This document shows, piece after piece, positions 1 through 64,000 of a stretch of DNA of 64,000 nucleotides (position 1 is its first letter; the number at the start of each line of letters is the position of its first letter). A model generated the notes under the pieces. That model saw only the letters and a program-made list of their open reading frames with translations. It ran no database searches and had not been told where the DNA came from. Origin of the DNA: an archaeon (GTDB lineage: Archaea > Thermoproteota > Nitrososphaeria > Nitrososphaerales > Gagatemarchaeaceae); contig CP066694.1 in NCBI GenBank assembly GCA_016432545.1, forward strand, positions 310,001 through 374,000, read 5' to 3'. The position numbers were made by a program, and so were the translations under genes.

Positions 1-788
1 ACTACAACATGGACCCAGACGCTTTCAAGGGCGCTATCACTTCCAAGACTAAGGCTGTCATCCCTGTACACCTCTATGGATACCCAGCTGACATGGACGA
101 GATTAGAGAGACGGCCCGTACCAAGTCGGTCGCGGTCGTCGAAGACGCCGCCGAGTCGCTCGGAGCCACCTACAGAGGCAAGCAGACAGGAACCCTCTCG
201 GACGCCGGATGCTTCAGTATGTATGCAACCAAGGTCGTCACCTCCGGAGAGGGAGGCGCAATCTCGACCGACAACGACGAGCTCGCTGAGAAGCTCAGGC
301 TGGTGAGGAATCACGGAATGGTCCACGGCTACGACACACGGCACCTAGGGTTCAACTACAGGCTGCCAGAGCTCGCAGCGGCGCTGGCCTCCTCCCAGAT
401 GAATCGCCTTCAGGGGTTCCTGGAGGCGAGAGCGAAGAACGTCGCGGCCTTGGAAGGGTTGCTCTCAGGCACAGCAGGTTACAGGTTCACCCAGACGGGC
501 AGCGATCGAACCCACGTTTTCTACCTGTACACCCTCTACCTGCCTCGCGGGAGAGACTCAGTACTGAAGTCTATGAATGACGCCGGCATCGGAGCCGCGG
601 TCTACTTCAAACTCCCAGTCCACAGGACCCCTCTCTACGAGAGCATGGGCTACACTTACACGCCACTTCCGAGAACAGACGAGGCCTCTGGCCACGTGCT
701 CTCCTTGCCCGTCCATCCAGGCCTATCTCAGGGCGATGTCTCCCGAGTGGCGGAGGGATTCAAGACCGCCATGCGCGGCGCTGCCTAG
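1..788 (+). CDS. DegT/DnrJ/EryC1/StrS aminotransferase, 5'-truncated by window edge
   Basis: PLP-dependent aminotransferase of the sugar-aminotransferase family, which forms amino sugars on nucleotide-sugar precursors. The reading frame is open to the window edge, and an in-frame Tyr-Asn precedes the first ATG at 9, so the N-terminal part lies upstream. Visible family marks, counted from that ATG, are VHLYGYPADM, the EDAAESLG segment near residues 45-52, and the ATKVVTSGEGG block whose Lys75 is the expected Schiff-base lysine. The next gene, a glycosyltransferase, starts on the base after the stop, so the pair probably acts in surface glycan or lipid-linked sugar synthesis. The exact sugar substrate cannot be read from the sequence. 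Confidence 0.9.
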   Translation, partial: YNMDPDAFKGAITSKTKAVIPVHLYGYPADMDEIRETARTKSVAVVEDAAESLGATYRGKQTGTLSDAGCFSMYATKVVTSGEGGAISTDNDELAEKLRLVRNHGMVHGYDTRHLGFNYRLPELAAALASSQMNRLQGFLEARAKNVAALEGLLSGTAGYRFTQTGSDRTHVFYLYTLYLPRGRDSVLKSMNDAGIGAAVYFKLPVHRTPLYESMGYTYTPLPRTDEASGHVLSLPVHPGLSQGDVSRVAEGFKTAMRGAA

Positions 789-1514
789 ATGGCCCTCCTC
801 TCCGCCGGGCCTTTACGGGTCTCCGTGGTCGTTCCTACCTACAACGAGCGGGAGAACGTCGCTCCCCTGGCCGAGGAGGTCCTGCGTGCCCAGGTCGAGG
901 GGCTCGTCCTCCTGTTTGTTGACGACTCTAGTCCTGACGGAACGGGAGAAGAGTTGGCACGGCTGGCAATTCAAAGACCTTGGATCAGAGTTCATGCGCG
1001 AAACGGCAAGTTGGGCATCGGTAGCGCCTACCAGGATGGGTTCAAGGTCGCACTCTCGGAGCTTTCAGCCGACATAGTCGTCGAGATGGACGCAGACTTC
1101 CAGCATCCGCCGTCGGGGATTCCGGCCTTGGTCCGAGCCGTGCAGGAGGGTGCGGACGTTGCTGTCGGGTCGAGATACGTCCCCGGTGGCTCGGTCGTGG
1201 GATGGGGGCTCTGGCGGAGGGCTGTCAGCAGAGGCGCAAATTCTTACGCGAGGCTCATTCTCGGGCTTACAGTCAAGGACTCGACCTCGGGCTTCAGGGC
1301 ATACTCGAGACGGGCCGCTGAGATAGTCAGCGCCGGGCACCTTCCCGCAAAAGGCTTCGAGTTCCAGGTCGCCTCCTTGAGGGCCTTGAAAACAGGGATG
1401 AAAATAGTGGAAATCCCCTATCAGTTCAGCGCAAGACGCGCCGGGAGTTCGAAGCTGGGCCTCAAGGACGTGGCAAAGTTCTTCGTCGCGGTTTTGAGGC
1501 TGTCCTTCTCGTAA
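789..1514 (+). CDS. Family 2 glycosyltransferase, polyprenol-phosphate mannosyltransferase (DPM1)-like
   Basis: A 241-residue GT-A glycosyltransferase without C-terminal membrane helices, the size of dolichol-phosphate mannose synthase catalytic subunits. VVVPTYNERENV at the N-terminus, VDDSSPDGT near 44-52 and the DADFQHPP metal/nucleotide-sugar site at 101-108 are classic for this group. The DSTSGFRAYSR segment also fits DPM1-type enzymes. It probably transfers a sugar from GDP- or UDP-sugar to a polyprenyl phosphate at the inner membrane face; a PMT-family enzyme at 51.7-53.6 kb could use such a donor. The ATG follows the aminotransferase stop with no gap, indicating one transcript. Sugar specificity is inference. 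Confidence 0.88.
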   Translation: MALLSAGPLRVSVVVPTYNERENVAPLAEEVLRAQVEGLVLLFVDDSSPDGTGEELARLAIQRPWIRVHARNGKLGIGSAYQDGFKVALSELSADIVVEMDADFQHPPSGIPALVRAVQEGADVAVGSRYVPGGSVVGWGLWRRAVSRGANSYARLILGLTVKDSTSGFRAYSRRAAEIVSAGHLPAKGFEFQVASLRALKTGMKIVEIPYQFSARRAGSSKLGLKDVAKFFVAVLRLSFS

Positions 1515-1571
1515 GTCTACTCGGCTGGAAACCCTCAAAAGCTCTGGGACCGCCGAAGCGCCGAAGGAAGA

Positions 1572-3572
1572 TTGTCGGTCAACTGGGCACTTCCATTCGA
1601 GGAGAGAATCTCAGCAGACCCCAAGTTCGCGTCGGTTTCCCCTCAAGCATACCTGACCGAGCACCAAGAGTCTCTCCTCAGAGGCCCTCAGTTCTGGGAA
1701 GACGTTGCTGCCGAGCTCGAGTGGTTCAAGCGCTGGGACGTCGCCCTCGATGCGTCCGACCCCCCCTTCTTCAAGTGGTTCCGCGGCGGCGAGCTCAACG
1801 CCTCATACCTCTGCGTCGACCGGAACATCGAGCTGGGAAGAGGCAAGAGGACGGCTCTGATCTGGGAGGGCGAGAGGATGGACCCCTCGGGCCGACCCGA
1901 TGTCAGGACTCTGACCTACGACCAGCTGTCGGTGGACGTCAACAGGGCGGCACGGATGCTCGCCGAGAACTACGGAGTGCGGAGGGGCGACACGGTCGGG
2001 TTCTACATGCCGATGCTCCTCGAATTTCCCACTCTGATCCTCGCTTCCGCCAGGCTCGGGGCCAGGTTCACTGTCGTGTTCTCGGGCTTCAGCTCGGAGT
2101 CTCTCTCCGAGAGGCTGACAGACTCCGACGCCCGGGTCCTCATCACCGCGGACGAGGGCCTGCGACGAGGGGCAGTCATCCCTCTGAAGAAGATCGCCGA
2201 CAAGGCTCTCGAGAGTGCTAGGGGCGTGGAAGGGTGTCTAGTGGTCAGGAGGACGGGAGGTGACGTGCCCATGAAGGAAGGGCGAGATCGATTCTATTCA
2301 GACGCACTCGCTGAAGTCCCACAGAACTCGGTGGTCGCGCCAGTAAGGATGAAGTCGGAAGACCCTCTATTCATCCTCCACACTTCCGGGACGACAGGAC
2401 GGCCGAAGGGTCAGGTGCACGACACGGGTGGGTACCTCACGCTGCTGCACGCCACGATGAAGTGGGTCTTCGACCTCAAGGAGTCAGACATCTACTGGTG
2501 CACCGCAGACATAGGATGGATAACCGGCCACTCATACGTGGTCTTCGGCCCTCTGCTGGAGGGTGGGACCACCTTGATGTACGAAGGAGCCCTCGACTTC
2601 CCACAGCCGGACAGGTGGGCATCCATAATCGAGGGGCACGGAGTCTCGATCTTCTACACCTCCCCGACCGCCATCAGGTCCTTCATGAAGAACGGGGAGT
2701 CGTGGGTCGAGAAGCACGACACCACTAGCGTCAGGATCCTCCACTCGGTCGGCGAACCGATCAACCCCGAAGCGTTCCGGTGGCTCCACCGGCTGGTCGG
2801 AAGAGGCTCCGTACCGTTCGGTAGCACCTGGTGGATGACGGAGACCGGGGGCATCATGGTCTCCCTTCTCCCCGGAAAGGCCCTGGTCCCCATGAAGCCG
2901 GGCGCGAACGGATTCCCAATCCCAGGAATAGACGTCGAGGTTGTGGACGAGGAAGGGCACCCCTCTCAAGCCCTTGAGCGGGGATTTCTTGTCATCCGAA
3001 AGCCGTGGCCGGGCATGCCCCTGACCATCAACAAAGACCCCGCGAGGTACAAGCAAGTCTATTTCTCGAGATTCCCTGGGGCGTTCTTCGCAGGCGACTA
3101 CGCGGTCAAGGACACTGACGGGTATCTCTGGGTCCTCGGCAGGGCGGACGAGGTCATCAAGGTCGCGGGGCACCGGCTTGGGACCTACGAGATCGAGTCC
3201 GCGCTCGTCCAGCACCCGGCGGTCGCCGAAGCGGCTGTCGTCGGGGTCCCGGACGACCTCCGCGGCGAAGTACCGGTCGGGTTCGTCATCCTAAAGGTCG
3301 GCGAGGCCCCGACGCAGGACCTCAAGCTGGAGCTCAGCGCCTTGGTGCGAGAGAAGGTGGGGCCTGTCGCAAACCTCAAGGAGGTCATCTTCGTTTCCAA
3401 GCTGCCGAAGACAAGGAGCGCGAAGATAATGCGCAGGGTTGTCCGGTCTGTGGTCTCAGGAGCTACGGTAGGCGACGTCAGCACCCTCGAAGACGAGGCC
3501 TCTGTGGAGGAGGTGAAAGCGGCCTTCGACGCCCTCCAAGAGGAGGTTGCTCGTGGAAGACGGGAAAAATAG
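1572..3572 (+). CDS. acsA: AMP-forming acetyl-CoA (short-chain acyl-CoA) synthetase
   Basis: A 666-residue ANL-superfamily enzyme that activates acetate or a related short acid to its CoA thioester through an acyl-adenylate. Visible features are the P-loop-like HTSGTTGRPKG, the STWWMTETGG core motif, the FFAGDYAVKD hinge region, GRADEVIKVAGHRLG, and PKTRSAKIMRR, whose Lys is the adenylation lysine. Length and N-terminal domain match acetyl/propionyl-CoA synthetases rather than fatty-acid CoA ligases. The start is TTG at 1572, with a TATA-like run (ctcaaaag) about 28 nt upstream, suggesting a leaderless mRNA. Acetate versus propionate preference is not decidable here. Confidence 0.9.
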   Translation: MSVNWALPFEERISADPKFASVSPQAYLTEHQESLLRGPQFWEDVAAELEWFKRWDVALDASDPPFFKWFRGGELNASYLCVDRNIELGRGKRTALIWEGERMDPSGRPDVRTLTYDQLSVDVNRAARMLAENYGVRRGDTVGFYMPMLLEFPTLILASARLGARFTVVFSGFSSESLSERLTDSDARVLITADEGLRRGAVIPLKKIADKALESARGVEGCLVVRRTGGDVPMKEGRDRFYSDALAEVPQNSVVAPVRMKSEDPLFILHTSGTTGRPKGQVHDTGGYLTLLHATMKWVFDLKESDIYWCTADIGWITGHSYVVFGPLLEGGTTLMYEGALDFPQPDRWASIIEGHGVSIFYTSPTAIRSFMKNGESWVEKHDTTSVRILHSVGEPINPEAFRWLHRLVGRGSVPFGSTWWMTETGGIMVSLLPGKALVPMKPGANGFPIPGIDVEVVDEEGHPSQALERGFLVIRKPWPGMPLTINKDPARYKQVYFSRFPGAFFAGDYAVKDTDGYLWVLGRADEVIKVAGHRLGTYEIESALVQHPAVAEAAVVGVPDDLRGEVPVGFVILKVGEAPTQDLKLELSALVREKVGPVANLKEVIFVSKLPKTRSAKIMRRVVRSVVSGATVGDVSTLEDEASVEEVKAAFDALQEEVARGRREK

Positions 3573-3578
3573 AAATAC
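3571..3578 (+). promoter_or_regulatory. TATA-like box of rpo12
   Basis: A/T-rich agaaatac inside a longer A-rich run, centred 27 nt before the TTG start; the spacing predicts transcription beginning at or next to the start codon. Confidence 0.5.
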
Positions 3579-3601
3579 GAGGCGGCGGAGCGACGCTTGA
3601 T

Positions 3602-3790
3602 TTGTCAGTAGAACCCCCCAAGGAGCAGCCGGCCAAGGTCTTCAGCGCGGCCGTCTACGAATGCGTTAGATGCGGAACCCGCACCACCCAGGAAGAGCTC
3701 TCGAAGCTGCCTGAGGTGAAGTGCATCTGCGGCTATCGCGTCTTCAGGAAAGCAAGGCCCTCCGTAGTCAAGCAAATCAAAGCGATCTAG
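3602..3790 (+). CDS. rpo12: DNA-directed RNA polymerase subunit Rpo12 (RpoP)
   Basis: A 62-residue zinc-ribbon subunit of archaeal RNA polymerase, homologous to eukaryotic Rpb12. The YECVRCGTRTT segment, the CICGYRVFRKARP segment and the basic C-terminal VVKQIKAI tail match the family closely. Start is TTG at 3602, 27 nt from the centre of an A/T-rich box at 3571-3578, consistent with leaderless transcription. It stands alone between acetyl-CoA synthetase and a convergent small membrane gene. The N-terminal 15 residues are a lineage-specific extension of no clear function. Confidence 0.92.
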   Translation: MSVEPPKEQPAKVFSAAVYECVRCGTRTTQEELSKLPEVKCICGYRVFRKARPSVVKQIKAI

Positions 3791-3813
3791 GCAAAGGCCC
3801 GGCGGAGGCCCCC

Positions 3814-4053
3814 CTACTGGAGGCCCGACGTCCTACTGCACCCATCTGAAGGGAAGAGATAGCCGAACCCGAGGACGAAGGCCCCGCCCACGCCCAAAGT
3901 CGCTAGCGCCAATGAAACTAGCCCAGAACCTCTTCCTTCGGCAGGGCCGCAATAGACCAAGATAGTTGGCCCGATTGTCGGAACGACAGGGACCAAGAAG
4001 AAGACGAGTAGGCCTGACAATACCACCGCAGTATACCTTCGCCTTCGATTCAT
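3814..4053 (-). CDS. Small hypothetical membrane protein
   Basis: A predicted 79-residue protein starting at an ATG whose N-terminus is MNRRRRYTAV. It has two hydrophobic stretches (about residues 8-32 and 45-65) separated by a short loop with one cysteine and a Gly/Glu-rich turn; the positive N-terminal residues would favour a cytoplasmic N-terminus. No family recognised. An upstream in-frame ATG at 4077 would add eight residues. It is convergent with rpo12. The base composition is less GC-rich than neighbouring genes, so this call is tentative and the stretch could instead be non-coding. Confidence 0.45.
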   Translation of the reverse strand: MNRRRRYTAVVLSGLLVFFLVPVVPTIGPTILVYCGPAEGRGSGLVSLALATLGVGGAFVLGFGYLFPSDGCSRTSGLQ

Positions 4054-4236
4054 CGAGCCTATTTGACAACGGCGCACTCTTCCTAATGGGAGTTATGCTG
4101 CTGAAAGGTGGTCTGTTTCGCACTGAGAACCTAGGGAGTTTCAACTCTTCGACATTTGCCTATCCCCTGCGGCCCTTATTGACTAATGATTTATGTAGCG
4201 GAACCCGTCGGCCAAGTCGATTCTCAGTTGCACCTG

Positions 4237-5271
4237 ATGCAGAGCAAGACAAGGGCGGCGATACACGGGTATGGCGCCTACATCCCATACTACAGGCTCC
4301 CGACGACCGAGATAGCAAGGGTCTGGAAGGGCGGAGGGTCGGGGCCCAACGTCGAAAAGACGGTCGCGTCGATGGACGAGGACACGGTCACAATGGCGAT
4401 TGAGGCATCCCGGCAGGCCGTCCGTATGGCGGGAACAAAGTCCTTGGGGGCCGTCTTCGTGGGCACCGAGTCCAAACCCTACGCAGTCAAGCCTACCAGC
4501 ACCATGGTCGCCCAGGCGCTCGGACAACACCACACCCTCGCAGCGGACCTCGAGTTCGCCTGCAAGGCAGGCACAGAAGCCATCCAGGTGATAACGGGGC
4601 TCGTGGGCTCCGGGATGATTGACTCTGGCCTAGCGATCGGGATGGACACCGCTCAGGGCAGACCGGGGGACGACCTGGAGTATACCGCAGCCAGCGGCGG
4701 AGCCGCATACGTGATCGGGAAGAACGACAAGAGGGCGATCGCGGTCATCGACTGCAGCACGTCCTTCGTCTCGGACACCGGGGACTTTTGGAGGAGGGCG
4801 CAGGAGAAGTACCCGAGGCACCTCTCGAGATTCACGGGAGAGCCGGCATACTTCTTTCACATCGAGAGCTCAGTGCGGACGCTCTTCAAGGAGACTGGAC
4901 ACAAGCCGTCAGACTTCAAGTACGCAGTCTTCCACCAGCCCAATCCCCGCTTTCCGGTCGAAGTAGCCTCGCGGCTCGGTTTTTCGATGGAGCAGATCAA
5001 GACCGGGCTCCTGAACCCCATGATAGGCAACACCTATGCAGGAAGCTCTCCCATAGGCCTGGCGGCCGTCCTGGACGAGGCCCAGCCTGGGGACAAGATC
5101 CTTCTGGCGAGCTTCGGGTCAGGCGCAGGCTCAGACGCCTTCTGCATCGAGGTCAAGGATGGCATAACGAGGACCCGCGGCCTGAACCCCACCGTCAAGT
5201 CGATGATGGCCAGGGGCAGCAAGATAGACTACTCTACCTACTCCAAGTTCAGGGACAAGCTCCAGAAATAG
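4237..5271 (+). CDS. Archaeal hydroxymethylglutaryl-CoA synthase
   Basis: Condenses acetoacetyl-CoA with acetyl-CoA to HMG-CoA, the second step of the mevalonate route to archaeal lipids. From the ATG at 4237 the protein has 344 residues, the usual archaeal length. Catalytic positions visible are Glu79 in VGTESKPYAV, Cys109 in EFACKAGTEA and His233 in VFHQPN. In-frame upstream codons (ATG 4186, TTG 4228) exist, but the conserved start of the family (AIHGYGAYIP) lies just after 4237. Thiolase and DUF35 genes follow in the order known for archaea, where the three proteins form one complex that channels acetoacetyl-CoA. Confidence 0.93.
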   Translation: MQSKTRAAIHGYGAYIPYYRLPTTEIARVWKGGGSGPNVEKTVASMDEDTVTMAIEASRQAVRMAGTKSLGAVFVGTESKPYAVKPTSTMVAQALGQHHTLAADLEFACKAGTEAIQVITGLVGSGMIDSGLAIGMDTAQGRPGDDLEYTAASGGAAYVIGKNDKRAIAVIDCSTSFVSDTGDFWRRAQEKYPRHLSRFTGEPAYFFHIESSVRTLFKETGHKPSDFKYAVFHQPNPRFPVEVASRLGFSMEQIKTGLLNPMIGNTYAGSSPIGLAAVLDEAQPGDKILLASFGSGAGSDAFCIEVKDGITRTRGLNPTVKSMMARGSKIDYSTYSKFRDKLQK

Positions 5272-5279
5272 GCGATCGA

Positions 5280-6440
5280 TTGGCAAAGTCAAAGGCATAC
5301 GTGTCCTCAGTGGGCTTCACAAGGGTGGGCGACCACTGGGAGAGGTCGATCCTTGACCTGGCTGTCGAGGCTTCCAGGAAGGCCCTTGCCGGGACAAGGG
5401 TAAGGCCGCAGCTGATAGTCGTCGGCAACATGTTCAGCTCAGTGGGGTCGGGCCAGGAGCACCTGGGTGCGATGCTGGCCAGCGCCCTCGGCCTCTCGGG
5501 AGTCGCTGCCTACAAGGTCGAGGCTGCGTGCTCCTCCGGGGCGACGGCCTTCAATGTAGCCTTCAACCTGGTCCGCTCTCATGCCGTCGACTCGGCCCTT
5601 GTGGTAGGGGTGGAGAAGATGCGAGACCTTGAGCCCGAGGAGGTCTCTCAGGCCCTTTCGATGGCAGAGTCAGCCGAGTACACCCAGTTCGTGGGAGCGA
5701 CCTTCGCCTCCCTCAACGGACTGCTCGCAAGATATTACATGGAGAAGGAAGGGGTGACGAGAGACGAACTGAGCGCCATCCCGGTCCTCGACCACCTCAA
5801 CGCAGTCTCGGCCGAACACGCACAGTTCAGGAAGGCGATCTCTCCCGAGGTCGTGGGCCGCTCCAGCATGGTGGCAGACCCCCTGAGGCTCTTCGACTGC
5901 GCCCCGGTCGGGGACGGGGCTGCGGCAGCCCTCGTGGTGGGGGACGGCGGCGCTTCGCGTACCAAGAAGGGCCTGATGGAGGTGATGGGAGCGAAGGTCT
6001 CGACCGCCGAGTTCAGCATGTACGAGAGAGATGACATGCTCGACTTCCGCGCGACGCGCGCTGCGTTCGAGGGTGCGGTCAAGGACTCAGGAGTCCCGAG
6101 AAAGAAGATCGACGCGCTCGAGATCCACGACGCCTTCTCGGTCGTCGGCGCACTCTCCCTCGAGGCCATGGGGTTCTCCAAAAGGGGAATGGGCGCCAAG
6201 GACGCGAAAGCGGGCAAGTTCTCCAGGGGCTCGGAGATCCCAATCAACACCTTCGGAGGCCTGAAGGCCAGGGGGCACCCGGTCGGAGCCACCGGCATGT
6301 ACCAGATTGCGGAGGCCTACATGCAGCTCACAGACTCGGCGGGCAAGAACCAGGTGGAGGGGGCCGAGCACGTCCTGACGCAGAACGTGGGCGGCGTCGA
6401 TACTACGAGCGCGGTGCACGTCTTCGGGAGGGCGGCGTAG
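5280..6440 (+). CDS. Acetyl-CoA C-acetyltransferase (archaeal thiolase, SCP-x type)
   Basis: Makes acetoacetyl-CoA from two acetyl-CoA for the adjacent HMG-CoA synthase. The 386-residue protein carries the nucleophile Cys84 in EAACSSGATA, the HDAF element and the C-terminal GGLKARGHPVGATG histidine block typical of archaeal/SCP-x thiolases. Start is TTG at 5280, eight bases after the HMG-CoA synthase stop; the frame stays open further upstream, but that part overlaps the synthase gene and is not thiolase-like. The DUF35 gene begins on the base after the stop. Known archaeal complexes of these three proteins make the function assignment firm. Confidence 0.93.
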   Translation: MAKSKAYVSSVGFTRVGDHWERSILDLAVEASRKALAGTRVRPQLIVVGNMFSSVGSGQEHLGAMLASALGLSGVAAYKVEAACSSGATAFNVAFNLVRSHAVDSALVVGVEKMRDLEPEEVSQALSMAESAEYTQFVGATFASLNGLLARYYMEKEGVTRDELSAIPVLDHLNAVSAEHAQFRKAISPEVVGRSSMVADPLRLFDCAPVGDGAAAALVVGDGGASRTKKGLMEVMGAKVSTAEFSMYERDDMLDFRATRAAFEGAVKDSGVPRKKIDALEIHDAFSVVGALSLEAMGFSKRGMGAKDAKAGKFSRGSEIPINTFGGLKARGHPVGATGMYQIAEAYMQLTDSAGKNQVEGAEHVLTQNVGGVDTTSAVHVFGRAA

Positions 6441-6827
6441 GTGACGATACAGTACTGGAGGATCAGGGACCGATACTACCGGCTCATCGGCTCGAAGTGC
6501 CAGAACTGCGGCGACGAATTCTTCCCGCCGGTCTACAGATGCAGGGGATGCGGGTCCGAAAAGATCAAGGACAAAGAGATGCCCAAGACCGGCAAGATCC
6601 TCACGTACACGCAACTCCACGAGCCTCTTCCTGGGTTCGAGGCCCAGGCGCCGTACTACCTCGCGGTCGTAAGGCTCTCCAACGGGGCGCGCGTCCTCAG
6701 CCAGGTCGTCGACTCCCCTGCCGAGAAGGTCAGGACCGGCGCCAAGGTCTCAGCCACCGTGAGGAGGGTCCGCGTCGACGGGGACTCGGGACAGATAGTC
6801 TACGGTTACAAGTTCGTCGTGTCGTAG
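6441..6827 (+). CDS. DUF35 zinc-ribbon/OB-fold protein of the thiolase-HMGCS complex
   Basis: A 128-residue protein with a rubredoxin-like zinc ribbon (Cys20, Cys23, Cys34, Cys37 in CQNCG and CRGCG) followed by an OB-fold domain (GKILTYTQLHEP, YYLAVVRLSNG). In archaea this family bridges acetoacetyl-CoA thiolase and HMG-CoA synthase and helps hold the pantetheine arm of CoA. GTG start directly follows the thiolase stop, so expression is coupled. It is the third gene of the trio. Confidence 0.9.
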   Translation: MTIQYWRIRDRYYRLIGSKCQNCGDEFFPPVYRCRGCGSEKIKDKEMPKTGKILTYTQLHEPLPGFEAQAPYYLAVVRLSNGARVLSQVVDSPAEKVRTGAKVSATVRRVRVDGDSGQIVYGYKFVVS

Positions 6828-6891
6828 GAGCGCCAAGGCGGAGAACCCCGCCGAAAGTTGAAAGACAAGAACCAATCAAGGTAGGGGTCGG

Positions 6892-8154
6892 ATGGTCCCG
6901 CTTCAACTCGTCTTCGCCGCATTCCTTGCCATCAGCCTTGTTGCCTCCGTTGTTTCCAGGAAGACCAGGACCCCATACACCATCCTGCTCGTTCTGATCG
7001 GAATCGCTCTGACAACCTCCGCCGATCCAGCTCTCCAGGGGGTCCAACAGGAACTCCAGAGACTCTCAGTAGGCGGCCTCTTCGTGGGGCTCGTGCTCCC
7101 GCCACTGCTCTTCGAGAGCATGATGAGCATCAGGACCGAAGAATTCAGGGCCGTCTCCAGGCCGGCGATCGTGCTGGCGACCGTCGGGGTCGTGGTCGCC
7201 GCGGTAGTCGGCGGGCTGATCGTATGGAAGTTCATGGGCCTGCCGTGGTACAGCGCCTTCATCTTCGGAGCCATCATAGCCCCGACCGACGTCGCCACCG
7301 TGCTTGAGGTCTTCCGGAGGACGGTCGTCCCGGCAAGACTTGCCACTCTCCTTGAGACCGAATCTGTCTTCAACGACGCGACAGGGATAGTCCTGCTAAC
7401 GGTCTTCCTAGCGTCCCTCGAAGCTTCGGGGCCTATCCTCCTCGGCGCGGTCAGCACCTTCATCTTCGTAATGGGAGGCGGCGCGTTGATCGGGCTCGGG
7501 GTGGCGTGGGGTGCCCGCCAAGTCCAGCGCGAGGCTTCGGACCCACTCTCCCAGATCGTGCTTACGATGGCCGCCGTCTACGGCGCCTACGGGCTGGCGA
7601 CAGCTGCAGGGGTCTCGGGGCTGATCGCGGTCGCAGTCACAGGGCTCCTCTACGGGAACACCGTCCTCTTCAGGATAGAGAGAAGAGACACTGAGGAGGC
7701 CACCAGACAGTTTTGGGGCGTCCTCGCCTTCATGGCCAATACCGTCGCCTTCCTCTTCATCGGACTCAGCACGAACATCCTGAGCCTGATCTCGAGCGGA
7801 GCGGCAATCCTCATCGCCTATGCGGTCGTCATAGTGGCAAGGTTCGCCTCCGTGTATCCCATACTAGGAGTCTGGCACGCGATCGGCCCGAGGCTTCCCT
7901 GGGCGTGGAGGAACGTAGCCATGATCGGTGGCATGAGAGGGGCGCTCTCCATAGTCTTGGTATCCACGCTGGACCCTTTACTGCCCGGGCGGGACCTGAT
8001 TGTCAACATGACCTTCGGGGTGGTCATCCTCTCGGTCCTCCTCCAGGGCCCCTTGCTCTCCGCCTATGCCTCACGGGTCTTCGGGAAGCAACAGACGCTG
8101 GCCGAGGCTACGGAAGAAGCGCCTCAGCAGAAGCCCTCTGAGACGCTCGCATAG
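6892..8154 (+). CDS. Na+/H+ antiporter, CPA1 (NhaP/NHE) family
   Basis: A 420-residue polytopic membrane protein with about 12 hydrophobic segments. The CPA1 signatures FGAIIAPTDVATVL and LLETESVFNDATGIVLL (paired Asn-Asp ion-binding site) and the late MIGGMRGALSIVL helix are clear. It would exchange Na+ or K+ for protons across the cytoplasmic membrane, controlling pH and salt. No long cytoplasmic regulatory tail is present. ATG start; a G-rich stretch (ggtaggggtcgg) lies just before it and may act as a ribosome-binding site. It stands as its own unit before glyS. Confidence 0.92.
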   Translation: MVPLQLVFAAFLAISLVASVVSRKTRTPYTILLVLIGIALTTSADPALQGVQQELQRLSVGGLFVGLVLPPLLFESMMSIRTEEFRAVSRPAIVLATVGVVVAAVVGGLIVWKFMGLPWYSAFIFGAIIAPTDVATVLEVFRRTVVPARLATLLETESVFNDATGIVLLTVFLASLEASGPILLGAVSTFIFVMGGGALIGLGVAWGARQVQREASDPLSQIVLTMAAVYGAYGLATAAGVSGLIAVAVTGLLYGNTVLFRIERRDTEEATRQFWGVLAFMANTVAFLFIGLSTNILSLISSGAAILIAYAVVIVARFASVYPILGVWHAIGPRLPWAWRNVAMIGGMRGALSIVLVSTLDPLLPGRDLIVNMTFGVVILSVLLQGPLLSAYASRVFGKQQTLAEATEEAPQQKPSETLA

Positions 8155-8163
8155 CATATATTC
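8154..8163 (+). promoter_or_regulatory. TATA box of glyS
   Basis: gcatatattc immediately after the antiporter stop, centred about 29 nt before the glyS ATG; predicts a very short or absent leader. Confidence 0.55.
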
Positions 8164-8187
8164 CCACTCCGGAAGGACGGGCTACCC

Positions 8188-9648
8188 ATGTCATTCGAGG
8201 ACGTCACCCGCTTGGCGCAACAGAAGGGGTACTTCTTCAAGTCCGCAGACTCCTACCCCAACTCCCCCGCCGGATTCCTCGACTACGGCCCGCTGGGAGT
8301 AGGGCTCAGGAACAACTTCGTCGACCTCTGGAGGAGGATGGTAGTCAAAGCAGACGGCATGCTGGAGATAGACGGGTCGCAGATCCTGCCGCGCCAGGTC
8401 TTCGAGGCATCGGGCCACCTGACCAACTTCACAGACCCCTTCGTGAAGTGCTCGAAGTGCGGGTCGGTCTTCAGGCCCGACAAGCTCCTCGAAGAGAAGA
8501 CGAAGGAACAGGTCCCGGAGAAGCTCTCAGACCAAGAGTACGACTCGATGATGGAAGAGAAGGGCGTCAAGTGCCTAAGGTGCGGCTCGCGGCTCGCAGG
8601 GACCAGTCGGTTCAACATGATGTTTCGGCTCGGCGTGGGCCCCGGGCTCGAAGAAGCATACCTGAGGCCAGAGACTTGCCAGAGCATCTTCGTGGACTTT
8701 CCGTTCCTCTTCAAGACGCAGCGCGTGAAGCTCCCAGTCGGAGTAGCTCAGTTCGGGCGGAGCTTCAGGAACGAGATCGCTCCTAGGCAGGGGCTCCTGC
8801 GAATGCGCGAGCTCAACCAGGCGGAGGTCGAGGTCTTCTTCAACCCCGGGAGGCCGGACGCGCGCCGCTTCGAGTCAACGAGAGAGGAGGTCTTGCCCTT
8901 CATGGACGCAGAGGGGAGGACTTCTGCGCAGACCACAACGGAGGGGCTCAAGTCGGGCATCCTGCCGAATCCGCTGGTCGGCCACTATCTTGCCCTCCTT
9001 CTGCGGCTCTTCGAGGCCACGGGCATAGGCCGGGAACTCCTGAGGTTCCGGATGCTGTCGGCGAAGGACAGGGCCTTCTACTCGGCCGCGGGGTACGACC
9101 TCGAGGCGAAGCTGTCCGTGGGGTGGGTCGAGCTCGTGGCGTGCAACTACCGGGGTGACTACGACCTCGGGCGGCACTCGAAGGTGAGCGGCTCCGACTT
9201 CACGGTCGACGACGCGGGCGAGAAGGTCCTTCCCCACGTCTTCGAGCTTTCGCTGGGGGTCGACAGGACCGTCTACGCGATGCTAGAGACCTCCTTGAAG
9301 ACGACGGGGGACCGGAAGTCTCTTTCGTTGAAGCCGTACCTGGCCCCGCTCAAGGCAGGCATCTTCCCGCTCGTCAACAAGGACGGACTCGACGGGAGGG
9401 CCATGGAGATCTTTGAGGAGCTCAAGGAGTCTCTCGACGTCTTTTACGACGATTCAGGCTCAATCGGCAGACGGTACGCCAGGGCCGACGAGGCGGGCGT
9501 CCCCTTCTGCCTAACCGTAGACTACGACACGATGAAGGACCAGACGGTCACGCTCAGGGATCGCGACACCCGGGCGCAAGAGAGGGTAGGGGTGGCCGAC
9601 CTGCCTGAAAAGATGGCGAAGCTGTGCAAATTCCCTAGGCGACGCTGA
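8188..9648 (+). CDS. glyS: Glycyl-tRNA synthetase, archaeal/eukaryotic alpha2 type
   Basis: Charges tRNA-Gly. The 486-residue class II synthetase has the N-terminal FEDVTRLAQQKGYFFKSAD start, LDYGPLG, two CxxC pairs in the insertion domain (CSKCGS and CLRCGS), RPETCQSIFVDF as part of class II motif 2, and a C-terminal anticodon-binding domain ending near LPEKMAKLCK. It is somewhat shorter than many archaeal GlyRS. Its last 14 bases overlap the end of the convergent DUF92 gene. Confidence 0.95.
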   Translation: MSFEDVTRLAQQKGYFFKSADSYPNSPAGFLDYGPLGVGLRNNFVDLWRRMVVKADGMLEIDGSQILPRQVFEASGHLTNFTDPFVKCSKCGSVFRPDKLLEEKTKEQVPEKLSDQEYDSMMEEKGVKCLRCGSRLAGTSRFNMMFRLGVGPGLEEAYLRPETCQSIFVDFPFLFKTQRVKLPVGVAQFGRSFRNEIAPRQGLLRMRELNQAEVEVFFNPGRPDARRFESTREEVLPFMDAEGRTSAQTTTEGLKSGILPNPLVGHYLALLLRLFEATGIGRELLRFRMLSAKDRAFYSAAGYDLEAKLSVGWVELVACNYRGDYDLGRHSKVSGSDFTVDDAGEKVLPHVFELSLGVDRTVYAMLETSLKTTGDRKSLSLKPYLAPLKAGIFPLVNKDGLDGRAMEIFEELKESLDVFYDDSGSIGRRYARADEAGVPFCLTVDYDTMKDQTVTLRDRDTRAQERVGVADLPEKMAKLCKFPRRR

Positions 9649-10447
9649 GCAGAGAGAATGCGGCGACGGCAGCCAGTGCTCCGACCCCCGTTGCCGCAAG
9701 ATTGACTACATTGTTCTCTATGAATCTTGAACCGGCGTTCATGCGGGTCGGCTCACCGCAGTGCCTGAGAGCCTCCGACGGCTTCAGGCAGACTCTGCAG
9801 AATCCAGTCCTCTGAACGGCAGCTCCGAGGATGCTGTCGAAGACCGCTCCCACAAGGCCCGAAAGGAAGCACACGAAGACGACCAGCCAGCCCCCCGGCC
9901 CGACTCCCAGAGCTAGGGCTATCGTGCCGATCACTCCAGCCGCGAATCCCGCGCCAAGGAAACCGAGCGGCGAGACCCCTCCGGACGTCCCGGGCCTGAC
10001 GGTCTTCATCGGGTCAGTGATCAGGCGCGGCGCCATCCTGCTGAGCAGGCCTACCTCGGTCGCGGCAGTGTCAGCTGCCGAGCCTGAGACAGCGCCCAAG
10101 AAGAGTACTGCAAGGAGAGGAGATGAAGAGAAGAAGCTCGCTGCCGCGATTACGGAAGAGACCCCACCGTTCGCGATTATGTTGGGCCAGTTCCTTGCGC
10201 CTCCCTTGTCCTGCGCGCCGCCCAGGGCCTTCTTGTAGCCATACCTGTAGAGTGTGAAGACTACTCCCAGGATGAAGAAGACGGCAACGACGATGAACCA
10301 TCTGATCCCGCCCCCGTAGATTATCGCCAATCCCACCGCGACCGACGCCAGAAAGCCCCTCGCATCAATGGTATCGAACAGGACAGCGGCGGAAGCGACT
10401 GCCAGGACGATGAACAACTCGACCACGTAACCCACGAGAGTAAGCAA
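9635..10447 (-). CDS. DUF92 (TMEM19/VTE6-like) integral membrane protein
   Basis: A 270-residue protein with six or seven hydrophobic helices. Family marks are ARNWPNIIANGGVSS, the GSAADTAATEVG motif and PRLITDPMKTVRPGTSGGVS. The plant relative VTE6 phosphorylates phytyl phosphate; by analogy an archaeal member could act in polyprenyl-phosphate salvage, but that is inference. Cys-containing FCRVCLKPSE and a CGEPTRMNAG segment near residues 220-240 are conserved-looking. ATG start; tail-to-tail with glyS with a 14-base overlap. Confidence 0.8.
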   Translation of the reverse strand: MLTLVGYVVELFIVLAVASAAVLFDTIDARGFLASVAVGLAIIYGGGIRWFIVVAVFFILGVVFTLYRYGYKKALGGAQDKGGARNWPNIIANGGVSSVIAAASFFSSSPLLAVLFLGAVSGSAADTAATEVGLLSRMAPRLITDPMKTVRPGTSGGVSPLGFLGAGFAAGVIGTIALALGVGPGGWLVVFVCFLSGLVGAVFDSILGAAVQRTGFCRVCLKPSEALRHCGEPTRMNAGSRFIENNVVNLAATGVGALAAVAAFSLLSVA

Positions 10448-10530
10448 AATCGGGCTCGCGCCCCGCTTGAACGTAAAAACCCTTCCAGGGTCCCGTTGAC
10501 TGGCGGGTTGCAGAGGCTCCTCTGCCTTCG

Positions 10531-10540
10531 CGCTTTATAC
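10531..10540 (+). promoter_or_regulatory. TATA box deciding the start of the MurG-like gene
   Basis: cgctttatac centred 27 nt before TTG 10564 and only 6 nt before ATG 10543, which argues for the TTG as the true start. Confidence 0.5.
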
Positions 10541-10563
10541 TCATGTGGGAGAAGCCTAGCCTG

Positions 10564-11592
10564 TTGACGAAGGTACTGTACGGCGTGAGCCCCATCGGGC
10601 TCGGGCACGCCACCAGGTCAGAGGTGGTCGGGAGGAAGCTGGTTGAGGCGGGCATCGACTTGGAGTTCTTCTCGGGCGGGCACGCGGTTTCCTTTCTCAG
10701 GTCGAGGGGGTTCGTCTGCCACGACATAGTCTCAGATGCGGGCCCCGAAGTGGTCGGCGGTGAAATGAAGCGGACTTCTCTTTGGTACCTTCGCTCGTGG
10801 AGAGGGCTCAAGAGGACTACCAGGCACGCACGGAAGCTCCTGGCCGAGAAGAGACCCGATCTTGTCGTCGGCGACGAAGAGTTCTCCGGGGTCTCAATCG
10901 CGGTCGAGTCTGGACTCAAGCACGCTTTCATCTCGGACGAACTCGAACTGGGATTCGCAAGAACGGGACTAGCCCGCGCAGTCGAGTCCAGGGTGTACAG
11001 ATGGTACAAGTCATTTCAGGAAAAGTGCGACTTACTTATCGTCCCGGAGGAAGGTGAGGACGCGGGCAACCTCAGGTTCGTAGGGCCAATCGTCAGGGAA
11101 GTCACGGAGACCAAGGAGGAGCTCTTCGCAGAGCACGGGTTCCCGAAGGAGAGGATGGTCCTCTGCAGCATGAGCGGCAGCGGGATTGGGGACTTCCTCC
11201 TCAACAGGCTCGTCGAGACGCTCGGAACTGGTCGGCTGAATGGCTGGTTCCTCGCGGTCTCCGGGAACAGGGGCACTCTAGCTTCGCGCACAGGGGTCTT
11301 CGACTTGGGGCTCGTCTCCGACAATCAGAATCTTATCGCCGCCGCCGACCTGGTGGTCTCGACCGCCGGAAAGAGCACAATCGACGAAGCTGCCTCCGCC
11401 GGGACTCCAATTATCTCGATCCCGATAAAGAACCACGCCGAACAGGAGAGGAATGCAGCTGCGCTCGGCTACCGACACTCCGACCTCTACAGGCTGTCCG
11501 AGCTGATTTCCATGAAATTAGGGAGGAGGGAGGTGCCCCGACGCTTCGAAGGCGGCGATAGGACCTCCCAGTTGATTCTATCTCTGCTCTGA
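10564..11592 (+). CDS. MurG/GT28-like glycosyltransferase
   Basis: A GT-B glycosyltransferase with the N-terminal GVSPIGLGHATRS glycine-rich loop and a C-terminal donor-site region (SDNQNLIAAADLVVSTAGKSTIDEA, then GTPIISIPIKNHAEQERNA) as in UDP-sugar transferases of the MurG type. A TATA box at 10531-10540 lies 27 nt before TTG 10564, so I place the start there (342 residues); the ATG at 10543 would be upstream of the predicted transcript start. Likely adds a sugar to a lipid or surface glycan in the cytoplasm; the acceptor is unknown. Confidence 0.82.
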   Translation: MTKVLYGVSPIGLGHATRSEVVGRKLVEAGIDLEFFSGGHAVSFLRSRGFVCHDIVSDAGPEVVGGEMKRTSLWYLRSWRGLKRTTRHARKLLAEKRPDLVVGDEEFSGVSIAVESGLKHAFISDELELGFARTGLARAVESRVYRWYKSFQEKCDLLIVPEEGEDAGNLRFVGPIVREVTETKEELFAEHGFPKERMVLCSMSGSGIGDFLLNRLVETLGTGRLNGWFLAVSGNRGTLASRTGVFDLGLVSDNQNLIAAADLVVSTAGKSTIDEAASAGTPIISIPIKNHAEQERNAAALGYRHSDLYRLSELISMKLGRREVPRRFEGGDRTSQLILSLL

Positions 11593-11595
11593 CCC

Positions 11596-11994
11596 TTAGA
11601 CGAACCTGTTGATCAGCAGGAAGATGCCGAAGAACAGCGTCGGATAGTCGTCGCCGAGGTCTTCTGAGGTGGTCTCTCCAGTCATCCCCGCCAACGTCAC
11701 AATAGCGGTGATGATCAATATCACAGCGAGGACCGCCATGATGTTGTTCACCATCTTGAGGTCCTTCGTGGACGTCTTCTTCCACCACAGGAGCAAGACC
11801 GCGACTGCGACCACGACCAGTGCAATCCCGATGTAGTTGTCTAGGACATGGCTGAATTCGTCGGATTCAGTCGAGAGTGTTTGAGAGATCGCGACCCCGA
11901 AGAAGACCCAGAAGAAGCCAGAGACTCGGCGCCTTCCTATCTCTTTGAGCCATTCTTTGTCAGGCATCATTGAAGCTGAGCTTTCAGTGCCCAT
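11596..11994 (-). CDS. Hypothetical membrane protein, 4 helices
   Basis: A 132-residue protein with a charged N-terminus (residues 1-22, ending GRRR) and hydrophobic segments at about 25-42, 52-70, 84-103 and 117-132. No domain recognised. The C-terminus ends inside the last hydrophobic segment. A TATA-like cttaaatac on the minus strand sits about 26 nt before the ATG's predicted transcript start. Convergent with the MurG-like gene, downstream of but separately transcribed from the HTH regulator. Function unknown. Confidence 0.6.
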   Translation of the reverse strand: MGTESSASMMPDKEWLKEIGRRRVSGFFWVFFGVAISQTLSTESDEFSHVLDNYIGIALVVVAVAVLLLWWKKTSTKDLKMVNNIMAVLAVILIITAIVTLAGMTGETTSEDLGDDYPTLFFGIFLLINRFV

Positions 11995-12024
11995 TTTCGA
12001 CCTCAGCTTCTTCGGGTTTCGTAT

Positions 12025-12729
12025 TTAAGACTGAGCGGAGTCCGCGACCTTCCTTAGCGAGGATATCATGACCTCCTCGGAGACCGAACCCGACAGCGCG
12101 AGGACTATGCCCTCCCTCCGAGCCAAGTCTACGGCCAACGGATCCACGTCACTCGGCCCGTGTATCACGACTACCCTCGGCTTCAGCTGTGAGACCCTGA
12201 TCGCCACCAGCGGGCTCCTCCCCATTCCTACCTTTGTGAAGACTATCGCCCTCTCCGTCGTAGCACCGAAGATCCTGTAGAAGTCGTAGCCCGAAAGCGC
12301 GTAGATGGTCTTGATGCTGTCGACTACGGTGTACCCGTAGAGCCTCACCGACTTCTCGTCCCCCACGAGGACCTTTGCCTGAACGGCCTGGAGGATCTTG
12401 GACGCCTCGACCGGGGTCTGGAACTCCCCGATCGCGAGGATCGCTTCGTCTTTCTCGCTCGAGACCAGCTTCGCGACGACCCTCCCCTCCGCCTCGTCGA
12501 GCCTAACGAGCGCCTGTACGTACTTCTTCACGAACTGCACACCGGGTGAAGGCCTCCTGCCGCTTTCGTAGTCGCTAAGGACTGAAGGGGAGATCTTCAG
12601 TGTCCGAGCGAGCAAAACCTGTCGGATGCCGAGCTTCTCCCTCCATGCTTTCATGGCTTTACCCGGGTCGGGGCTGGACACGACGTCCCCTGCGATCTTC
12701 GCCAGGGCGTCCCCGCCTCTTCGTTCCAA
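12025..12729 (-). CDS. XRE-type HTH transcriptional regulator with C-terminal sensor-like domain
   Basis: A 234-residue protein. Residues about 24-60 form a Cro/C1 helix-turn-helix (KLGIRQVLLARTLKISPSVLSDYESGR). Residues 75-234 form a second alpha/beta domain with several short beta strands (VRLYGYTVVDS, VVVIHGPSDVD) that could bind a ligand; this arrangement is seen in predicted archaeal regulators, but the ligand is unknown. TTG start at 12729, 28 nt from a minus-strand TATA box (12752-12761), so the mRNA is probably leaderless. A perfect palindrome lies between TATA box and start, suggesting autorepression. Confidence 0.8.
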   Translation of the reverse strand: MERRGGDALAKIAGDVVSSPDPGKAMKAWREKLGIRQVLLARTLKISPSVLSDYESGRRPSPGVQFVKKYVQALVRLDEAEGRVVAKLVSSEKDEAILAIGEFQTPVEASKILQAVQAKVLVGDEKSVRLYGYTVVDSIKTIYALSGYDFYRIFGATTERAIVFTKVGMGRSPLVAIRVSQLKPRVVVIHGPSDVDPLAVDLARREGIVLALSGSVSEEVMISSLRKVADSAQS

Positions 12730-12734
12730 GCTAG

Positions 12735-12750
12735 TTAGTCGTTTGACTAA
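12735..12750. promoter_or_regulatory. Perfect palindrome, probable autoregulatory operator of the HTH gene
   Basis: TTAGTCGTTTGACTAA: 6-bp perfect arms around a 4-bp spacer, lying between the TATA-like box and the TTG start of the divergent HTH regulator. A dimeric Cro-type HTH protein bound here would block the transcription start. Confidence 0.6.
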
Positions 12751-12751
12751 T

Positions 12752-12761
12752 CGATTTTAAG
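12752..12761 (-). promoter_or_regulatory. TATA-like box of the HTH regulator gene
   Basis: On the minus strand the sequence reads cttaaaatcg, centred about 28 nt before TTG 12729, with the palindrome in between. Confidence 0.5.
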
Positions 12762-12837
12762 TGTTTAACGAATCGCTCATGCTCAAGGCGTTGAGTCTTC
12801 TTGAAATATCTCGAAGAGCTACGGGGGAAGAGTCAGT

Positions 12838-13704
12838 TTGAGGCCAAAGGGATTCCTCTTGGGAGCCCTGATACTGGGCGCGACGGTCCCCGCCTTCTTG
12901 GCCTCGACGATCGTGCCCGTGTTTCCAAAGCTGGAGGCCTGCCAATACGGCGACAACTCCTGCGTAAACCGAGTGCTCGCGGCATGGCCCGCTTACAACT
13001 CGGCAGTACTCGCGAAGTCAGAACTCGAAGCCATCTCGGTGTGCTGCGCAATCGCGGGTGTAGTCGCGATTGCAGTCTTCGGGCGGAGGCTCCTCGCGGT
13101 CGGCCTTTCCTTGGCCGGTGCAACAGGCACCGCATATTGGATCCGGGGCCTCTGGCTCGGGAGGATCACTCAGAATTGGTGGGGGACCTTGGGGCTAGAG
13201 GTCGCTGAGTCAGCGCTGCTCGGCACTGTCCTCTACCTCGCTTGGGGCCGGGTACGGATACGGAGGCTCGAGGTTCGCCTGCCACGGGTCGCTGAGCTGG
13301 GTGCCTTTTGTTTTGGCATAGCGGCACTATCAGTGTGGACCATCTACGCAGGTGAGGCGGCTCTTCTCTTCTTCCGCAGGTGGTACTACATTCCCCTCTT
13401 GTCCAGGTACGACTTCGGAGTCGCAGGGCTGATCGCGGTGGTTTCTCTCAGCCTCGCATTCGTGCTCCTCACCATCTCAGAGTCGAACAGAGTCCCGGTC
13501 CCGGTCGCCTTCAGGAGGGTCTCTCTCGTGGTCTCCAGCTTTGCGTTCGTCTTCTTCCTCTGCATCCTTGCTTTCGACACCGACGAGCTCCTGTCGCACG
13601 TCGTCAATCAAGTATCTTTCCTTGCCGTCCAAGGGGTCCCCCTCGTAAACAACGTACTCGGGCTAGCCGTGACGGGCGTAGTCATCGTGCGTTCAAGGTG
13701 GTGA
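12838..13704 (+). CDS. Hypothetical membrane protein, 7-8 helices
   Basis: A 288-residue hydrophobic protein with a signal-like first helix (LLGALILGATVPAFLAS), an exterior loop with two cysteines (LEACQYGDNSCVN, likely a disulfide) and six or seven further hydrophobic helices. No family recognised. The TTG start at 12838 follows a TATA-like aaatatc about 30 nt upstream. It is divergent from the HTH regulator, and the operator palindrome lies roughly 90 nt upstream, so co-regulation is possible but unproven. Confidence 0.6.
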   Translation: MRPKGFLLGALILGATVPAFLASTIVPVFPKLEACQYGDNSCVNRVLAAWPAYNSAVLAKSELEAISVCCAIAGVVAIAVFGRRLLAVGLSLAGATGTAYWIRGLWLGRITQNWWGTLGLEVAESALLGTVLYLAWGRVRIRRLEVRLPRVAELGAFCFGIAALSVWTIYAGEAALLFFRRWYYIPLLSRYDFGVAGLIAVVSLSLAFVLLTISESNRVPVPVAFRRVSLVVSSFAFVFFLCILAFDTDELLSHVVNQVSFLAVQGVPLVNNVLGLAVTGVVIVRSRW

Positions 13705-13719
13705 CGGGAACGTTATTCC

Positions 13720-14691
13720 TTACAGTCTCCGTGCCAGCGCAGAGACCTGAGACTTCAGGAGAGGAATAGTCCTCTCTACTGCGTCTCTAGTCCTCGTCAG
13801 TCCCAGATCTGCCACCAAGGTCTCGCCCAAGGGGAGGCCCATGGAGCTCATGGCGGCGACCATCTCTTGACCCAGAAATGAGAAGGACTCCGAGTGCTCC
13901 TTTGACCTGGAGAGTTGTTCGACTTTCGTCTTGACAGTTTCTAGGCGCTCTTCCCCCCAGCCAGGACCCTCAGCACGAGTGGCAGAGGACAGTTGACCAT
14001 CGTACAAGACACCCACGCCCTCTAGCCTCATCCTGCAAGCTTCCCGTGACGCAGCGCCAAGGGACGCGCCCTTGACAAATGCCTCGAACGATTTCGCCGC
14101 CCCGACCGAGCGGCCCTTCATCTGCGAAAAGAGATGGCTGGGCGCGGGCATTGTCTCCTTCGTGTACAGGAACGCCCGCGCAAAGTCGAACGCGCATGCC
14201 TGAGCCCAGAAGTCCGCCTCTGGCGGCCGCCCCCCCTCTAGGGCCTCTTCGGCCCTGCCCAACGCCTTTAGCGCAAGGCCCAGCCTGAAGCTTGCGCTTT
14301 TCTTCATCGAATCGGCAAGGACTGCTCCTTGGGCAGCCATTGCTGTCGAGAAGATTAGAGAAGAGTCCTTGACCGGCTTCATCAACGCGATGGCGACAGA
14401 CTTCTCCGGGTCGCGGGGAGAAAGGACTTCCTTTTCGTCGACGAAGATCAGGTCCACCACGGTGCCCTTCAGGTTCACCGTCGCCGGGGGCTTCCTCGAG
14501 TCGCCCGCCACCAAGACGTCAAGCTCGCACGAGTCCCTTTGGAGGCCTCTCGACCAACATCCAACCACGCCTATCGCTGAGTCCCGATAGAGGTCGAAGA
14601 TCAGGGGGAGCGCCCTCGGAAAAGACTGCGAATTCGACAACCTATGCCCCCCTGCTAGACCACTTCCTTTACATGTTCTGTATATGTTCAT
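13720..14691 (-). CDS. Predicted nucleotidyltransferase-fold protein
   Basis: A 323-residue soluble protein. Residues about 40-75 (AIGVVGCWSRGLQRDSCELDVLV) resemble the GSxxRG...DxDxxV core of minimal nucleotidyltransferases, and LKGTVVDLIFVDE about 20 residues later could hold the third acidic residue. The rest is helical and fits a HEPN-like or substrate-binding helical domain (LRLGLALKALGRAEEAL). The substrate is unknown. ATG 14691 is used; a second TATA-like element closer to the gene would instead favour TTG 14640, which has a G-rich stretch before it. Divergent from the TFB gene. Confidence 0.6.
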   Translation of the reverse strand: MNIYRTCKGSGLAGGHRLSNSQSFPRALPLIFDLYRDSAIGVVGCWSRGLQRDSCELDVLVAGDSRKPPATVNLKGTVVDLIFVDEKEVLSPRDPEKSVAIALMKPVKDSSLIFSTAMAAQGAVLADSMKKSASFRLGLALKALGRAEEALEGGRPPEADFWAQACAFDFARAFLYTKETMPAPSHLFSQMKGRSVGAAKSFEAFVKGASLGAASREACRMRLEGVGVLYDGQLSSATRAEGPGWGEERLETVKTKVEQLSRSKEHSESFSFLGQEMVAAMSSMGLPLGETLVADLGLTRTRDAVERTIPLLKSQVSALARRL

Positions 14692-14758
14692 GCAAATCTT
14701 TTATTCATCTATCCGATTATTTGTATCGACCTTGCAATAACTTCATTCACGACATAAC

Positions 14759-14768
14759 GCATAAATAT
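14759..14768 (+). promoter_or_regulatory. TATA box of the TFB gene
   Basis: gcataaatat in an unusually A/T-rich 140-nt divergent intergenic region; predicts transcription from about 14791 and a 41-nt leader, longer than for most genes in this window. Confidence 0.5.
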
Positions 14769-14831
14769 GGGGCCGTCAAACGCTGTCTTGTAAGCATTTC
14801 GCTAGTGGTATCCTTGTTCTCAGACAAAGAC

Positions 14832-15752
14832 ATGTCCAGATTGATGAAACTCCAGAAGGCTCTCGACAAGTGCCCTAGATGCGGGAAGGGGCCGATGATC
14901 GTCGATACTGCCGGAGGGGAACTCTTCTGCGGGAGTTGCGGGTTCGTGGTGAAGGAGAAGATAGAGGAAACCGGGCCCGAGTGGAGGGCTTTCTCCAAGG
15001 AGGAGAAGGACGACAGGAGCAGAGGCGGGATTCCGACATCCATAGCGATGCACGACATGGGTCTTGCTACAGTAATCGGTGGGATAAACAAGGACGCCTC
15101 CGGAAAGTCCCTCTCCGCTTCCATGAAGGCAACCGTCGAGAGGCTGAGAACATGGGACTCGCGCAGCCAAGTCCATGAGCCGGTAGATAGGAACCTCAGG
15201 CAGGCTTTCAGCGAGCTGGACCGCCTCTCAGACAAGCTATCGGTCTCCGACGCTGTAGTCGAGAAGGCTGCGTACATCTACAGGAAGGCACTGGAAAGGG
15301 GCCTTGTCAGAGGCCGCTCGATTTCTGCCATCATTGCAGCCTCCCTCTACGCCGCCTGCAGGGACACCCAGACCCCGCGCACCCTGAAGGACTTGGCGGC
15401 AGTCAGCAACGTCAAGAAGAAGGACATCGCCCGCTGCTACAGGCTCCTGCTGAAGGAGATGGACATCAAGATGCCCGTGGTGGACCCGTCCAAGTGCATC
15501 TCTAGGATCGCATCCAAGGCAGGCCTGTCCGAGAAGACCAAGCGCAGGGCCCTCGAGATTCTGAAGCGTGCGGAGGAGACTAGGATATCCGCCGGCAAGG
15601 ACCCCATGGGTCTGGCGGCTGCCGCCCTCTACGTCGCTTGCACGCTTGAAGGGGAGGACAAGACTCAGAAGGACGTTGCCGAAGCGGCAGGTGTCACAGA
15701 AGTGACGATAAGGAACAGGTACAAGGGCCTGCGCTCGGCCCTCGGTATCTGA
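14832..15752 (+). CDS. tfb: Transcription initiation factor B (TFB)
   Basis: Archaeal TFIIB homologue that bridges TBP-bound promoter DNA and RNA polymerase. From ATG 14832 it is 306 residues: N-terminal zinc ribbon with Cys14, Cys17, Cys33 and Cys36, a linker with the B-reader region (GPEWRAFSKEE...RGGIPTSIAMHDMGLATVI), then two cyclin folds (about 110-205 and 210-305), the second ending in an HTH with EVTIRNRYKGL. The open frame reaches upstream to 14673, but that part is not TFB-like. An A/T-rich divergent promoter region lies upstream. Confidence 0.95.
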   Translation: MSRLMKLQKALDKCPRCGKGPMIVDTAGGELFCGSCGFVVKEKIEETGPEWRAFSKEEKDDRSRGGIPTSIAMHDMGLATVIGGINKDASGKSLSASMKATVERLRTWDSRSQVHEPVDRNLRQAFSELDRLSDKLSVSDAVVEKAAYIYRKALERGLVRGRSISAIIAASLYAACRDTQTPRTLKDLAAVSNVKKKDIARCYRLLLKEMDIKMPVVDPSKCISRIASKAGLSEKTKRRALEILKRAEETRISAGKDPMGLAAAALYVACTLEGEDKTQKDVAEAAGVTEVTIRNRYKGLRSALGI

Positions 15753-16283
15753 TCACTCCTCGCGGACTAATCGTTCCTTTCTGACTGATTCCAGTTTCTC
15801 TCTGGGGAACAGGGTCGGAAAGTTCCTGGAGAGAATCTCGACGTAGACCTCAGACTCTTCCTCGGTCATGAACTGGAACATGTACTTCCCGGAATAAGGC
15901 GCCGGCGCTCCTTCCCTTCGGAGGAACTCGATGTGGATGAGGGGGTCTCCCTGCCTGATGGTGATGGGAGCCCTTTCGTTGCTCAGATTGACCAGCTCCA
16001 GGGCGAGGCGCCCTACGAACCCGCTGTGAACCTTGACGGAGTTGAGGAAGGAAAGGCCCAAGCGACCGAACTTGCTCTTCGACGTCAGATGGGCGACGCA
16101 GTCGGGTGGAGTGAAGACAATCTCCCTCGATATCATGTTCCTGTGCTCCAAATAGTTCAGGGTCCTGTCCTCCCTCACCGTCAGCACATATCCGTCCCCG
16201 TCGTAGGCGGCGTCCTCGCTCGGGTTGATGGACTTGTACTTCGACACCATCTCCTTCAGCACCGACTGGCCCAGTACTGTCAA
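15753..16283 (-). CDS. dcd: dCTP deaminase/dUTPase-family protein (Dcd-like)
   Basis: A 176-residue trimeric-type dCTP deaminase or dUTPase relative. Residues 66-115 carry the SKSKFGRLGL phosphate-binding segment and SGFVGRLALELVN, where the Glu is the deaminase catalytic position; PYSGKYMFQ near the C-terminus matches the Dcd closing motif. It would produce or remove dUTP during thymidylate synthesis. Its ATG overlaps the stop of the CPBP protease gene (ATGA), so it is the last gene of a three-gene minus-strand operon. Deaminase versus bifunctional activity cannot be decided. Confidence 0.82.
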   Translation of the reverse strand: MTVLGQSVLKEMVSKYKSINPSEDAAYDGDGYVLTVREDRTLNYLEHRNMISREIVFTPPDCVAHLTSKSKFGRLGLSFLNSVKVHSGFVGRLALELVNLSNERAPITIRQGDPLIHIEFLRREGAPAPYSGKYMFQFMTEEESEVYVEILSRNFPTLFPREKLESVRKERLVREE

Positions 16284-17362
16284 GTCGCTCCCTCCGACGC
16301 TGGCTCCAGCGGTGAATTTGAACCCAACGAGGCGGCCCTCCTACGCCCCGAGTAACTCCTTCCGAGCTTCAAGAGGCCGACGTAGGCGACTGCCAGGAAG
16401 GAGGCGGTACCGAAAGCACCCACGAGGTCGAAGGCTGTGAGGTCCTGCAAGGAGAATCCAGGGACCGAAGTCCAGTCGATCCCGTAGAGCCCCTGGCCAA
16501 GGAATGCGTATGCGCTCGCCAGATAATCGACCCCCCAGTGCGCCAGGACTGCGACATGAAACCCGTACCTGACGTAAAGCACACCCAGGACAAGTCCGCC
16601 GTAAGCTGCCTCGGGCAGCTTCCAAAAGTCCCATCCTCCTCCGCAGAAGAGCCCGACGTGACAGGCCCCAAAGAGGACCGCCCCTGCCCCGGTAGTCGCC
16701 CAGATCAAGGCGAAGGCGACACCGCCCACGGCGGCGCCCTCGTAGGCTGCCGAGGGGCGCCAGAGCGCCTTGGCTGCGTCCTTCAACGGCCTTCCCAGAG
16801 ATAATACGAAAGCGACCAGACCGATTATGACCACCCTGAACCCCAGCTCCTCTCTCAAGGGGGCGATCGTGAGCTGGACAAGCTCCTTCAGAGGGTCGCC
16901 GCCAGCGAGAGGGTTCCCGATAGAACCGCCGGCGGCTTCGACCACCGCATCTATCACCGATGCGGTGAAGATCAGGAAGCCTATCGAAATAACTACAAGC
17001 AGCAGCCTGTTCGAGAAGAACTCTTCGAACCTGAGTCTGAGACCTGCCTTGATGGCGGGGAGGATCCCTTTGCCTTGCTTCGAGGCGAGCGCCAGCATCA
17101 TGACGTAGATTGCAGTGGCGAAGGCGAAGGCCGCTCCATAGCTGGTCAGGAATGGAAGAAGGACCGCGGTGGGCCCCAGCCAGAGGAAGGGCTGCCCAGT
17201 GGTCGAGGCGGTAGAATTGTGAGAGAGTTGGGTGAAGAAGACTGTGTAGACCCCCGCGGGGATGGAAGCGAGGGTTAAGGCCAGTGTCAGTCCAAGGAGA
17301 ACCATGAAGGCGCCCCCGACGAGTAGCGCCGCACCAGACCGCGGAGGAGATGTCTCAGTCAC
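16280..17362 (-). CDS. CPBP-family (CAAX/Abi) intramembrane metalloprotease
   Basis: A 360-residue membrane protein with about eight to ten hydrophobic helices. The family motifs appear in order: LREELGFRVV (Glu-Glu-x3-Arg), FGACHVGLF (the His motif) and LAHWGVDYLASAY (third motif). Such proteases cleave prenylated or other membrane substrates; the archaeal substrates are unknown. It lies between a zinc-ribbon gene (8-base overlap upstream) and dcd (ATGA overlap downstream), so the three are translationally coupled, an unexpected mix with no obvious pathway. Confidence 0.85.
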   Translation of the reverse strand: MTETSPPRSGAALLVGGAFMVLLGLTLALTLASIPAGVYTVFFTQLSHNSTASTTGQPFLWLGPTAVLLPFLTSYGAAFAFATAIYVMMLALASKQGKGILPAIKAGLRLRFEEFFSNRLLLVVISIGFLIFTASVIDAVVEAAGGSIGNPLAGGDPLKELVQLTIAPLREELGFRVVIIGLVAFVLSLGRPLKDAAKALWRPSAAYEGAAVGGVAFALIWATTGAGAVLFGACHVGLFCGGGWDFWKLPEAAYGGLVLGVLYVRYGFHVAVLAHWGVDYLASAYAFLGQGLYGIDWTSVPGFSLQDLTAFDLVGAFGTASFLAVAYVGLLKLGRSYSGRRRAASLGSNSPLEPASEGAT

Positions 17363-17588
17363 TGGTCTGCGACTCCACGGGGCTCTTCAACGACGAGCCC
17401 TCGACAAAGACCGAGCCTGTGTAGCCGCAGTTTGAGCAGACATAGCCCTGGGGGATGAGCCATCCGCCCAGTCTGCTCCTCCCGGTCAGGGGACGCAGGC
17501 ACCTCGGGCAGAGCTTGAGCGACTTCGCGAAGGGACTTCGGCGCGTGAGCTTGAGCTTCGGTTCTGGCTCAGGTCCAGGCTCAGACAA
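17355..17588 (-). CDS. Small zinc-ribbon protein
   Basis: A 77-residue protein with one treble-clef or zinc-ribbon site: CPRCLRPLTGR and CSNCGYTGSV, 22 residues apart. A Pro/Glu/Lys-rich N-terminus precedes it. TTG start at 17588; on the minus strand a TATA-like ttttaag lies about 26 nt upstream, suggesting a leaderless message. It opens the operon zinc ribbon-CPBP protease-dcd, overlapping the protease start by eight bases. Function unknown. Confidence 0.7.
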   Translation of the reverse strand: MSEPGPEPEPKLKLTRRSPFAKSLKLCPRCLRPLTGRSRLGGWLIPQGYVCSNCGYTGSVFVEGSSLKSPVESQTSD

Positions 17589-17670
17589 TCGAACCGCGAC
17601 CCCGGTGTGCGGCTTAAAACCATTCTAACGATGAATGATTCAAATCCATCCGTGACCGGGAATCGTTGAA

Positions 17671-17793
17671 TTGATCAAGGAGAAGTGTTACGCCTGCGGG
17701 GAAGACATGGTAGAGATACAGGTCTGCAAGTACAGGTGCAACAATTGTGGGGCCCTCCTAGACTGCGAAGACGTATCGGGCCTCCCCCGATAA
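17671..17793 (+). CDS. Tiny zinc-ribbon protein (40 residues)
   Basis: TTG at 17671 opens a 40-codon frame ending TAA at 17793, with KCYACGEDMVEIQVCKYRCN at its core and CNNCGALLDCED after it. The two CxxC pairs are 16 to 20 residues apart, with additional cysteines, as in the small archaeal zinc-ribbon proteins. A TATA-like attcaaatc centred about 27 nt upstream supports a leaderless message. It is divergent from the zinc-ribbon/protease/dcd operon. Role unknown; small zinc ribbons of this type often accompany transcription or translation machinery. Confidence 0.65.
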   Translation: MIKEKCYACGEDMVEIQVCKYRCNNCGALLDCEDVSGLPR

Positions 17794-17816
17794 TGGAGGC
17801 TCAGGCTGTCCGAAGG

Positions 17817-18263
17817 CTAGCTTTGAGCAAGAGTTGAGTTGTCGGAATTGCTGATGGCAACCAGAGACGAAATCGATCCCGCAAGCGCTAGGGGATACCC
17901 GACAAAGAAGAGCGCTACCGCTCCCACAGGGAGGAACGAAACAAGTATCCCCGAGTAGCCGAAGTTCGTTGACATCAAAGCCATCGCGTTCAACACTCCC
18001 CCCGTCGAGCTCATGAACGCGAGAATGCAACCCAACTGAACGCGCTTGGAACTTCTTGAACCAACCAGTATGCCAGACACAAGAGCGAGGAATCCAATGA
18101 TCAAGGCCAATACGACCTCCGTCCAGAGAGAGGTCGACAACTGACCAAGTGTGTAATAGCTCGAAGAGGTCAAGGTCGCTATTGCTCCCACCGAGACGAA
18201 CCCAAAGACCAGGTACAAGGCGCTGGCATACAGGACTAAGGCCGAAGAAAACTTCGCGTCCAC
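17817..18263 (-). CDS. Hypothetical four-helix membrane protein
   Basis: A 148-residue protein with hydrophobic segments near 9-30, 46-68, 80-97 and 105-137, short loops and no recognised motif. GTG start at 18263, 24 nt from a TATA-like aataaaaaa on the minus strand, suggesting leaderless transcription. Lower GC than neighbouring metabolic genes. It lies opposite the tiny zinc-ribbon gene. Function unknown. Confidence 0.6.
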   Translation of the reverse strand: MDAKFSSALVLYASALYLVFGFVSVGAIATLTSSSYYTLGQLSTSLWTEVVLALIIGFLALVSGILVGSRSSKRVQLGCILAFMSSTGGVLNAMALMSTNFGYSGILVSFLPVGAVALFFVGYPLALAGSISSLVAISNSDNSTLAQS

Positions 18264-18371
18264 GACAAAGCCTTGACTGGCCCTTTTTTATTGGTGAGCC
18301 AGGCCGTTCGAACCTATTCGAATTAGGCCGAGGAAGGCGAATTGCGTCAGTGAGCCTACAATCTCAATAGG

Positions 18372-18827
18372 GTGGCAGTCCAGGGTGTTTGGGGAGTTCG
18401 CGTGATCACGGCGAAACTGACCGGTCCAATACTTTTCCTGTTCTGCTGCATCGCTCTCGTGGTCTTCTTCCTCACAGTCCAAACGACCGCAGTCCTCTAT
18501 TGTGTCGGATTCTGCGGCTCAGCTCTAGTTAGCGTTTCAAGCGTCACATGTGCCAATGACAATGGCACCTTGATGTGCGACATGATGGTTCTGAACACAG
18601 GGACCGTAAGTGTCGCCGTCACGGACTGTGCGATAATGTACGGAAGCTCCCAATCAGAGGTCACTCAACACGGGGTGACTTCTGGCTCTACCACCCTGGC
18701 GCCACAGAACATGGCTCAACGGGTAACCTGCAGGATTTCGGACCTGTCGCTTCCTGCTGGGACAAGCTTCGAGGGCTCCCTCCGTTTGAGCAACGGAGCC
18801 TCTGCCCTGTTCGCCGGGACCATCTAA
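18372..18827 (+). CDS. Hypothetical membrane-anchored exterior protein
   Basis: A 151-residue protein with one N-terminal hydrophobic helix (residues 18-42) preceded by a basic residue, then an exterior beta-rich domain with cysteines (CANDNGTLMC, DCAIM, CRIS) that could form two disulfides. The layout resembles archaeal pilin-like or type IV-like surface proteins, but no prepilin cleavage motif is evident. GTG start at 18372; the start is uncertain, with GTG 18402 (MITAKLTGPI) also possible. Convergent with the aldolase gene. Function unknown. Confidence 0.55.
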   Translation: MAVQGVWGVRVITAKLTGPILFLFCCIALVVFFLTVQTTAVLYCVGFCGSALVSVSSVTCANDNGTLMCDMMVLNTGTVSVAVTDCAIMYGSSQSEVTQHGVTSGSTTLAPQNMAQRVTCRISDLSLPAGTSFEGSLRLSNGASALFAGTI

Positions 18828-18832
18828 GTTAG

Positions 18833-19612
18833 CTAAGACTTTGCCGCGGTCAGCCTGACCATCTCAAGTGCGCTCTGGACGCTGGCGCGGTCATGAACAA
18901 CGGCTCCTACGGCCTTGATCATTCCGACCGGGTCTGCCGATTGGAAGATGTTCCTTCCCATGTCCACACCCGAGGCGCCTGCGCTGACCGCCTTGGATGC
19001 AAGCTCGAGAGCCTCCATCTCGGGCACCTTCTTCCCTCCAGCGATGACCACTGGGACCGGGCAAGAGTCAACGACTTTCTGGAAGTCCTCACAGTAGTAT
19101 GTCTTGACAACCCGCGCCCCGATCTCCGCCGCTATCCTGCAGGCGAGTCCCAGGTACCTCGCATCTCTGTTCATCTCCCTCCCGACCGCAGTAACGGCTA
19201 GGACCGGCATTCCTCGGGCCTCTCCTTCATCGACGGCGCTCGAGAGATTCATCAGAGACTGGCGTTCGTGCTCCGATCCCACGAAGACCGAAACGGCCAC
19301 TGCTGATGCATTGAGGCGCACGGCCTCGTCCATACAAGTCGTGACCCCCTCGTTGGAGAGCTCCTTGAGAATGCTCGTCCCCCCGGTAATCCTGAGCACG
19401 ATGGGCTTGGAGATCCCCTGACCCACAGACGTCCTGAGGACGCCCCGCGTAAGCATCAGCGAGTCAGCGTGCTCGATAAGGGGGCCGATGGCCGCCCTCG
19501 GGTTCTCGAGTCCAGTGGTCGGCCCCTGGAAGTACCCGTGGTCGACCGCGAGCATGACCGTCTTCCCCGTTCCCATGAGCCTTGACAGCCTGTTGCCCAT
19601 CCCCCAATCCAT
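18833..19612 (-). CDS. LsrF/DhnA-type class I aldolase
   Basis: A 259-residue TIM-barrel aldolase. LAVDHGYFQGPTTGLE near residues 20-36 is the LsrF/DhnA signature, and VVKTYYCEDF around residue 167 provides the Schiff-base lysine. PVVIAGGKK and GVDMGRNIFQ form the phosphate site. The family includes archaeal fructose-1,6-bisphosphate aldolase, the ADH synthase of archaeal aromatic biosynthesis and LsrF thiolase; this sequence looks nearest to LsrF, but the reaction in the cell is not settled. With GAPDH and PGK in the window, a role as glycolytic aldolase is possible. ATG start. Confidence 0.82.
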   Translation of the reverse strand: MDWGMGNRLSRLMGTGKTVMLAVDHGYFQGPTTGLENPRAAIGPLIEHADSLMLTRGVLRTSVGQGISKPIVLRITGGTSILKELSNEGVTTCMDEAVRLNASAVAVSVFVGSEHERQSLMNLSSAVDEGEARGMPVLAVTAVGREMNRDARYLGLACRIAAEIGARVVKTYYCEDFQKVVDSCPVPVVIAGGKKVPEMEALELASKAVSAGASGVDMGRNIFQSADPVGMIKAVGAVVHDRASVQSALEMVRLTAAKS

Positions 19613-19673
19613 GAGACCGATTCCTCGGGCCCGCGCAGGACAGCCGATTCTTAACCCTGACTGGGCGCCCTGG

Positions 19674-20717
19674 TCAAGGTACTACCACCACTTTGCAGCC
19701 TTCCCCTCGCTCCGCCACGCCCATCGCCTGCGCGAATTCTCCCAGGCCGAACCTGTGCGTGATCAGGCGGCCCAATCCCAGCCTGTCCCCTTCCAGGATC
19801 TTGAGCGCCTCTGCGGTCTCGACCTCAGTCGCGCCGTAGCTGGGAATCACGGAAATCTCAGAGTTGTAGAGATCGCTCAGGCTCTGTTCGAAGCGCGAGC
19901 CCTCGACCGGGACTCCGAAGAGTGAGACCCTCCCCCCCTTCCGCACAGACCTGACTCCCTGTGACACCGCCTTGGGGGAGCCTGATGCGATGACCGCGAG
20001 GTCCACCCCTTCCCCGCCGCTCCTTACCTGACCCGGCACGTCCTCAGAGCTCGCATCGAAGACCCTCCCGAGGCCGAGAGACTTGGCGAACTCGACCCGC
20101 AGCTTGTTCACGTCGCTGAGCCAGACGTCGAACCCCCTCGACCGAAGGACCAACGCGTTTGCCAGCCCGACGGGACCTGCCCCGACAACCAAAGCCTTCC
20201 CGCCTGACCGAGCCCCCGCCCGGTCCATCGCCCTTATGCAGCACGCAAGAGGCTCGGTCAAGCTCGCCAGCTCGAACGAGATCGAATCCGGAAGCTTCAG
20301 GACCGCTCCTCTCTCTACGTTCCACTGCGGCACCCTGAAAGACTCCGAGAAGCCTCCAGGGTCGAGGTTGCTCTTCCTGTAGTCGGCGCACATCGTTTGG
20401 CTCTGGCCCAGGCACAGGGCGCACTCTCCGCAGGGCGCATGGTGGTGCGGGAAGACCCGGTCGCCCCTCTTGAATGCACTCACCCTGTCCCCCACCTCTG
20501 CTACAATCCCGACTGCCTCATGCCCAAGCACCGGAGCGGATGCAGTGTACTGCCCCTTCGCCTTCTCGATGTCAGTTCCGCAGATCCCGCAGGCTTTCAA
20601 GTCGACCAGAAGGTCACCCTCCCCCAACTCAGGCGAGGGGAGGTCGACGAGCACAGGACCCGCTCCCCCTTTGGACCCCTTCGCCTTGAGAACCACGGAC
20701 TTCACTGCCGTTGCCAC
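19674..20717 (-). CDS. Zinc-dependent medium-chain alcohol/polyol dehydrogenase
   Basis: A 347-residue MDR-family NAD(P)-dependent dehydrogenase. The catalytic zinc site shows as CGICGTDIEK and GHEAVGIVAEVG; the structural zinc site is the four-cysteine CGECALCLGQSQTMC (preceded by Pro-Cys); the Rossmann loop is VVGAGPVGLAN. The family covers sorbitol, threonine, glucose and alcohol dehydrogenases and the substrate cannot be assigned. ATG start. It follows a separately transcribed gene; the aldolase lies about 60 bases downstream on the same strand, so the two may be co-transcribed. Confidence 0.88.
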   Translation of the reverse strand: MATAVKSVVLKAKGSKGGAGPVLVDLPSPELGEGDLLVDLKACGICGTDIEKAKGQYTASAPVLGHEAVGIVAEVGDRVSAFKRGDRVFPHHHAPCGECALCLGQSQTMCADYRKSNLDPGGFSESFRVPQWNVERGAVLKLPDSISFELASLTEPLACCIRAMDRAGARSGGKALVVGAGPVGLANALVLRSRGFDVWLSDVNKLRVEFAKSLGLGRVFDASSEDVPGQVRSGGEGVDLAVIASGSPKAVSQGVRSVRKGGRVSLFGVPVEGSRFEQSLSDLYNSEISVIPSYGATEVETAEALKILEGDRLGLGRLITHRFGLGEFAQAMGVAERGEGCKVVVVP

Positions 20718-20812
20718 CCCTCCAGTGGTATTTGGGGACTGCTGAGGCGCCCTGGAAATCTCGAAGCATAGACGGCAAGATTCATAATGACAAGGTCCGG
20801 TGCACCCTTGTC

Positions 20813-21538
20813 TTGCCCCTCTGCGATGTCTGCGGACGCGAGTTCAACACCGAGGTCGCGCTTGGCCAGCACAAGAAGGACAAGCACGGAGACTCCCAGG
20901 CCAGTCCAGCCCCCGCACAGGAAGCCAAGGCCCAAAGCGCTGGAAGCGGAAAGCGCCGCACCCTCAGGCGTCGAAACGACCACCGGGTCGCGATCTCGAT
21001 AGTCGCCATAGGCCTAGTCGGGGGAATCGGGCTCTACTTTGTCATCGCCCCTGCGCTTCAGAACAACTTCACATTCCCGTGCAACTCCACCGAGGGGACC
21101 TTCATGCACGTCCATCCATACCTAAGAATCCAAGTCGGAGGGCAGAACCTTACCATACCCGCAGGAGTCGGCATAAAGACAGGCTGCTTCGAACCCCTCC
21201 ACACTCATGCCACCGACGGCATAATTCACATCGAGTCGCCTTTGCTGAGAAACTACACTCTAGGAGACTTCTTCACAATATGGAGGGAGACCTACGGGAG
21301 CTTCTCCTTCAACGGCACCAGCCACCCTATTGAGTTCAACCAGACCGACATCTTCGGTCTGAGGAACGACTCTACGCACCGCGTGGTGTTGCTGGTGGAC
21401 GGAGTCGAGTCGACCAAAGGTGCAGGCCTGAACCTCGACACGCTGGACTACCTCGCCGGCCCAATCTGGGAAGGCGGGTCCGCGCCCTATCCCTATGGGA
21501 CTGGGCACACGGTTGTGATAGAGTACCTGGGCTCGTAG
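20813..21538 (+). CDS. C2H2 zinc finger-transmembrane-exterior His-rich domain fusion
   Basis: From TTG 20813 (25 nt after a TATA-like ttcataat) the protein has 241 residues. It starts with a C2H2 finger (Cys4, Cys7, His20, His25), then a Lys/Arg/Ala-rich linker, one transmembrane helix (about 60-82) and an exterior domain with N-glycosylation-type sites. That domain carries FMHVHPYLRIQVGG, IPAGVGI, LHTHATDGIIHIES and YTLGDFFTIW, a pattern I associate with an uncharacterised bacterial/archaeal His-rich domain. Metal, perhaps copper, binding outside and DNA or protein contact inside are inference only. ATG 20711 would overlap the alcohol dehydrogenase start and its promoter. Confidence 0.72.
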   Translation: MPLCDVCGREFNTEVALGQHKKDKHGDSQASPAPAQEAKAQSAGSGKRRTLRRRNDHRVAISIVAIGLVGGIGLYFVIAPALQNNFTFPCNSTEGTFMHVHPYLRIQVGGQNLTIPAGVGIKTGCFEPLHTHATDGIIHIESPLLRNYTLGDFFTIWRETYGSFSFNGTSHPIEFNQTDIFGLRNDSTHRVVLLVDGVESTKGAGLNLDTLDYLAGPIWEGGSAPYPYGTGHTVVIEYLGS

Positions 21539-21590
21539 CTCTCACCTCGGATTAATATCGCACGACAATTCAGGCCAAAGTGAGCCAATC

Positions 21591-22688
21591 ATGGGTCTGC
21601 CTGAGAAGATCAAGAAGATAGAGGACGACATGGCCAGGACGCAGGTCAACAAGAAGACCGAGCACCATGTCGGCCTCCTGAGAGCCAAGCTCTCAAGACT
21701 CAAGGCCGAGCAGGAGGAACAGCACGCGCGTCGCGCCGGCGGGAGGACGGGGTTCGACGTCAAGAAGTCCGGCGACGCGACAGTGGTCCTGATCGGGCTC
21801 CCGAGCGTCGGGAAGTCGACCCTTCTTAACAGGCTGACAAACGCAAAGTCAAAGGTCGCATCCTACCAGTTCACCACTCTTGACGTTGTGCCAGGGGTAA
21901 TGGAGTTCAGGGGCGCCCGGGTACAGATACTCGACCTGCCGGGGATCATCAAGGGTGCGTCATCGGGCAAGGGCCTAGGAAAGAGGGTCCTAGCGGTGGC
22001 CAGGAGCGCAGACCTCGTGTTGTTCATCGTGGACGTATTCCAGCCCGAAGCGAGGGGCCTACTCGAGAGGGAACTCCGCACCACCGGCATCCGCGTGGAC
22101 GAGTCCCCCCCGGACGTCGTGATCGAGAAGACGAGCACCGGCGGGATTGGCGTCGTCTCGCTCATCAAGATGACAAAAATTTCCGAGGCGCTGGCCAAGG
22201 ATATCCTCCGTGTATACGACGTGAACAGCGCTAGGGTTGTGATAAGGCAAGACATCGATGACCAGCAGCTGACCGACGTGCTGGCTGGGAACATGATGTA
22301 CATCCCATCACTGACCGTAATGAACAAGATCGACCTCGTCAACGCAGGTTTCACCACAGAGCTTACGCGCAAGCTCGATTACAAGTTCGTGCCCATCTCG
22401 GCCGAGGGGAACGTCAACATTGGCGCCCTTCAGGAGGAGATCTATTCCAGGCTCAACTTCCTCCGCGTCTTCCTCAGGCGCAGGACCGGGGAGACCGACT
22501 TCGAAGAGCCCATGATCGTCAAGGGAGGGGCGACCGTGATGGAGGTCTGCGACAAGGTCCACAGGAGGATGAAGGACGACTTCCGGTACGCCCAGGTCTG
22601 GGGAAAGAGCGTCCGTTTCGGAGGTCAGAGAGTGGGAATTTCGCACCGACTGATGGACAAAGACGTCCTAACCATCATCACGAGATGA
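21591..22688 (+). CDS. DRG/Rbg-family translational GTPase
   Basis: A 365-residue GTPase of the developmentally regulated GTP-binding family, found in archaea and eukaryotes and associated with ribosomes. An N-terminal coiled-coil/HTH region (1-55) with KIKKIEDDMART and KTEHHVGLLRAKL is followed by G1 GLPSVGKST at 69-77, the G2 segment SYQFTTLDVVPG, G3 DLPG, G4 NKID and, at the C-terminus, a TGS domain (about 290-365). ATG start with a TATA-like attaatatc at 21551-21559. Single-gene unit ended by a T-run. Confidence 0.95.
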   Translation: MGLPEKIKKIEDDMARTQVNKKTEHHVGLLRAKLSRLKAEQEEQHARRAGGRTGFDVKKSGDATVVLIGLPSVGKSTLLNRLTNAKSKVASYQFTTLDVVPGVMEFRGARVQILDLPGIIKGASSGKGLGKRVLAVARSADLVLFIVDVFQPEARGLLERELRTTGIRVDESPPDVVIEKTSTGGIGVVSLIKMTKISEALAKDILRVYDVNSARVVIRQDIDDQQLTDVLAGNMMYIPSLTVMNKIDLVNAGFTTELTRKLDYKFVPISAEGNVNIGALQEEIYSRLNFLRVFLRRRTGETDFEEPMIVKGGATVMEVCDKVHRRMKDDFRYAQVWGKSVRFGGQRVGISHRLMDKDVLTIITR

Positions 22689-22693
22689 TGAGA

Positions 22694-22703
22694 GCAAATT
22701 TTT
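22694..22703 (+). terminator. T-run terminator after the DRG gene
   Basis: caaattttta ends seven to fifteen bases after the DRG stop; T-tracts of this kind are sufficient for termination in archaea. Confidence 0.4.
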
Positions 22704-22713
22704 AGAGCGCCAC

Positions 22714-22724
22714 GCTTTTATACC
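22714..22724 (+). promoter_or_regulatory. TATA box of the membrane/wHTH gene pair
   Basis: gcttttatacc centred about 33 nt before ATG 22752; a strong match to the archaeal TATA consensus. Confidence 0.55.
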
Positions 22725-22751
22725 AGAAAACCAACTTTGTGGTTGTAAAGC

Positions 22752-23402
22752 ATGCCCCTACCTGCGGACATGGCGCTCATCGGAGAGATTCTCCAATTCA
22801 TCGGCGTTTTCGTGTCGTTTTCCATAGCTTACGTGGCTTTCAGGGGGGTTCGACAGACCGAGTCTTCGACCCTGCTTCGCCTTGCCACCGCCTTCATGTT
22901 CCTCGGGTTCGGCTTCTTGGTCGAAGGAGTCGTGGGCCTCAGTTCGCTCCTCCCGGCGCCCCAGATATCAACCACAGCGGTCGTCGTGGCTGGACTTCTG
23001 CTCGAGACTACCGGCTACTTCTTCCTGGCATTCTCGCACGTGGTAGACGTGATGATCTCGAAGAGAATCGGTGCCGCCCTGATTATCTTCCCCGTGGTGA
23101 CACTCACGGGGGCGCAGATTTCGGACATCCTGAGCATACTCTCATTCTACTTCGTCCTGTATGGAGTGGTCGAGACGGCATACTCCTACAGCAGGACAAG
23201 GAAGCCTGATACCCTCCTAATCGCGTCCGGGCTCGCCCTCATCGGGGTCGGGACCTTCGTCCAATGGTTATCACTATTGTACATCCAAGTTGACCTTCTT
23301 TCACTACTCCAGATTATTATGAAAGAGATGGGACTAGTTACCCTGTTCATCCCAGTGCTGCGGTTCGCAGTGGGAGGAGTGAAACCAGATGGCACAGTAT
23401 AG
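22752..23402 (+). CDS. Seven-helix membrane protein paired with a wHTH protein
   Basis: A 216-residue membrane protein with seven evenly spaced hydrophobic segments, the first starting near residue 12. No catalytic motif or retinal lysine could be identified. It overlaps the start of the next gene, a winged-helix protein, by 14 bases, so the two are co-translated. Membrane protein plus small wHTH pairs are recurrent in Nitrososphaeria-type genomes as I know them, and suggest signal reception at the membrane with transfer to DNA, but this is inference. Function unknown. Confidence 0.65.
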   Translation: MPLPADMALIGEILQFIGVFVSFSIAYVAFRGVRQTESSTLLRLATAFMFLGFGFLVEGVVGLSSLLPAPQISTTAVVVAGLLLETTGYFFLAFSHVVDVMISKRIGAALIIFPVVTLTGAQISDILSILSFYFVLYGVVETAYSYSRTRKPDTLLIASGLALIGVGTFVQWLSLLYIQVDLLSLLQIIMKEMGLVTLFIPVLRFAVGGVKPDGTV

Positions 23403-23676
23403 AACACAGGTCCGCATAATTGCGGACGTGCTCAGCACGGCAAGGGACATGAACACCGAAGGTACTGGAGTGGGAGTCACAACACTCCTCAGGAAGGGGA
23501 ACATGTCCTACACAAGGATGTCCAAGCTCCTCTCAGAACTCGTGGGCTCCGGGCTCCTGCTCGAGCTTTCGGGCGAGAAGATCTCAAAGTACAGGATATC
23601 GGACCGAGGAATGCAGTTCCTAGCCGCCTACTCCAACTTCGAAGACTTCGCCTCTTCCTTCGGCCTAAGGCTCTGA
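23389..23676 (+). CDS. Winged-helix transcriptional regulator (HTH_45-like)
   Basis: A 95-residue winged-helix protein of the short archaeal type: QVRIIADVLSTAR as helix 1, TTLLRKGNMSYTRMSKLLSELV as the turn and recognition helix, then a two-strand wing (LLLELSGEKISKYRISDRG) and a final helix. ATG at 23389 lies inside the end of the membrane gene. Such proteins act as DNA-binding regulators and often partner an adjacent membrane protein. Target genes unknown. Confidence 0.78.
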   Translation: MAQYRTQVRIIADVLSTARDMNTEGTGVGVTTLLRKGNMSYTRMSKLLSELVGSGLLLELSGEKISKYRISDRGMQFLAAYSNFEDFASSFGLRL

Positions 23677-23791
23677 GCCTCCCGGACCAGAACACCAACG
23701 TCGACGAAGTGAATGAACTTACTACCCAAGTCCGTGGCCTATCGCATGACGACGGCGTGCGGTTATATCCCGCAGAGATGACTCGCTCCTC

Positions 23792-24337
23792 GTGAGAGAA
23801 GAGAGTTTCATCGCCAAAGGCAACGGGTTCCCGATTCCCGGTCGTGGTTTGGCACTCTCTCTCGGTGGCATCCTCGCTCCTTTCATCGCCTTCGCCTCGG
23901 TATTTCTTGAGACAGGAGTGCCGAGAGATGTTTGGTGGCCACCAGCCTTAGTCGGATCGCTGGTCATTTGCTGCGCTGCGGTTGTGGGCATCCTCATTTC
24001 CAACGCCGCATTTCGGCGGATGGCTCCTTTGGGCGATTACCATGTTTCTATTATCGACAGTCGCGACCAAGGAGACGCCCTGCGGCTCGATTATGTCAAT
24101 CCCAAGGGAATGAGGTGGCAGTCACTGCGAGTCATCGGTGTCGTAGCAAAGCCCAAAGAGCCGCTCTATAAGCCAGGCGCGAGGCATGGTCATTGGGTCA
24201 AAGGGACGCGGTCCTCGATTGAAGTCAAATTGGCCCTGCCCTCGCCAAGCCGGAAAAAGTTCTTCCTGGTCCTTGGTTTCCCTGACGAATCTGCAATGAC
24301 AGCTGTCTGTGACAAGTTTGGTCCCGCGCCGTCATGA
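23792..24337 (+). CDS. Hypothetical membrane-anchored protein
   Basis: A 181-residue protein with two hydrophobic helices (about 20-40 and 50-72) followed by a 110-residue soluble beta-rich domain (YHVSIIDSRDQGDALRLDYVNP, SSIEVKLALPSPSRKKFFLVLGF). The GTG start is 27 nt after a TATA-like gttatatcc near 23762, suggesting a leaderless message. Codon use looks less GC-biased than its metabolic neighbours. No family recognised. The soluble part is probably cytoplasmic given the Arg-containing loop after helix 2. Confidence 0.6.
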   Translation: MREESFIAKGNGFPIPGRGLALSLGGILAPFIAFASVFLETGVPRDVWWPPALVGSLVICCAAVVGILISNAAFRRMAPLGDYHVSIIDSRDQGDALRLDYVNPKGMRWQSLRVIGVVAKPKEPLYKPGARHGHWVKGTRSSIEVKLALPSPSRKKFFLVLGFPDESAMTAVCDKFGPAPS

Positions 24338-24438
24338 TGAGATCTACGGCGAAAGACCCATCACTCGAGTCAGCTAATGCCGCTTGCCCAGTACTTACCG
24401 CGAGAACTCTAGGCTAAAGTGACGGGGCCCCGAAACCA

Positions 24439-24447
24439 GTTTATACC
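24439..24447 (+). promoter_or_regulatory. TATA box of mdh
   Basis: gtttatacc centred 25 nt before the mdh ATG; predicts a leaderless mRNA. Confidence 0.6.
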
Positions 24448-24467
24448 CCAACCATCGGCCCGAAACT

Positions 24468-25379
24468 ATGATCGGAGTCGCTGGCGCTGGGAAGGTCGGG
24501 GCCCAGGCCGCCCTCGAGATCGCCTCGATGGGGCTCGATGACATCACTCTCGTGGACATAGTGCCGGGCCTCGCAGAAGGGGAAGCGCTCGACATCAGCC
24601 ACAGGCTCTCCGACGCGGGGGTCGACGTCAAGGTAACAGGTTCTAACGACTTCTCCGCACTCGCCGGCTCGTCCCTTGTGATCGTGGCCGCGGGCTTGGG
24701 GCGGAAGCCGGGCATGACCAGAATGGACCTCCTCTCGAAGAACTCTGGCATCATTTCCTCGGTGTCAAAGGAAGTCGCAAAGCACGCGCCTGAATCGGTC
24801 CTTCTGATGGTCACGAATCCCATGGACGCCATGACCTTCGTGGCGCTCAAAGCCTCAGGATTTCCAAAGTCCCGGGTAGTCGGCCAGGGGGGAGTCCTGG
24901 ACAACTCCAGGTTCAAGTACGTGCTCTCAAAGAAACTTGGAGTCTCAAGGGGCTCGATCACCTCGCTGGTCATGGGCGAACACGGCGAGAACATGATCCC
25001 TGTCTCCAGCCACACGTACGTTGGCGGGGTCCCCCTGGCGAGCCTCCTCACCGACGACGAGATCCAACAGGCCATCGCAGACACGAGGCAGGTGGCCGCC
25101 GAGGTAATCTCCAAGAAAGGGGCGACGATCTTCGCGCCTGGCAGGGCGGTCGCCCGGATGGCGAAGGCCATCGTTGACGACACCAAGGAGGTCCTGGCAG
25201 CGTCAGCGTATCTCGAAGGAGAATACGGGCTCAACGGCCTATGCATAGGCGTCCCGGTCCGCCTGGGCAAGGGTGGCATCGAGAAGGTCTACGAGCTCAA
25301 GCTCTCCGACCGGGAGAGGGATTGGTTCAACAAGGGGGCGGATGCGCTCCGCGAAGCCGTCGCCTCGGTGGCTCTCTAA
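24468..25379 (+). CDS. mdh: Malate dehydrogenase (NAD-dependent)
   Basis: Interconverts malate and oxaloacetate in the citric acid cycle. The 303-residue protein opens directly with the NAD-binding GVAGAGKVGAQ loop, has GRKPGMTRMDLL (malate-type substrate loop), NPMD, and the catalytic MGEHGENMIP histidine. It belongs to the LDH-like tetrameric MDH group common in archaea. Leaderless ATG start 25 nt after the TATA box. Succinyl-CoA synthetase genes at the window end point to a functional cycle. Confidence 0.93.
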   Translation: MIGVAGAGKVGAQAALEIASMGLDDITLVDIVPGLAEGEALDISHRLSDAGVDVKVTGSNDFSALAGSSLVIVAAGLGRKPGMTRMDLLSKNSGIISSVSKEVAKHAPESVLLMVTNPMDAMTFVALKASGFPKSRVVGQGGVLDNSRFKYVLSKKLGVSRGSITSLVMGEHGENMIPVSSHTYVGGVPLASLLTDDEIQQAIADTRQVAAEVISKKGATIFAPGRAVARMAKAIVDDTKEVLAASAYLEGEYGLNGLCIGVPVRLGKGGIEKVYELKLSDRERDWFNKGADALREAVASVAL

Positions 25380-25388
25380 GTCGCAACG

Positions 25389-25398
25389 CTAAAAAACA
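25389..25398 (+). promoter_or_regulatory. TATA-like box of the etf operon
   Basis: gctaaaaaac centred about 29 nt before TTG 25423, immediately after the mdh stop. Confidence 0.45.
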
Positions 25399-25422
25399 GA
25401 CGGGGTCGGCCGTCGAAATGTC

Positions 25423-26601
25423 TTGCTAATCGTAGTCCTCCTCAAGGGCGTACCTGCGAGGACCACTCAGGTCGTCCAGGTGGGGGGCGCCCTCAACCGC
25501 GAAGCCATGGACCTCGTCCTCAACCCCCACGACGCAAAGGCGGTCGAGGCAGCCGACTTCATCAAGAGAAGGGTAGGCGGCAAGTCGGTGGCGCTTACCA
25601 TGGGCCCGGACATGAAGCTGATCCCTCTGATGAAGCCCCTTTTCGACTCGGAGGTCCTGGGCATCGACGAGGAGTACGTCCTCAGCGACAGGAAGATGGC
25701 CGGCTCCGACACCCTCGCGACCTCTTACGCCGTCTCCCTCGGCGTGAAGAAGCTCGTTGAAAGGCACATCGAGCCTCTCCTCCAGCTCCAGGACTCGATC
25801 AAGCGCACGGGCTACGCCGACTCGGTAAGGGCCCTCGCTTCGAAGCTCTACCGGGCCAACCTGATCCCGAACCGCGTCTACTCGGAGCTCCCCTCAGTGC
25901 GCAACAGCATCATCCACAGGTTCCTGGACGGGGGCACCACCCCCTCTGCCGCGATCGAGGAACTCGAGCGCGAGAAGGATAGGGTATCGCGGTTCGTTGT
26001 AGTCTCCGGGATCAAGACGACAGACGGCGAGACGGGGAGCGTGGGCCCCCAAGTCGCCGAGGGGATATCGGAGCTCCTGGGTAGGTTGGTCCCCCACGCC
26101 ACCTACGTCGAAGACTTCGACGTCCTCCCAGGCGGTTCCTCGATCCTCTCCGAACGCAGCATCGGGAGGATGGTCCAAAAGCTCGAGATGGAGCTGCCTT
26201 CGCTGCTTACGATCTCGACTGAATACCGCCCCCGCGAGCCCGGGACCTTCGACCAGCCAGAGGTCAGGCTCAACAGCTATGCGGGCAAGGTCCAGTTGGC
26301 CACGAAGTGGACGGCCGAAGACCTCGGCGCGGACCCCAAGCGACTCGGCCTCTCAGGCTCTCCCACGATAGTCGGTGCCGGAATCGACATTGGGAAGACG
26401 CCCGTACAGAAGTTCGTAGGAAGGTCCCTAGTCTTTCTAGAGAAGGCCCCCGAGCTCTCTTTGGACGGGAAGAAGTATGGCCCCTTCGAGAAGGGGGACC
26501 TGGCGACGCCCCTTCCCGAGACCCTCTTGGCGGGCCTCAAGTCGGAAGGAAAGGTCGGGCCCTTCTCCTACCCCATGCTGGCCAAGGAGATCTTCTCATG
26601 A
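25423..26601 (+). CDS. etfB: Electron-transfer flavoprotein beta subunit with internal insertion
   Basis: A 392-residue EtfB/FixA protein, much longer than the usual 250-280. The N-terminal LIVVLLKGVPARTTQV, NPHDAKAVEAADF, GSDTLATSYAVSLG and later TTDGETGSVGPQVAEGISELLG blocks match the family. Between the last two there are roughly 75 extra residues (about 118-190), rich in predicted helix and charge. A further C-terminal region (about 330-392) is also longer than usual. TTG start 29 nt after a TATA-like box. It leads an operon with etfA and a FixC-FixX fusion, coupled by ATGA overlap to etfA. The partner dehydrogenase is not in the window. Confidence 0.88.
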   Translation: MLIVVLLKGVPARTTQVVQVGGALNREAMDLVLNPHDAKAVEAADFIKRRVGGKSVALTMGPDMKLIPLMKPLFDSEVLGIDEEYVLSDRKMAGSDTLATSYAVSLGVKKLVERHIEPLLQLQDSIKRTGYADSVRALASKLYRANLIPNRVYSELPSVRNSIIHRFLDGGTTPSAAIEELEREKDRVSRFVVVSGIKTTDGETGSVGPQVAEGISELLGRLVPHATYVEDFDVLPGGSSILSERSIGRMVQKLEMELPSLLTISTEYRPREPGTFDQPEVRLNSYAGKVQLATKWTAEDLGADPKRLGLSGSPTIVGAGIDIGKTPVQKFVGRSLVFLEKAPELSLDGKKYGPFEKGDLATPLPETLLAGLKSEGKVGPFSYPMLAKEIFS

Positions 26602-27683
26602 GCCAAGAAGCCAAGGACGTCTGGGTATACCTCCAAGTCGGTGACCACGGCCTCACCGAGGACTCCCTGGAGGTGCTCGCGGCGGGGCGAAAGGTCGCCG
26701 ACAAGGTGGGACAGAAGGTTGTGGGGGTCCTCCTCGGGCACCACGTCGAAGAGCTCGCAAGGCAGGCCGTCGCGCATGGGGCGGACACTATTCTCTACGT
26801 TGACTCGCCCGACTTTGCCACCTATCACAATCTCAGGTACATCGACGCGATCCACACGATGGTGAAGGAGAGGAAGCCCTACGCCTTCCTATTCGCTGCG
26901 AACGAGCTCGGCAAGGACCTTGCCGCCCGCATCGCCTACCGCGCCGTGACAGGCCTTGCAACGGACAACGTCCAGCTCGAAGTCGAGGATTATTCCAACC
27001 CCGCCCTAGGCGACTTCAAGGACCTCCTGATCCAGATCAGGCCAGACTTTGGCACAAGGCTTGCAAGGATCTACACTCCGAGGCACAGGCCCCAGATGGC
27101 TACGGTCCGCCCCGGCAACTTCAAGCCCCTGGAACCCGACTCGAAGCGCAAAGGAGAGCTGGAGGAATTCGAATTCAAGGACCCTTCCTACCCATCCAAG
27201 GTTGTTGGTGTGAGCACCCTCCCGCCCTCGGAGGTCGACCTCTCTGGAGCCGACGTCGTAATCAGCCTCGGCCTAGGGATTCTCAAGGACGGCGCCGGGA
27301 AGCCTCGCAACCCGAGGGACGCCTATGACCTAGCCCTCCGCCTCAAAGACACTGTCCAGAAGAAGTTCGGCCTTAAGACCGAGATCGGCGCGACCCGCGC
27401 CCTGATCTATGCGGAACTGAAGGAGTTGGAAGGCCTGATCGGGAAAGCAAATCAAGTGGGCCAGACCGGCACCACAGTCTCCCCCAGGCTCTACGTCGCG
27501 ATCGGGATCAGCGGCGCTCTTCAGCACCGAGTGGGGATGCAGAAGTCGGGCAAGATAGTTGCCGTCAACTCCGACCCCCAGGCGCCCATATTCACCATCG
27601 CCCACTATCCGATCGTAGGCGATCTCTACGAAGAAGTCCCGAAGCTCATCGAATCGATCGAGAGAGGGAGAATTGGCGGCTGA
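26598..27683 (+). CDS. etfA: Electron-transfer flavoprotein alpha subunit
   Basis: A 361-residue EtfA/FixB protein starting at ATG 26598, which overlaps the etfB stop. The N-terminal domain has VWVYLQVGDHG and the conserved FAANELGKDLAARIAYR segment; the C-terminal FAD-binding domain shows GLGILKDG, the GATRALIYAELK segment and GISGALQHRVGM followed by IVAVNSDPQAPIF. It pairs with EtfB to carry electrons from acyl-CoA or other flavin dehydrogenases to the quinone reductase encoded next. The last 11 bases overlap that gene. Confidence 0.93.
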   Translation: MSQEAKDVWVYLQVGDHGLTEDSLEVLAAGRKVADKVGQKVVGVLLGHHVEELARQAVAHGADTILYVDSPDFATYHNLRYIDAIHTMVKERKPYAFLFAANELGKDLAARIAYRAVTGLATDNVQLEVEDYSNPALGDFKDLLIQIRPDFGTRLARIYTPRHRPQMATVRPGNFKPLEPDSKRKGELEEFEFKDPSYPSKVVGVSTLPPSEVDLSGADVVISLGLGILKDGAGKPRNPRDAYDLALRLKDTVQKKFGLKTEIGATRALIYAELKELEGLIGKANQVGQTGTTVSPRLYVAIGISGALQHRVGMQKSGKIVAVNSDPQAPIFTIAHYPIVGDLYEEVPKLIESIERGRIGG

Positions 27684-29367
27684 GTTCGACGCAATCGTAG
27701 TCGGAGCCGGCCCTGCCGGTGCGTCCGCTGCCCTGTCCCTCGCAAGGAGGGGGGCCAACGTCCTCATGCTCGAGAAGGCGAGAGTCCCCGGCGAGCGCAA
27801 CATGACCGGCGGCGTCCTCTACGGAGACTTCCCCCACGAATTGGGCCTCATTAGCCTAGTGCCCGACTTCGAGTCTACAGCTCCCCTCGAGAGGAGGATC
27901 CTATCCCACGAGGTGGTCGTCCTAGACGAACCCAATCGGTCAAAGGGCACCAGCAGGTACTACCGTCTCTCGAAGACCTCCCTGGCCGCGAGGCTCGGCG
28001 TCTTCTCGATGGAGTTCGAGACCGGCCACGACTACTCCGTTCTCAGGCGTCCCTTCGACAGATGGCTCGCCAACCTAGCCGTCCGCTCTGGCGCCATGCT
28101 CTCCACCGACACGACCGCCGAGGGCCTACTGAAGGAAGGGGATTCGGTAGTAGGGGTGCGGACCACCAAGGAGGAGATCAGGTCGAAGGTAGTCATAGAC
28201 GCGTCGGGGGTCTCCTCGAACCTGGTCGAAGAGGCGGGCCTCCGCGGGCGCCTGGCCCCCCGCCAGCTCTACCACGGTATCAAGAGGGTGTACAAGCTCG
28301 ACCCAGGGACGATCGAGAAGCGCTTCCGAGCGGGCCCAGGGACCGGCAGGGCCATCTTCTTCCTCGGGGAGTTCATGCACGGCATAGGCGGGGGGGCGTT
28401 CATCTACACTAACAAGGACACCCTCTCAGTAGGCCTCGTGGTCTCACTCGACTCTCTGATCAGGGCAACGACAGAACGCTTCGACAAGGTCGGGAAGCTC
28501 CTGGACGTCCTCGACGACTTCGAAGACCACCCGATGGTCGCCGAGCTGCTCGAAGGAGCAAGGGCAGCCGAGTATTCCTCACACAACGTCCCGAAGGGTT
28601 ACAAGTCGATCCTGAAGCGGCCTTACTCCAACGGGTTCATGGTCGCCGGGGACGCCCTGGGCGCTTTCGTGAAGATCGGGCCGATGATCGACGGGATGAG
28701 GAGGGCGATCACCTCCGGGATGCTCGCGGCGCGCTCCTTCGTCGAAGCGAGCTCTTCGGGCTCTTTCAAAGCTCGGAACCTTTCAAGGTACGCCGACTAC
28801 CTCGGCCCCATCTACGAGGACGTCGACAGGTCCGGCCGGGACGGGTTCATCTCGGAGAGCTCCTTCACTTATCGGATTCTCCCAAGGGTCATCTTCGGCA
28901 CCCGTCTCCTCTCCTCGACCTACCGGTTCGCCCCCCGTCCGTCCACGACCGGGTCAAAGGACGCGATATCTCGGGTCCAGGAGGGCACGAGCCTGCTGTC
29001 ATATGACGAGGACAAGGCCTACTCCCACATCAAGGTCGACGCGGCCGCGGCCTCGAAGTCAGTGACCAAGCCCTGGGTGCCCGCCTGCCCGACAAACTGC
29101 TACACCATCCTGACGCCCAAAGGAGTCTTCGCCTCCTTCAAGGACCTGTACGAAGTCAACCTGGCCCAACTCGCCGCCGGGAACTCTCCCGGCCCGTTCG
29201 AGGCCAAGGCCTTCGCCCAGACCCAGGAGGACGTCCGCGTAGCCCAGCTCAAGTTCGACCACGTCGCCTGCGTCGGATGCGGGACGTGCGGCGCCATCGG
29301 CCCGCCCGAAGCGGTCGCCTTCACCCACGAGAGGTCAGGCCACGGAGTCAGGTACCGTTTCGGGTAG
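27673..29367 (+). CDS. FixC-FixX fusion: ETF-quinone oxidoreductase-like flavoprotein
   Basis: A 564-residue protein that would accept electrons from EtfAB and pass them to quinone at the membrane. Residues 1-430 form the FAD-binding FixC/geranylgeranyl-reductase-type fold: DAIVVGAGPAGASAAL, RRPFDRWLA, FMVAGDALGAF. Residues about 475-564 form a ferredoxin-like FixX domain with ACPTNCYT and CVGCGTC; the spacing fits the single [4Fe-4S] cluster of ETF-QO rather than a two-cluster ferredoxin, and the end (GHGVRYRFG) fits it as well. In many organisms FixC and FixX are separate genes. TTG start at 27673 inside etfA. Confidence 0.88.
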   Translation: MAAEFDAIVVGAGPAGASAALSLARRGANVLMLEKARVPGERNMTGGVLYGDFPHELGLISLVPDFESTAPLERRILSHEVVVLDEPNRSKGTSRYYRLSKTSLAARLGVFSMEFETGHDYSVLRRPFDRWLANLAVRSGAMLSTDTTAEGLLKEGDSVVGVRTTKEEIRSKVVIDASGVSSNLVEEAGLRGRLAPRQLYHGIKRVYKLDPGTIEKRFRAGPGTGRAIFFLGEFMHGIGGGAFIYTNKDTLSVGLVVSLDSLIRATTERFDKVGKLLDVLDDFEDHPMVAELLEGARAAEYSSHNVPKGYKSILKRPYSNGFMVAGDALGAFVKIGPMIDGMRRAITSGMLAARSFVEASSSGSFKARNLSRYADYLGPIYEDVDRSGRDGFISESSFTYRILPRVIFGTRLLSSTYRFAPRPSTTGSKDAISRVQEGTSLLSYDEDKAYSHIKVDAAAASKSVTKPWVPACPTNCYTILTPKGVFASFKDLYEVNLAQLAAGNSPGPFEAKAFAQTQEDVRVAQLKFDHVACVGCGTCGAIGPPEAVAFTHERSGHGVRYRFG

Positions 29368-29387
29368 GCACCCGACCTTCCGCAAAA

Positions 29388-29397
29388 GCATTATTAC
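29388..29397 (+). promoter_or_regulatory. TATA-like box of the V4R gene
   Basis: gcattattac centred about 29 nt before TTG 29422; the preceding etf operon ends 20 bases upstream. Confidence 0.45.
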
Positions 29398-29421
29398 TTC
29401 GCCTAGAAGGGCCGCCTCAAT

Positions 29422-29943
29422 TTGCCTATTGAGCAGTTTTTCGAGATAGAAGGAGACGGGGTGATCAAGACCAGGGCCGCCGGTGCCAGGGTCTTTTTCG
29501 TCGCGACCCGAGGCTGGGCCGTCATCGAGAACCAGCTCTTCAAGGTCTTCGCGAGCGGCGCAGCGGTCATGCTCAACGAGATGGGTAGCAGCTACGGCAA
29601 AGGAGTCGCGAAGGAAGTGATGACCTTCGCCAAGGACCCGGGAATCGTGCTCAAGCTTCTCGAAGAGCTCTCAGCGGCGGCGGGTTGGGGCAACATCGAA
29701 GTCAAGGGGGACGTCTCGAGGGGAGAGGTCCTTGAGGTCGTCGTCACAAAGTGCGCCTTCTGCGCAGACGGCGAGATGGGGCCTCAGCCCAAGTGCCACT
29801 TCATCGGCGGAGTCACAGCAGGAGTCGCGACCGAGGCCTTCGCGTCACAGTTCAGGGCCACCGAGACCCAGTGCATGAGAAAGGGAGAGGGCAGCTGCGT
29901 CTTCCACCTCGAGCGCGTCGGCCCGAGGGCTGACGGAGCCTAG
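29422..29943 (+). CDS. V4R-domain protein
   Basis: A 173-residue protein consisting of a vinyl-4-reductase (V4R) domain, a small-molecule binding fold with a metal site. Cysteines in CAFCADGEMG, PKCHFIGG and ETQCMRKGEGSC match the pattern. The N-terminal segment (IKTRAAGARVFFVATRGWAVIENQLF) starts the fold and the helix NEMGSSYGKGVA follows. TTG start, probably leaderless. V4R proteins act as sensors or hydrocarbon-binding adaptors; no partner is evident here, although a second V4R gene lies at 40.0 kb. Confidence 0.82.
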   Translation: MPIEQFFEIEGDGVIKTRAAGARVFFVATRGWAVIENQLFKVFASGAAVMLNEMGSSYGKGVAKEVMTFAKDPGIVLKLLEELSAAAGWGNIEVKGDVSRGEVLEVVVTKCAFCADGEMGPQPKCHFIGGVTAGVATEAFASQFRATETQCMRKGEGSCVFHLERVGPRADGA

Positions 29944-29952
29944 CGATTATTA
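29944..29952 (+). promoter_or_regulatory. TATA-like box of the dehydratase operon
   Basis: cgattatta, centred 29 nt before TTG 29977, directly after the V4R stop. Confidence 0.45.
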
Positions 29953-29976
29953 GTCAGAGGGCGGGCCAACCGCCCG

Positions 29977-30957
29977 TTGCCTATCCAGGTCCCGAGGATC
30001 ACCCTCCGAGAGGTCAAGGAAGCCAGGGAACGAGTCAACGGCATCATCACCAGGACTCCCCTCGTCCCTGCTTCCAGATTCGAGCAGGGCAGGACACACC
30101 TGAAGCTTGAGTGCCTCCAACCCACCGGGAGCTTCAAGGTCAGGGGGGCGTGGAACAGGATGAGCAGGTCGAGCGCGGACGAAGTCCGCAGGGGCTTCGT
30201 CACTGTCTCCGCAGGAAACCACGGCCAGGCGGTAGCCTGGTGCGCAAGGCGCCTAGGCGCCACGTGCACGGTGTACGTGCCCGATGACGCAGTGCAGAGG
30301 AAGGTCGACTCTATGCAGTCGATGGGCGCCACCCTCGTAAGACGCCCACACCAGGAGATCATGCAGTCCATGACAGACGACCGGATGTCCAGTCTTGGCA
30401 TGACGTTCATCCATCCCTTCGCCGACCCGAGGGTCGTGGCGGGCCAGGGGACCATCGGGCTCGAGATCCTCGACGACCTCCCCGATGTGGCCAGCGTGGT
30501 CGTTCCGGTCGGGGGAGGGGGCCTCGTGAGCGGCATAGCTCAGGCGATCAAGTCTCTGAAGCCGACAACCAAGATCTATGGAGTCCAGGCAGAAGGGGCG
30601 GCTCCCCTACCCAAGTCGCTTCGCTCAGGTAGGTCCGAAGACGTCGGGGACCCCAAGACCATAGCCGACGGGATCGGCGCGACCATGACATACGACTACA
30701 TGCTTCCACTTCTCAGAGAGAACCTCGAATCTGCGTTCACAGTCAGCGACGAAGAGATGTTGAGGGCCATGAGGGAACTAATGTACGAGTCGCACGTCTT
30801 CGCCGAGCCCGCCGGGGCAGCCTCCCTGGCAGCCGCGCGCAAGCACGCAGCAGAGCTCGAAGAGCCAGTCGTGTGCGTCGTGAGCGGCGGGAACGCGGAC
30901 CCGGGCCTGGTTGCCGGCCTCCTGACTCCGGAGAAGCCGAGCCAAGGCAGGGCATGA
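29977..30957 (+). CDS. Threonine/serine dehydratase, PLP fold type II
   Basis: A 326-residue PLP enzyme that removes the amino group of threonine or serine to give 2-oxobutyrate or pyruvate, or possibly racemises serine. Lys54 in TGSFKVRGA is the Schiff-base lysine, SAGNHGQAVAW the substrate loop, and PVGGGGLVSG binds the PLP phosphate. No C-terminal ACT domain, so it is of the catabolic, non-allosteric length. TTG start at 29977, 29 nt from a TATA-like gattatta. It leads a three-gene ATGA-coupled operon with a cyclodeaminase/alanine dehydrogenase homologue and SHMT. Confidence 0.9.
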   Translation: MPIQVPRITLREVKEARERVNGIITRTPLVPASRFEQGRTHLKLECLQPTGSFKVRGAWNRMSRSSADEVRRGFVTVSAGNHGQAVAWCARRLGATCTVYVPDDAVQRKVDSMQSMGATLVRRPHQEIMQSMTDDRMSSLGMTFIHPFADPRVVAGQGTIGLEILDDLPDVASVVVPVGGGGLVSGIAQAIKSLKPTTKIYGVQAEGAAPLPKSLRSGRSEDVGDPKTIADGIGATMTYDYMLPLLRENLESAFTVSDEEMLRAMRELMYESHVFAEPAGAASLAAARKHAAELEEPVVCVVSGGNADPGLVAGLLTPEKPSQGRA

Positions 30958-31982
30958 AGCTCCTCATACTGGGGGCATCCGAGGTCGCAGACCTCCTGAC
31001 CATGCCGAAGTGCATCCAACTGATGCGGGAGACTCTCTCCGCAAGCTCGCTCGGGGAGGCGACCTTCCCACCCAGGCAGGTCATGCCCCTCCGGGGGAAG
31101 GCAGGGGCCCTCGCCCTGATGCCCGGCTACCTCAGAAGCAAGGGCGCGGTCGGCCTGAAGGCAGTCTCCGTCTTTCCGGGGAACCTTGGAACCCTCTTCG
31201 AATCCCACCAGGGGGCCGTCCTCCTCTTCGAGCACCTCAACGGCCGTCTCCTGGCCCTCATGGACGCTGGTTCCATCACCAACATCAGGACCGCGGCAGC
31301 CAGCGCATCCGCGACGGACGTACTCGCGCTGCCCTCGGTGAAGGAGCTCGCGATCCTCGGGTCGGGGACGCAGGCCCTCTGGCACCTCCGCTCAATGCTC
31401 GCAGTCCGTCCCGGAATCAAATCGGTGCGAGTCTGGTCAAGGAATCGAGCAAACGCGGAGCGATTCGCGAAGCGAGCGCGCGAAGAATCCAGCGCCGACG
31501 TGCAGGCTGCTGTGACTGCCGAGGACGCGGTCCGCGGAGCGCGCCTCGTCTGCACCGTGACATCCTCGAGCCTCCCAATCCTCAGGGGGGAATGGGTCGA
31601 ACCAGGGACTCACATCAACGCTGTGGGCGCTTCTCGTCCCTCTTCAAGGGAGCTGGACACGGCCGCAGTGGTGAAGGGGCGCCTCTTCGTGGACAACCTG
31701 GCCTCCGCCCTTTTGGAGGCGGACGACTTTCGCGTGCCGAAGGCCGAAGGAGCGATTGACGACTCTCACATCAGGGGGGAGATAGGCCAAGTGTTCCTCG
31801 GCAAGATTCCCGGCCGCACCGGCCCCGAGGATGTCACCATCTTCAAGTCGCTCGGGCTCGCGGTGGAGGACCTCGCGTCCGCCAACTTCCTGTACCACCT
31901 CGCCGAGGAACGCGGCATGGGAACGTGGGTGGAATTCGGCTCCCAGAGGGAGGGCGATCCCAGGCCCGGGGCTGGGTCATGA
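30954..31982 (+). CDS. Ornithine cyclodeaminase/mu-crystallin family dehydrogenase
   Basis: A 342-residue NAD(P)-binding protein. ATG 30954 overlaps the dehydratase stop (ATGA). FPPRQVMPLRGKAGALALMPGYL, GLKAVSVFPGN, LMDAGSITNIRTAAASA and the Rossmann loop LAILGSGTQALWHL match the family, which contains ornithine cyclodeaminase, archaeal alanine dehydrogenase, ketimine reductase and others. Between dehydratase and SHMT, a role as alanine dehydrogenase acting on pyruvate is reasonable but inferred. It ends in ATGA overlap with the SHMT gene. Confidence 0.85.
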   Translation: MKLLILGASEVADLLTMPKCIQLMRETLSASSLGEATFPPRQVMPLRGKAGALALMPGYLRSKGAVGLKAVSVFPGNLGTLFESHQGAVLLFEHLNGRLLALMDAGSITNIRTAAASASATDVLALPSVKELAILGSGTQALWHLRSMLAVRPGIKSVRVWSRNRANAERFAKRAREESSADVQAAVTAEDAVRGARLVCTVTSSSLPILRGEWVEPGTHINAVGASRPSSRELDTAAVVKGRLFVDNLASALLEADDFRVPKAEGAIDDSHIRGEIGQVFLGKIPGRTGPEDVTIFKSLGLAVEDLASANFLYHLAEERGMGTWVEFGSQREGDPRPGAGS

Positions 31983-33220
31983 AGCCTCGACCCCGCACGA
32001 CAACGACCGCAGAAGACCCTCGATCCCTCCAATACCTGGGGCGCATCGAGCGCGCCGTCAGGCGTCACGAGCAGTGGCGACTGCGCGAGTGCCTGAACCT
32101 CATCCCTTCAGAGAATCACGGGAGCGCAGCTTCCAGGGCGCTCCTATCCTCCGACTTTGGCAACAGGTACAACGCGCCCGACAGGTTCTACCGGGGGACG
32201 AGATACACCGACGAGGTCCTCTCCGTCACAGAGGAGCTGGCCCGCAAGGTCTTCCGCGCAAAGTTCGCTGACGTCAGGCCCCTCTCGGGCCACACCGCCA
32301 ACCTTGCCGTCCTCCTAACCATGGCTCAAAGGGGCGACAGCATTGTCTCTGTCTCCCCAGACGACGGAGGCTACCCCGGAATCTCCCCCCAAGGCCTGGG
32401 GGGTCTCCTAGGTCTCCGGAACCTGTACTTCCCCTTCGACCGAAAGGCCGTCAACATCAAACCAAAGGAGTCAACCGAACAGGCGAAGAAGAGCGACCCG
32501 AGGCTCCTGATCTTCGGCGCGAGCTACATCACCTTCCCTCATCCTCTGGAGTCGGTCTCAACGGGCCCTCGCATAACGAAGGTCTATGACGGGTCGCACG
32601 TACTCGGCCTGATCGCCGGCGGCCAGTTCCAGGACCCTCTCCGGGAGGGGTGCCCCCTGCTCTTCGGCTCGACCCACAAGAGCCTACCGGGCCCCCAGGG
32701 CGGGATTCTCCTCTCGAACGACGAAGATACGTTCCAGGTGTCGTCCAAGATCTTCCCAGGGATAGTCGACAACATCCATCTCAACCGCGTGGCTGCCCTC
32801 GGCGTCGCGCTCCTGGAGATGCTGAAATTCGGCAGAGAGTACGCGGAGCAGATCGTCCAGAACTCTCAGGCCCTAGCCAGAGCCCTCTCCTCACGCGGGG
32901 TCGAGGTCAGGGGAGCCTCGCACGGGTTCACAAAGTCCCACCAGGTCCTCCTCGACTACTCCGAAGCGCGATTCAGGCTGTTGTCGGAGAAGCTGGAACA
33001 GGCGAACATCATCGTAGACGAGGCCGGGCGCATCGGGACGTCCGAGCTCACGCGCATGGGGTACAGAGCCCGGGACATGGAGGAGGTCGCTGAGCTCGTC
33101 TCTCTCGTCGTCCTCGGGAAGGAGCGCCCTGGCTCGGTGAAGAAAAGAGTCAAGCGCCTAGTCGCAGAGTTCCAGGAGCCCAGATTCGTCCTCAGCTCCC
33201 CTCCGGACCGTCTGGCCTAG
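31979..33220 (+). CDS. glyA: Serine hydroxymethyltransferase-family PLP enzyme
   Basis: A 413-residue fold type I PLP enzyme. NLIPSENHGS near 40-49, RPLSGHTANLAVL near 100-112, YDGSHVLGLIAGG and LLFGSTHKSLPGPQGG, with Lys234 as Schiff-base lysine, match archaeal SHMT. The usual Tyr-Gly-Gly tract is replaced by RFYRGTRYTDEV, so it is divergent and could also act as a threonine/serine aldolase. It interconverts serine and glycine and passes a one-carbon unit to the archaeal pterin. ATG at 31979 overlaps the preceding stop. Its 3' end overlaps the convergent GAPDH gene by four bases. Confidence 0.87.
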   Translation: MKPRPRTTTTAEDPRSLQYLGRIERAVRRHEQWRLRECLNLIPSENHGSAASRALLSSDFGNRYNAPDRFYRGTRYTDEVLSVTEELARKVFRAKFADVRPLSGHTANLAVLLTMAQRGDSIVSVSPDDGGYPGISPQGLGGLLGLRNLYFPFDRKAVNIKPKESTEQAKKSDPRLLIFGASYITFPHPLESVSTGPRITKVYDGSHVLGLIAGGQFQDPLREGCPLLFGSTHKSLPGPQGGILLSNDEDTFQVSSKIFPGIVDNIHLNRVAALGVALLEMLKFGREYAEQIVQNSQALARALSSRGVEVRGASHGFTKSHQVLLDYSEARFRLLSEKLEQANIIVDEAGRIGTSELTRMGYRARDMEEVAELVSLVVLGKERPGSVKKRVKRLVAEFQEPRFVLSSPPDRLA

Positions 33221-34236
33221 CCGTTGTGCTTGATACCGAGCGAGACGTCCGTCATCTTCATCGACTCCTCCCTTGAGTACCCGCCAGAGACCGCCCGAAT
33301 TGCGTCGATGTTCTCCGGGACCACTATCGCCTCCTGGTGGACGGCCATGAACATGTACGCCTCCCTGTCCACGACCGCGACCGAGTCTCTCCACACCGTC
33401 GCCTCGTAGACGTCGTTCCTGGGTCGCCCCATCTCCCTCGCGAGGTCCATCACGCTGGCGGTCGACTTGAACCCTGACTTCCCGTCCACCAGCTGGATCC
33501 TGGGGGCTCCCCCTAGCGCCTTGACCACGTCCTGAGCCGCCGCGTCCTTCTTGAGCGAGAGTATCAGGCTGTGCAAGTGCATGTGCGTGGTCGGGACCTT
33601 GAACGCCATCGTGACTATGCTGAGCCCCTTCAGGACCTTCTGCACGTCCGGCCCGTGGTGCGAAGGCAGGGTCGTCGGGTCGAGGACGACCGCGTCGATG
33701 GGACCCTTCTTCACGTCATCTGGGTCAGTGGCCCTGCGCGCGAGGACCGCCCTCGCCCTCGAGACCCCCACGGCCGAGTCGACCGCCCCGATCGCCCGGC
33801 AGAGCCCGGTGGTGTTGCACGACACGACCTGGACCATCTCCTTCCCCTGTGCCTCTTCGAAGTTGCACTGCGCGACGAAGGCCGTCATCGCCAGGTCATC
33901 CCCGGCCCCTCCCTGAAATACGGCCTTCACCTTGGCCTGCTGGTACATCGGCATGTTGGTCGGACCAGTGTCCTCGGGAGCTGCGTCCACCACAACGTCG
34001 ACCCTCTGGAGAAGGTCGTTCAGCGTCCCCTTCATCGCGTAGCCGGCCGTCTTGAAGCCCTCGAGGGACTTCATGTCCACCGCATAGAGCCCAATCCCCT
34101 TCTCAGCGGCGATCGTCGACTTGTAGTCTGGCTTGGACTTCGTGACCCCCACCAACTCCATGTCCTTCTGCTTCAGGACGGCGTCTGCGACCCTCCGACC
34201 TATGGTCCCGTACCCGTTGACCCCGACTCTGATCAT
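33217..34236 (-). CDS. gap: Glyceraldehyde-3-phosphate dehydrogenase, archaeal (class II) type
   Basis: A 339-residue archaeal phosphorylating GAPDH. N-terminal VGVNGYGTIGRRVADAV is the cofactor loop, Cys140 in VVSCNTTGLCR the nucleophile, and TTHMHLHSL a conserved histidine region. Archaeal class II GAPDH usually accepts NAD or NADP and works mostly in gluconeogenesis. ATG start; a TATA box (ggtttaag on the minus strand) lies within the last bases of pgk about 27 nt upstream, so gap may be transcribed on its own as well as from the pgk promoter. Confidence 0.95.
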   Translation of the reverse strand: MIRVGVNGYGTIGRRVADAVLKQKDMELVGVTKSKPDYKSTIAAEKGIGLYAVDMKSLEGFKTAGYAMKGTLNDLLQRVDVVVDAAPEDTGPTNMPMYQQAKVKAVFQGGAGDDLAMTAFVAQCNFEEAQGKEMVQVVSCNTTGLCRAIGAVDSAVGVSRARAVLARRATDPDDVKKGPIDAVVLDPTTLPSHHGPDVQKVLKGLSIVTMAFKVPTTHMHLHSLILSLKKDAAAQDVVKALGGAPRIQLVDGKSGFKSTASVMDLAREMGRPRNDVYEATVWRDSVAVVDREAYMFMAVHQEAIVVPENIDAIRAVSGGYSREESMKMTDVSLGIKHNG

Positions 34237-34263
34237 GTGATTCCGTCCGAATTCCGGCTCATC

Positions 34264-35484
34264 TTAAACCGTTCTCGGGCCCCACTTCTCCGCCGAACGT
34301 TCGAGCGCGTCGATCAGGGGGAGCCTCTTCCCTGCGAGGTACTGGACGAGCGCCCCTCCTGCCGTGCTGGTATGGTCTATCCGGTCGTGTATCGAGTACT
34401 TCCTAAGGGCGGCCGAAAGGTGTCCCCCGCTTATGATCGTGGTCGCCAGCGAGTCAGCCATCGCCTTCAGCAGGTGCTCGGTCCCATAGCTGAACTCGTC
34501 CCACTCGAAGGCCCCCGGAGGCCCGCTCATGAACACGGTCCCAGCTCCCTTGATGAACCTCTCATACTTCTCGACCGTCTTCGCGCCAATGTCCATCGCC
34601 TGCCCGGGCCCAGAGAGCTCCTTGACGTCGACCTCCCTCCTCGCACCATCGAGCTTGATAGCGACGTCGATAGGCATCGCGAACCTGTCAGGGTCCTCGT
34701 CAATCAGCTGCCTCGCCTTGAGAAGATACCTGCTCTCCCCGTCGATCCCCAAGTCGCCCCTGTACTTCCCGGCCGCCTTCAGGAAGACCAGGCCGACGAC
34801 ACCGCAGAGCAGGACCTTGTCCGCCCTGTTGTTCGCTATCAGCGCGTCGATCGCCTCCAGCCTGTCGCTGACCTTGGCTCCACCTAGGACCGTGACGTAC
34901 GGGCCCTTCTCCACCGACGCGATCCTGTCCAGCATCCTCAGCTCCCTTCCCACCGTCCTCCCCGCGCAAGTGGGCACCAAGCCGGCGAACCCCACTATCG
35001 TAGGAGAGGACCTGTGCGCGGTCGAGAACGCGTCCAGCACGCAGGCGTCGACGTGAGCCCTGAGCCTGCCCACAAGGAAAGTCTTCTCTGCGTCCTGTGG
35101 CTTGTACTCGTGATTCTCTTCCGCCGTGAACCTAAGATTGTCGAGGAGAAGGACCTCGCCGTCCCTCAGCGAGTCGATCTCCGCAATGGCAGCGGGCCCG
35201 AAGACGTCGGGCACGAACTTCAGGGGCTTGCCCAGGATCTCCCCGAGCGCCTTGGCGTGCGTTTCCAGGCTGATGTAGTCCGAACGCCCGACCCTCCCCT
35301 GGTGCGAGGCGACCACGACGCGCGACGCACCCAGGTCCTTGATTGTCGCCGCCGCCTCCTCGAGGCGAGCCTGCTCGATGAGCCTACCGGTCTCCGGGTG
35401 GACCGGCGTGTTGATGTCGACGCGCAGGAAGACGCGCTTGCCCTCGAGTTCGAGGTCTTCAAGCGTCAGCATCTTGATGGGCAT
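34264..35484 (-). CDS. pgk: Phosphoglycerate kinase
   Basis: A 406-residue kinase interconverting 1,3-bisphosphoglycerate and 3-phosphoglycerate. RVFLRVDINTP at the N-terminus, VVASHQGRVG, LLLDNLRFTAEEN, VLGGAKVSDRLEAID and the C-terminal GGHLSAALRK mark the family, the last close to the archaeal form. It precedes gap on the same strand with a 27-base gap between them, a natural pair in lower glycolysis/gluconeogenesis. ATG start with a TATA box (gcatataatc on the minus strand) about 34 nt upstream. Confidence 0.95.
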   Translation of the reverse strand: MPIKMLTLEDLELEGKRVFLRVDINTPVHPETGRLIEQARLEEAAATIKDLGASRVVVASHQGRVGRSDYISLETHAKALGEILGKPLKFVPDVFGPAAIAEIDSLRDGEVLLLDNLRFTAEENHEYKPQDAEKTFLVGRLRAHVDACVLDAFSTAHRSSPTIVGFAGLVPTCAGRTVGRELRMLDRIASVEKGPYVTVLGGAKVSDRLEAIDALIANNRADKVLLCGVVGLVFLKAAGKYRGDLGIDGESRYLLKARQLIDEDPDRFAMPIDVAIKLDGARREVDVKELSGPGQAMDIGAKTVEKYERFIKGAGTVFMSGPPGAFEWDEFSYGTEHLLKAMADSLATTIISGGHLSAALRKYSIHDRIDHTSTAGGALVQYLAGKRLPLIDALERSAEKWGPRTV

Positions 35485-35513
35485 CGGCGCTTGAACCCTG
35501 AGCCCTCCCCTTC

Positions 35514-35523
35514 GATTATATGC
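35514..35523 (-). promoter_or_regulatory. TATA box of pgk-gap
   Basis: Minus-strand gcatataatc about 34 nt before the pgk ATG; predicts a short leader of about seven bases. Confidence 0.5.
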
Positions 35524-35691
35524 CTTGCGCAGCCCAGTGGCAACGGGGGCCTTGGAGAGCCTCCTGAGCTGTTAGGATAACCACCCTGCCACGAGGGAAT
35601 TCCTCTTCCCGCAACTTAACGCCACGGGGACTTGCCCTCGTTCTGCCTCTAATCACGCTTAAAGAGGCTCTTGGGCCCGAACCTGACCGAA

Positions 35692-36030
35692 GTGCACAAC
35701 GAGACGCTCACCAACGCTTTCTGGGGCCTCTTGCTCGTCTGGTTCGGAGTCAACGCCGCCTTCCTCAAAGGCGACCTTGTCGTGACAGTCAACGACCCGT
35801 TCTTCGGGCTCGGGACCGGGCTCCTGCTCCTCGCTCTGAACCTGGCCCGCTCCCTCCTGCGGCTCAGACTCAGCGTGCTCACCATTGGGCTCGGCGCCCT
35901 CCTGTCGATAATCTATGCCCTGGTTGTCCTGCTCGACTTCAAGGCGCCCTTCCTCCCGGCGCTCCTCGTCATAGCTGGCCTCGCTCTGATAATCGGGGCC
36001 TTCCGCACAAGGAACTTCCAGGCCTACTAG
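35692..36030 (+). CDS. Hypothetical membrane protein, 3-4 helices
   Basis: A predicted 112-residue protein from GTG 35692, chosen because a TATA-like gcttaaag is centred about 30 nt upstream; TTG 35671 would lie only 10 bases from that box. Hydrophobic segments at about 5-22, 33-52, 57-77 and 84-104 with short loops. No family recognised. It overlaps the end of the convergent uppP by four bases. Confidence 0.55.
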   Translation: MHNETLTNAFWGLLLVWFGVNAAFLKGDLVVTVNDPFFGLGTGLLLLALNLARSLLRLRLSVLTIGLGALLSIIYALVVLLDFKAPFLPALLVIAGLALIIGAFRTRNFQAY

Positions 36031-36866
36031 GCTGCACCGAAGTACAGGTTGGCCAGGCCCCCGGCGATGGCGAGCGCGCCAAGAGAGATCGTGAGCAGTG
36101 AAATCCTCCTCCCTCCTGCCACCTTCAAGAGGGCCCTGATCGACACAAGCCCAACCACCACGGTGACCACCATCGCAAGCGCCACCACTGCCGGTGAGAT
36201 CACATCAATCGCAGCCCCGATCGTCCCTCTTGACAAAGCGAACGTCGCGGCCGCCGCGCCCGCCGAGGCTGGTATCAGCGCTAGGAACGAAAGCCGGAAC
36301 GCTTCTTGAGGCCTGACCCCCATCAACAGCATCACGGAGACGGTCGAGCCGGACCTGCTGACTCCCGGAAAGGCCGCGAGCCCCTGCACCACCCCGATCA
36401 GGGCAATCTGGACGACGCTCAGCTCCCTCAGGCCCTTGGTTGGGACGAACCGCCCCTTTGCGAAGCGGATCAAGAGGCCGTCTAGGATGAGGACGCACCC
36501 GACAAGTATCATCGGGAGCCCTAGCGCCACCCCCGTCAAGCTCCTGACCACGAAGTAGTAGATCACGCCACCTAGGACCGCAGTGATCGCTGTCACGATG
36601 ACCAGGAACTTCAGGAGGAGCCTGCCCTCCTCGTCCCCCCGCCCTATGAGCGCCTTCAATACCCTGACTACTTCTCGCCTGAAGTAGATCGTGGCCGCGA
36701 CGAACGTGGCCCCAAGGAGGAAGAGCCCGAGCGCATAGGCCTGCGGCAAGTCGAGTCCGAAGAGATACGTCGAAGCCACTATCACCTGGGTCTTGCTACT
36801 CACCGGGAGCCACTCCGCAATCCCCTGGACTATCCCAAGGACGACCCCAAGCAAGAAGTTCTGCAA
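36027..36866 (-). CDS. uppP: Undecaprenyl-diphosphatase family (UppP/BacA) membrane phosphatase
   Basis: A 279-residue protein with about eight helices. GIVQGIAEWLPVSSKTQ near residues 11-27 and FPGVSRSGSTVSVMLLMG near 160-180 are the two active-site motifs. In bacteria it recycles undecaprenyl pyrophosphate; in archaea the substrate would be a polyprenyl/dolichyl pyrophosphate released by surface glycan assembly, in line with the glycosyltransferases at 0.8, 10.5 and 51.7 kb. ATG start; a TATA-like cttaatag lies about 40 nt upstream on the minus strand. Confidence 0.9.
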   Translation of the reverse strand: MQNFLLGVVLGIVQGIAEWLPVSSKTQVIVASTYLFGLDLPQAYALGLFLLGATFVAATIYFRREVVRVLKALIGRGDEEGRLLLKFLVIVTAITAVLGGVIYYFVVRSLTGVALGLPMILVGCVLILDGLLIRFAKGRFVPTKGLRELSVVQIALIGVVQGLAAFPGVSRSGSTVSVMLLMGVRPQEAFRLSFLALIPASAGAAAATFALSRGTIGAAIDVISPAVVALAMVVTVVVGLVSIRALLKVAGGRRISLLTISLGALAIAGGLANLYFGAA

Positions 36867-36919
36867 ACCTCGACCCCTAGCTGGCGCCCCGAAGTTCCGC
36901 TATTAAGCTGGAAGGGCCC

Positions 36920-37342
36920 CTATTCCTCACGGACAAGGTCGTTCCATCCTTTCGCTACCCTCCAGGCGTTCTTGACGAAGCCCGACTGGGGGGCCCTCTC
37001 CGGGATCTGCTGGATCTTTAGCTGGTACACTGCCACGGTCTTCCTCCTCTTCGGGTCCCAGATCAGCACGTCCTTCTCGAGGAAGCCCATGTCCAGGAGC
37101 TTCCGAAGGAGCTTTGTGTAGAAGTTGTGATAGCTGTACTTGACCCCGAGAGCCCCGCTCTCCAGCTCCTTCGCGAAGAACCTCATCTCCCGCCTCGTCA
37201 TGGACAGGGTGTTCGACTGCCTCATCTTCGCGACCATGAGCTTCGTCGCCTTGACCGTCTCTTTCCTATCGCCGAAGAGAAAGACAAGGACGTCCCCGGA
37301 CGCGAGCGTCTTCTCGTTCCAGAATACCTTGATGCTCTTCAC
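36920..37342 (-). CDS. Hypothetical protein with winged-helix-like core
   Basis: A 140-residue basic protein. The segment MTRREMRFFAKELESG...SYHNFYTKLLRKLLDMGFLEKD, followed by a likely wing (KRRKTVAVYQLKI), resembles a winged-helix DNA-binding domain at about 48-110, preceded by a 45-residue N-terminal region with beta strands (VLVFLFGDRK). No named family recognised. ATG or alternative start; just upstream of uppP on the same strand, with 50 bases between, so co-transcription is possible. Confidence 0.6.
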   Translation of the reverse strand: MKSIKVFWNEKTLASGDVLVFLFGDRKETVKATKLMVAKMRQSNTLSMTRREMRFFAKELESGALGVKYSYHNFYTKLLRKLLDMGFLEKDVLIWDPKRRKTVAVYQLKIQQIPERAPQSGFVKNAWRVAKGWNDLVREE

Positions 37343-37390
37343 TTTGACTACACTGGGCTGCCCCGGTGGGAAGATAAACGAATCAAGTCC

Positions 37391-37858
37391 CTAGAGTGCC
37401 GCCGCGCCCCTGAGGAGGTCGTGGGTTCGCAGGTGGTGCTCGTACGTCCCCTCGTCGGGCAGCAACGCGCCGCACGCAGGGCACTGGAACGTCCCGCGAG
37501 GCGCGCGCACATGCCCCTGTCTCCGCAGCCTCGCTATCGGGTCAGCCGAGAAGACGATTATGGCGTCACCGTCGTCCTCCACCCTGTACAGCGGAGCGTC
37601 CTTGCGCCTGGACACAAACCCGACGACCAATTTCTTCAGCACCTCTCTGCTGGGCTCCGGGCCCTGCATCATGTCCAGAACGATGCTCGAGTCCTTGATC
37701 AGAGCCACCCCCTTGCCCTGGAGCTCGTCCGAGATCTCCGAGGCCAAGGCCAGCTGCTCGTCGAGGGTCAGCTCTCTGCAGTCGACGAAGGTCACCAAGA
37801 GCGGGTACGGCACACGGCGTTTACGCGTTTCGTAGCACCTATGCGGAACCCTACGCAC
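37391..37858 (-). CDS. Protein with C-terminal C2H2 zinc finger
   Basis: A protein of up to 155 residues. The main part (about 20-115) is alpha/beta (LLVTFVDCRELTLDEQLALASEI, DGDAIIVFSADPIARL), and the end carries a single C2H2 finger, CPACGALLPDEGTYEHHLRTH. The start is uncertain: GTG 37858 is given, but GTG 37813 (MPYPLLVTFVDC) gives a compact 140-residue protein beginning at the first strand. No known family. It is divergent from the secreted propeller gene. Confidence 0.58.
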   Translation of the reverse strand: MRRVPHRCYETRKRRVPYPLLVTFVDCRELTLDEQLALASEISDELQGKGVALIKDSSIVLDMMQGPEPSREVLKKLVVGFVSRRKDAPLYRVEDDGDAIIVFSADPIARLRRQGHVRAPRGTFQCPACGALLPDEGTYEHHLRTHDLLRGAAAL

Positions 37859-37881
37859 TCAGCAGTGGCATACGCTTATCG

Positions 37882-39156
37882 ATGAGGAGGGCCAAGAAGT
37901 CCCCGTTGCGAGGGATCGCCTCTGCGCTTGTCCTGGGACTCCTGGTCTTGTTCCCTGTTCCCTCTTCCCACTCAGTGAAGGCCCAGGACCCCGCTCGCCT
38001 CCCCGCACAGGGCTGCGCCGACTACCCGGGGAACCCCTTGCTCGACCACTCCGAGCCCTTTACAGCGGTCGCATTCAACAACAGCACCTACACGGACTAT
38101 GCGACAAAGTACGAGTACCCCTCAGTGATCAGGCAGGGCGGCGCCTACATCATGTGGTTCAGCGGCGCAATCCACAACGTAACAGGGATCTTCACGGCGT
38201 CCTCACAAAACGGCATAACGTGGGACGTCCGACCCACCCCCGTCCTGTCACTGGGCCTGAACGGCACCTGGGACGACTCAGCCGTCTACTCGCCCTACGT
38301 CCTCTGGAACGGGACCATGTACCTGCTCTACTATACCGGCTCAGGGACCGACTCCTTCAGGCAGGTTGGACTGGCATACTCGCCCGACAACGCCCACTGG
38401 ACAAGGTACCCTTCGAACCCGGTGCTCACCGCTGGCCCCGGCTACTACGACAGCTGGTGGACGCGCTTCTCCGACGTGATTCTTGACAACGGCATCTTCA
38501 GGATGTGGTACACGGGGCACCCAGTAGTCAACTCCAGCAGCTGGTTCCTCTCAGTCGACTACGCGGAGTCGGCCGACGGCATCCACTGGAACAAGTACTC
38601 CGGAAACCCGGTCCTCGGGGACTCGCAGTCGTTCTGGAACGGCACTTCGTACTTCAGCCACCCTTCGGTCGTCAAGATGGGGGGCTCCTACATCATGGTC
38701 CTCGACGACTACACTCAGATCTCGTACGCCACCTCCCACGACGGGATCAGCTGGACCGCCAGCAAGTCCGTCCTGGTCTCCCCCGCGGGTTCGCCGACAT
38801 GGGTCAACGGGAGCACCCTGGGCGCCTCAGCCCTGGTCAACGGGTCATCGCTCCTGATCTGGTATTGGGGGAGGGGCTTCAGCTCAGGCAACGAGACATC
38901 GGGGATCGCCCTTGCGAAGTGCAGCCTCGTGGTCGTTTCAACGACAAGTAAGTCGACCGAGACCACCACAGCCACGACGACCAAGCTCGTCACTGTGGAA
39001 AGGACACAGGTGACAACGAGAACATTCCTCAAGACAGGGTTTGGTTCTCTCGACTCTCCGGAGGGTGCGATCCTGGGGGTTTCGCTGGTCTCCGCGGGAC
39101 TCCTCCTCGGGCTGGGCCTGATGACCGCGCTCGCCCGGCGAAGACCCAAGGCCTAG
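37882..39156 (+). CDS. Secreted glycoside hydrolase-like beta-propeller with C-terminal membrane anchor
   Basis: A 424-residue surface protein. N-terminal basic residues and a hydrophobic core (about 12-32) form a signal peptide. Repeated blades (YPSVIRQGGAYIMWFSG, VLWNGTMYLLYYTG, VILDNGIFRMWYTG, PSVVKMGGSYIMV, each followed by SxDGxxWxxxxxNPVL) resemble five-bladed GH43/GH130-type propellers. A Thr/Ser-rich linker (about 348-375) and a C-terminal helix with RRRPK hold it in the membrane. Catalytic acids could not be placed, so it may be carbohydrate-binding only. Several N-glycosylation-type sites. ATG start; TTG 37906 is the alternative. Confidence 0.78.
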   Translation: MRRAKKSPLRGIASALVLGLLVLFPVPSSHSVKAQDPARLPAQGCADYPGNPLLDHSEPFTAVAFNNSTYTDYATKYEYPSVIRQGGAYIMWFSGAIHNVTGIFTASSQNGITWDVRPTPVLSLGLNGTWDDSAVYSPYVLWNGTMYLLYYTGSGTDSFRQVGLAYSPDNAHWTRYPSNPVLTAGPGYYDSWWTRFSDVILDNGIFRMWYTGHPVVNSSSWFLSVDYAESADGIHWNKYSGNPVLGDSQSFWNGTSYFSHPSVVKMGGSYIMVLDDYTQISYATSHDGISWTASKSVLVSPAGSPTWVNGSTLGASALVNGSSLLIWYWGRGFSSGNETSGIALAKCSLVVVSTTSKSTETTTATTTKLVTVERTQVTTRTFLKTGFGSLDSPEGAILGVSLVSAGLLLGLGLMTALARRRPKA

Positions 39157-39547
39157 CCTGGCTTGGGCTGAGGCGTCCCCGGTTCGGAGAAAGCCGCAAG
39201 GTCGCACCGCAGCGCCGTTGAGGGCTCTGCAGGAAGTTCCCCTCGAGGATACATGGGCACTTGGCACTTTCTCCAGGTATAGTGTCCCCTGAAGGGTACC
39301 TGCCTGCGCCTGGGAGCAAAGAATGGGGATTGCTGTGGAGCGTTTTTTGGCGGAGCGCCAGTGTCCCTACAGGATAAACAGGTCAGTTCAAGGCGCCGTT
39401 ACTGGCCGCACGCAAGGACCCCGAACAAATCCACTCGCTGGAAGGGTACTTCTCCGTCCCTGACACCACCCCTCCACGGCTCATCTAATGTCCGTCACAG
39501 AACTAATCCGTGCGGGACATGAGCTTCTGACCTGCCGACCAGATTGT
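39157..39547. other. 391-bp stretch without a supported gene
   Basis: I see no coding frame with family resemblance, no strong TATA-box or hairpin, and no clear RNA. A 50-codon frame from an ATG near 39323 looks like chance. The stretch separates the propeller gene from a solitary antitoxin-like gene and could hold a lost toxin or degraded gene. Confidence 0.5.
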
Positions 39548-39751
39548 TCATCCTTTCGAAAGGACTTCGCCGCTGAACCTGTTCACTACCTGGCCTTGCG
39601 CCTTCCTTTTCGCCCTGGCCCTTGCCTCTGCGCGCCTTAGTCGGACTTCCTGCCTGAGCGCCCTTTTGATCACTTGCGAAGGCACGATCCGATACCTCTT
39701 GATGTTGGCAAGCAGACCCTCATCTATCGTCACGACCAGTTTGAACTTCAT
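39548..39751 (-). CDS. Ribbon-helix-helix (CcdA/VapB-like) antitoxin-type protein
   Basis: From ATG 39751 the protein has 67 residues: a short beta strand (KFKLVVTIDEGLL) and helices (ANIKRYRIVPSQVIKRALRQEVRLRR) as in ribbon-helix-helix antitoxins, then a very basic C-terminal region ending VNRFSGEVLSKG. The longer frame up to 39871 adds 40 residues without resemblance. A ribosome-binding or TATA signal is not evident. I find no toxin (VapC, CcdB or RelE-like) beside it, so it may be an orphan DNA-binding protein. Confidence 0.6.
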   Translation of the reverse strand: MKFKLVVTIDEGLLANIKRYRIVPSQVIKRALRQEVRLRRAEARARAKRKAQGQVVNRFSGEVLSKG

Positions 39752-40000
39752 TGCACTCTTCTTAGATGAAGGGACGACAATCGTGGATCCCCTCATAGCG
39801 GTTGACGACCTTTCGCTGCTGAAAGCCACGCCAACTGCCCGACGCCCCGCGTCAAAAGGCCTGTTGCCCACTCCGAAGTTGACGGGGGAGGGGGTTGTGC
39901 GAGTGTCCTCTGTTCAGCCGCTTGACGCCATCAATGTCGATATCGAGCTTGATAGAGGCAGAACCTTCCCGGCACAGAGACGTGGGAGGCTTCCTTGAGG

Positions 40001-40849
40001 CTACCTGGCCCGCTCTCCCACCGGGTAAAGCTGCATCGGCCTTGATTCGCGCTTGACCAGGGTGAACTCGCAGCAGTCTTCGCCCCTGGCTACGCACTTC
40101 GTCTCCCTGCAGTCCAAGTTCCTGCCGGTGAGTGCGAGCAGCCCTCCAACCAGGAACCCCCTCATGAAGTGCGAGCAGGGCTCCGACGACCTCTGGCCGT
40201 CGCACTCGAAACTGTCCCTGACCCGAATGACGGCATAGTTGAACTCCGCGTCGAAGTCGGTCACTTCGGGGACTCCCCAGCCGGTCGCAGAGATCAGCTT
40301 CAGTCCATATCCGAAGTTCTTCCGTGCGAAGGCCTCTCCCACGTCGGATACCAGCTGGGTCGCAAGCGTCTTGCCATACGTCCGCCCCTGCTCGAAGAGT
40401 ATCATGTCCCCTCCCGTGCCGAAGATCCCTCGGATCGACTCGAGCATCCCTGACAGCGCTTCGTGGTTCAGGAGGACCGAGCGCTGTCCCGCCCAGGTCA
40501 TTGGGAATGTCAGCTGGTCCAGGATTGCCCCTTCGACACCCGAGACCCCTTCAGCGTCGATGACGAATCGAGAAGCCTTCATTCTCTTCACGAGCTCCTC
40601 TATCGTGACAGCGTTGTCCTCGAGGACCACGAGTGCGTTGTAGACCGCTGTTTGGCTGCGACTACTGGAAGAGGAAGCACTCTGCTTGATGTCGACGCCC
40701 GCCCCCGCCATGATCCCCGCGACCTCGGCCAGCGCACCCTTGGAGTCCTTCATCAGGACGACGATCTGCGCCACCCTCTGGCCTGGAATGTACCTCCCGA
40801 CGAGCACCTCTTTCGGAAAGCGGTCCAACTGGTGCAGCGACCCAACCAA
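40001..40849 (-). CDS. ACT-V4R two-domain regulator
   Basis: From TTG 40849, just after a minus-strand TATA-like region, the protein has 282 residues. Residues about 25-95 form an ACT-type amino-acid-binding domain (IVVLMKDSKGALAEVAGIMAGAGVDIKQ); residues about 115-270 form a V4R domain with cysteines in SEPCSHFMRG, LDCRETKC and GEDCCEFTL. ACT plus V4R proteins are thought to sense a small molecule; the ligand is unknown. The frame extends to 41074, but that part overlaps the upstream region of ftsZ and is unlike any family. Divergent from ftsZ. Confidence 0.8.
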   Translation of the reverse strand: MVGSLHQLDRFPKEVLVGRYIPGQRVAQIVVLMKDSKGALAEVAGIMAGAGVDIKQSASSSSSRSQTAVYNALVVLEDNAVTIEELVKRMKASRFVIDAEGVSGVEGAILDQLTFPMTWAGQRSVLLNHEALSGMLESIRGIFGTGGDMILFEQGRTYGKTLATQLVSDVGEAFARKNFGYGLKLISATGWGVPEVTDFDAEFNYAVIRVRDSFECDGQRSSEPCSHFMRGFLVGGLLALTGRNLDCRETKCVARGEDCCEFTLVKRESRPMQLYPVGERAR

Positions 40850-41048
40850 AAAGATGCGTGAGCAACTAATACGCGTTAGGTAACCGGCAGGTAACTGGGT
40901 AGCCTGGCTTGACCGGAGCCTGTCAAGGTTCACATCGACCTCGATTTGGACCCCTTCGGGCAAGTGAGAGAGAAACCAGCGCGAAACGCTCCTCGTCTTA
41001 CTTTTCTTACCTCCGATGCACCCGGGTTCTATGTTGCCCCTCCGCCCC

Positions 41049-41057
41049 GCTTTTACC
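41049..41057 (+). promoter_or_regulatory. TATA-like box of ftsZ
   Basis: gcttttacc centred about 29 nt before ATG 41083; supports the short form of FtsZ. Confidence 0.5.
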
Positions 41058-41082
41058 CTTGCCCGGCCCAACAAGGACGAAA

Positions 41083-42129
41083 ATGTCTATGCAAACGCAA
41101 GACTTTCTCGAGGCAGAGCGAATCGAAGCTGCGATGCGCATGGCCAGGCCCAACATAACGGTCGTAGGCCTGGGCGGCGCTGGCAGCAACATCATCTCAT
41201 GGATCAAGCAGCGTGGCCTCACTGGAGGCAAGCTGATCGCTGCCAACACGGACGCGGCGCACCTCAGCATCACCAAGGCAGACAGGCGCATCCTCATCGG
41301 CGAGAAGCTCACCCACGGCCAGGGTGCGGGCGGATACCCTGACCGGGGAGCTGAAGCCGCGAGGTTCAGCCTGGAGGACTTGGACAAAGAGACCCAGGGC
41401 TCGAACATCCTCTTCCTGTGCGCAGGTCTCGGCGGAGGGACGGGCACGGGCGCGTCGCAGGTCTACTCGGAGGCCCTCAAGGCCAACGGGAGGCTCGTGA
41501 TCGGCGTGGTGACCTTGCCCTTCTCGGTCGAGAGGTACAGGTACGAGAACGCGAAGAAGGGCCTGGAGCGGATGCGGCAGCACTGCGACACCGTGGTAGC
41601 CATCGACAACACCAAGCTGGCCAAGGTGGCCGGCGACCTCCCGCTGCAGGACGCGCTCGGCGTTGCCAACGAGCTGGTGGGCCAGTTCGTGAAGGGCATC
41701 ACCGAGACGATAACCACTGCGAGCCTTATCAACATCGACTATGCGGACCTCAGGGCGATCATGGAGAGGAGGGGCCTCGCCGCGATCGGAGTGGGGTACG
41801 CAGAAGGAGAGGAGCGGGTCGAGAAGGCTGTGAGGCAGGCTATCGAGGGGCAGCTGCTGGACATCAAGGACATCTCGAAGGCCAGGGGCGCGCTGATCCA
41901 CGTCTCTGGCGGCCACGACATAACCCTGGAGGAGGTGACTAAGGCCGGTGAGCTGGTCACAAAGTCGCTTCCCCCGAAGGCCAAGATCGTGTGGGGCGCC
42001 CGTGTGGACCCCACGATGAACGGGCACGCAAGGGTCATGGTCGTCCTGACCGGGATTGAGAGCACCTTCCTGTCAGAAAACGGGTACAAGTTCTCCTTGG
42101 GACCGCTGAAAGTAGGCAAGACGAATTAG
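41083..42129 (+). CDS. ftsZ: Cell division protein FtsZ
   Basis: Tubulin-like GTPase that forms the division ring. From ATG 41083 it is 348 residues with no C-terminal binding tail. VVGLGGAGSNIISWI near 27-41, NTDAAHL, the tubulin signature GLGGGTGTG (116-123 region), VVTLPFSVERYRYENA and the synergy loop NIDYADLRAIM are all present. Leaderless start 29 nt after a TATA-like box. The C-terminus LGPLKVGKTN ends soon after the core, so binding to a membrane anchor must differ from bacteria. It stands alone as a transcription unit ended by a T-run. Confidence 0.93.
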   Translation: MSMQTQDFLEAERIEAAMRMARPNITVVGLGGAGSNIISWIKQRGLTGGKLIAANTDAAHLSITKADRRILIGEKLTHGQGAGGYPDRGAEAARFSLEDLDKETQGSNILFLCAGLGGGTGTGASQVYSEALKANGRLVIGVVTLPFSVERYRYENAKKGLERMRQHCDTVVAIDNTKLAKVAGDLPLQDALGVANELVGQFVKGITETITTASLINIDYADLRAIMERRGLAAIGVGYAEGEERVEKAVRQAIEGQLLDIKDISKARGALIHVSGGHDITLEEVTKAGELVTKSLPPKAKIVWGARVDPTMNGHARVMVVLTGIESTFLSENGYKFSLGPLKVGKTN

Positions 42130-42154
42130 GCGCCCTTCCGGGACCCGGTTCGTC

Positions 42155-42169
42155 GGCCCTCCTTTTTTC
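42155..42169 (+). terminator. T-run terminator after ftsZ
   Basis: cctccttttttc about 30 bases after the ftsZ stop; the six-T tract is the likely stop signal for this leaderless unit. Confidence 0.45.
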
Positions 42170-42177
42170 AGAAGAGA

Positions 42178-42414
42178 CTATTCGTGGCTGATGCCTATCC
42201 TTCCGGCGAGCCACCTGACCCTGTCGAGAACCTGTTGGGTCTTGGCCCTCCCCACGACAGTGTCGATGCGCCAGAGGACCACGGCGTCGGCGGAGCCGAC
42301 CACGATCAGCTTCGAACCTTCCTTGAGGTCGAACTTGTCCCTGATCGCCTTGGGGATCACGACCTGCCCCTTCGCTGAGACCTTCGAGACGTCGATTATC
42401 GTCTCGTGGTCCAT
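42178..42414 (-). CDS. AbrB/SpoVT-type DNA-binding protein
   Basis: A 78-residue protein from ATG 42414, containing the swapped-hairpin AbrB domain: SKVSAKGQVVIPKAIRDKFDLKEGSKLIVVG, then a helical tail (VGRAKTQQVLDRVRWLAG) as in MazE-like and archaeal AbrB regulators. A TATA-like gttatatcc on the minus strand lies about 22 nt before an upstream TTG (42456), which would add 14 residues; the ATG start fits the fold better. Function: DNA-binding regulator or antitoxin; no toxin seen beside it. Confidence 0.82.
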   Translation of the reverse strand: MDHETIIDVSKVSAKGQVVIPKAIRDKFDLKEGSKLIVVGSADAVVLWRIDTVVGRAKTQQVLDRVRWLAGRIGISHE

Positions 42415-42504
42415 CACGCATCGACCGGCGAGCAGAGTATGGACAAGGACGCCCAAGGGCGGGGGCCTGCTGCGGATATAACGAGGAAGTATCCGGAATC
42501 TGGA

Positions 42505-42861
42505 TTATCTGAAGCAGGTGCGAAGGCGCCGCCCCGCGCCAGCGGCAGTCAGGATCGAGAGCAGCCTGTCCCTGTCCTCGCCCGGGGCGCTCCCCTTGAG
42601 CGCGTGCCCTAATGCCGAGAGCACGAGGGCCGCCTTCTCTTCGCCCTTGAATAGTCCCGCGAGCACCTCCATCGTCCTGTCGGGATGGTTGCTGAGGCCT
42701 GTCAGGAGGTCGCAGCCGATCTTGCTCGAGAGTTCGTGGTTGAGGACCGGATGGAAGCTGTCGCCGAAGAGCCTCGACATGTGGATGTCCATGACCCGCT
42801 GGAGTCCCTGGGTCATGTCAGGGGATGCCCCCTGTTCTTCCGCTTCGTGCTGGGCTTCCAC
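42505..42861 (-). CDS. Hypothetical protein, mostly helical
   Basis: A predicted 118-residue protein from GTG 42861, chosen because a minus-strand gttaaatc box is centred about 27 nt upstream; the longer frame begins at 42891, before the predicted transcript start. It is acidic and helical, with SFHPVLNHELSSKIGCDLLTGLSNHPDRTMEVLAGL and a basic end (GAGRRLRTCFR). One internal Cys and one near the C-terminus. No family recognised. Confidence 0.55.
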   Translation of the reverse strand: MEAQHEAEEQGASPDMTQGLQRVMDIHMSRLFGDSFHPVLNHELSSKIGCDLLTGLSNHPDRTMEVLAGLFKGEEKAALVLSALGHALKGSAPGEDRDRLLSILTAAGAGRRLRTCFR

Positions 42862-42932
42862 GTCTTCTAGATTCGGGGCCTGATTTAACACCAGAGTAGT
42901 TGTCTTCTGGAGAAGATGACTGTGTGCCTATG

Positions 42933-43307
42933 TCAGCGCTGAAGGTCGCCGTGGTCGGTCGAGCACGATGCGGTGTCATGGAGCCTGGAAAGAACACCGT
43001 AGACCTTCGTTTCGATTGCGAGAGGGACGGGTGCCGAGGCGAGCTTGGAGAGAAAGGGCCATCTTGCAATGACCGAAAGGAGCCCGGGGATCGCTCCCGG
43101 CCCACTGGCGACCGTGCCGTCGGCAGCGACAAGGTGGAAGGAAGAGTAGCGCTTCGAAGGCGCAACAGGGTCGAGGAGACCATCGCGTTCCGCCTCCTGG
43201 ATAGGTGAGTATGAGAGCGAGCCCCCGGGGTCCAGGAAGTCGACCACGTCACGCATCCTCTTGCAGGGTCCGCACCCATAGTCGTAGACCAGCACGGCTC
43301 GAGGCAT
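42933..43307 (-). CDS. DCC-family (DUF393-like) thiol-disulfide oxidoreductase
   Basis: A 124-residue thioredoxin-like protein. The N-terminal VLVYDYGCGPCKRMRDVVDFLDP carries a CxxC redox pair in the position of the DCC family. YSSFHLVAADGTVASGPGAIPGLL resembles the family's later conserved block. It lacks a signal peptide, so it is probably cytoplasmic. ATG start. Its C-terminal end, after VYGVLSRLHD, is not conserved-looking. Partners unknown; the neighbouring transposase-like gene gives no hint. Confidence 0.68.
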   Translation of the reverse strand: MPRAVLVYDYGCGPCKRMRDVVDFLDPGGSLSYSPIQEAERDGLLDPVAPSKRYSSFHLVAADGTVASGPGAIPGLLSVIARWPFLSKLASAPVPLAIETKVYGVLSRLHDTASCSTDHGDLQR

Positions 43308-43332
43308 GGAAACATCGCAAGATTCCTCGCTC

Positions 43333-43887
43333 TTAAGTCGACTTCGTGGCCCCGATGCCGATGAAGCGCCCGAGCCTCCCCATGATGCTTGGGGGAGGAG
43401 AGCGCTGGAAGTAGAGGTCGAGGTTTAGAAGCCCGAGGGGGGCGTTGGCGCCTGACCCGAGGCGCAGGGCGGGCCTGTTCTCGCACTGGCGGCCGACGTC
43501 TGCGAGGAACCGGGACCCGTCGTCAGCCCCGGCGGTGGGCGACGCGTGGAAGCACATGATTTCCCCGGACTCGACGTCCCTTGCCAGCCAGAGGTAGAAG
43601 CCCTTCCCCTCAAAGTAGACCTGCGAGCCGTCGATAGCCACCTCCCGCCTGGGCCTTCGAACCTCCTCAGGGAGGCTGTCGTTCAGTGCAAGGAATGCGT
43701 CCCGGGCTGCGATGTGGGAGAGGCCGCCGACCATGCGCGCCACTTCCCTGTATGAGTATCCCGCGTTGCAGAGCCCGGCCGCAAGGACCTTCTTGACGAC
43801 CGGCATCTTGTTGCGCCTGAAAGCGCCGACCGAGAGCGCCCACCCGGCGAGGAGCGACATCGTGCCAGGCTGGTGGATCTGCGCCAT
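43333..43887 (-). pseudogene. DDE transposase-like gene, 3'-altered or truncated
   Basis: A 184-residue frame. Residues about 25-65 form an HTH (NAGYSYREVARMVGGLSHIAARDAF), and VAIDGSQVYFEGKGFYLWLARDVESGEIMCFHAS near 83-116 matches the first Asp strand of an IS6/IS240-type DDE integrase core; the later part (CENRPALRLGSGANAPLGLL) keeps only weak resemblance and the catalytic Asp-Glu tail is missing. It is either a decayed insertion sequence or a domesticated fragment. I could not find terminal inverted repeats. No other IS lies nearby. Confidence 0.6.
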
Positions 43888-43990
43888 CGAGGTGTTAGGT
43901 TGGGCCAGAGAGTATGGTTATCCGGGAGACTGAAAGTAACTTAACAGACTGGGTGGAGTTAGTTTACCCCTGCCCCGGCCTTCTCCGGAG

Positions 43991-44818
43991 CTAACCCCTT
44001 GTGAGGGATACGAAGGTGTAGAGCACGATGGCGAGGGGGACGAAGACCGCAGCCCATCCAGCCTTGTTCCAGGCGAAGACTTTGGAGCCGTCCAGCGGTC
44101 CCAGTGGCAGCAGGTTGAAGACCGCCAGGAAGATGTTGAAGTAAGTACCGGCCCAGCCAAGTGCAGAGACAAACCCGGGGGGCGAGGCCAGGAAGACGAG
44201 GAAGAACGCGAACGCGACCCCGAGGTTCGTGAGCGGGCCCGCAAGAGAGATCTTTCCGTTCTCGGAGCGCGAAATGTTAGACCCGGAGATGTAGGTCGCA
44301 CCGGGGGCGGCGAAGATGAACCCGATCAGCGAGGTCGCGATGGCGAGGAAGAGGCCGAAGGTCCACATCCTGAACTCTGCCCAATAGCCGTACCTGCGGG
44401 CCGTGAACTTGTGGCTCAGCTCGTGGAGGACGAATCCTGAGCCAATCGCGATCAGTGCGATTGCGAGCTTCTCCGACAGGTCGGGGCCCGCGTCCTGTGC
44501 GGGGAAGGCCGAAAGGAGGCCGAACACGCCTCCGTTCAGGCTGATGAAGAACGCGAAGCCGAGGCCGAGCCATGCGACCAGGATGTCGCGGACCTCAACG
44601 CCGGAGAAAGCCTTGCCCGGCGCCGGGACGCCTTGGAGGCTTGGGCCGGTGGACCACGTGTAGGTGGTCTGTGGCGGGGGGACTACGGTCCTCCTCGCGC
44701 TAAGGTCTCCCTTGCAGAGATGCGCCTCGGGAAGGCGGTGGTCAGGACAGTAGGCGCCTCCGCAATAGTTGCAGACGAATGGAAGGGCTTCGTCCCTGCC
44801 GCAGAATTCACACTTCAT
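43991..44818 (-). CDS. Site-2 protease-like (M50) membrane metalloprotease with N-terminal zinc finger
   Basis: A 275-residue protein. Residues 1-36 form an AN1-like or other two-metal zinc finger (CEFCGRDEALPFVCNYCGGAYCPDHRL plus a later Cys). Then about six helices with HELSHK at the M50 HExxH-type zinc site (about residue 131) and FNLLPLGPLDGSKV, carrying the third metal ligand Asp. ATG start with a minus-strand TATA-like gttaaaatag about 48 nt upstream. M50 proteases cleave within membrane helices of regulators; the N-terminal finger could dock them. The substrate is unknown. Confidence 0.88.
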   Translation of the reverse strand: MKCEFCGRDEALPFVCNYCGGAYCPDHRLPEAHLCKGDLSARRTVVPPPQTTYTWSTGPSLQGVPAPGKAFSGVEVRDILVAWLGLGFAFFISLNGGVFGLLSAFPAQDAGPDLSEKLAIALIAIGSGFVLHELSHKFTARRYGYWAEFRMWTFGLFLAIATSLIGFIFAAPGATYISGSNISRSENGKISLAGPLTNLGVAFAFFLVFLASPPGFVSALGWAGTYFNIFLAVFNLLPLGPLDGSKVFAWNKAGWAAVFVPLAIVLYTFVSLTRG

Positions 44819-44961
44819 GCTATTGGTCTCTCTGGAAGAATTGTGTCGTTGCCGCCACGATTTCTATTTTAACGTTCCTCGGCCACTTCGCGAGTTGCGG
44901 CGCTCGGTGTCTGCGGTGAGGAGCGGGATACCTTCATAAAGCGTGCCTGAGGATTAGGGCC

Positions 44962-45270
44962 GTGGTCAGTTTCCTGCCGCCGGACCTGTCCCTGACCTTC
45001 CTCGTCGCAGCGATTCTCCCCCTGATAATCGGGTTCATAGTGGGTCTGATCATCAAGAGCGTCCTGAAGATAGGGATACTCATCGCGGTGATCGTGCTCG
45101 CGCTGATCTTCCTCGGGATAGTCTCGCCCGACCAGGTCCTGACCCCTCTTGTCTCCCTGTTCAGGTCCGGGAGCTCGCTTGCGGGCCAGGTCGAGCGCCT
45201 CGCAGGATACCTCCCCTATTCTTCGATAACTTTCATCATCGGACTCGCGCTAGGATTCTGGAAGGGCTAG
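44962..45270 (+). CDS. Hypothetical FUN14-like or small membrane protein
   Basis: A 102-residue protein from GTG 44962, 26 nt from a TATA-like ttcataaag, suggesting a leaderless message. Three hydrophobic segments (about 10-32, 38-54 and 84-101) with glycine-rich helix-packing motifs (IIGFIVGLIIKS, IIGLALGFWKG) reminiscent of FUN14-type proteins, though I cannot confirm the family. It overlaps the end of the next, convergent gene by four bases. Function unknown. Confidence 0.58.
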   Translation: MVSFLPPDLSLTFLVAAILPLIIGFIVGLIIKSVLKIGILIAVIVLALIFLGIVSPDQVLTPLVSLFRSGSSLAGQVERLAGYLPYSSITFIIGLALGFWKG

Positions 45271-45533
45271 CCCAGGAGCCACTCGGCGGGGGGACCGTTT
45301 CCTCCGGCGCAGTCGACTACTCCCGAAACCCTCCGCAGGAACGACGGGCAGGCGAAGCAGACGAGGAACGCGACCTCACTCTTCACGACCGGACAGTTGA
45401 CGCTCTCCTTCTTCATCCTCGAGATGGCCTTGGGGCTCGCCCCTCCCTTCAGCTGCTCGCTGACCACCTTCGGGACCTTCTTCGGCTTCAGCGCCGGGAA
45501 GATGTCGACCTTGAACTTGGTCTCCAGGGACAC
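45267..45533 (-). CDS. Small cysteine-containing hypothetical protein
   Basis: An 88-residue protein. GTG 45533 lies 25 nt from a TATA-like tttttatcc on the minus strand, suggesting a leaderless message. The N-terminal half is basic and helical (KPKKVPKVVSEQLKGGASPKA); the C-terminal half holds CPV, CFACPSFLRR and DCAGG, four cysteines that could bind a metal or an iron-sulfur cluster. No family recognised. Convergent with the preceding membrane gene. Confidence 0.55.
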   Translation of the reverse strand: MSLETKFKVDIFPALKPKKVPKVVSEQLKGGASPKAISRMKKESVNCPVVKSEVAFLVCFACPSFLRRVSGVVDCAGGNGPPAEWLLG

Positions 45534-45604
45534 GGCCTGACCGCTTCGTTGAGGGGATAAAAATACTCGGTGCGATGTTCACAGAGGTTTCTGCGGACCG
45601 TAGG

Positions 45605-46939
45605 CTATTTCTTGCGCACCAGATAGGTGAGGAGGGCGGCGACCCCGAAGGACACGAAGAAGCTGATGTCGACTCCTCCTGATAGGTAGGCTAGAGCGCC
45701 GACCGGGGGATTGGGGAGGGCGATCAGCGGGACCATGAACGGGACGGAGACCAGGAAGGAAAGCGCGTAGACTCCCAGGCCGGCCATGTCGAACGCCCTT
45801 GCGCCTTGGACGCTTGAGGCCGTCGTGCGGCCGCGGAGGTAGTAGTCCACGAGGACGATTCCCAGCCAGGGCATGATCCAGTAGGTTAGGGCGAGGAGGA
45901 AGTTCTCGAAGAACGACTCGAAGTTCGAGTTGACCAGGACGGCGACCGCGAATCCCACGACGCCGCCAGCCGCGACCGTAATCCACCTGCCGACCTTCAC
46001 GTCGAGGACCAGGGCTGAGAGGGAGTTCGTGTAGAGGTTGAGCGCGTCGGCGGCGAAGGCTCCGAGGATCAGGGTCAGCATGGCGAGCCATCCGAACTGC
46101 CCCGCGAAGGAGTTGAGGCCCCCGAAGTACCCCAGGGAGACGGTCTGGGGAGCGGTGAGAGACCCGACCAAGGCTCCCACGAATTCGATTGCGAACGACG
46201 AGATCGCTCCTCCGGCCCCTGCGAAGAGGATTACCTTCCTTCTAGAAACGCGCTCAGGAAGGTACCTGGAGTAGTCCGAGGCGTAGGGGGACCACGACAT
46301 CAGGTAGGAGAAGCTTACGACGAGCAAGAGCCCGACCATCCCGAGGCTTGCCCCGCCGGCAGAGGGCTGATAGGCGAACGCCTGCGGAAGCTTTGGGACC
46401 GCCAGCACGAAGATGAGCAGGAAGAGGAGGCCCAGTACGACCGACATCACCTTCTCGAAGAGGTGGATGAAGTCGTGCCCGTAGATCGCAATTACTGACT
46501 GGATGACCACATATGCGGCTGCGGCGAGCACGAAATTCGCCCCTGGGAGCATAACCTGCAGCGCGACGACCGCGAGTATGGTGTTTACCGTGAACCAGCC
46601 CACCGTGCTGACCCAGTTGAGCGCACCCGGCAGATAGTTGCCGACCCTGCCGAAGGAGGCTCTCGAAGAGAGCATCTGCGGGAAGCCCAGGCTCGGGCCC
46701 ATGCCGGCGGAGAGCCCGAGCAGGACGCCTCCCAGTGCGTTTCCGATGACCAGGATCGGGAGCGCCTCCCACAGGCTAAAACCGAAGAATACTGTCGTCA
46801 GGACACCGATGACATAGTCTGCTATGGTCAGGTTGGCAGCGAACCAGAGTGTGAATGTCCTGCGCGGAGACCCGTGCCTGCTCTCAGGCGGCACTTGCTC
46901 GATCCCTATGCGCTCTACCTCTGTGGGGGCGTCAGGCAA
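45605..46939 (-). CDS. NCS1-family nucleobase/cytosine-type transporter
   Basis: A 444-residue membrane protein with 12 hydrophobic helices. The N-terminal ANLTIADYVIGVLTTVFFGFSLWEAL and SAGMGPSLGFPQMLSSRASFG regions match the purine-cytosine permease/allantoin family. It would import a nucleobase, hydantoin or related compound with Na+ or H+. The next gene upstream on the same strand is a PadR-type regulator (30 bases away), which may control it. Substrate not assignable. Confidence 0.86.
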   Translation of the reverse strand: MPDAPTEVERIGIEQVPPESRHGSPRRTFTLWFAANLTIADYVIGVLTTVFFGFSLWEALPILVIGNALGGVLLGLSAGMGPSLGFPQMLSSRASFGRVGNYLPGALNWVSTVGWFTVNTILAVVALQVMLPGANFVLAAAAYVVIQSVIAIYGHDFIHLFEKVMSVVLGLLFLLIFVLAVPKLPQAFAYQPSAGGASLGMVGLLLVVSFSYLMSWSPYASDYSRYLPERVSRRKVILFAGAGGAISSFAIEFVGALVGSLTAPQTVSLGYFGGLNSFAGQFGWLAMLTLILGAFAADALNLYTNSLSALVLDVKVGRWITVAAGGVVGFAVAVLVNSNFESFFENFLLALTYWIMPWLGIVLVDYYLRGRTTASSVQGARAFDMAGLGVYALSFLVSVPFMVPLIALPNPPVGALAYLSGGVDISFFVSFGVAALLTYLVRKK

Positions 46940-46969
46940 TCTGCGACCCGGTGACGTCCCAGACCCGTT

Positions 46970-47368
46970 CTAAGCTTTTCCAGCGGTCGGGCCGCCAAGG
47001 AACGTCTGGGAGGCTCCCCTGACTCTCCTCTCGAGTTCCCCGTCTCCTGAAAGAGAGGCATACACTTCGAGAAGGCGGACGAGGCGCTCTACGTCCCTGC
47101 CGGCCTCTTTGGAGAGGCGCGCGAGCTCGGCCTTCCCCTTCGAGGAAATGATGTACCGGCGTTCGTTGCCCTCCCTCTTGGGGAGCTCGGTGATCAGCCC
47201 CTTCTTCAGCAGCTCGGACAGGATCAGGTAGACAGAGCCAGGCCCGGGGGCCCACTCTCCGGCGCTCAGCCTCGAAATGCTCTTGGTTAGCCCGTCGCCC
47301 GAGAGCGAAGACTCTGACAGCAGTCTCAGGGCCGCAAGGCGGAGGGCGCCCTTAGGAACGCTGATCAC
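46970..47368 (-). CDS. PadR-family transcriptional regulator
   Basis: A 132-residue winged-helix regulator. GALRLAALRLLSESSLSGDGL, the WAPGPGSVYLILSELLKKGLI recognition helix and the basic wing (LPKREGNERRYIISSKGKAEL) are PadR hallmarks, with a C-terminal helical dimerisation part. GTG 47368 lies about 27 nt from a TATA-like element (atttaga, about 47391-47398) shared with the divergent asparaginase-like gene. It probably regulates the NCS1 transporter immediately downstream, or the divergent gene. Confidence 0.86.
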   Translation of the reverse strand: MISVPKGALRLAALRLLSESSLSGDGLTKSISRLSAGEWAPGPGSVYLILSELLKKGLITELPKREGNERRYIISSKGKAELARLSKEAGRDVERLVRLLEVYASLSGDGELERRVRGASQTFLGGPTAGKA

Positions 47369-47390
47369 GCCCCATGGTCACTTTGCAACT

Positions 47391-47398
47391 CTCTAAAT
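47391..47398. promoter_or_regulatory. Shared TATA-like element for PadR and asparaginase-like genes
   Basis: tctaaata on the plus strand; centred about 27 nt from the PadR GTG and about 21 nt from ATG 47415 on the other strand, so both directions may use it. Confidence 0.4.
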
Positions 47399-47414
47399 AC
47401 GTGACTCGAAGGCG

Positions 47415-48314
47415 ATGGCGGAAGAAAGTCCCGTGAGGGCAGCCATGATCGTGCACGGAGGGGCGGGGCGGGTCACCTATCGCAAGGGGGACAGGCGATT
47501 CGAGGTGCTGAAGGCTGCGGTAGAGGATGGGCTGGGGGCGATGAGGAAGGGGTCGGCGCTTGACGGGGTAGAGGCGGCTGTCGTGGGCTTGGAGGGCTCT
47601 GGTCTGTTCAACTCTGGAAGGGGAGCGTGTCTGACGCTCGACGGCGAGGTGCAGCTCGATGCCGCGGTCATGACCGGGAAGGGTCTCAGAGGAGCCGGAG
47701 TGGGGGCCGCCACGTGTACCTATCACCCTGTCTCGCTCGCCAGGTGGGTCATGGAGCAGACCCCACACGTCCTCATGGTGGGGGGCGCGCTGGAGGAGTG
47801 CGCAGTCGCTGCCGGGATGAAGGTTGAGGAGGTGCGCCCATCGAAGGCGGCGCTCAAGAAGTATGCGACCCTGACCTCGGGCAAGGTCTCGGGCCGCAGT
47901 CCCCGCGGCGGAGGCACGGTGGGTGCGGTCGCGCTCGGAGAGGACGGGGTCCCTGCAGCGGCGGTCAGCACAGGAGGGATCTGGCTGAAGAGGAGCGGCA
48001 GGGTGGGGGACTCGGCAGTCTTGGGGGCTGGGCTGTACGCTGACGCGAGGTCGGGCGCGGCCTGCGCCACAGGGACCGGGGAGGAGATCATCAGGACGGC
48101 TCTATCCCTCCGTGCGTGCGAGTTCATGGAGGGGTCGTCGGCCCACAAGGGGGCGCTTAGGGCGGTCAGGATGATCACTAGGGAGAGGGGGGCCGAGACT
48201 GCCGGCCTGATAACCGTGGACATCAAGGGTCGGGTCGGGGCTGCGTACAACACAGGAGGCATGGGGCGCGCGTGGTGGGACCCGGAACGCGGGCGACCCA
48301 TGGCGGCGGTCTGA
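47415..48314 (+). CDS. Isoaspartyl peptidase/L-asparaginase (threonine-aspartase family)
   Basis: A 299-residue Ntn-hydrolase precursor. MIVHGGAGRV at the N-terminus, FNSGRGACLT and GGGTVGAVAL with the auto-cleavage Thr168 are visible, as is ATGTGEEIIR in the beta subunit. It matures to alpha and beta chains and removes isoaspartyl residues or hydrolyses asparagine. ATG 47415 is used; GTG 47433 would place the start after the predicted transcript start and is an alternative. Confidence 0.9.
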   Translation: MAEESPVRAAMIVHGGAGRVTYRKGDRRFEVLKAAVEDGLGAMRKGSALDGVEAAVVGLEGSGLFNSGRGACLTLDGEVQLDAAVMTGKGLRGAGVGAATCTYHPVSLARWVMEQTPHVLMVGGALEECAVAAGMKVEEVRPSKAALKKYATLTSGKVSGRSPRGGGTVGAVALGEDGVPAAAVSTGGIWLKRSGRVGDSAVLGAGLYADARSGAACATGTGEEIIRTALSLRACEFMEGSSAHKGALRAVRMITRERGAETAGLITVDIKGRVGAAYNTGGMGRAWWDPERGRPMAAV

Positions 48315-48361
48315 CGGACCTCGGCTCAGCTTAAATCCGGCACAAAGCGCCTGCGACTTGC

Positions 48362-49318
48362 TTGAAGGCGCTCTGCATTTCTCACGTGAAGGACGTGGAC
48401 GGCCTCGGGGCTGCCGCCATAGTTCGGGCTGCGACAGGCGCAGAGGTCGTGCTCGCTGACTACGACGACCTCTTGGAGAAGCTCGAAGCTGTTCCCAAGG
48501 GCGTGGGAGAGCTGGTTCTTTGCGACCTGGGCGCGGACAATGCAAACCTGGAGGAGTTCCTAGGCTTGATCGGCTCGATCGCGAAGAGGGCCAAGGTGAG
48601 GTACATCGACCACCACTACATGACGGCCAAGACCAAGGCGAGGCTGAAGGCCGCCGGAGTCAGGGTCGTCCACGACGCGGGAGAGTCCTCGAGCATGCTG
48701 GCCTACCTAGAGTTCAGAAGCAAGCTGCCCCATGGGGCACGGCTGATTGCGCTCTGCGGCGCGGTCACCGACTACCTTGACACTTCACCCGAGGCTTCAG
48801 CGATGATGGAGCAGGAGGACCGTCAGATGGTGCTCCTCGAGGCCTCGATGCTCTCCTATGCACTCGGGAGGAAGTCCAAGGAGAAGGGCTTCGCCTTGGG
48901 AGTGGTCAGGGACCTCTCGGAGATGAAGGCGCCTCACTCGATCGATGGGGTGCCCGAGGCCGCGGTTCTCCAACTGGACGAGCTCGCGCGAATCTCGGAG
49001 AGGGTAAGGAAGGAGGGCCGCAGGATCGGGAGGCTGGCATATCTAATCACTACGCAGTACTCCACCGGAAACGTCGCAAAGCTCCTCATCGGTGCGTTCG
49101 GCGTGCCGGTCGGTGTCGCGATGAAGGAAAAGCAGGAGGGCTGGTACGAGGTGAGCCTCAGGTCCACCTCGGTGAGCAGGGTGCACCTCGGACGGACCAT
49201 AGCGAGGATTGCTGCCTCTCTAGGGGGAAGCGGGGGCGGGCACAGGAAGGCTGCAGGGTGCAGGGTCCCGGTCTCGGGTGCGAAGGAGTTGCTGAAGGCC
49301 CTCTCGAAGAAGGTCTAG
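48362..49318 (+). CDS. DHH/DHHA1-family phosphoesterase
   Basis: A 318-residue protein. SHVKDVDGLGAAAI near 8-21 holds the first metal aspartates, DLGADN the next, YIDHHYMTAK the DHH motif, and GGSGGGHRKAAGCR at the C-terminus is the DHHA1 GGGH motif. Archaeal relatives are single-strand-specific nucleases or nanoRNA/pAp and c-di-AMP-type phosphodiesterases; which one cannot be decided. TTG 48362 sits about 28 nt from gcttaaat, suggesting leaderless expression. Convergent overlap of four bases with the methyltransferase gene. Confidence 0.88.
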   Translation: MKALCISHVKDVDGLGAAAIVRAATGAEVVLADYDDLLEKLEAVPKGVGELVLCDLGADNANLEEFLGLIGSIAKRAKVRYIDHHYMTAKTKARLKAAGVRVVHDAGESSSMLAYLEFRSKLPHGARLIALCGAVTDYLDTSPEASAMMEQEDRQMVLLEASMLSYALGRKSKEKGFALGVVRDLSEMKAPHSIDGVPEAAVLQLDELARISERVRKEGRRIGRLAYLITTQYSTGNVAKLLIGAFGVPVGVAMKEKQEGWYEVSLRSTSVSRVHLGRTIARIAASLGGSGGGHRKAAGCRVPVSGAKELLKALSKKV

Positions 49319-50001
49319 CGCGGCCTCGTTGCAGTGAGGACGATCGAGGCTCCGAGATTGGGCTCCGCGATTGTCACACCGCCGAAGTGTCGGGAAAAGG
49401 CTGCAAGGAGGGAAGAGTTGGGCAGGGTGAGGACGTAGGTGTCAAACAGAGAGCCGTACGCGAGCCCCTGCCTTCCAGCGGTGACGAGCCCCAGAACGCT
49501 GGGCACAGTCCTCAGGTAGGCCGCGACTAGGAGGCCCTTGACGGGCGAGTCTGGCTTCCCTAGGTCGCAGACCCCGACCCTCCCTCCGGGACGGACGACG
49601 CGCGCCAGCTCGGAGAGGGCGGCGGGCAGGTCCCGAGAGTCCCTGATGGCGTAGCTGGAGGCAGCCCCCGCGAAAGAAGAGTCCCGGAACGGGAGGTGCT
49701 CGAAGAGGCCCTGCACAGAGTCGGGGCTCCCTGACGCTTTGAGCATCGGTCGGGAGATGTCCAGGAGGACGACCGCGAGCCTTGCCTTCCTCAGGGCCTT
49801 GGCCATGGTCCCTGGGCCCGAGCCCAGGTCGAGGATGGCCCCTTCGGACCCCGTGAGGAAGTCTGCAACGGCCCTCCTCATCTTCCCGTCGCCGAAGAGA
49901 GCGATCCTCGAGGACGCCAGCTCGTAGGAGGGGACCACCCTCTGCAGGGAGTTGACAACGTGCGACCACTTTCTCTGGAGGCCCGGACGCCTCGTGGTCA
50001 A
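49315..50001 (-). CDS. UbiE/MenG-like class I SAM methyltransferase
   Basis: A 228-residue Rossmann methyltransferase. AILDLGSGPGTMAKALRKA is motif I, PFRDSSFAGAASSYAIRD the post-II region, and ARVVRPGGRVGVCDLGKPDSPV motif III, similar to UbiE/COQ5 quinone methyltransferases. A role in menaquinone-type methylation fits with the electron-transfer flavoprotein/quinone system of the window but is inferred. ATG start overlapping the stop of the upstream NAD(P)HX dehydratase gene by four bases. Confidence 0.82.
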   Translation of the reverse strand: MTTRRPGLQRKWSHVVNSLQRVVPSYELASSRIALFGDGKMRRAVADFLTGSEGAILDLGSGPGTMAKALRKARLAVVLLDISRPMLKASGSPDSVQGLFEHLPFRDSSFAGAASSYAIRDSRDLPAALSELARVVRPGGRVGVCDLGKPDSPVKGLLVAAYLRTVPSVLGLVTAGRQGLAYGSLFDTYVLTLPNSSLLAAFSRHFGGVTIAEPNLGASIVLTATRPR

Positions 50002-50855
50002 TTCGTGCGGTCGAACCCTTTCATCGCTGCAGGTATCCGTGAGAGTACGTCAGAGGCTGCGATGTGGAGCCCCAACTCTCGGGCTGCCTCTGCCCCGGCC
50101 GAGCCGTTGATGAAAGCGGAAGCGCAGGCGGCTTCGAAGGAGGGTACGCCCTTTGCGAGGAGTCCGGCGCATAGACCAGTGAGGACGTCACCAGTACCCC
50201 CCACGGTCATCGCGGGCGAATGGGTCTCGTTTAGGGCAGTCCTGTCCCCGTCCGTGATCACGTCGGCAGGTCCTTTGAGGAGGACTGTCAGCCCAGACTG
50301 TTTGGCGCACTTCTCGGCGGTCTTGACCCTCCCGGAAAGCTCGTCGGGCAGCTCGACGCCGAAAAGGCGGGAGAACTCGCCTGCGTGGGGGGTGACAAGC
50401 GTGCCGCGACCAAGGACCCCGAGGACCTCCGCCCTGAGGGCATCCGCGTCGAGGACCATGGAGGTCGAGGCGCTCTTCAGCTGGAGGAGGGCGGTTGCGA
50501 TTGCCCCGGCCCTTTGAGGCCCTAGGCCCGGGCCCACTGCGAAGCAATCGACCCCCTTGGTCCAGGAGAGAAGTTTTGAGACAGAGCCCCTCGTCAGTTT
50601 TCCGTCCGGGAGCGGGACCACGATCAGGTCGGGAGAGAGGGATCTTATCGAAGGGGCCACCTTGGCGGGGACGGCAGTGTAAACAAGGTCGACCCCGGAC
50701 CTGAGCGCTCCCATCGAACAGAGATAGGGGGCGCCATGGTAGAGCCAGTTTCCTCCGAGCACGCAGACAGTCCCGTTCATCCGTTTGTGGGACTTCAAGA
50801 GTCGGGGAGGTATGACCCGCGCGACGAACTCCCTGTCGATGGTCTTGGGCTCCAT
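49998..50855 (-). CDS. nnrD: ADP-dependent NAD(P)H-hydrate dehydratase
   Basis: Repairs hydrated NAD(P)H (NADHX) in an ADP- or ATP-dependent reaction. The 285-residue ribokinase-like protein has KSHKRMNGTVCVLGG, the FAVGPGLG motif, VLDADALRAE, VTPHAGEFSRLFG and the nucleotide site VGGTGDVLTGLCAGLLA. Only the NnrD domain is present; the NnrE epimerase, often fused in archaea, is absent here and not found adjacent. ATG start; the methyltransferase follows with ATGA-like overlap and the HTH-PRTase gene lies 10 bases upstream. Confidence 0.9.
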   Translation of the reverse strand: MEPKTIDREFVARVIPPRLLKSHKRMNGTVCVLGGNWLYHGAPYLCSMGALRSGVDLVYTAVPAKVAPSIRSLSPDLIVVPLPDGKLTRGSVSKLLSWTKGVDCFAVGPGLGPQRAGAIATALLQLKSASTSMVLDADALRAEVLGVLGRGTLVTPHAGEFSRLFGVELPDELSGRVKTAEKCAKQSGLTVLLKGPADVITDGDRTALNETHSPAMTVGGTGDVLTGLCAGLLAKGVPSFEAACASAFINGSAGAEAARELGLHIAASDVLSRIPAAMKGFDRTN

Positions 50856-50865
50856 CTCCGCTCGC

Positions 50866-51606
50866 CTAGTAGTTGTACCTGCGCGACTTTGGCTCCAGGT
50901 TGACTAGAGACTCGATCGGGCATGTGAGCCCGAGCCTGCCCTTGAGCTTGGGGACCGCCTGGTCGATCGAAGCTATCGCGAAGACGCCTACGATCTTCGA
51001 CTTGGCCTTTTCGGCGAGCTTTGCGAGCGCCTCGATGGTCGTCCCGGACCGCACCATGTCGTCCACGATGAGGACGTGCTCGCCCTTCTTCATGGCAGAC
51101 CTAGGGAGGTAGAGGTACTTGACCGACGACGGTGAATAGACCGCCTTCTGCTCAAGGAAGTCCTCGACCCCGAGGTCCCTCTCCGCCCTGGCCACGGCGA
51201 GCCTGACGTTGAATTCGCCCGCGACTTCGGCCGCGAGGGGGACGCCGTCCACCTCCATGGTAAGGACCCTGTCGACCCCTGCAAGGCTGAACTCGCTGTA
51301 CACTACTTTGGCTATCTGTCTGAGAAGGCCGACGTCGGAGACGACGGCACTGATGTCGTACGACCCGTCCGGTGAGACCTTCACTTCGTCGGCGACCATC
51401 TTCCTGAGAAGCCGCTCCCTGAAGGTCGCGATGAACTTCTCGGAGCGCGCGGCGCTCGGGAGGACGTGTCCGCGGACGTACCTGCTGAGGATCGGGGCCG
51501 AGAGGCCGAGGACGGCGGAGAGCTCGCGGTAGCTGTAGTTCTTCTTGAGGGTGGCCAGGAGTTCTACGGACGATACCCGCGTCTTGACGTCTGCGACCCT
51601 GGTCAA
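50866..51606 (-). CDS. HTH-phosphoribosyltransferase regulator (GfcR-like)
   Basis: A 246-residue protein from TTG 51606. Residues about 14-45 form an HTH (LLATLKKNYSYRELSAVLGLSAPILSRYVRGHVLP); residues about 90-245 form a type I phosphoribosyltransferase domain with a PRPP-binding loop HVLIVDDMVRSGTTIEAL. Archaeal relatives, such as GfcR in haloarchaea, act as transcription regulators of sugar metabolism or purine genes. The long open frame extends to 52986, but that part lies antisense-shifted inside the PMT gene and is not protein-like. Starts a minus-strand unit with nnrD and the methyltransferase. Confidence 0.8.
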   Translation of the reverse strand: MTRVADVKTRVSSVELLATLKKNYSYRELSAVLGLSAPILSRYVRGHVLPSAARSEKFIATFRERLLRKMVADEVKVSPDGSYDISAVVSDVGLLRQIAKVVYSEFSLAGVDRVLTMEVDGVPLAAEVAGEFNVRLAVARAERDLGVEDFLEQKAVYSPSSVKYLYLPRSAMKKGEHVLIVDDMVRSGTTIEALAKLAEKAKSKIVGVFAIASIDQAVPKLKGRLGLTCPIESLVNLEPKSRRYNY

Positions 51607-51674
51607 CCTGCTTCCCTGCCCACTTTGCAGGTTGGCGTAGATTAGCGTATCTCCGGCGCCCGGGATTCGACAGG

Positions 51675-53552
51675 TCAGTGTCCAAGCAGCGCCCGGAGGT
51701 AGTCGGGCAGGAAGGCCTTGACCGGGAAGTAGAGAAAGAAGATCCCGAAGGCTGCGATGACGTACAGCGCCGCCATCTTGCGGGGGAACCATTCCCTTGT
51801 GATGAAGTAACCGGCCCCAGACGCGAGGGCGGGCATGGCAGGAAGGATGTAGAAGGGATAGGTGACCCGTCCGTAGGCCATGAGGAGTAGGTAGGGAAGG
51901 TAGGACCAAAGGAACCACACTAGTATGAAGACCCCGAACCTGTCGGCCGCGACCCGGCCTGGGACGGCCCTTCGCGCCTTGTAGAGGGAGTGGACGACAA
52001 GGGGGACCCAGATGAAGACCTCCCAGACGACCAGTTGGTTGGCGACCCCGAAGTACCCCGCAGAGACCAGCCTGAGGCCGCTTGCGGCCGAGGTCGCGGT
52101 CGTCACGAGGTACTGCACGGGGGCATAGTAGACGAGCCAGTCGATCGGAAGGATTGGGGGACCCCCGGGACTGTTGGGGAACTTGCACCAGTATCCGGTG
52201 ACCGGCTGGCAAGCCAGCTGATGCGCGACTAGCGACGACCCGTACGAGAGCATGTACGCCACGTGCTGGAAGAACCAAGGAGTCCCTGACCCCAGGAGGG
52301 AGTCGTAGAGCTGGACGACCGCCACGAAGGTCAAGACTGCGGCGGCGACTGTCCCGGAGACCCGGTACGCGGCCACCCTGAGGCTCGGGGAGCGAAAGAC
52401 CAGCTCGTAGGTTGCGATTGCGGCGAGCGCGAAGAGGGCCGTTTCCTTTGAGAGTGCGGCGAGCCCGAAGAACAATCCTGACGCCATGTAGTTGTCGATT
52501 CTCCAGACCTTCCCCGGCTTGAAGTAGAGGACCAGTCCGACCAGGGAGAAGAAGACAGAGGGGACGTCTATCAGAGCCGCGGAGGAGTGGACGAAGAACA
52601 GGGTGTCGGAGGCGAAGAGGAGGGTCGAGAAGTACGAGAGGGCCCGGTTCCTGGTCAGCAGGTAGACGAGGACGAAGAGGAGGGGGATGCTCAGTGTGCC
52701 GAGGATCACGTTGGGGAGCCTCCATCCGAGGTCGTCCAACCCGAGGACGGCGATTCCTCCCGCGATCAGCGCCTTTGCCAGGGGCGGGTGTTCCATGTTG
52801 CAGTTGTCCGCGTAGGGCGCGCACTGGGCCCCCGACAGGATGGCCTGCGCGGCCGGAACGTAGTAGGTCTCGTCCATTATGCACCCGTAGACCCCGCGGC
52901 GGTCGCCTTCTTCGGGGACGTGGTAGCAAGTCAGGTAGTCGTAGCTGACCGCGACCGTCGATGCCGGAGAAGCGGTCACGTGCCACGTCCCTTCGGTGGA
53001 CGTCGCGAACCCGAGCAGGTAGGCGCTAGGGGGCTGGACTGGGTACTCGAAGGTGGGCCCGGGGGAGAGCCTCTGAGGGTCGAGGGCCTGGCCGTCCAGG
53101 GTGACGGCCACCCTGCCAATCGCGTTGGACCCGGTGTCCTGCACCACCACGGTCAGCTCGGAGCCGAATAGAGTGGTCGTGACAGAGACGTGCGAGTCGG
53201 AAAACGAAGTTCCTGGCTGCCCTGACACTTCGCCGGCGACTGAAGTAGGTGGCGAGTTGACGATGTACAGGTGGGCGGCGAGTACGCACAGGGCGATGAC
53301 CGCGAGGACGGCGTAGGGGCGCCTCCACGCCGGTGCACGGGTCCAGAGGACCACGGACCATGCGAAGAAGGCGGCGAGTCCCGACGCCGCAGCGGAGACA
53401 GCGGAGATCTGCGCCACAGCCACGAGGACCTGGCTCGGGGACCTTGCGTTGATTGAGAGGAAGACCACCAAGAGCGCGATGGATGCTCCGGAGAGGCCTG
53501 TCGAAGCGCGCCCGACGAACCTCGCCTTCGGACCGGCGCCTGAGGCAGTCAT
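51675..53552 (-). CDS. GT39/PMT-family protein O-mannosyltransferase-like
   Basis: A 625-residue polytopic membrane protein. After about two N-terminal helices and a 110-residue exterior domain come the family motifs: CIMDETYYVPAAQA (catalytic Asp-Glu) near 223-236, NMEHPPLAKALIAGG, then about ten helices with ALSKETALFALAAI. It would transfer a sugar from a polyprenyl phosphate to exterior protein or lipid; the DPM1-like gene at 0.8 kb could make the donor. ATG 53552 lies 25 nt from a TATA-like box shared with the divergent tgtA. The exterior insert before DETYY is unusually long. Confidence 0.87.
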   Translation of the reverse strand: MTASGAGPKARFVGRASTGLSGASIALLVVFLSINARSPSQVLVAVAQISAVSAAASGLAAFFAWSVVLWTRAPAWRRPYAVLAVIALCVLAAHLYIVNSPPTSVAGEVSGQPGTSFSDSHVSVTTTLFGSELTVVVQDTGSNAIGRVAVTLDGQALDPQRLSPGPTFEYPVQPPSAYLLGFATSTEGTWHVTASPASTVAVSYDYLTCYHVPEEGDRRGVYGCIMDETYYVPAAQAILSGAQCAPYADNCNMEHPPLAKALIAGGIAVLGLDDLGWRLPNVILGTLSIPLLFVLVYLLTRNRALSYFSTLLFASDTLFFVHSSAALIDVPSVFFSLVGLVLYFKPGKVWRIDNYMASGLFFGLAALSKETALFALAAIATYELVFRSPSLRVAAYRVSGTVAAAVLTFVAVVQLYDSLLGSGTPWFFQHVAYMLSYGSSLVAHQLACQPVTGYWCKFPNSPGGPPILPIDWLVYYAPVQYLVTTATSAASGLRLVSAGYFGVANQLVVWEVFIWVPLVVHSLYKARRAVPGRVAADRFGVFILVWFLWSYLPYLLLMAYGRVTYPFYILPAMPALASGAGYFITREWFPRKMAALYVIAAFGIFFLYFPVKAFLPDYLRALLGH

Positions 53553-53572
53553 GGATTTTGGTCGCGAAGAGC

Positions 53573-53582
53573 GGATTTAAGA
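53573..53582. promoter_or_regulatory. TATA box shared by PMT-like gene and tgtA
   Basis: ggatttaaga, centred at 53577, lies 25 nt from ATG 53552 on the minus strand and 25 nt from GTG 53602 on the plus strand; near-symmetric spacing suggests bidirectional use. Confidence 0.5.
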
Positions 53583-53601
53583 TTGAACGGCGGGGCGCCG
53601 G

Positions 53602-55077
53602 GTGACTGTGGGCTTCACATTCGAGGTAAAGGAGAGTGACGGATGGGGGAGGCTCGGCTCCCTCAGGGTCGGGGGGAAGGTCTTGGAGACCCCGTGCCTT
53701 CTACCGGTAATCCACCCCGTCCGGCAGGCTGTCCCGGTCTCTGAGCTCCGTGCCATGGGCTTCGAGGGTCTGATGACGAATTCCTACATCATGTACTCTA
53801 GGCTCCGGCAGGAGTCCGCAGAGAAGGGCATCCACAGCCTGTTGGGGTTCGACGGGGTCTTCATGACAGATTCCGGCGGATATCAGGCCCTCGAATACGG
53901 GGACCTGGGGTTGAGCTACAGGGACTCGGCGGCCTTCCAGTCGGCGATCGGGTCCGAGTTTGCTGTGACGCTCGACAGGCCGACGGGATATCCTCAGAGC
54001 CGTGGAGTGGCGAGAGAAACGGTGGAGTACAGCCTCTCGAACGCCAAGGCAACTCTGGCTGACTTCGGCCAGGGTACGGGCACCAACTGGGTGGGGCCGA
54101 TCCAGGGAGGGCTGTATTCGGACCTCGTCAGGGCGTCGGCTCGGGAGCTCGCGCGCTCCGGGTTCCAGTTCCTCGCGCTGGGGAGCCCGGTGCAGGTGAT
54201 GGAGAGCTACATGTTCGCGGACCTCGTGAGGATGATCGTCGCCGCGAAGAAGGCTGTGCCCTATTCCTTGCCCATGCACCTGTTCGGGGCGGGACATCCG
54301 CTGACGACCCCGTTGGCTGTGGCGCTTGGTTGCGATACGTTCGATTCCGCTAGCTACATCCTCTTCGCCAAGAAGGGCAGGTACATGACAAGGAGCGGGG
54401 TCCTCGCGCTGGAGTCGATGAAGTCTCTCCCCTGCGGATGCATGGCCTGCAGCAGGACAGACATCAGGGACCTTCTCGACATGGAGTCGGCCGAGAGGGT
54501 CAAGGCAGTCGCGGTCCACAACCTGAGCACCATCAGAGACGAGGTGAACATGTGCAGGGAGGCGATCTCGGAGGGAAGGCTCTGGGACCTCGTCGAAGAG
54601 AAGTCCATGGCTCACCCGAGGCTGAGAGAGGCGTTCAGAGAGTTCGCGAAGCACTCAGGAGACTTTGTCGAAGGGACCCCTCCTATCAAGGACCGGGGCC
54701 TATTTGTAAGAAGCGAGGAGGACCAAAGGCGGCCGGAGCTGGTCGGTGCTAGAGCCAGGCTGGGCAGGGCCCTACGACCGTCATCAGGGAAAGCGGTCGT
54801 GATCGAGCGAGGGAGCGGGAAGGGACTTCGCCCCAGGGCGCCCCCTGGGGTTGACCGTTATCTCGTCCACCCGGTGCTCGGGGCGTTCCCAGAGGAGCTG
54901 GAGTTTGTGTATCCCTTCACACAGACGGTCGCCGAGTCTGAGCCTGAAGGGGAGGCGAAGGAGGCTCTCAAAGCCCTGCGGGCGATGGGATACAGCAGGG
55001 TTAGCTTTGGACGGTCGTCAAAGAGCAAGGTCAGGAGTAGACGGACCCGGTCGGGCGCTTCTCCTTCTCCTCGATGA
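53602..55077 (+). CDS. tgtA: Archaeosine tRNA-guanine(15) transglycosylase, PUA-less
   Basis: Inserts preQ0 at G15 of tRNAs, the first step to archaeosine. The 491-residue protein has FMTDSGGYQALEYGD (catalytic Asp region), QGGLYSDLVRASAREL, and the zinc site CGCMACSRTD followed by His. The catalytic TIM barrel and a C1-type domain are present, but a C-terminal PUA domain, usual in euryarchaeal ArcTGT of about 580 residues, is missing; it ends in a basic tail (SKSKVRSRRTRSG). GTG start, probably leaderless. Its last 47 bases overlap the convergent PAC2 gene. Confidence 0.9.
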   Translation: MTVGFTFEVKESDGWGRLGSLRVGGKVLETPCLLPVIHPVRQAVPVSELRAMGFEGLMTNSYIMYSRLRQESAEKGIHSLLGFDGVFMTDSGGYQALEYGDLGLSYRDSAAFQSAIGSEFAVTLDRPTGYPQSRGVARETVEYSLSNAKATLADFGQGTGTNWVGPIQGGLYSDLVRASARELARSGFQFLALGSPVQVMESYMFADLVRMIVAAKKAVPYSLPMHLFGAGHPLTTPLAVALGCDTFDSASYILFAKKGRYMTRSGVLALESMKSLPCGCMACSRTDIRDLLDMESAERVKAVAVHNLSTIRDEVNMCREAISEGRLWDLVEEKSMAHPRLREAFREFAKHSGDFVEGTPPIKDRGLFVRSEEDQRRPELVGARARLGRALRPSSGKAVVIERGSGKGLRPRAPPGVDRYLVHPVLGAFPEELEFVYPFTQTVAESEPEGEAKEALKALRAMGYSRVSFGRSSKSKVRSRRTRSGASPSPR

Positions 55078-55726
55078 GCTTCAGTTCGCCCTCTATGACT
55101 TCTGCTCCCTTGATCAGCGGGGTGGTGTTGGCTTGGAAGTTGTACCGCCTCGAGAGAAAGTCCACGGCGACCGCGGCTGCCCTGGGGTCCACCCTTTCGG
55201 TGTTAGAGTAGGCGAGCACCGCAAGGGCAGGGAACGAATGCATTTCAAAGGTGTTGAGCAGGGATGCGACCGGGCCCACGATCATCCGGTCCTCCTCGAA
55301 GACCGGCTCGCCAGGGACGCCCCCTCTCTCTGCGAGAGTGCTCGTCATCGCGATCTTGTACTGGCGGTCGTCGTTCCTGAGGGACTCGTCGAGGCCCCCC
55401 ACCAGGGCGACCTCTTTCACGCCCGACATCAGCACCCACTCGGCGAGGTCTCGGTAGAACTCGTTCTCCTTCTCCCGCACAGGAGACACCTCGGCCTTCA
55501 GCATCGCCAGGTCCCCGGCCACGTAGACCTCGTACGGGGTCGCGATTCGCCCCTCCGACTGCGATGTGACCGCTGGCGCATGCTCGTAGTCGATGAAGAG
55601 CGACCTCTTCGCTTTGAGCTCGTTGATCAGGAACTTGACGGTCCAGTACCCAGTGGCGCCGATCCCGTGGAAGCCCGCTATCAGAGTGCCGCTTTCGAGC
55701 TTCGCACCTTCAGGAAGGACCCGCAT
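55031..55726 (-). CDS. PAC2-family protein (proteasome-assembly-chaperone-like)
   Basis: A 231-residue protein with GTLIAGFHGIGATGYWTVKFLI at the N-terminus, APAVTSQSEG and a later SNTERVDPRAAAVAVDFLSRRYNF, matching the archaeal PAC2 family. Eukaryotic PAC2 helps proteasome assembly; archaeal members are of unknown function. Domain fold is alpha/beta with a helical end and an acidic C-terminus. ATG start; convergent with tgtA and sharing 47 bases with it. Confidence 0.82.
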   Translation of the reverse strand: MRVLPEGAKLESGTLIAGFHGIGATGYWTVKFLINELKAKRSLFIDYEHAPAVTSQSEGRIATPYEVYVAGDLAMLKAEVSPVREKENEFYRDLAEWVLMSGVKEVALVGGLDESLRNDDRQYKIAMTSTLAERGGVPGEPVFEEDRMIVGPVASLLNTFEMHSFPALAVLAYSNTERVDPRAAAVAVDFLSRRYNFQANTTPLIKGAEVIEGELKLIEEKEKRPTGSVYS

Positions 55727-55759
55727 TTGACCTCTGGAGACCCTGAGATTTGCCGGTCT

Positions 55760-58186
55760 TTAAGCTGCGCCGACCGGAGGGGGCGAGGCTGACGGGACTG
55801 CGGGGTTCTCCCGACCTTCCTTCCTGCGGCTGGTCAAGAGTAGGTACAGGGTGGCCAGGAGGAGCACCACCGAGATGACCAGCATGACTGCGATCAGATT
55901 CAATGTGCTGGCCGGGCCGGATATGGCCCTGGAGATCTGAGAGTCAACTGCGGCGAAAGATGTCAGGAGGCTCGAGTTGAACGCGGCAAGCTCATCGGTG
56001 ACTGAAGCCTGCAAGTCCCCCACCGATGTTCCCAAGGCCGATATCTGAGACGAAAGAGCCGCCTGGGCGCCTGTGACCGACTGGTTGAGAGATGCGACTG
56101 CGAGCGAGAGGCCCTGAAGGGCGGCGAGGATTCCCGAAACCGAGACCTGCCCGACGGCGAGGTTGGCGGTGGCGTACGTGCCCTTTGCGTCCTTTGCCAC
56201 CACAGTGTAGACCCTGCTCTGCAGGTTGGGCACGGAGAAGTTGCCCGCGACAGCCCCGGTAGGGCCGACTGTCCCGTTCGCGAGGACCACCTGTACGCCG
56301 CTCCAGTCGAGGGAGAGCCCGAAGGCCGACCCGGGGTCAAGTCCGAGGACTGAGTACGGGACGACGTCGCCGGGCGCGGCGTCAGCGGCAGCGGGGCCGA
56401 GGGTCAATTCCGGGGGCGACTCCGGCACCCACCCGAGGTACGGGTCTGCCTGAAGCGTGCCGCCTTCCGACTTGTAGTTGCCAGTGAAGAGCACGTAGAC
56501 CCTTCCCTGGCCGGCGGCCGCGGTCATGTAGTCTCCGAACTGGGGGACGACTAAGGCCCCGCCGAAGGTCCTCGCGTAGTTGAAGAGAGATGGGTCTGAG
56601 TCAGGCTCGTCGGAGACCGGGGTAAGGCGGAGCTCGGCGAAGTTCTGGCCTCCGTCCTTGGAGACAGATACGACTACGTCGACCCTGTGGTCGAAGGGGT
56701 CGAACTTCGTAGTGTAGTAGGCGACCGCGACTGCCCCTGTGTCTGGGTCGACGGAGATCGAAGGCTGGATGACTACGGCCCTGTCGGAGATCGAGGAGGG
56801 GCTCGACCAGTCGGCCCCACGGTCCGTGGAAGTCATGAAGAAGACTTCGGACGCGCCGCAGTTTCCGGGGTTGTCGGAGGGGAGCAGGACGTCCTGGAAG
56901 TCGTAGAATGCGCCGCTGACACAGAGCGGAATCGCGAAGTAAAGGGTGGAGGGAGAGCCGGAGGAGTCGGGCGCCAAGGAGAACTCAGAGGAGGCCCTGA
57001 ACTGCTCGGTGGCGAAGCCCACGATCGCTGAGTACCCGGGGAGGTCGGAGCCCACCCCCATGAAGCTCATGATAGGGTGCACAGTCCCGAAGGAAGCCCC
57101 GCCCGCGGCCGAGAGGCGAGACTGGCAGTCCACAGGGCCGAAGGTGCTGGCTGTGCCGAAGTTGCACCAGGCGACGTAGACAGTGCCGTCTGTGGCGACA
57201 ACAGGGGTCGCGAAGTCGGCGTACGGGTCGGGCCCGGAGACAAGAGGGGAGGCCCCTCCCGACAGCATGGTGCATGAGAGGCTGGGTGTGCACCGGGCAA
57301 GGTAGGAGCCGCTTCGCCCGTCGGAGAAGAAATGGTTCCAGGCTACGTAGACAGAGCCAAAGAACGGGGATGCCTGGTCGAGGTCGACTGCGATTGCGTC
57401 CTTGTCTTCGAAGGAGGTGGTGCCGCAGATCCCTGTGGCCGGGCACTGGTACGTCAGGTTGGCGTAGATGAGCTTGGTGGACCAGCAGGAGTTGGTGGAG
57501 GGGGTTGCCAGATGTGTGGCGCAGGAGTTGCTGGGGTCCCACAGATTGGAGTTGGACTTTGCGAGCATCACTCCGTTCGCCCCCGAGTCTGGGTCGATCG
57601 CAAGAGAGCCGTAGTAGAAGACGCCGCCAGGGCCTGCCGCGAGCGAGGGGTCTCCCCAGGAAACGAGGAATCCCGGCCCGCTAATTGAGGAGGTCAGGTT
57701 CTTCTCTGTGACGGATATCCCTGGGATGTCGTCGCTCTTCAATAGCGTAGATCCGCCGTCCGCGGAGGTCGTGAATCCGCTGACCGACTTTGTGTAGCCG
57801 TCTGGGCAGTCGGCGAACCTGAGGGAGGGACAGAAGAAGTAGCGCCCGTCGTTGAACCCGCCAACTATGTGAGAAGCGTTCGAAGGGTCCAGGGCCAGGG
57901 TCGTCTCGGACTGTGGAGTGTAGCTCGAGTCGTTGATGAAGCGGGTGAGAGAGACTGGGACGGACAGCGAGGAGGCGAGGTTGGACGAGCCGGTGGGGTA
58001 AACGAGCGACTCCCCGGCTACGTGCGACCGGGCGACGGCCACGATACCCATCTGCGACAAGGGAGCATGGTAGACGGACGCGGCCCCAGGGTTGTATGAC
58101 ACACCCGTCGGTGTGCCCGCGGCAGGGGCCAAGGGGACGAGGAAGAGCAATGCGATCGCGATGGCGGGGAGTGGCCGCGCGTTCAA
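55760..58186 (-). CDS. Large secreted BNR/sialidase-like propeller protein with C-terminal membrane helix
   Basis: From TTG 58186 the protein has 808 residues. An N-terminal hydrophobic core (AIAIALLFLVPLAPAAG) is a signal peptide. Residues about 60-590 hold repeated propeller blades with Asp-box-like turns (TSADGGSTLL, TSTDRGADWSS, VSKDGGQNFAEL) and many cysteines (probably disulfides). Then a beta-sandwich-like region, a heptad-containing coil (about 690-770: LQGLSLAVASLNQSVTG...) and a C-terminal helix with a basic end. It is likely a cell-surface protein; enzymatic activity cannot be assigned. TATA-like at 58212-58222. Confidence 0.8.
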   Translation of the reverse strand: MNARPLPAIAIALLFLVPLAPAAGTPTGVSYNPGAASVYHAPLSQMGIVAVARSHVAGESLVYPTGSSNLASSLSVPVSLTRFINDSSYTPQSETTLALDPSNASHIVGGFNDGRYFFCPSLRFADCPDGYTKSVSGFTTSADGGSTLLKSDDIPGISVTEKNLTSSISGPGFLVSWGDPSLAAGPGGVFYYGSLAIDPDSGANGVMLAKSNSNLWDPSNSCATHLATPSTNSCWSTKLIYANLTYQCPATGICGTTSFEDKDAIAVDLDQASPFFGSVYVAWNHFFSDGRSGSYLARCTPSLSCTMLSGGASPLVSGPDPYADFATPVVATDGTVYVAWCNFGTASTFGPVDCQSRLSAAGGASFGTVHPIMSFMGVGSDLPGYSAIVGFATEQFRASSEFSLAPDSSGSPSTLYFAIPLCVSGAFYDFQDVLLPSDNPGNCGASEVFFMTSTDRGADWSSPSSISDRAVVIQPSISVDPDTGAVAVAYYTTKFDPFDHRVDVVVSVSKDGGQNFAELRLTPVSDEPDSDPSLFNYARTFGGALVVPQFGDYMTAAAGQGRVYVLFTGNYKSEGGTLQADPYLGWVPESPPELTLGPAAADAAPGDVVPYSVLGLDPGSAFGLSLDWSGVQVVLANGTVGPTGAVAGNFSVPNLQSRVYTVVAKDAKGTYATANLAVGQVSVSGILAALQGLSLAVASLNQSVTGAQAALSSQISALGTSVGDLQASVTDELAAFNSSLLTSFAAVDSQISRAISGPASTLNLIAVMLVISVVLLLATLYLLLTSRRKEGRENPAVPSASPPPVGAA

Positions 58187-58211
58187 AGTTGTCAGCCGCC
58201 GGCGAGGACGC

Positions 58212-58222
58212 CTGATATAAGG
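58212..58222 (-). promoter_or_regulatory. TATA box of the large surface propeller gene
   Basis: On the minus strand it reads ccttatatcag, centred about 31 nt before TTG 58186; it sets the start after the signal-peptide-free part of the longer frame. Confidence 0.5.
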
Positions 58223-58282
58223 TCGGTTGGAGATTGGGACTTCGAGTTCTAGGAAGACCTCCGACCGATTCCGCGGGGAAAC

Positions 58283-58290
58283 CCTTAAAG
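58283..58290 (+). promoter_or_regulatory. TATA-like box of the beta-CASP nuclease operon
   Basis: ccttaaag about 42 nt before TTG 58329; the divergent propeller promoter lies about 70 bp away, so the two are independent. Confidence 0.4.
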
Positions 58291-58328
58291 ACAAAGCGAA
58301 AAGCGCGCTATTCAAAGAGTTTCGAATA

Positions 58329-59585
58329 TTGGAAGTTAAGGTTCTGGGAGCCGCCAGACAGGTCGGCCGCTCCGCGTTTCTCGTGACGCACAAAGACAGC
58401 AAGATCCTGCTAGACTACGGGGCCATGACCACCAAGGTCCCAGGGTTCCCCATGCACGTTCCCCCGAAGGACATCAAGGGAATCGTGCTGAGCCACGCGC
58501 ACCTTGACCACTCCGGGGCCGCCCCGCTGCACTTTCTTGGTGGCAAGATGAAGCTGCACGCGACCCCTGTGACCTCCGAGCTGTCTAACATCCTGATCCA
58601 GGACTTCATCAAGATCTCAGGACAGTACCTCCCCTTCGAGTTCCTGGACCTCATGGCGATGAACTCCAACACTGTCAACCACGGGTACATGGAGCCGTTC
58701 CAAGTCGGGGACTTCACGGTCAGCTTTTACGACGCTGGGCACATCCCAGGTTCGGCAGTGGTGGCCGTGGAGGCGGGAAACAAGAGGCTCCTCTACACAG
58801 GGGACATCAACGGGGAGGAGACCAACTTACTTGCGGGGTCGTGGAAGAACCTGGGCGAAGCGGACATGGTAATCACTGAGAGCACGTACGCGACCGCGGA
58901 CCATCCTCACAGGTCAAAGGCGGAGTCAGAGCTGGTTGACTTTGCCAGACAGGTGGTCGAGAGGGGAGGGGTCCTCCTCGTTCCGGCATTCTCGGTGGGA
59001 AGGGCGCAGGAGATCGCGATGACGCTTGTCAAGGCAGGTTTCAGGCATCCGATCGCCATGGACGGGATGGCGCTCAAAGTCAACGGGATCCTCCTTAGGT
59101 ACCAGGAATATCTGAAAGACCCGACTGCCCTTCGCAGGACGATGGAGACCATCGAAGAGGTGACCAGCTGGACGCAGCGCAGGAGGCTCACGAAGAAACC
59201 AGGCGTCATAGTCTCCCCGGCAGGGATGCTCGTGGGCGGATCCTCGATATTCTATAACGAGCACCTCTCGATGGACGAGAGGAACGGTATCGCGATAGTC
59301 AGCTTCCAGGTTCCGGGGACCCCCGGCAGGACTCTGATCGACAAGGGCCTCACCATCTATAGGGGGAAGCCAACGAAGGTGAGGGCGGAGGTGAGGAGGT
59401 TCGACTTCTCGTCGCACAGCGGCAAGTCGTCCCTCTTCAGCGACCTGAAGGGCATCGGAGGGAGCCCGAAGTTCCTGACCGTCCACGGCGAGGAGGCTTC
59501 TTGCCTCGCGCTCGCTGACCAGCTGCACACTGAGCTAGGGGTCGAGGCGACCGCGGCCATGCCCGGGCAAGAATTCGTGGCTTGA
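58329..59585 (+). CDS. aCPSF2-like beta-CASP ribonuclease
   Basis: A 418-residue metallo-beta-lactamase/beta-CASP nuclease from TTG 58329. VLGAARQVGRSAFLV opens the fold, SHAHLDHSGAAPL holds the HxHxDH zinc site, DAGHIPGSAVV and TGDINGEETNLL the further ligands, and the CASP part includes VPAFSVGRAQE and FSSHSGKSSLF. It has no N-terminal KH domains, so it belongs to the aCPSF2 rather than the KH-containing FttA/aCPSF1 group. Likely acts in RNA processing or decay. TTGA overlap with the presenilin-like gene. The upstream frame (58227) lies over the promoter region. Confidence 0.86.
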   Translation: MEVKVLGAARQVGRSAFLVTHKDSKILLDYGAMTTKVPGFPMHVPPKDIKGIVLSHAHLDHSGAAPLHFLGGKMKLHATPVTSELSNILIQDFIKISGQYLPFEFLDLMAMNSNTVNHGYMEPFQVGDFTVSFYDAGHIPGSAVVAVEAGNKRLLYTGDINGEETNLLAGSWKNLGEADMVITESTYATADHPHRSKAESELVDFARQVVERGGVLLVPAFSVGRAQEIAMTLVKAGFRHPIAMDGMALKVNGILLRYQEYLKDPTALRRTMETIEEVTSWTQRRRLTKKPGVIVSPAGMLVGGSSIFYNEHLSMDERNGIAIVSFQVPGTPGRTLIDKGLTIYRGKPTKVRAEVRRFDFSSHSGKSSLFSDLKGIGGSPKFLTVHGEEASCLALADQLHTELGVEATAAMPGQEFVA

Positions 59586-60442
59586 CCGATGAGCCTCGAG
59601 CGAAGAAGGTAACCGCATCAAGCGTCTCGGCTGCCACCGCTTTCATCGCCTGCGTCCAACTGCTCGCGCTCGGGGTCACGAGTCAGAACAGGCCCGTCTA
59701 CGAAGCCGTCGTCAACGAGTCGGGATACACATACAATCCCTTCGGGGAGAGCCCGACCGGGTCCGCAGGGAACGCGCTCGTCTTGGTGGGACTGGCGTTC
59801 GGGCTCACTCTGGTGCTTGTAGCGCTCGTTAGGAGGAAGAGGGTCCTGTCCTTCAGGGTGATGGTCTTTGGGTCACTGGCCCTGTCGGCATTCATCCTCA
59901 CGCTTGTGACAGCGAGCGTCTTTGCCTCCGAGTACCTGCCCGGATTCGAGGACCAGTTCGGGCTCGTCGCAGCTGGCGGGACGGTGTTGCTCGTCGGGTA
60001 TGTTGTCTTTGTCAGGACCAGGTGGTGGGTCGGGACCTTCACCCTTGCGTTCCTTGGCGCCCAGGTAGGCTCGTTCTTTGCCGAGACCCTGTCCCCTACG
60101 ACCGCTCTGGTCTTGCCCCTGGCCTTCGCGGCCTACGACGCCTACGCCGTGTTCAAGGGACCCCTCAGGCAGTTGGTCGGGACTGTTCCGGGGGTGGCAC
60201 TGGCGGGCCTGACCGTCAAGGCCGGGGAGTTCACGGTAGGGCTCGGCGACCTGGTCTTCTATTCGATGCTGCCCTCGCTCGCGCTCTTCAGGTGGTCGCC
60301 CGGAGCCTCGGCCGCGGTCCTGGTCGCGGTGGACGTCGGGGTGGTCGCGACGCTGGGTCTCCTGTCTAGGAAGAAACTCCTCCCCGGGCTCCCAATACCG
60401 ATGGTGCTCGGCGTGCTGGCGCTGGCGTACTTCCTAATCTGA
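59582..60442 (+). CDS. Presenilin/signal-peptide-peptidase-like aspartyl membrane protease
   Basis: A 286-residue protein with about nine hydrophobic helices. AFAAYDAYAVFKG holds the YD motif, and TVGLGDLVFYSMLPS the GxGD motif, the two catalytic aspartates; LPIPMVLG near the C-terminus fits the PAL-type motif position. This is the architecture of archaeal presenilin homologues. It would cleave helices inside the membrane; the substrates are unknown. TTG 59582 overlaps the nuclease stop (TTGA), so a single transcript carries both, a combination I cannot explain. Confidence 0.87.
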   Translation: MTDEPRAKKVTASSVSAATAFIACVQLLALGVTSQNRPVYEAVVNESGYTYNPFGESPTGSAGNALVLVGLAFGLTLVLVALVRRKRVLSFRVMVFGSLALSAFILTLVTASVFASEYLPGFEDQFGLVAAGGTVLLVGYVVFVRTRWWVGTFTLAFLGAQVGSFFAETLSPTTALVLPLAFAAYDAYAVFKGPLRQLVGTVPGVALAGLTVKAGEFTVGLGDLVFYSMLPSLALFRWSPGASAAVLVAVDVGVVATLGLLSRKKLLPGLPIPMVLGVLALAYFLI

Positions 60443-60637
60443 TCAGTACTCGACCGTCGGGGCCTTCGAGCCCTTTACCAGGGAGTCCGCCTCTTCAGCA
60501 GTCGTCTCCAGGGTGAAGAGGCCCTCGGGGGTCCGGAGCTTGACCTTGGCCGACTTCTCTCCCCTGACGATCCTCACTTCTGTCGCTGAGGGGAGAAGCT
60601 TGGAGAACTCTGCCTTGTCTTTGAGCTCTCTTGGCAT
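60443..60637 (-). CDS. rpl38e: Ribosomal protein eL38
   Basis: A 64-residue small ribosomal protein, present in some archaeal lineages including Thaumarchaeota-like groups. MPRELKDKAEFSKLL, VRIVRGEKSAKVKLRTPEGLFTLETTAEEADSL and the short end match the family. ATG 60637. An in-frame extension without a standard start (SEARTRKDAEAWAGEFIRAL) continues upstream to a stop 84 bases away; the predicted TATA element at about 60732-60746 would begin transcription near its start. Convergent with the presenilin gene, divergent from the TRAM gene. Confidence 0.85.
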   Translation of the reverse strand: MPRELKDKAEFSKLLPSATEVRIVRGEKSAKVKLRTPEGLFTLETTAEEADSLVKGSKAPTVEY

Positions 60638-60797
60638 GACGGTGCTCCCTCGCAGGGCCCTTATGAACTCTCCAGCCCAGGCTTCTGCGTCCTTCCTCGT
60701 CCTGGCTTCCGATTCCGCGTTCAGACGGCATTATGCTTAATAACCCAGAATCGAGGGGAAATCTTAGCGGTACCGAGAGACGCTAGGATGTGAAAGA

Positions 60798-61127
60798 ACG
60801 AGTTTCGGACGAGGAGGCTATGGACGCAGCAGCGGCGGCGGAAGCAGCAGCGGCGGGTTCAGGTCTTTCAAGCCAAAGCCGGTTGAAGTAGGAAAGGAGT
60901 ACGACGTCACCATTTCCGAGATCAGCAGGCGTGGTGACGGCATTGCGAAGATTGACGGTTTCGTCATTTTCGTAGCCGGTGCCAAGCAGGGATGGCAGGG
61001 AAAGGTCAGAGTGACCCAAGTCGCCAACAGGTTCGCCACAGGCGCGGTCGTCGGCGGGTCTGAAGGGATGTCCGCGGCCAGCGAAGCCCCAGCCTCTACC
61101 AGCGAAAGCGAAGAGACAGGGATGTAG
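60798..61127 (+). CDS. TRAM-domain RNA-binding protein without a standard start codon
   Basis: The frame ending at TAG 61127 encodes a Gly/Arg/Ser-rich N-terminus (SFGRGGYGRSSGGG), a TRAM domain (VEVGKEYDVTISEISRRGDGIAKIDG and GFVIFVAGAKQG) and a Ser/Glu-rich tail. TRAM proteins bind RNA and are abundant, cold-shock-like proteins in Thaumarchaeota. An in-frame stop (TAG 60765) precedes it and no ATG, GTG or TTG occurs before the TRAM domain. I place the start at ACG 60798, which sits where other family members have ATG (before Ser-Phe-Gly). A single-base change, sequencing error, rare ACG start or frameshift are all possible. Confidence 0.68.
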   Translation, partial: TSFGRGGYGRSSGGGSSSGGFRSFKPKPVEVGKEYDVTISEISRRGDGIAKIDGFVIFVAGAKQGWQGKVRVTQVANRFATGAVVGGSEGMSAASEAPASTSESEETGM

Positions 61128-61226
61128 GGCTACGGCCCTCCTCTGAGAAGGCGGCCTGTCTCAACGACGGCCGCTCCGCTTCATTTTGTTCAGAAATCTC
61201 CTCGGTTGCCCTCTTATGAGAGAAAG

Positions 61227-61235
61227 GATTTAACG
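61227..61235 (+). promoter_or_regulatory. TATA-like box of the CBS gene
   Basis: ggatttaac centred 26 nt before ATG 61257; supports leaderless start over the longer frame from 61206. Confidence 0.5.
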
Positions 61236-61256
61236 CTCTGGGGGCTCGAGAAGTCG

Positions 61257-61685
61257 ATGGTCCTTTACGCGAAGGACATAGTCGAGTCGCAGTTCCTCGC
61301 TCTCCCGGCAGAGACGAGTGTCTACGAGGGGGCCAAGGCGATGAAGGAGGCCAGGCAGGGATACGCGGTCGTAGGCGCGCCGGGGCGACCGGAGGGCATA
61401 GTGACAGAGTGGGACATCCTCTCCAAGGTCGTGGCGGCAGGACTGGACGCAAAGTCCGTGAAGCTGAGGGAGATAATGTCGACTGAGTTGCTGAGCATAG
61501 AGGCAGACGCAGGTATTGCGGCCGTCTCGCAGCTGATGGCGGAGAAGGGCGTCAGGAGGCTCCTCGTGAAGCGCGGAGGCGAGGTCATCGGGGTGATAAC
61601 GGCGCGGACCATGCTGGAGAGGCTCAACGAATATGTCGACAATGTATCCGCACAGATCGGCAGGCTCCAGTCCCCGGGATTCTAG
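61257..61685 (+). CDS. Two-CBS-domain protein
   Basis: A 142-residue protein from ATG 61257, leaderless with respect to a TATA-like ggatttaac centred 26 nt upstream. Two CBS motifs (about 8-60 and 65-120), each ending in an alpha/beta unit (AVVGAPGRPEGIVTEWDILSK and RRLLVKRGGEVIGVITARTML), form a Bateman module that binds adenosine nucleotides. It has no other domain, so it would regulate a partner. RNase HI follows eight or sixteen bases downstream. Confidence 0.88.
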   Translation: MVLYAKDIVESQFLALPAETSVYEGAKAMKEARQGYAVVGAPGRPEGIVTEWDILSKVVAAGLDAKSVKLREIMSTELLSIEADAGIAAVSQLMAEKGVRRLLVKRGGEVIGVITARTMLERLNEYVDNVSAQIGRLQSPGF

Positions 61686-61701
61686 GGCATACGTGAAGGT
61701 C

Positions 61702-62112
61702 ATGACCGTCGTCGTCTACGTGGACGGGCTGAGCCAACCAAGCAACCCGGGGACTGGGACCTACGGGTTCGTGATCTATGAAGGAACAAAGAGGCTCGCT
61801 GAAGGGGAAGGGCTCGCCGGGTACGACGTCACGAGCAACTTTGCGGAGTACGCAGCCCTCGTCGAGGCTCTGAAGAAATTGAAAGAGCTGCGGGTCGGGG
61901 GAGACGTCCTGGTGAGGTCCGACTCAAAGCTGCTCGTGGGCCAGATGAGCGAAGGATGGAAGGTGAAGGGAGGAGTCTACGTGGAGAAACTCAAGGAGGC
62001 CAAGGACCTCTCAAGGGATTTTGGCTCGATAGACTTCGAGTGGATTCCCAGAGAGGACAATGCTGAGGCTGACTTGCTCACCAGGTCTGCCTACGAGAGA
62101 TTCAGGAGGTAG
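61702..62112 (+). CDS. rnhA: Ribonuclease HI
   Basis: A 136-residue RNase H1 fold protein that cleaves RNA in RNA-DNA hybrids. TVVVYVDGLS holds the first Asp, NFAEYAALVEAL the Glu, LVRSDSKLLVGQ the third acid, and REDNAEADLLTR the final Asp. ATG 61702 is used; GTG 61693, nearer the CBS stop, adds three residues. It probably shares a transcript with the CBS-domain gene and is followed by the convergent tRNA-Val. Confidence 0.9.
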   Translation: MTVVVYVDGLSQPSNPGTGTYGFVIYEGTKRLAEGEGLAGYDVTSNFAEYAALVEALKKLKELRVGGDVLVRSDSKLLVGQMSEGWKVKGGVYVEKLKEAKDLSRDFGSIDFEWIPREDNAEADLLTRSAYERFRR

Positions 62113-62130
62113 CGGTCGGGTGGCGAGAAG

Positions 62131-62223
62131 TGGGCCGGGGCGGATTCGGACCGCCGACCTCTGCCGTGTGAGAGCCTGACGGGTTCGATACCTAGCGTCC
62201 AAACCAGGCTAGACGACCGGCCC
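62131..62223 (-). tRNA. tRNA-Val(CAC) with an 18-nt non-canonical intron
   Basis: Read on the minus strand: acceptor GGGCCGG pairs CCGGCCC with discriminator A at 62131; D stem GTCT/GGAC; T arm GGCGG-TCCGAAT-CCGCC; anticodon loop CTCACAC gives anticodon CAC. The anticodon stem only closes (CTGCT with GGCAG, one U-G pair) if the 18 bases at 62176-62193 are removed, placing an intron between positions 28 and 29. Mature length is 75 nt. No CCA is encoded. A TATA-like element centred about 26 nt upstream (62244-62254) serves it. Confidence 0.88.
62176..62193 (-). other. Intron of tRNA-Val(CAC)
   Basis: Minus-strand AGGTATCGAACCCGTCAG, between tRNA positions 28 and 29, not the usual 37/38 site. 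Removing exactly these bases restores a five-pair anticodon stem; shifting the cut by one base breaks it. Confidence 0.75.
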
Positions 62224-62243
62224 TGAGAGAGCCGCGCAGGGTG

Positions 62244-62254
62244 CCGATATTTGC
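62244..62254 (-). promoter_or_regulatory. TATA box of tRNA-Val
   Basis: Minus-strand gcaaatatcgg, centred 26 nt before the tRNA 5' end and directly after the eL40 stop, so the tRNA is likely transcribed on its own. Confidence 0.5.
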
Positions 62255-62255
62255 T

Positions 62256-62423
62256 TTACTTCTTGAGCCCGACGGAGCGGTTCTTGAGCCTGAGGTCCGA
62301 CGACTTGCACTTCCTGCACCTGTCGGCCTGAAGAGGATTGCGCGCACCACACCTAAGACACACTTGGAGGAAGAGCCTCCTCTTCTGGGCTATCTGCTTC
62401 TTGGCCGCGTCCGCGATGGGCAT
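62256..62423 (-). CDS. rpl40e: Ribosomal protein eL40
   Basis: A 55-residue zinc-ribbon ribosomal protein. MPIADAAKKQIAQKRRLFLQ, then the zinc site VCLRCGARNP and CRKCKSSDLR, and the basic end NRSVGLKK match archaeal eL40. ATG 62423, TAA ending at 62256. A clear TATA box (62455-62465, minus strand) lies about 38 nt upstream, predicting a leader of about ten bases. The tRNA-Val gene begins downstream. Confidence 0.92.
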   Translation of the reverse strand: MPIADAAKKQIAQKRRLFLQVCLRCGARNPLQADRCRKCKSSDLRLKNRSVGLKK

Positions 62424-62454
62424 ATGTCTGACCTTTTGCCCGCCATCTGGCTGA

Positions 62455-62465
62455 GGACTATAAGG
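62455..62465 (-). promoter_or_regulatory. TATA box of rpl40e
   Basis: Minus-strand ccttatagtcc; close to the archaeal consensus, in the 62-bp gap between sucD and rpl40e. Confidence 0.55.
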
Positions 62466-62485
62466 TTTCGGTGAAACGAGACTGT

Positions 62486-63361
62486 TCAGCCGCCGAGGGC
62501 GCGCTTCACTAGCGATGGGACTTCCATGGGGCTCATGGCCACTCCCACCCCGGCCTTCCTTAGCGCTCCAATCTTTGATTCGGCAGTTCCGTAGTCCCCG
62601 TAGATGATGGCGCCTGCATGTCCGAGCCTTTTCTCTTTGGGGGCGTGTCTACCTGCGATGTAGGCGACGACGGGCTTTGGGAACCCGCTCTTCGAGATGT
62701 GGCGGGCGAGCCTCTCCTCCGCGTCCCCACCGATCTCGCCCACGACCACGACCGCCTTGGTCTCCTCCTTCGATTTGACGTAGTCGAGGCACTCGATCAT
62801 GGTCGTACCGGTGACAGGGTCTCCCCCGATGCCCAGGGCGATGGACTGCCCAAGTCCCGCGCTCGAGAGCTGTCCCGCGACCTCGTACATCAGCGTCCCG
62901 CTCCTCGAGAAGAGGGCGACGCTCCCCGCTCGGAACGAAGTGCCAGGCATGATCCCCATCTTCACTTTGGAGGACGGGACTATTGCTCCGGGGCAGTTGG
63001 GCCCGACTATGGTCGCTCCTGAGCGGCCGGCCACCTCAAGGAGCTTGAGCGTGTCCCTGACCGGGACGTGTTCTGTAATGACAATCAAGAGCCTGACGCC
63101 CGCTTCGACGGCTTCCTTGCCCGCGGCAAGGGTGAACTCTGCCGGGACGAAGAGCACGGAGGTCCTGGAGCCTGTCTTAGTGACTGCCTCGGCCATGGTG
63201 TTATAGACTGGGACCCCTTCGACTTCCTGCCTGCCCTTCCCCGGGGCGACCCCGGCGGCGATGTTCGTGCCGTATTCGAGCATCAACTTGGTGTGGAGGC
63301 GTCCGAATCGCCCTGTTATGTTCTGGACGAGGATGGGCTCCTCTTGGAGAGGTAGCATCAT
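62486..63361 (-). CDS. sucD: Succinyl-CoA synthetase alpha subunit (ADP-forming)
   Basis: Alpha subunit of the citric-acid-cycle ligase that makes ATP from succinyl-CoA. The 291-residue protein has QNITGRFGRLHTKLM, a CoA-binding fold segment GPNCPGAIVP, GEIGGDAEE and the phosphohistidine site GHAGAIIYG. ATG 63361 (a second Met follows). It overlaps the stop of sucC by four bases (ATGA), giving translational coupling. Also possible is a related acid-CoA ligase, but the motifs and the pairing fit succinyl-CoA synthetase best. Confidence 0.93.
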   Translation of the reverse strand: MMLPLQEEPILVQNITGRFGRLHTKLMLEYGTNIAAGVAPGKGRQEVEGVPVYNTMAEAVTKTGSRTSVLFVPAEFTLAAGKEAVEAGVRLLIVITEHVPVRDTLKLLEVAGRSGATIVGPNCPGAIVPSSKVKMGIMPGTSFRAGSVALFSRSGTLMYEVAGQLSSAGLGQSIALGIGGDPVTGTTMIECLDYVKSKEETKAVVVVGEIGGDAEERLARHISKSGFPKPVVAYIAGRHAPKEKRLGHAGAIIYGDYGTAESKIGALRKAGVGVAMSPMEVPSLVKRALGG

Positions 63362-64000
63362 CCCTCGACCGCCGCCTCCACGGCTTCCGGGGCGCTGGAG
63401 AAGAGCCTCACGGGGGACCCCTCGAGAAGTCTCCTCGCTTCCTCCTCGTCGGCGCCGCTGATGCGAGCGAAGAGGGGCTTGACCGCACCCTCTGACAGGA
63501 CTGTCTTGATCCCAACCGCTACGTCAGTGGTTTTGGTGATCCCCCCATAGATGTTGACTAGAATCCTGGAGGCCCCTGGCAGTCTGTTCGCAAGCCTGAG
63601 GGCGGCCTCGATCCTGTCTTGTTGCGCTCCTCCTCCGAGGTCGAGGAAGCAGGCCGGCCTCCCCCCTGCGTCTCCCACGAGGTCAAGGGTGGACAGGACC
63701 AATCCGGCCCCGTTCCCGACGACCGCGATGTCGCCGTCAAGGCGCACGAAGGCGAAACCCTGTCTGGAGGCCTCTCCCTCGAACTCGTCTTCCGGGTGGA
63801 GCTTGGAGAACTCAGGATGCCTGAAGAGGGCGTTGTCGTCTATGATCACCTTGGCATCAAGGGCCATGAGGGTTCCGTCTCTCCCGGCCGCGAGAGGATT
63901 GATTTCTGCGAGCTCGCACTCCTTCTCCCTCGAGAGCCTCTCCAGGGAGAGGAGTATTGGGACGAATTCGTCAGCCTCGCGACCCTGGAGGTTGAGCAGG
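63358..64000 (-). CDS. sucC: Succinyl-CoA synthetase beta subunit, 5' part beyond window edge
   Basis: C-terminal part of the beta subunit. The frame is open from the window edge through 63867, so the first ATG there is internal. Visible blocks are CELAEINPLA, GNGAGLVLSTLDLV, ACFLDLGGGAQ, RILVNIYGGITKTTDVA, all typical of SucC. It contributes the nucleotide-binding and CoA-ligase half of the enzyme. The last bases overlap the sucD start. The N-terminal ATP-grasp region lies outside the window. Confidence 0.93.
   Translation of the reverse strand, partial: LLNLQGREADEFVPILLSLERLSREKECELAEINPLAAGRDGTLMALDAKVIIDDNALFRHPEFSKLHPEDEFEGEASRQGFAFVRLDGDIAVVGNGAGLVLSTLDLVGDAGGRPACFLDLGGGAQQDRIEAALRLANRLPGASRILVNIYGGITKTTDVAVGIKTVLSEGAVKPLFARISGADEEEARRLLEGSPVRLFSSAPEAVEAAVEG

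Follow-up and report, generated by a model that had tools for sequence, protein, structure and literature searches.

A protein that Pfam files as serine hydroxymethyltransferase (SHMT), here termed SHM, is not an ordinary SHMT and appears from its sequence to have lost the folate site. The chances are about even that SHM is encoded by an ancient glyA paralogue, has lost its pterin site and is a folate-independent L-beta-hydroxy-amino-acid aldolase that acts most likely on L-threonine. Its gene is found in the complete genome (1.5 Mb) of a soil-type archaeon, within a window (the stretch of 64,000 nucleotides of contig CP066694.1 that was analysed) where it follows genes for a dehydratase (DH) and a member of the ornithine-cyclodeaminase family (OCD); together the three look like a small amino-acid pathway. 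The relevant features of the window are as follows.

24468..25379, + strand: malate/lactate dehydrogenase family gene (PF00056, PF02866), opening the conserved block
25423..26601, + strand: electron-transfer-flavoprotein (ETF) beta-like (FixA-like) gene (PF01012, 40.1 bits), conserved upstream of the SHMT-like gene
26598..27683, + strand: electron-transfer-flavoprotein alpha (FixB-like) gene (PF01012, PF00766); the start at 26598 is our choice, the listed open reading frame beginning at 26307
27673..29367, + strand: FAD oxidoreductase gene (PF01266/PF12831), FixC-FixX-like (FixCX), a name of our own
29422..29943, + strand: V4R-domain protein, a possible regulator or sensor (PF02830, 39.8 bits)
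29977..30957, + strand: DH, PLP-dependent dehydratase of threonine/serine type, with a TTG start (PF00291, 273.6 bits)
30954..31982, + strand: OCD, ornithine-cyclodeaminase/mu-crystallin family, probable imine (ketimine) reductase (PF02423, 246.8 bits)
31979..33220, + strand: SHM, SHMT-derived aldolase-like protein (PF00464, 114.2 bits), belonging to a group of 54 aligned rows
32159..32203, + strand: loop 1 of SHM (residues 61-75), with the Glu of YAEG and its neighbours deleted
32366..32374, + strand: residues 130-132 of SHM, GGY replacing GGH
32678..32680, + strand: Lys234 of SHM, matching the PLP-binding lysine (STHK) in the alignment with 4uqv
32999..33043, + strand: loop 2 of SHM (residues 341-355), lacking about 15 residues relative to canonical SHMT
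33217..34236, - strand: glyceraldehyde-3-phosphate dehydrogenase family gene (PF02800), running convergently to SHM, with a 4-base overlap
34264..35484, - strand: phosphoglycerate kinase gene (PF00162), a conserved neighbour

In agreement with the preliminary description, the three genes are verified open frames on one strand whose products fall into amino-acid enzyme families, and ATGA overlaps are found at both junctions, at 30954-30957 (DH/OCD) and 31979-31982 (OCD/SHM). That description also noted a divergent Tyr-Gly-Gly region in SHM and suggested that the protein may be an aldolase. The region proves to be GGY in place of GGH, such that Tyr132 replaces the histidine stacking on PLP; it is accompanied by a three-residue deletion removing the glutamate of YAEG, and by a second folate loop about 15 residues short. 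These losses, read directly from the alignment, distinguish SHM from SHMT (GlyA, PF00464), with which it shares its fold family and the Lys, Asp, His and Arg of the PLP core: K234, D204, H207 and R359 are invariant across 14 rows and align with 4uqv, the M. jannaschii SHMT that is the closest solved structure (286.6 bits). On the NCBIfam SHMT model NF000586, SHM scores 271.4 bits, under the cut-off of 335, which one bathyarchaeal (321.6) and one clostridial (328.2) member of its group narrowly miss. The genome's own GlyA, used as a control, passes with 426 bits; the second, canonical glyA for which the preliminary description advised a search is present elsewhere in the source genome. An AlphaFold model of SHM was set aside, its mean pLDDT being 75.7 and falling below 50 in parts of the active-site loops.

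If SHM is such an aldolase, Lys234, Asp204 and His207 would hold PLP and Arg359 the substrate carboxylate, and the enzyme would split or build threonine-like amino acids, most likely through the reaction L-threonine = glycine + acetaldehyde; both substrates and direction are what we infer from the family and its active site. According to PMC10397204, Glu53 of the T. thermophilus enzyme is the catalytic glutamate of YxEG in SHMT, and is argued to serve also as the base when substrates are cleaved without folate; losing it might therefore impair this second reaction as well.

Relatives' loci were collected by an alignment-based scan of genome contigs. The final alignment of 97 rows includes 28 of 80 scan loci that were initially left out (52 being used at first); exclusions from the first alignment were L144, which is frameshifted and was also kept out of the 97 rows, L189-L191, which are short, partial or broken, and L192-L202, duplicates of included rows. 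YxEG is present in 43 of the 97 rows and absent from 54. All 43 rows possessing it retain GGH or GAH and have a loop 2 of 28-32 residues. By contrast, none of the 54 rows lacking it has the G[GA]H pattern, L127 having WGH, and loop 2 is 15 residues long in 52 of them, the others being L127, with 22, and L078, which is cut off. The histidine and loop-2 features track YxEG across the 97 rows with two exceptions. A first tree of 69 rows, in which the diagnostic columns were kept, separates rows with and without YxEG by a single branch with support of 99/96; in a quick search on the 97 rows with these columns removed, the branch has an SH-aLRT of 92, under the tool's mark of 95. As the roots are midpoints, the trees show separation by one branch, not which side is ancestral.

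A canonical-type match was also found in 19 of the 21 genomes reached through these loci (16 full length, three partial or broken), and the keeping of both paralogues suggests that SHM has a distinct, maintained job. No description of the group was found in the open-access literature searched, although the SHMT-annotated superfamily proteins tested in PMC10495429 may include members. Because Pfam assigns SHM to SHMT, one-carbon supply may be counted double when the metabolism of uncultured archaea is modelled. Were the group to consist of threonine or beta-hydroxy-amino-acid aldolases, it would fill a gap in the metabolism of glycine and threonine and be a source of new folate-independent aldolases.

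Other SHMT-derived enzymes are known, namely the L-threonine transaldolases (ObiH, 7k34; LipK; fluorothreonine transaldolase), which are set apart from SHMT by two loops, described in PMC10495429 as folate-binding regions of SHMTs. Their PLP-stacking His131 is conserved, according to PMC8072733 and PMC10495429, whereas SHM has Tyr132 in its place. SHM matches ObiH at 131.5 bits and scores 193.7 bits on the model F_threo_transal (TIGR04506), barely above the 189.2 of the genome's own GlyA; the cut-off of 650 is hard for a one-domain enzyme to attain, the model having 609 positions. The L-threonine aldolase LtaE (PF01212) shares the reaction proposed for SHM but belongs to a different family, and a Pfam search at 0.001 gives SHM no match to PF01212. 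The source genome yields three weak PF01212 matches, the two exceeding the Pfam cut-off being a Cys/Met-metabolism enzyme and a DegT-type aminotransferase, and so no threonine aldolase of this family was found there.

The arrangement FixCX-dehydratase-cyclodeaminase-SHMT-like recurs in seven of 27 relatives' loci, an eighth being cut by a contig end, and this recurrence makes the order more than chance. The preliminary description had treated absence of the cluster from relatives as speaking against its proposal; in the event SHM is widespread, while the dehydratase and OCD stand at the locus in a minority only. The ATGA overlap is not conserved: across the seven loci, none of the candidate starts overlaps the preceding stop in an ATGA, and the closest of them are 2-113 bases past it, excepting the dehydratase-to-cyclodeaminase junction of L046, which is unreadable owing to an in-frame stop or frame problem.

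These neighbourhoods also bear on whether the enzymes are merely independent occupants of a shared transcript, SHM belonging to the malate dehydrogenase-ETF-FixCX block and the dehydratase and OCD being an insertion of the EutB/EutC kind for another substrate. In 21 of the 27 loci FixCX precedes SHM in the same orientation, compared with seven and one partial for the pair, and 19 loci have SHM without the pair. The dehydratase and cyclodeaminase-family genes are a separable pair: they are located apart from SHM in L165 and L166, and two such pairs occur on one rhizobial plasmid. Yet wherever the block contains the complete pair, SHM follows immediately downstream (7/7); independence is judged unlikely.

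Within the pair, dehydration of threonine or serine by the dehydratase would yield a 2-enamine/imine. Before this imine can hydrolyse, OCD would use NAD(P)H to reduce it, and the product would be a deoxy amino acid, either 2-aminobutyrate or alanine; we infer this hand-over of the imine from the two families. In favour of the preferred reading, a dehydratase of at least 69% identity is encoded in 10 of 46 genomes, all 10 of which also have the cyclodeaminase-family partner. The best NCBIfam match of the dehydratase is threonine ammonia-lyase (TIGR01127) at 264.8 bits, below the cut-off of 378.75, under which the genome's second dehydratase (L007, 302.4 bits) also falls. A serine before the GNH motif is associated with racemases, and an alanine there would point to an L-specific dehydratase. 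SAGNH is present in the window's enzyme and all seven orthologues, as in dehydratases 2gn0 and 8y1j, and SSGNH in racemases 6lut and 3hmk; L-specificity could not be taken from this motif, as 1ve5, labelled a threonine deaminase, likewise has SSGNH.

OCD is probably an imine (ketimine) reductase, its closest solved structures being ketimine and pyrroline-2-carboxylate reductases (195.5 and 184.2 bits), ahead of an alanine dehydrogenase (154.0) and ornithine cyclodeaminase 1u7h (95.7). Ornithine cyclodeaminase was rejected given this distance and 121.3 bits on NF005762, against a cut-off of 350. The preliminary description had named OCD an alanine dehydrogenase, at the end of a route running from glycine through serine (SHMT) and pyruvate (dehydratase) to alanine (OCD), thus tying one-carbon supply to nitrogen storage. 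The family names agree with this, and the archaeal alanine dehydrogenase model TIGR02371 gives OCD its third-best NCBIfam score (219.5 bits). That score, however, misses the curated cut-off of 409.15, the pair is missing at most relatives' loci, and with the YxEG glutamate and second folate loop gone from SHM, while a canonical glyA exists, the glycine-to-serine link is unsupported. The route is thus very improbable.

The same families suggest comparison with the beta-hydroxyaspartate cycle, in which BhcB is threonine-dehydratase-like and BhcD a cyclodeaminase-family imine reductase. By analogy, glycine and an aldehyde (glyoxylate or acetaldehyde) would be joined into a beta-hydroxy amino acid, which would then lose water and be reduced, giving a new amino acid. 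The pair resembles BhcB and BhcD in kind (NF045641, 205.1 bits; NF045643, 158.5 bits) and adjoins an aldolase-like gene. Nevertheless, the respective cut-offs of 550 and 500 are far off, the pair stands apart from SHM in L165 and L166 and SHM lacks the pair in 19 of 27 loci, and isocitrate lyase is a doubtful source of glyoxylate, so this reading is rather improbable. The sole isocitrate lyase match, in a 317-residue frame, scores 50.1 bits (Pfam cut-off 26) over 100 of 526 positions and is probably a related lyase; the enzyme was therefore rejected as a source. BhcC is not known to have the SHMT fold, unlike the window's aldolase-like protein. That the three genes form a natural archaeal counterpart of the cycle on this different aldolase fold, with a folate-free aldolase, dehydratase and imine reductase, is quite improbable. 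EutB/EutC of hydroxyectoine use show the same family pairing, with 253.7 (cut-off 413) and, on TIGR02991, 216.5 bits (413.35) for EutB models and 151.9 on TIGR02992 (471.65) for EutC; orthology to either pair was rejected, all cut-offs being missed.

Regarding the preferred threonine-aldolase reading, aspartate kinase and homoserine dehydrogenase are encoded near SHM in L058, L060 and L067, while in L058, L060, L062 and L067 a gene for an aldo-keto reductase lies downstream of SHM in the same orientation. Homoserine dehydrogenase is also found near canonical GlyA in four of 26 loci, making it unspecific, and on its own it was discarded as a threonine link. Aldo-keto reductases are a broad family. 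An aldehyde ferredoxin oxidoreductase is found near SHM in L099 (3.1 kb off, other strand) and L127. Aldehyde enzymes neighbour SHM in 8 of 81 loci (six distinct places), which include the same genomes more than once from two collections, versus none of 26 GlyA loci, too few to decide. None of these neighbours occurs near SHM in the window's genus, and the source genome has no aldehyde ferredoxin oxidoreductase. In L103, SHM is near a cysteine-synthase-like PALP gene, which would fit serine as well. Supply of hydroxynorvaline for the tRNA modification hn6A was also considered; Methanocaldococcus makes hn6A, and the idea was dropped when the one locus seen from it (L106) held a canonical SHMT.

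Neighbours of bathyarchaeal and Thermoplasmata SHM genes are of a housekeeping kind and gave no pathway signal, comprising a wyosine-formation radical-SAM protein (L093, by Pfam), replication factor C and an exosome protein (both by eye). Around the locus in other relatives, malate/lactate dehydrogenase homologues precede the ETF genes in most loci reaching that far, the glyceraldehyde-3-phosphate dehydrogenase family gene is a convergent neighbour in many, and the V4R gene has an equivalent position in two of 27 (L044 and L065).

Three genes lie head to tail in the window, with ATGA overlaps at both junctions (DH/OCD and OCD/SHM), preceded by a V4R-domain gene:

29977-30957, + strand: DH, PLP dehydratase, first of the three
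30954-31982, + strand: OCD, ornithine-cyclodeaminase/mu-crystallin family protein, middle gene
31979-33220, + strand: SHM, SHMT-like protein, last of the three
29422-29943: V4R-domain protein, between FixCX (FixC-FixX-like FAD oxidoreductase gene) and the triple, recurring in two relatives' loci (L044 and L065)

The arrangement with its two overlaps, reported in the preliminary description, stands on the window's reading frames and junctions. The route proposed there, from glycine through serine and pyruvate to alanine, is not supported at its first step, tied to one-carbon supply: SHM lacks the YAEG glutamate and has a shortened second loop. SHM is instead favoured as a putative folate-independent threonine/beta-hydroxy-amino-acid aldolase from an archaeal SHMT-paralogue group.

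Three residues of the YAEG loop, including the Glu, are missing from SHM and from 27/27 relatives' orthologues, in all of which GGY also replaces the GGH of GlyA, the canonical SHMT encoded elsewhere in the same genome. A third loss emerges in a wider alignment, where the stretch before the R-x-G-T motif comprises 15 residues rather than 28-32. Judged by these features, SHM is not an SHMT. Asn341 presumably lies in the second loop. A study of this residue in folate binding is cited in the reference list of PMC3697235, and passages of PMC10495429 describe the ObiH loops matching SHM's two altered loops as folate-binding regions of SHMTs. The PLP core is retained, with Lys234, Asp204, His207 and Arg359 invariant across 14 aligned rows and aligning with M. 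jannaschii SHMT. Against the curated SHMT model (cut-off 335), GlyA scores 426 and SHM 271.4; one bathyarchaeal (321.6) and the clostridial (328.2) member of the SHM group fall just below the threshold.

Among 97 aligned rows, YxEG is kept in 43, all with GGH or GAH and the long loop, and missing from 54, of which 52 have the 15-residue loop; the exceptions are L078, which is cut off, and the Clostridium sequence (L127), with a 22-residue loop and the His retained in WGH. A single branch separates the two sets, with support of 99/96 in a tree of 69 rows using all columns and an SH-aLRT of 92 for 97 rows with the diagnostic columns removed. The set without YxEG draws its members from Nitrososphaerota, Bathyarchaeota, Thermoplasmatota, several Asgard groups, Marsarchaeota and Wolframiiraptor, plus the one from Clostridium; no description of such an archaeal group was found in searches of an open-access library. 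A canonical-type match also occurs in 19 of the 21 genomes behind divergent loci (complete in 16, partial in L189, broken in L190 and a fragment in L191); G052 and G057 show the divergent type alone. Two records titled 'bacterium' (L069 and L097) hold the divergent archaeal form; L069 has the whole archaeal block, so its label is probably wrong.

The best hint to the function of SHM comes from its neighbours. Aspartate kinase and homoserine dehydrogenase lie nearby in L058, L060 and L067 (the latter two occurring again as L073 and L074), and SHM is followed in the same orientation by an aldo-keto reductase, within 100 bases in L058, L062 and L067 and at 1.2 kb in L060. L127 has an aldehyde ferredoxin oxidoreductase gene 0.2 kb 5' of SHM; in L099, where homoserine dehydrogenase is present too, one lies on the opposite strand at a distance of 3.1 kb. 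Such threonine-side and aldehyde-side genes would fit the needs of a threonine aldolase. Aldehyde enzymes occur near SHM in 8 of 81 loci (6 distinct places) versus 0 of 26 GlyA loci, and homoserine dehydrogenase near canonical GlyA in 4 of 26; the signal specific to SHM is on the aldehyde side only, and the counts are small. The window's own genome has no aldehyde ferredoxin oxidoreductase, its PF01212 matches above the Pfam cut-off belong to other PLP families, and a putative P-protein of the glycine cleavage system, matched at 370 bits, could provide an outlet for glycine. Glycine cleavage, alanine dehydrogenase and ilvA are all named in the Gagatemarchaeaceae genome paper (PMC10640624), whose main text does not contain the word 'hydroxymethyltransferase'. 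In a Baldrarchaeote (L103:8001-11410), the genes after the SHMT-like one encode a protein that resembles ParB by eye but has no Pfam match, and a cysteine-synthase-like PALP protein.

The host genome is a single 1.5 Mb contig (completeness 100). Malate/lactate dehydrogenase, ETF beta, ETF alpha, FixC-FixX-like and V4R-domain genes precede the triple on the same strand, and convergent GAPDH and PGK genes lie 3', the ends of SHM and GAPDH sharing four bases (33217-33220). The block also occurs in loci titled Thaumarchaeota or Nitrososphaerales, with a Candidatus Gagatemarchaeum locus among the near relatives, so the host probably belongs to the Gagatemarchaeaceae or next to them. The V4R-domain protein bears a weak likeness to the transcription factor MsvR (35.3 bits).

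Across 46 family genomes, own included and many incomplete, SHM has a match in 41 and a copy of at least 55% identity in 30, the remaining listed matches, all motif types taken together, being at most 50% identical. Among 27 SHM loci (L041-L067) taken from 26 relatives, FixCX lies 5' on the same strand in 21, and DH-OCD stands between FixCX and SHM in seven; in an eighth (L049) OCD is cut by the contig end. No ATGA overlap was found in these seven: gene order, not the overlap, is conserved. L068 (G040:C1:848927-850069) is a different paralogue, the third SHMT-family copy of its genome, 43% identical to SHM. DH (at least 69% identity) is present in 10 of the 46 genomes and OCD (at least 50%) in 12, own included in both, and every genome with such a DH has OCD. 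The pair is a separate module, since it lies away from SHM in G012 (L165) and G043 (L166), and G032 has a second pair on a short contig (L167) starting with a FixCX-like fragment. The favoured reading is that this dehydratase/imine-reductase module, its enzyme roles predicted, joins the aldolase in some Gagatemarchaeaceae-like genomes. Adjoining the lone pair in G012 (L165:7463-8941) is a 492-residue protein, PLP-enzyme-like by eye, with no Pfam match at 1e-5. The own genome has a second cyclodeaminase-family gene (L002:1453-2406), convergent end to end with a thermosome-like gene.

DH most resembles threonine ammonia-lyases (TIGR01127, 264.8 bits). It and 7/7 orthologues carry SAGNH, shared with the dehydratases 2gn0 and 8y1j, whereas the racemases 6lut and 3hmk differ; L-specificity is likely at most, because 1ve5 has SSGNH despite its threonine deaminase label. 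Among solved structures, OCD best matches ketimine reductase (195.5 bits) and pyrroline-2-carboxylate reductase (184.2), followed by alanine dehydrogenase (154.0), BhcD (113.9) and ornithine cyclodeaminase (95.7). An enamine/imine released by DH could be reduced by the adjoining OCD, keeping the nitrogen as an amino acid, a principle for which BhcB/BhcD, and perhaps EutB/EutC, offer a parallel; neither DH nor OCD reaches a curated family cut-off for these. On plasmids, the best match to OCD is a Rhizobium sp. BG4 protein (45%) that is likewise encoded next to a DH homologue, with a second dehydratase/cyclodeaminase-family pair inside the same 13 kb and amidohydrolase-like genes (by eye) between the pairs (L236:1757-7959).
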